Source: Candidatus Desantisiibacteriota bacterium
GTDB taxonomy: Bacteria > JACRDZ01
Length of the DNA: 12,217 bases
Assembly: GCA_016209155.1 (NCBI GenBank)
Contig: JACQWU010000093.1
Coordinates: 1-12,217, forward strand
Direction: 5' to 3'
Below the pieces are notes generated by a model. That model made no database searches, was not told the DNA's origin, and saw nothing but the letters and a program-made list of their open reading frames with translations. Every line of letters begins with the position of its first letter. Position 1 is the stretch's first letter. Below, one piece after another: positions 1 to 12,217 of this stretch. The position numbers were made by a program, and so were the translations under genes.

Positions 1-11
1 ATCCAATTGTG

Positions 12-18
12 AAAGGAG
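12..18 (+). promoter_or_regulatory. Ribosome binding site for the original trpB start
   Basis: AAAGGAG lies five bases before an ATG at 24-26. It is the best Shine-Dalgarno match near this gene. It shows that translation was designed to start at 24, not at 60. The frame opened at 24 runs nine codons (MDFKKVYLS) and then meets TAA at 51-53. The same frame continues without another stop into the TrpB protein. Confidence 0.8.
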
Positions 19-59
19 TCATTATGGACTTTAAAAAAGTTTATCTAAGTTAAGATGAA

Positions 60-1391
60 ATGCCGAGGCAATGGTACAATTTAGTCGCAGATTTACCGCA
101 TCCTATGCTTCCGCCGCTTGGTCCTGACGGGAAGCCTGTTAACCCTGAAATGCTTTCAAAAGTTTTCCCGATGAATTTAATTGAACAGGAAGTGAGTTCA
201 AAACGCTGGATTGATATTCCCGAAGAAATATTGGAGATTTTATACAGATGGAGACCTACTCCGCTTAAAAGAGCTGTTTATCTTGAAAAATTTTTAAATA
301 CACCTGCGCATATTTATTATAAAGATGAAAGTGTAAGCCCTGCAGGCAGCCATAAACCAAATACGGCAGTCCCTCAAGCATGGTATAACAAAAAATTTGG
401 TATAAAAAAAATAGTTACGGAGACAGGAGCCGGGCAGTGGGGGAGTGCGATGGCTTTTGCCTGTAATCTTGTTGGACTTGAGTGCAAAGTCTATATGGTA
501 AGGATAAGTTTTGACCAAAAACCGTTTCGTAAAACAATGATGCAGATCTGGGGCGCAAAATGTATTGCAAGTCCAAGCAATGAAACAAATGCCGGCAGGG
601 AAATTTTAAAGCGAATGCCTGACACCCCGGGAAGTCTGGGAATTGCTATAAGTGAGGCTGTTGAGGAAGCAGTAATGGATAGTACAGGCTCCAGCCGTTA
701 CGCTCTGGGAAGTGTTTTAAACCATGTTTTGCTTCATCAAACAATAATTGGACTGGAAGCAAAAAAACAGCTTAAACTATTTAATGAAAAAAATCCGGAT
801 ATTGTTATCGGCTGTGTTGGCGGCGGCAGTAATTTTGCCGGAATAGCTTTCCCTTTTGTTTACGATAAAATTAATGGTTCGAATATAAATATTATACCTG
901 TTGAACCAAAAGCCTGTCCGAGCATAACACGCGGATCATTTGCTTATGATTTCGGTGATACCGCAGGGATGACTCCTTTACTTCCAATGTTTACACTGGG
1001 ACATAATTTTATTCCAAAACCTATTCATGCAGGCGGATTAAGATATCACGGAATGGCGCCTTTAGTCAGCCAGGCTGTTAAAGAAGGGTTAATGGAACCA
1101 AAAGCATACGATCAATTAAAATGTTATGAAGCGGCATTAACATGGGCAAGGACTGAAGGAACGATATGCGCCCCTGAGACGAGTCACGCAATTGCCTGCG
1201 TTATTGATGAAGCGCTTAAAGCAAAGAATGAAGCAAAAGAAAAAACAATTCTTTTCAATTATAGTGGTCATGGACTCCTGGATCTTAAGGGATATGAAAA
1301 TTATCTTTCAGGTAATCTTACTGAATATTCACTTCCTGAAAATGATTTAAAAGAATCTCTTGAGTCAATAAAAAATTTTCCAAAAATATGA
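60..1391 (+). CDS. trpB: Tryptophan synthase beta chain, TrpB2 type (5' end disrupted)
   Basis: This PLP enzyme condenses indole with L-serine to give tryptophan in the cytoplasm. Numbered from the ATG at 60, the Schiff-base lysine is K99 in GSHKPN. The catalytic glutamate is E121 in ETGAGQWG, and the phosphate-binding loop is GGGSN at 254-258. The long N-terminal extension (WYNLVADLP, then LYRWRPTPL) and the 443-residue length fit the TrpB2 subgroup rather than classical TrpB1. TrpB2 proteins act alone or with a divergent TrpA; no trpA follows here, so indole salvage is possible. The true start appears to be at 24, which would add 12 residues, but codon 10 of that frame is TAA (51-53). Translation from 60 would need reinitiation seven bases after that stop, because no Shine-Dalgarno sequence sits directly before 60. 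All catalytic motifs are intact, so the gene is either still expressed at a reduced level, a very recent pseudogene, or affected by a sequence error. Confidence 0.9.
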
Positions 1392-1402
1392 ATTAGTTAT
1401 AA

Positions 1403-1430
1403 CGTGAATCTGAAGTGCAAGATTCAGGTA
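1403..1430 (-). repeat. Hairpin repeat, copy 1 (inverted relative to 5641-5668)
   Basis: This imperfect palindrome lies between trpB and the ATP-grasp gene. The arms TGAATCT (1405-1411) and AGATTCA (1420-1426) enclose an eight-base loop. Read on the minus strand it matches 5641-5668 at 26 of 28 bases by eye. It has no T-run on either side, so it is a poor intrinsic terminator. Only the hairpin is shared: the structured segment that adjoins the other copy is not found here. Confidence 0.7.
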
Positions 1431-1443
1431 TAAAAAGGAAAAA

Positions 1444-2752
1444 ATGGATTTAGTTCAAATTCAAAAAAAATTAAATTCTGAAAATACATTTGTTTATCTT
1501 GCAAATGATGTTTATCAAGGAACAGGTCCTGAATTTTTCCTTGAAAATTATCATATTGTAACTTTTGATTATAATCCGCTTACCCGTCTTGTGCGTAATA
1601 ATACAAAAGTATTTACTCTGGAAGAAGCCACAAATGTAAAAAACAAAACTTTTAGAAATTCATCAAATCTTGCGGATTTTTCCTGCGTTGTTGATTATGT
1701 TAATTCTTTATACGGGAATAAAAAAGTTTTGACATTTAAAAATTCAGCGCACCTTAAATCCTGCGCAATTAACAATAAATGGGAAATATGCGCATCAAAT
1801 CCAGAACTGGGACGATATTTTGAAAATAAATTAAAATCAGGAAAATATTTTGAAGAATTAAGTTTAAATGTTCCTGCATATAAAATTATTAAAGCAGGGA
1901 AAGATTCTATTAATTATAAGTCTATATCCCGGGAATTTGGTGAAAAATTTGTAATTCAACTGGCAAAAGGATTTGGCGGAGCACATACATACATTATAAG
2001 CTCAGAGACAGATATACAGGATATTTTACCCCGTATTTCTGAACGTGAAGTAAAAATTTCGAAATTTATTGAAGGACTGACAATTACTATTAATGCCTGC
2101 GTAACTTCAACAAAAGTAATAGCTGCTCATCCCTTCCTTCAGATTACCGGTATTGAGGAATGCATTAAAAACAAATCAGGCGCTACAGGTAATCAGTGGG
2201 GTGATCTTCCGTGTCCAAATGATTTAATAATAAAGTCCACTAGCTCCGGACAGCAAAGTATATTTTATTGAAAATAATGCAAGAATGGTAAACTCTATAC
2301 CTTTTTTTACTCAGCTACAGATAAATAAAAATGAGATCCCTCTTTTTGCAATTCATTTATTTGAATTTATCGGAAAATCTGATAAATTAATGGAATTTGA
2401 AAATCTATCCGGAGATTATGGCAATAATCTTAAAGGCGCTCAGATAGTTATGCATAATCTGGAAAATAATGCCATAGAAATTAGAAAAGATTTGAAACCG
2501 GGTGTTTATAAATTTGTAAATAAGATATTAACATTCGATTATGAATCGTATGAAATATCAAGCTGCAGGGCTGCTGATGAATTTTTAATTTTGCCGAAGG
2601 AAATAGGGAGATTTGTAAATTCCGGTATGGAAATAGCCAGAGTTCAGTCACCGTTTAATTTAGTCAATGATAAAGGTGCTTTATTGCCATTTACAAGAGA
2701 TATAATAAAACAATTATATAAGCAGTTGGTTCATTCCTCTCAAATACATTAA
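1444..2752 (+). pseudogene. ATP-grasp ligase, broken by a frameshift and probable internal deletion
   Basis: Two frames together make one ATP-grasp protein. The first (1444-2271, 275 residues) holds a pre-ATP-grasp region with VYLANDVYQGTGPEFF at 17-32. It also carries the nucleotide-binding strand KFVIQ (168-172), a glycine-rich loop AKGFGGAHT (174-182) and EVKISKFIEG (202-211). The second frame is open from 2234 to 2752. It carries VYFIENNARM, whose E-x-N-x-R pattern (E at 2270, N at 2276, R at 2282) is the usual metal-binding motif of the fold. That motif lies before the first in-frame ATG (2285), so the second part is not an independent gene. The switch of frame falls between about 2234 and 2268. 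The strand expected between GNQWG and the metal motif is not visible, which suggests a deletion of a few dozen codons as well as a frameshift. The substrate is unknown; such enzymes join a carboxylate to an amine or thiol using ATP. A weak ribosome binding site (AAAAAGGAAAAA) precedes 1444. The function is probably lost. Confidence 0.75.
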
Positions 2753-2778
2753 ATTAAAATTAAAGATGAGAAAGCATT

Positions 2779-3768
2779 ATGACTAATGTTTTTTATGAAT
2801 TAAAAATGCTTTTACTTGATTTATTAAAAGAATTAACCGGTATTTTACCATATTTTTTAGCCGGTGTGGCAATAGAAGCATTTATACGTACTTATAAACT
2901 GCATGTAAAAATAAGACATGCACTCACACGTTTTGGATTTACAGCTATTTTCATGGCTACTTTTTTAGGTACATTAAGTCCTTTATGCGCTTGTGGAATT
3001 CTTCCTTTAACTATATCTCTTTTAATAGGGGGGCTGCCTCTTGCACCTGCCATGTCCCTGCTTGTATCATCGCCGCTTATGAGCCCGGCAGGATATATGA
3101 TAACTAAATGGGAATTAGGACTCGGATGGGCAAACGCAAAACTTATAGCCTCAATTTTTATGGGAATTTATGCTGGAACCATAACATATTTTTTATCAAA
3201 ATATTATAATTTCGAAACAGAAAATCTTTTTAAAAAAGAACTCCCAAAAGGTGATTTCCATGATCATGACTACCCTGTTGAAAATTTGCGATGTTTTTGC
3301 GGAGAACAGTTCAGTAATAGAATAGCTCAAAAAACAAATAATAATCTTTTAATTTTTTTTGCTAAAGCTTATGAGGGATGTATTGCAATAGGTAAATTTG
3401 CATTACTTGGGATTATAATTGAAGTTATTGGAGCTCGATATATTCCTGCGGAGTGGATTGAAATAATTTTTGGCATGAAGAATTTCTGGATTACTATTCC
3501 GCTTATTATTCTTTTAAGCATTCCGCTGCATATAAATCAAATATCTTCGGTGGCTATACTCGGCGGAGTTTTGGATAAACTTGGAAACAAATTATCGCCG
3601 GGGGCAGGTCTTGCATTTTTAATTGGAGGACCGGTTACAGCGCTGCCTGTTATGGCTATTTTTATATCACTTTTTAAAAAACGAGTATTTTTTCTATATA
3701 TTTTAATATGTTTTACAGGATCAGTAATAGTTTCATATTTTTATCAGATGTTAACTTTTGTGTTTTAA
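2779..3768 (+). CDS. Multi-membrane permease, ArsP/YraQ (DUF318-like) type
   Basis: This 329-residue inner-membrane protein has about eight hydrophobic segments, at roughly 14-36, 52-68, 73-100, 117-140, 188-216, 235-265, 273-299 and 302-322. The SPLCACGILPL motif at 67-77 resembles the conserved TPxCSCSxIPL signature of the ArsP_1/DUF318 permeases. The SSPLMSP stretch (97-103) matches the second conserved region. Members of this superfamily include exporters of methylated arsenicals and proteins linked to copper or zinc efflux. Between segments four and five, an extramembrane loop carries HDHD (161-164) and CFC (172-174), which could bind a soft or transition metal; this is inference. The start at 2779 has only a weak Shine-Dalgarno (GATGAG). 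It lies 26 bases after the ATP-grasp pseudogene, so it is probably transcribed with the genes upstream. Substrate and direction of transport cannot be read from the sequence. Confidence 0.75.
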   Translation: MTNVFYELKMLLLDLLKELTGILPYFLAGVAIEAFIRTYKLHVKIRHALTRFGFTAIFMATFLGTLSPLCACGILPLTISLLIGGLPLAPAMSLLVSSPLMSPAGYMITKWELGLGWANAKLIASIFMGIYAGTITYFLSKYYNFETENLFKKELPKGDFHDHDYPVENLRCFCGEQFSNRIAQKTNNNLLIFFAKAYEGCIAIGKFALLGIIIEVIGARYIPAEWIEIIFGMKNFWITIPLIILLSIPLHINQISSVAILGGVLDKLGNKLSPGAGLAFLIGGPVTALPVMAIFISLFKKRVFFLYILICFTGSVIVSYFYQMLTFVF

Positions 3769-3814
3769 CCAAAAATTTAAATCAAGCGTTATAAAGCTTT
3801 TTATCAAAAAAATC

Positions 3815-3842
3815 TTGACAAAAATTTTTTTTATGTTAAAAT
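3815..3842 (+). promoter_or_regulatory. Sigma70-type promoter of the cold-shock gene
   Basis: A perfect -35 box TTGACA (3815-3820) is followed after 16 bases by TAAAAT (3837-3842), one mismatch from the -10 consensus. Transcription should start near 3849, giving a leader of about 50 bases before the cold-shock start codon at 3901. Confidence 0.65.
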
Positions 3843-3856
3843 TTTATTAATTTTAA

Positions 3857-3875
3857 TGTAAGCATAGGGCTTACA
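3857..3875 (+). promoter_or_regulatory. Hairpin in the 5' leader of the cold-shock mRNA
   Basis: TGTAAGC (3857-3863) and GCTTACA (3869-3875) form a perfect seven-bp stem with the five-base loop ATAGG. It sits about 11 bases before the Shine-Dalgarno and starts about eight bases after the predicted transcription start. Cold-shock mRNAs often use leader structure to control stability or translation with temperature. A role here is inferred from position only. Confidence 0.5.
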
Positions 3876-3900
3876 TATTTTTATGAGGGAGGATTTAAAA

Positions 3901-4101
3901 ATGCCGGTTGGTAAAGTAAAATGGTTCAATGAAAGAAAAGGTTTTGGATTCATTGAACAAGAATCTGGCAAAGACGTGTTTGTTCATTTCTCGGCTATTT
4001 CAGGAAATGGTTTCAGAACGTTAAAAGAAGGCCAGCAGGTGACATTCGATGTGATAGAAAGTGAAAAAGGTCAGCAGGCAACTAATGTTGCACCTCAATA
4101 A
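3901..4101 (+). CDS. csp: Cold-shock protein (CspA family)
   Basis: This 66-residue cytoplasmic protein is a single cold-shock domain (OB fold) that binds single-stranded RNA and DNA, typically as an RNA chaperone. The N-terminal [13 protein letters not shown] contains the RNP1 motif KGFGFI, and DVFVHFSAI contains RNP2. The length is normal for the family. I place the start at 3901 rather than at the in-frame ATG at 3883, because AGGGAGG (3886-3892) is an excellent Shine-Dalgarno eight bases before 3901 and would be inside the coding region if 3883 were used. The gene is monocistronic, with its own promoter, leader hairpin and terminator. Whether it responds to cold or is constitutive cannot be decided here. 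Confidence 0.95.
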
Positions 4102-4123
4102 AATTAATACCGAAAAATCACCT

Positions 4124-4155
4124 AAAGGGAGGACGTTAAAAACGTCCTCCCTTTT
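4124..4155 (+). terminator. Rho-independent terminator of the cold-shock gene
   Basis: GGGAGGACGTT (4127-4137) pairs perfectly with AACGTCCTCCC (4141-4151) around the loop AAA, followed by TTTT. Three flanking A-T pairs can lengthen the 11-bp stem. It lies 22 bases after the csp stop codon. The flanking A-run also gives a short T-run on the minus strand, but no minus-strand gene ends here. Confidence 0.92.
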
Positions 4156-4343
4156 CTAAGTTAATTTTTATCTGATAATGATTTTACATTTATTTATTAT
4201 CCTTTTCATGGCACTCCGGGTAAATCTCCTTAATTAATATAATAAATTTTAAAATACAATTATTATTTATCAATTTAATATCAAGCTAATTTCAACGTTA
4301 AAATTTAATTTTCAAAATCACAATTATATATGAGGTTATTTTT

Positions 4344-5633
4344 ATGAAGTCGTTAAAACTTTTTCTCACTATAATTTTTTTATTAATGATATATTTTTAT
4401 TCTAAAAATGAAGCTGCAATAAATCAAAATAACATATTATCTATTCTTGAAAAAAAAACAACTCAAAATTTAAATGATAGTACTTTCATTGGAATTAAAG
4501 AAATCAGTGCTTTACCTCTATATTCTGATATTAAAGAAAATGAAAATGAAAAAATTATCAGAGTACACCTGAAAACTCTAGATGCAAAACTGGCAGTATT
4601 TTCTAAATATTGTTTTTATATAAAAAATCTTGATGATTTAAAAATATATGAAATAAATATGGGGAAATTTTTTATATGGAATAAAAATAATATTACCGTA
4701 GATAATATATCAAGCTTTAAAGGCTTTGAAATTTTTCCATGCTCTAATATGCTTATTTCTATAGATAAAAAAAGATATCGGGGTAAAATATTTATTTATA
4801 ATTCCCCGGACGGAATGATTGTGGTTAATCATGTATCCCTGGAAAAATACCTTTATGGAGTTGTAAGTCGTGAAATTCCTACTACATGGAAAACTGAAGC
4901 TTTAAAAGCACAGGCTGTTGCGGCACGGTCATATGTTTTATACAGATGTATGGAAAACAGCAAAAATAAAAAAAATTTTTATGATATAAAATCCACGGCA
5001 ACTGCCCAGCAATATTGGGGTTATGATTATGAAACGCAAAAAGTCAGGAATGCTGTTGATTCAACTGAAAATATTGTACTGACATATGGGAAAAAGAACA
5101 AGAGACTTGTTGCGGCGTATTACCATTCAAACAGCGGAGGATATACAATAGATGATGTCCATATATGGAATGCAAATTTTGAAAAACCATATTTAGAGGA
5201 AATTGAAGATAAATTTAGTTTAAACACACCAAATAATAAATGGGAGTATGTTTTTAGTTCAGACCGTATGCAAACAATATTAAAAAGATATTACCCCCAG
5301 ATCGGCGAGATAGAAAATATTATTCCTAACAAACTGAGCAAATTCGGACGAGTAATCGAACTTTTGATTACACATAAAAATGGTTCTATATTAATTAATT
5401 CCGAAACTTTCAGAAATAGACTTGGCGCATTCAAAATACGAAGTACACTTTTCAAGATTGAAATGATTGATAATAAATTTGTTTTTACAGGAAAAGGATT
5501 TGGTCATGGAGTAGGGATGAGCCAGTGGGGCATAAAAAAAATGGCAGATTCAGGCTATAAATATAAAGATATTCTAAAATATTATTATATTAATACTGAA
5601 TTAAATATATATAAAAATAATCTTTACTTGTAA
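4344..5633 (+). CDS. spoIID: SpoIID/LytB-domain cell-wall protein
   Basis: This 429-residue protein has a hydrophobic N-terminal segment (about residues 5-20) after a basic start, with no lipobox. It is therefore an uncleaved anchor or signal peptide, and the rest lies outside the cytoplasmic membrane. The SpoIID domain runs from about 155 to the C-terminus. It shows LEKYLYGVVSREIP, in which E177 corresponds to the catalytic glutamate of SpoIID, and EALKAQAVAARSY. HSNSGGYT follows at 261-268, and GKGFGHGVGMSQWG at 383-396. SpoIID is a lytic transglycosylase that cuts glycan strands lacking stem peptides. Relatives with this domain occur in many bacteria that do not form spores, and nothing else in this window points to sporulation, so a role in wall remodelling or division is more likely. 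The N-terminal 150 residues are not recognised. GAGG (4332-4335) gives a good ribosome binding site eight bases before the start. The gene follows the csp terminator and must have its own promoter. Confidence 0.85.
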   Translation: MKSLKLFLTIIFLLMIYFYSKNEAAINQNNILSILEKKTTQNLNDSTFIGIKEISALPLYSDIKENENEKIIRVHLKTLDAKLAVFSKYCFYIKNLDDLKIYEINMGKFFIWNKNNITVDNISSFKGFEIFPCSNMLISIDKKRYRGKIFIYNSPDGMIVVNHVSLEKYLYGVVSREIPTTWKTEALKAQAVAARSYVLYRCMENSKNKKNFYDIKSTATAQQYWGYDYETQKVRNAVDSTENIVLTYGKKNKRLVAAYYHSNSGGYTIDDVHIWNANFEKPYLEEIEDKFSLNTPNNKWEYVFSSDRMQTILKRYYPQIGEIENIIPNKLSKFGRVIELLITHKNGSILINSETFRNRLGAFKIRSTLFKIEMIDNKFVFTGKGFGHGVGMSQWGIKKMADSGYKYKDILKYYYINTELNIYKNNLYL

Positions 5634-5640
5634 ATTATAA

Positions 5641-5670
5641 TACCTGAATCTTACACTTCAGATTCAGGTA
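5641..5670 (+). repeat. Hairpin repeat, copy 2
   Basis: TACCTGAATCT (5641-5651) and AGATTCAGGTA (5660-5670) form a perfect 11-bp stem with an eight-base loop. It begins eight bases after the SpoIID-type gene stops. No T-run follows, so it is not a standard terminator. Copy 1 at 1403-1430 is inverted and matches 26 of 28 bases. The change that separates the copies in the outer arm (GG against CG) breaks pairing in copy 1, so copy 2 is the better-preserved palindrome. Confidence 0.75.
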
Positions 5671-5792
5671 AAATCGCCAGGACGCCCGAAAGACAAGTCT
5701 GGCAGGTGATTTTACGACGCAACCGTACTTAACCAGTACGGTGAGGAGCAAAGTCGCCGAAGACGCGGGATTTCGGAAAGTATTGGCGATTT
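5671..5792. other. Structured multi-branch element, family not recognised
   Basis: The ends AAATCGCC (5671-5678) and GGCGATTT (5785-5792) pair perfectly and close the whole segment. Inside are a bulged helix (5679-5683 with 5697-5700) and CGAC (5715-5718) with GTCG (5753-5756). That second helix encloses a perfect eight-bp hairpin, ACCGTACT with AGTACGGT, around loop TAACC (5730-5734). A third helix pairs CCGAA (5757-5761) with TTCGG (5772-5776). The left closing arm can also pair with GGTGATTTTA (5705-5714), so two folds compete. The segment is clearly less AT-rich than the DNA around it. It lies between two convergent genes, next to the hairpin repeat. It could be a dispersed repeat, a non-autonomous mobile element or a small RNA; strand unknown. 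I compared it by eye with c-di-GMP, cobalamin and other riboswitch consensuses and with group II intron domain V, without a match. Confidence 0.55.
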
Positions 5793-5801
5793 CATATATT
5801 T

Positions 5802-8800
5802 TTATTCTATATTTCCATTAGGATCGGTTTTTATCAGGTATATATCCATCATTCCTGATATCCCGGTAATAATATATCCTCTATCCTGAGTTTCTTCAAC
5901 CGAATATCCGCAATCATAGGCTGCTCCGCCGAATGTTTTTTCCCATTGTTTATTTCCCGTGGAATCTGTTTTTATAAGATAAATATCGTCCATCCCGCTG
6001 GGACCCGGGAAGATTGATCCGCCAATAATATAACCATTATCTTTTGTCTGCTTTACTGAATATCCATGCTCTTCACCTGTACCGCCAAATGTTGTATCCC
6101 ATATTTTATTCCCATTCGAATCGGTTTTAATAAGATAAACATCACTTGAACTCGATGAATTTGTAGAACCGGTAATAATATAACCTGAATCCTCTGTCTC
6201 CTCTACTGATTCCCCGAAATCATCGGTTACTCCTCCAAATTTTTTTGTCCATGTTGTATCTCCGCTGGAATTTGTTTTTACAAGATAAAAATCAGATGAA
6301 TTTTCCGGTGAGTTTGTTGATCCTATTATAATATAATTACCGTTTTTTGTTTCCAGAATAGATTTGCCCCAATCACTATTTACTGTCCCTAATGTTTTTG
6401 CCCACGCAGTATTTCCGGTTGAATCTGTTTTCATAAAATAGATATCAGAATTACTATATGTATTGCCGACTATAACATAGCCTTTATCGGATGCCTGTCG
6501 CACCGAATATTGTGTGCTGCTTACTTCTCCGTATGTTTTTGTCCATGTTGTGTCACCGGTTGAGTCTGTTTTTACTAAATACAAACGATTAGCATCAGTA
6601 TAATTGGTTCCGGCAATAATATAACCTCCGTCAAAAGTCACCTGAGAAGAACTTGATCTTGCTAAAGAACCGCCGTATGTTTTTGTCCATGTTGTGTCAC
6701 CAGTTGAGTCTGTTTTTATAAGATACATACCAGTTTTAATTCCCGATACAAAATAACCTCCATCAGATGTTTGATGCGCTGATCTGCCTCCGTCTGTTCC
6801 TGTGAATATTTTAGAGAATTTAATCGGTAAATTAACTGTTGTAAATGTCCATATATAAAACTCATTTAAATTATTCCCGGCTTCATCTTTTACCCCTGTT
6901 GTAATTGTAGCAGTATATGTAGTGTTATAATCAAGATTTACTGATGGTGTAAATATTGCGATTTTATTATTATAAGTCACACTGCCGTTAATATCATTTA
7001 CTCCATTATTTACTTTAAATGTATAGATATCAAAAGTTGTTGAATCCATATCTTCACTAAATGTTGCTTTTATTGATGAATAAACATCTACTTTTACCGC
7101 ATTATTTAACGGAATAGTCGATATGATTGCAGGGGGTGTTATATCCTGTATTTTTGTTCTGAAACTCCATGCATAATTATTATTCATCTCATTTCCCGCA
7201 TTATCTTTTGCCCTTGCAAAAACCGTTGCAGTATATGATTTATTATAAGATAAAGAGCTTGATGGGATAAAGGTTGCTGCATTATTACTGTATATAACTG
7301 CTCCGGAAATTTCATTACCTCCTTCTGATAATTTAAAAGTATCCGTTGAAATCATTGAAATATCCATATTCTCGGTAAACGTTACAGTAATCGAAGAATT
7401 TATTGATATCCCCTGTTCATTATTCACCGGTGATGTTGATAGAACCTCAGGCGGCGTTGTGTCAGATACTGTACCTGATGTAAAATTCCATGTGTATAAA
7501 TTTGTTATTGCATTTCCGGCTGCATCTTTAACTCCTGTGCTAATAGTTGCTGTATATAATGTTGATTTAGTTAATACAGCTAACGGAGTAAATACCGCCG
7601 TTTGATTTTTGTATATTAAAGTACCGAATATACTACTCCCGCCATTTTTCAATGTAAATGCACCTGTGGTAATAGTAGAGGCATCCATGTCTTCATTAAA
7701 TTTTGCGATAATTGAAGTATTTATCGGTATTCCTTCCGCATTATTTGCCGGAGCAGTTGATGAAACTTCCGGAGGTATTATATCAGCAGGGATTGTTGTA
7801 AAACTCCAGACATAATTATTAATCATCTCATTCCCTGAACGATCTTTAACCACTGCAAAAATTGTGGCAGTGTATGATTTAGAATAAGTTAGCTGGCTTG
7901 AAGGTGTGAATGTTGCTGTTCTATTGTTATATGCTACAGTACCTGTGATGTTGTTTCCCCCGTCTGTTACTGCAAAAGCAGATATTGTAATAGATGTAGA
8001 ATCCATATTTTTATCAAATGTTGCTTTGATTGAGTCTGTTACAGCTATATTTATTGTGTTATTGGCTGGAATTGTTGATACAACTTGAGGCGGTGTTGTA
8101 TCAGGAGCCGGACCTGTTGTAAAGTTAAATGTATATTCATTTGCCATGGCATTTCCGGATATATCCTTTACACCTGTTGTGATTTTTGCTGTATATAATG
8201 TTAAATAAGATAGATTCTCCAGTGGAGTGAAAATAATGCTTGTTCCATTATAAGATGTATTCCCGAGTATATTATTCCCATTAACAGACACTTTAAATGT
8301 AGATGTGTTAATGGTTGATGCCATTAAATTTTCACTGAATGTTGCAATAATAGGAATATTTGCAAAGACATTGACAGCATTATTTGCCGGGGCAGTAGCT
8401 ATAACCACCGGCAGGGTGATATCAGATGAATTATTAATTATCCATTTTATATTAACAGGGATATCACTTCCTGTTCTTGTCCCATCTCCAAGCTGTCCAT
8501 TATCATTATCCCCCCAGGTCAGGACTTTGCCGTCATTTTTTAATGCCATATTATGGTAATATCCGCAAGTAATATCTATAATATCAGTTAACTCATCAAC
8601 CTCATTCCAATTATATTTAAAATCAAAATATATTGATGAATATCCGCTCCAAACAGTTCCGTCATTTTTTAGTGCTAAACTGCGATTGCCCCCGCTTGCA
8701 ATAGCTATAACATTTTGTAATATATCTATTTTTACAGGCGTTTCTCTTATATATTCACCGCCGGAAAATGAAGGGATCCCGAAACTGCCGCCTCCATATG

Positions 8801-11800
8801 AAACACTGACCCATGAACCATTATATCCCCATGTCCAGACAGTTCCGTCTTTTTTTAATGCAAGACTGTGATTTTTTCCGGCGGCAATAGCAACAATATC
8901 TATTAATCCGTTAGTTTTAACAGGAACAGCTGTTTCGGTTCTTGTTCCATTACCAAGCTGCCCATAATCATTTTTTCCCCAAGCCCAGACAGTACCGTCA
9001 TTTTTCAATACGAGAGAGTAATCCTCACCTCCTGCAATTGCAATAACATCTGATATTGCATTAACCAGTACAGGGATCGTTGTATCTATTTTTGTACCAT
9101 TACCAAGCTGCCCGTAATTGTTCCTTCCCCATAACCAGACTGTGCCGTTTTTTTTCAACGCAAGGCTGTGATTCCATCCTCCTGCAATTTCAATAATATC
9201 TGATATCCCGTTAACCTGTACCGGAATTGTTGTATCGGTTTTTGTCCCAATTCCAAGCTGTCCATAGTTATTATATCCCCAGGTCCAAACCAGCCCGTCT
9301 TCTTTTAATGCAATACTATGGGATTTTCCATCAGCAATTGCAATTACATCTGTCAGTCTACTAACTTGAACAGGGATAGTTGTATCAGTTCTCGTTCCAT
9401 TCCCAAGCTGTCCATAATTATTATTTCCCCATGTCCAGACTGTGCAATCATTTCGCAATGCCATACTATATTTCGATCCGCCTGCGATAGTTACTACATC
9501 TATAAATCCTTTTACTTCAACCGGCGTGTTTCTATCATTTCCGCTTCCGTCTCCAAGCTGTCCTTTATCATTACTTCCCCATGCCCAAACAGTACCATCA
9601 TTTTTTAATGCCATATTATGATAATATCCGCAAGCAACAACTGCAATATTATCAAATCCATTTACAGCATTCCAATTATATTTAAAATCAGAATACACCC
9701 CATTCCCTGCCCAAACAGTACCATCATTAGTTAGTGCTACACTGCGATTATCCCCGCTTGCAATAGCTATAATATTTTTTAAATTATCAATCTTCTCGGG
9801 AGTTTGTCTTATATATTCTCCCCCGGAAAATGTAGGAAAACTAAAACTGCCGCCACCATACGATACGCTAAACCATGAGCCGTTATATCCCCATATCCAG
9901 ACAGTCCCATCATTTTTTAATGCAAGGCTGTGTTTTTTTCCGCAGGCAATTGCAATAATATCTGTTAATAAATTAACTTTAACCGGAATTGCCGTATCAA
10001 TTTTTGTTCCATTACCAAGCTGTCCGCAATTATTTGTACCCCATGCCCATATAGTACCATCATTTTTTAATGCTATATTGTGATTATCACCGCAAGCAAT
10101 AGATGTTATATTTGTCAGATCATTAATTTTAACAGGACTTGCATTATTATTTCCCCAAATCCAGACAGTACCGTCCTTTTTTAATGCTAAGTTATGCGAT
10201 TTTCCACCGGCAACAGCTAAAACATTTGTAATTTTTGTTTTAAAAGCCATACTTCTTTTTGAAACTGTTGATTCATCCCCAAGCTGTTTTTTGTCGTTAT
10301 TTCCCCATGTCCATACTATCCCGTCTTTCAAAGCCAGGCTGTGAGCTGCTCCGCCTGCAATAGCTGTTATTTTTATATCACCCGGAATTACAGTAGTAAA
10401 ATTCCATTTATAACTCCCGGGCATTGCATTCCCGGCTAAATCTTTAACCCCCGGGTTAATCATTGCGGTATACGGGCTTAAATAATTCAATTCTTTTGCT
10501 GGTGTAAATAAAGCAGTAGTTCCTTCATATGTTATACTTCCTGTAATATTATTCCCTGCTGAGGATAATCTGAATGTTGTGGTATCAATGGTCGAAGGAT
10601 CGATATTTTCATTGAAATTAGCAGCAATTAAAGTATTTGTTGTAATGTTTTTTGTCCAGCGTGCCGGTGTTGTTGATACAACCGCCGGCGGAGTTATATC
10701 CGGTGCGGATATTGTCTTAAAACTCGAAGCATAATTACCTCCTGTTAAAGCATTTCCTGCAATATCCTTAATATCAGCTGATATTATAATATTATATGAG
10801 GTTGAATAATCTAATAGTACTAATGGTATAAATGCCGCTTTTGTACCGGTAAAGGTTATTTTACCGGAAATTTCATCTCCATTTTCTGCAATTACTTTAA
10901 AAGTTTCTGTTGTAATAATAGAAGAATCCATTATCTCACTAAAAACCACTTCAATCATAGCTTCTCTTGAAATATTTATTGCATTATTTGCAGGATTGAC
11001 AGATATAATTTTAGGGGGTGTTATATCCGCAGTTGTAAAATTCCAGGAATAAAATATTTTTGATATTAAATTACCTTCCGTGTCTTTAATTTCAATGTTA
11101 ATCGTTGCTGTATATAATGTTGCATAGGATAAATTACTCATAGGGATAAATGCTGCTGTTGTGCCTTTATATGTTACAGTTCCATAAATATTTTTTTCAT
11201 TATCAGATAAAGTAAATATTACGGAATTAATTGCAGATACATTTATATTTTTATTAAATTCCACTTTTATTACAGCATTAACAGGTACTCCTGTTGCATC
11301 AACAGATGGTGATATCGATGAAATTTCAGGCGGCATTTGAAGAGCAGCAGTTTTAAAGCTCCATGCATAATTATCAACAGATATATTCCCTGCATTATCT
11401 TTAATCCCTGCAAAAATAGTAACAGTATATGAAGTTGAATAGGCTAACTGTTCAGATGGTATAAATCTAATTCCCGTGTTATTTATTATTAGAGTTCCAT
11501 CAATTTTTTTCGCATCATCTCCGACAACTGTAATAATGTTTCTGTTTATCCCTGTCGTGTCTATATCCTCATTAAATGATACTGTGATAATAGTATTTAC
11601 GGGAACATCCTGTGCATCTTTAGCAGGATTTGTCTCTGTAATTACCGGAGCTGTGATATTATGAGTTGATTCTGTTATAAAATACCATGAAAAATTACTT
11701 TCCATTTTATTTCCATCTTTATCTTTAACATCTTTTGAAATTATTGCGGAATAGAGACTTGAGGAATACAAATTATTCGATGGTGAGAAGGTTGCTGTTG

Positions 11801-12110
11801 AATCAGTGCATATAACAGTCCCGCTTATATTACTGCCGCCCGTTGTAACTATAAATGTAGATGTGTTTATCGTTGATGTATCCATAGTTCTATTGAATTT
11901 TGCAGATATTGTAGTATTTGTTGCAATATTTGCGGCAAAATTTGCAGGACTTGTTGATACTACTGCCGGCGAAATTTTATTCTGTTGATTTGATGCGGAT
12001 TGATCAGCAGCAGTATTTGAATCATTGCTAGAATTTTTGCCGCAGCCAATTAACAATAAAAATAAAATAACAGGAAGATAAAACGATTTAATACATTTTA
12101 AATTTTTCAT
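5802..12110 (-). CDS. Giant modular surface lipoprotein with Ig-like, RCC1 and propeller repeats
   Basis: This 2102-residue protein begins with a lipoprotein signal: basic start, hydrophobic core at about 9-21, lipobox LIGC, and lipidated cysteine C23. A low-complexity Ser/Asn linker follows to about residue 46. Then come five Big_5-type Ig-like domains (47-575), thirteen RCC1-type repeats (579-1225), five more Big_5-type domains (1235-1757) and seven repeats of about 47 residues (1770-2102). There is no C-terminal sorting domain, anchor or enzyme motif. The protein ends inside the last repeat pattern (TDPNGNIE). Such architecture implies an extended, exported protein, held by its lipid, that presents propellers for binding. 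The ligand is unknown. AAGGAG, read on the minus strand at 12117-12122, lies six bases before the ATG, so the start is secure. Frame and codon use stay uniform throughout and there is no internal break. It converges on the SpoIID-type gene and has no visible partner in the window. Confidence 0.9.
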   Translation of the reverse strand: MKNLKCIKSFYLPVILFLLLIGCGKNSSNDSNTAADQSASNQQNKISPAVVSTSPANFAANIATNTTISAKFNRTMDTSTINTSTFIVTTGGSNISGTVICTDSTATFSPSNNLYSSSLYSAIISKDVKDKDGNKMESNFSWYFITESTHNITAPVITETNPAKDAQDVPVNTIITVSFNEDIDTTGINRNIITVVGDDAKKIDGTLIINNTGIRFIPSEQLAYSTSYTVTIFAGIKDNAGNISVDNYAWSFKTAALQMPPEISSISPSVDATGVPVNAVIKVEFNKNINVSAINSVIFTLSDNEKNIYGTVTYKGTTAAFIPMSNLSYATLYTATINIEIKDTEGNLISKIFYSWNFTTADITPPKIISVNPANNAINISREAMIEVVFSEIMDSSIITTETFKVIAENGDEISGKITFTGTKAAFIPLVLLDYSTSYNIIISADIKDIAGNALTGGNYASSFKTISAPDITPPAVVSTTPARWTKNITTNTLIAANFNENIDPSTIDTTTFRLSSAGNNITGSITYEGTTALFTPAKELNYLSPYTAMINPGVKDLAGNAMPGSYKWNFTTVIPGDIKITAIAGGAAHSLALKDGIVWTWGNNDKKQLGDESTVSKRSMAFKTKITNVLAVAGGKSHNLALKKDGTVWIWGNNNASPVKINDLTNITSIACGDNHNIALKNDGTIWAWGTNNCGQLGNGTKIDTAIPVKVNLLTDIIAIACGKKHSLALKNDGTVWIWGYNGSWFSVSYGGGSFSFPTFSGGEYIRQTPEKIDNLKNIIAIASGDNRSVALTNDGTVWAGNGVYSDFKYNWNAVNGFDNIAVVACGYYHNMALKNDGTVWAWGSNDKGQLGDGSGNDRNTPVEVKGFIDVVTIAGGSKYSMALRNDCTVWTWGNNNYGQLGNGTRTDTTIPVQVSRLTDVIAIADGKSHSIALKEDGLVWTWGYNNYGQLGIGTKTDTTIPVQVNGISDIIEIAGGWNHSLALKKNGTVWLWGRNNYGQLGNGTKIDTTIPVLVNAISDVIAIAGGEDYSLVLKNDGTVWAWGKNDYGQLGNGTRTETAVPVKTNGLIDIVAIAAGKNHSLALKKDGTVWTWGYNGSWVSVSYGGGSFGIPSFSGGEYIRETPVKIDILQNVIAIASGGNRSLALKNDGTVWSGYSSIYFDFKYNWNEVDELTDIIDITCGYYHNMALKNDGKVLTWGDNDNGQLGDGTRTGSDIPVNIKWIINNSSDITLPVVIATAPANNAVNVFANIPIIATFSENLMASTINTSTFKVSVNGNNILGNTSYNGTSIIFTPLENLSYLTLYTAKITTGVKDISGNAMANEYTFNFTTGPAPDTTPPQVVSTIPANNTINIAVTDSIKATFDKNMDSTSITISAFAVTDGGNNITGTVAYNNRTATFTPSSQLTYSKSYTATIFAVVKDRSGNEMINNYVWSFTTIPADIIPPEVSSTAPANNAEGIPINTSIIAKFNEDMDASTITTGAFTLKNGGSSIFGTLIYKNQTAVFTPLAVLTKSTLYTATISTGVKDAAGNAITNLYTWNFTSGTVSDTTPPEVLSTSPVNNEQGISINSSITVTFTENMDISMISTDTFKLSEGGNEISGAVIYSNNAATFIPSSSLSYNKSYTATVFARAKDNAGNEMNNNYAWSFRTKIQDITPPAIISTIPLNNAVKVDVYSSIKATFSEDMDSTTFDIYTFKVNNGVNDINGSVTYNNKIAIFTPSVNLDYNTTYTATITTGVKDEAGNNLNEFYIWTFTTVNLPIKFSKIFTGTDGGRSAHQTSDGGYFVSGIKTGMYLIKTDSTGDTTWTKTYGGSLARSSSSQVTFDGGYIIAGTNYTDANRLYLVKTDSTGDTTWTKTYGEVSSTQYSVRQASDKGYVIVGNTYSNSDIYFMKTDSTGNTAWAKTLGTVNSDWGKSILETKNGNYIIIGSTNSPENSSDFYLVKTNSSGDTTWTKKFGGVTDDFGESVEETEDSGYIITGSTNSSSSSDVYLIKTDSNGNKIWDTTFGGTGEEHGYSVKQTKDNGYIIGGSIFPGPSGMDDIYLIKTDSTGNKQWEKTFGGAAYDCGYSVEETQDRGYIITGISGMMDIYLIKTDPNGNIE
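5805..6803 (-). repeat. Seven C-terminal propeller-like repeats of the giant lipoprotein
   Basis: Residues 1770-2102 contain seven units of 42-52 residues. Each follows the pattern S-V-x-x-T-x-D-x-G-Y-I-I-x-G-(T/S), then D-x-Y-L-I-K-T-D-S-x-G-x-x-x-W-x-K-T-(Y/F)-G-G. Units start at about 1770, 1813, 1861, 1908, 1959, 2009 and 2061. The repeating four-strand-like spacing and the count of seven suggest a complete seven-bladed beta-propeller. This is inference; I do not assign a Pfam name. Units one and two share an almost identical DNA stretch. Confidence 0.8.
6840..8408 (-). repeat. Second array of five Big_5-type Ig-like domains
   Basis: Residues 1235-1757 hold five domains of about 106 residues, starting near 1235, 1342, 1448, 1555 and 1661. 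Each has the Big_5 pattern: P-x-N-N at the start, then I-x-A-x-F-x-E-x-M-D-x-S-T-I and G-x-x-Y-x-x-x-x-A-x-F-T-P. The domain ends with Y-T-A-T-I-x-x-G-V-K-D-x-x-G-N and W-x-F-T-T. Linkers end in the recurring D-x-T-P-P. The array probably acts as a rod separating the RCC1 region from the C-terminal repeats. Confidence 0.88.
8436..10376 (-). repeat. Thirteen RCC1-type repeats
   Basis: Residues 579-1225 hold thirteen units. A full unit is 50 residues with the core A-I-A-x-G-x-x-H-S-L-A-L-K-x-D-G-T-V-W-x-W-G-x-N-x-x-G-Q-L-G-x-G-T. Units start at about 579, 632, 670, 720, 782, 824, 874, 924, 974, 1024, 1074, 1136 and 1179. Units 2, 5 and 12 lack the GQLG segment, and units 4 and 11 carry a longer glycine-rich insert (GSFxxPxFSGGEYIR). 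RCC1 propellers have seven blades, so thirteen units suggest two propellers, one of them one blade short or closed by a divergent strand. Confidence 0.9.
10386..11972 (-). repeat. First array of five Big_5-type Ig-like domains
   Basis: Residues 47-575 hold five domains of about 105 residues, starting near 47, 156, 262, 367 and 476, with the same motifs as the second array. They are more divergent from one another than the later five: for instance, the aspartate after I/M in the E-x-M-D motif is replaced in the third domain (NKNINVS). The array sits directly after the Ser/Asn linker that follows the lipidated cysteine and would lift the RCC1 region off the membrane. Confidence 0.88.
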
Positions 12111-12116
12111 GTATTT

Positions 12117-12122
12117 CTCCTT
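12117..12122 (-). promoter_or_regulatory. Ribosome binding site of the giant lipoprotein gene
   Basis: Read on the minus strand this is AAGGAG, six bases before the ATG at 12110. It is a consensus Shine-Dalgarno and fixes the start of the 2102-residue protein just before its lipoprotein signal. Confidence 0.85.
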
Positions 12123-12217
12123 AAAATAGCGTCGGTAATGTTAAAACTTAACCACAGGACACTGAGAAAATCTTAAAATTAATTATTATCAATTTTTTTA
12201 TAATTTTTTTTGCATTT

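Follow-up and report, generated by a model that had tools for sequence, protein, structure and literature searches.

Short hairpins dispersed in many copies between bacterial genes are familiar from the REPs, whose partner is a RAYT (Y1-type) transposase and which come without target duplications. The described systems closest to the locus presented here lie elsewhere, among the insertion sequences of the IS1380 family. ISEcp1, a member of this family, has CCTAGATTCTACGT as its left inverted repeat (IRL) and generates 5-bp duplications (PMC7864471), which are found at AT-rich targets (PMC7527135). As for MITEs, IS1380 is not mentioned in the part of a 2024 review of the prokaryotic elements considered here (PMC10969869), and no described MITE of the IS1380 family was found.

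The window analysed is a contig of 12,217 nucleotides from a Candidatus Desantisiibacteriota bacterium. Its segment 5641–5793 lies between two convergent genes, which are given for context only: a SpoIID-domain protein on the + strand (4344–5633; PF08486, E 3.8e-26), and a 2102-aa protein on the − strand (5802–12110), in which Pfam recognizes ten Big_5 (Ig-like) stretches and RCC1-like repeats. An earlier note had described this segment as folding beyond chance, with two alternative pairings of its left arm, a composition less AT-rich than the surroundings and no match to a known riboswitch or ribozyme consensus, and each of these observations holds. The + strand fold reaches −66.4 kcal/mol, whereas shuffled sequences average −35.7 (z −8.07), and the − strand fold has a z of −5.99, no shuffle equalling the real sequence on either strand. 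The predicted + strand structure consists of a hairpin (5641–5670) and a closed branched structure (5673–5790), and the left arm TAAAATCGCCA, starting at 5669, has two possible partners in the sequence, TGGCGATTTCA (5784–5794) and GGTGATTTTA (from 5705). The G+C content is 49%, versus 24% and 34% in the 200-bp flanks. No Rfam family attains its gathering score in the whole window; at a permissive threshold, the best match at the site (E 0.27, opposite strand) stays far under the cut-off.

What appeared as an unexplained structured intergenic segment can now be reinterpreted as an insertion event: judging from sequence comparisons, 5641–5793 very probably belongs to a new family of IS1380-type MITEs, as a copy that has lost its right end. 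The host assembly that was searched comprises 3.08 Mb in 352 contigs and is 79% complete; the copy counts derive from these searches. Copies of the whole element, full or nearly so, number about ten, and there are about 35 solo terminal hairpins of left or right type, one of them in the same window. Ten long matches beside the query cover 105–160 bases at 85–96% identity, and many further ones are confined to the first 35 bases of the element. A 13-base end pattern occurs at 78 places of the assembly with at most one mismatch, compared with none for the reversed control. Once merged, these places resolve into full elements and solo hairpins, either left type (CCTGAATCTTGCACTTCAGATTCAGG) or right type (CCTGAATCTTGCATAGCAAGATTCAGG). 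Three other genomes of the phylum and 37 others searched as relatives of the host gave no match.

A complete copy reads CCTGAATCTTGC-hairpin, core of about 120 bp, hairpin-CAGG, with a 5-bp TANTA-type direct repeat outside, CCTGAATCTTGC being found at the left and, inverted, at the right end. The full copy at C321:4579-4765 (L004), for example, shows in order TAATA, the left hairpin, the core AAATCGCC...GGCGATTT, the right hairpin and again TAATA. MITEs were defined by short length (50–500 bp), absence of transposase coding, multiple dispersed copies, terminal inverted repeats and a target-site duplication, and all these features are found in the element, which spans about 165–180 bp between the outer ends of its terminal repeats and has no capacity to encode a transposase.

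In the window, the left copy of the duplicated target, TAATA, occupies 5638–5642 (+ strand). The left end of the element follows at 5643–5668 (+), with its terminal inverted repeat CCTGAATCTTAC set in a 26-bp hairpin that ends in GATTCAGG and has an 11-pair stem (drawn from 5641); the same end is present in all copies. The core, AAATCGCC...GGCGATTT, is a long imperfect hairpin extending over 5669–5793 (+), as delineated by the fold, by copies of 85–94% identity at other places in the genome and by alignment A1. The same alignment places the truncation point at 5793–5801, where the right terminal hairpin of the other copies (CTGAATCTTGCTATGCAAGATTCAGG followed by TANTA) is missing. Segment 5641–5793 thus corresponds to the left hairpin plus the core, and the roughly 30 bp by which other copies extend further are lost here, together with the right copy of the target. 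Without its right end, this copy cannot itself show a duplication. Its neighbour in the window, recognized by genome search and by comparison of ends and duplications, does: this solo left-type hairpin (1403–1428, − strand; 1398–1433 with its flanks) lies between the first two forward genes and has TATAA at both 1398–1402 and 1429–1433. The first gene (tryptophan synthase beta-like) ends 10 bp ahead of it, and 14 bp separate it from the next.

An exact 5-bp direct repeat is observed at the CCTG...CAGG boundary in 23 of 45 complete copies, when 5000 shuffles gave a mean of 6.3 and a maximum of 14, and no signal emerges from the same comparison for 4-bp, 6-bp or other repeat lengths. A 3-bp duplication, considered as well, was replaced by 5 bp after comparing copies with changed end bases. 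Unusual targets are also duplicated (TATGA, TGATA, TTATA, TATTT and AAATA), which identifies a true target-site duplication rather than a target preference alone. Many host insertions start only about 1 bp away from where a predicted ORF ends (e.g., C36:12375, C45:429, C116:8991, C215:5780, C296:7612 and C317:1356); a duplicated TAATA-type target can provide a TAA stop codon, and insertion at a stop would restore the stop. Another dispersed repeat, starting with GGGGCTGTCCAAAAAGGTGC and containing CATTCCCGCGAAGG(C/T)GGGAATCCAG, was seen around position 5990 of contig C27, around 10686 of contig C277 and downstream of the copy in contig C320 (L066, L012 and L003; genome G000). In two places it adjoins the element core at nearly the same base, as if truncating the element.

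Since the ends start with CCT and are bordered by a 5-bp AT-rich duplication, IS1380-family transposases were searched for. A 507-aa ORF of Candidatus Brocadia WS118 (locus L205) matches PF13701 above its cut-off (E 9.6e-23), and matches the NCBIfam IS1380 transposase with E 5.7e-51 and 173.4 bits, slightly below the curated cut-off of 180. It belongs to an element of 1816 bp that carries CCTGAATCTTGCAC at each end and is flanked by AAATA on either side, and the consensus end of the host element is identical to these ends over 14 of 14 bp (CCTGAATCTTGCAC). Past the terminal 13–14 bp, the host core has no similarity to this IS. A second copy, in Ca. Brocadia pituitae (L164), is 96% identical and starts at the same base after TAATA. 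In two other Brocadia IS1380 loci (L202 and L209), the CCTGAATC word is present, but not at convincing ends. Neither PF13701 nor the Brocadia protein detects an IS1380 transposase in the host assembly (79% complete, in 352 contigs); insertion sequences are often missing from fragmented, incomplete assemblies of this kind.

The 5-bp TANTA duplication fits the 4–5 bp AT-rich duplication expected from ISEcp1, and the element was most likely moved by an IS1380-type transposase. This link is suggested by the shared ends and the duplication length, not by a partner observed in the host. The CCTGAATCTTGC ends are of the type on which an IS1380-family DDE transposase acts; supplied in trans, such an enzyme would recognize both CCTGAATC ends. 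Insertion would proceed at AT-rich TANTA sites through a 5-bp staggered cut, giving the full order of TANTA duplication, left hairpin, palindromic core of about 120 bp, right hairpin and TANTA duplication.

Comparable elements can be recognized in other lineages. The exact left hairpin has no match in the genome-contig collection, viral contigs gave none, and neither the MITE nor the Brocadia IS was found in plasmids. A degenerate hairpin pattern with TANTA occurs at 28 places in 84,980 genomes, with several places per genome in Thiotrichaceae, Candidatus Brocadia, a gammaproteobacterial MAG and Magnetococcales; lone matches in Yersinia, Paenibacillus and Aquimarina, devoid of the flanks, may be due to chance. 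Thiotrichaceae and Aquificaceae MAGs contain complete elements of 170–223 bp with CCTGAATCCGTGAG ends and mostly matching TANTA duplications, as well as solo hairpins that likewise have CCTGAATC ends and a duplicated TANTA; the search for an IS1380 transposase gave nothing in these MAGs. A core motif, CTTAACC..GGTGA, seemed to be shared between the host and Thiotrichaceae elements, but their local alignment is no better than that of shuffles, and therefore only the ends and the architecture are common to both. The Thiotrichaceae elements of 222–223 bp (L178, L179, L183 and L185) resemble the 170-bp element with an insertion of about 52 bp carrying its own hairpin. Alignment A2 brings together very similar elements from MAGs of two phyla (Thiotrichaceae and Aquificaceae), in which the strand richer in G-U pairs has the more stable fold, by about 20–29 kcal/mol.

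A structured non-coding RNA gene, or a cis-regulatory RNA, present in several copies would also account for the strong + strand fold (z −8.07) and for inter-copy changes that mostly preserve pairs via G-U (97.7% of cells paired), and eight pairs are changed on both sides among the Thiotrichaceae/Aquificaceae elements (alignment A2). These eight changes, however, split two sub-families, so that few events suffice. In the host family, the compensatory changes proposed earlier as a check of the helices are absent, with 0 of 51 pairs changed on both sides across 11 copies and a covariation score not above that of shuffles. Rfam offers no match, a good fold is seen on both strands, which is what a DNA palindrome would give, and the copies carry target duplications and occur in every gene context: of those scored with mechanically called ORFs, 23 are flanked by tandem genes, 8 by convergent and 6 by divergent ones, 7 overlap predicted ORFs and 5 are near the ends of the sequence segments retrieved. 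The small RNA or new RNA family initially envisaged is thus unsupported and highly improbable. The same distribution bears on the proposal of a bidirectional terminator or barrier selected between converging genes. The site does sit between such genes, and one terminator-like site was detected there on the − strand (5670–5641, 11 pairs, tail TTATAATTTA), versus 0.4 expected; yet only 8 of the 37 scorable intergenic copies are convergent, and the target duplications and IS-like ends would be left unexplained. As the reason for the existence of the element, a two-way barrier is therefore very unlikely, but the left hairpin with TTATAATTTA could terminate transcription of the minus-strand gene as a secondary effect. 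Of the earlier suggestions, the mobile palindromic element is the one that agrees with the dispersed copies, sharp ends, 5-bp duplications and terminal repeats common to an IS1380-family IS. The segment represents a new family within an established class of elements, the MITEs, rather than a new RNA.

Within a mobile-element origin, it could still be argued that mobility resides primarily in the short hairpins, as REP-like units or a transposon of about 26 bp, and that the full element is a pair of them around a core, given that solo hairpins outnumber full copies and bear their own 5-bp duplications. The best reading of the solo hairpins is, however, that of deletion remnants in which the target duplication has been retained. 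Each terminal inverted repeat sits in a palindrome, and the two ends therefore also hold short direct repeats. When every deletion between such repeats was listed, the best predicted products were the host left and right solo hairpins and the Brocadia and Thiotrichaceae ones, with an exact match for the host left type, the Brocadia hairpin (L094) and one Thiotrichaceae hairpin, and a single mismatch for another. The deletion-remnant reading is based on these matches and on host copies C218 and C277, in which the core was lost between two GACGC words. The deletion, probably replication slippage aided by the hairpins, would remove the core, so that a solo hairpin remains, still enclosed by the duplicated target. 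A primary hairpin unit is, by comparison, rather unlikely: solo right-type hairpins have CCTG/CAGG at their two ends, but within full elements the right hairpin terminates in CAGAAATCGCC, as deletion between the two ends predicts; the products match in three lineages; in the autonomous Brocadia IS, the transposase is flanked by a single such end on either side; and REPs lack target duplications. There is also a small chance that solo hairpins are routinely produced by IS1380-type transposition or excision, either as a transposase-made hairpin scar at palindromic ends or as self-moving 26-bp units. If true, this would amount to a transposon footprint, or a minimal transposon, undescribed for the IS1380 family.

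The deletion-remnant reading provides a concrete case of palindromic transposon ends decaying to solo hairpins liable to be taken for RNA genes or terminators, and short hairpins of several phyla (those of the host, Brocadia, Thiotrichaceae and Aquificaceae MAGs) would be tied to one transposase family. With REPs and REPINs, the element shares its many short dispersed intergenic hairpins, but it differs by a 5-bp duplication and a putative DDE-type partner. TIMEs, the Tn3-derived miniature elements, also produce 5-bp duplications at AT-rich targets; Tn3-family repeats are, however, 38 bp long and start with GGGG, in contrast to about 14 bp starting with CCTG here. More generally, bacterial MITEs (Nezha, Chunjie, TIMEs and QMITEs) are similarly short, gene-less and palindromic in their fold, with inverted-repeat ends, a target-site duplication and many copies, but they have other ends, whereas each end of the host elements is a complete hairpin and solo hairpins are left behind in abundance. 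Compared with the IS1380 family (ISEcp1, its relatives and the Brocadia IS), the host element has no transposase gene, a core unrelated to that of the Brocadia IS and about one-tenth of its length, but terminal inverted repeats likewise starting with CCT, identical to the Brocadia ones over 14 bp, and the same 5-bp AT-rich duplication.
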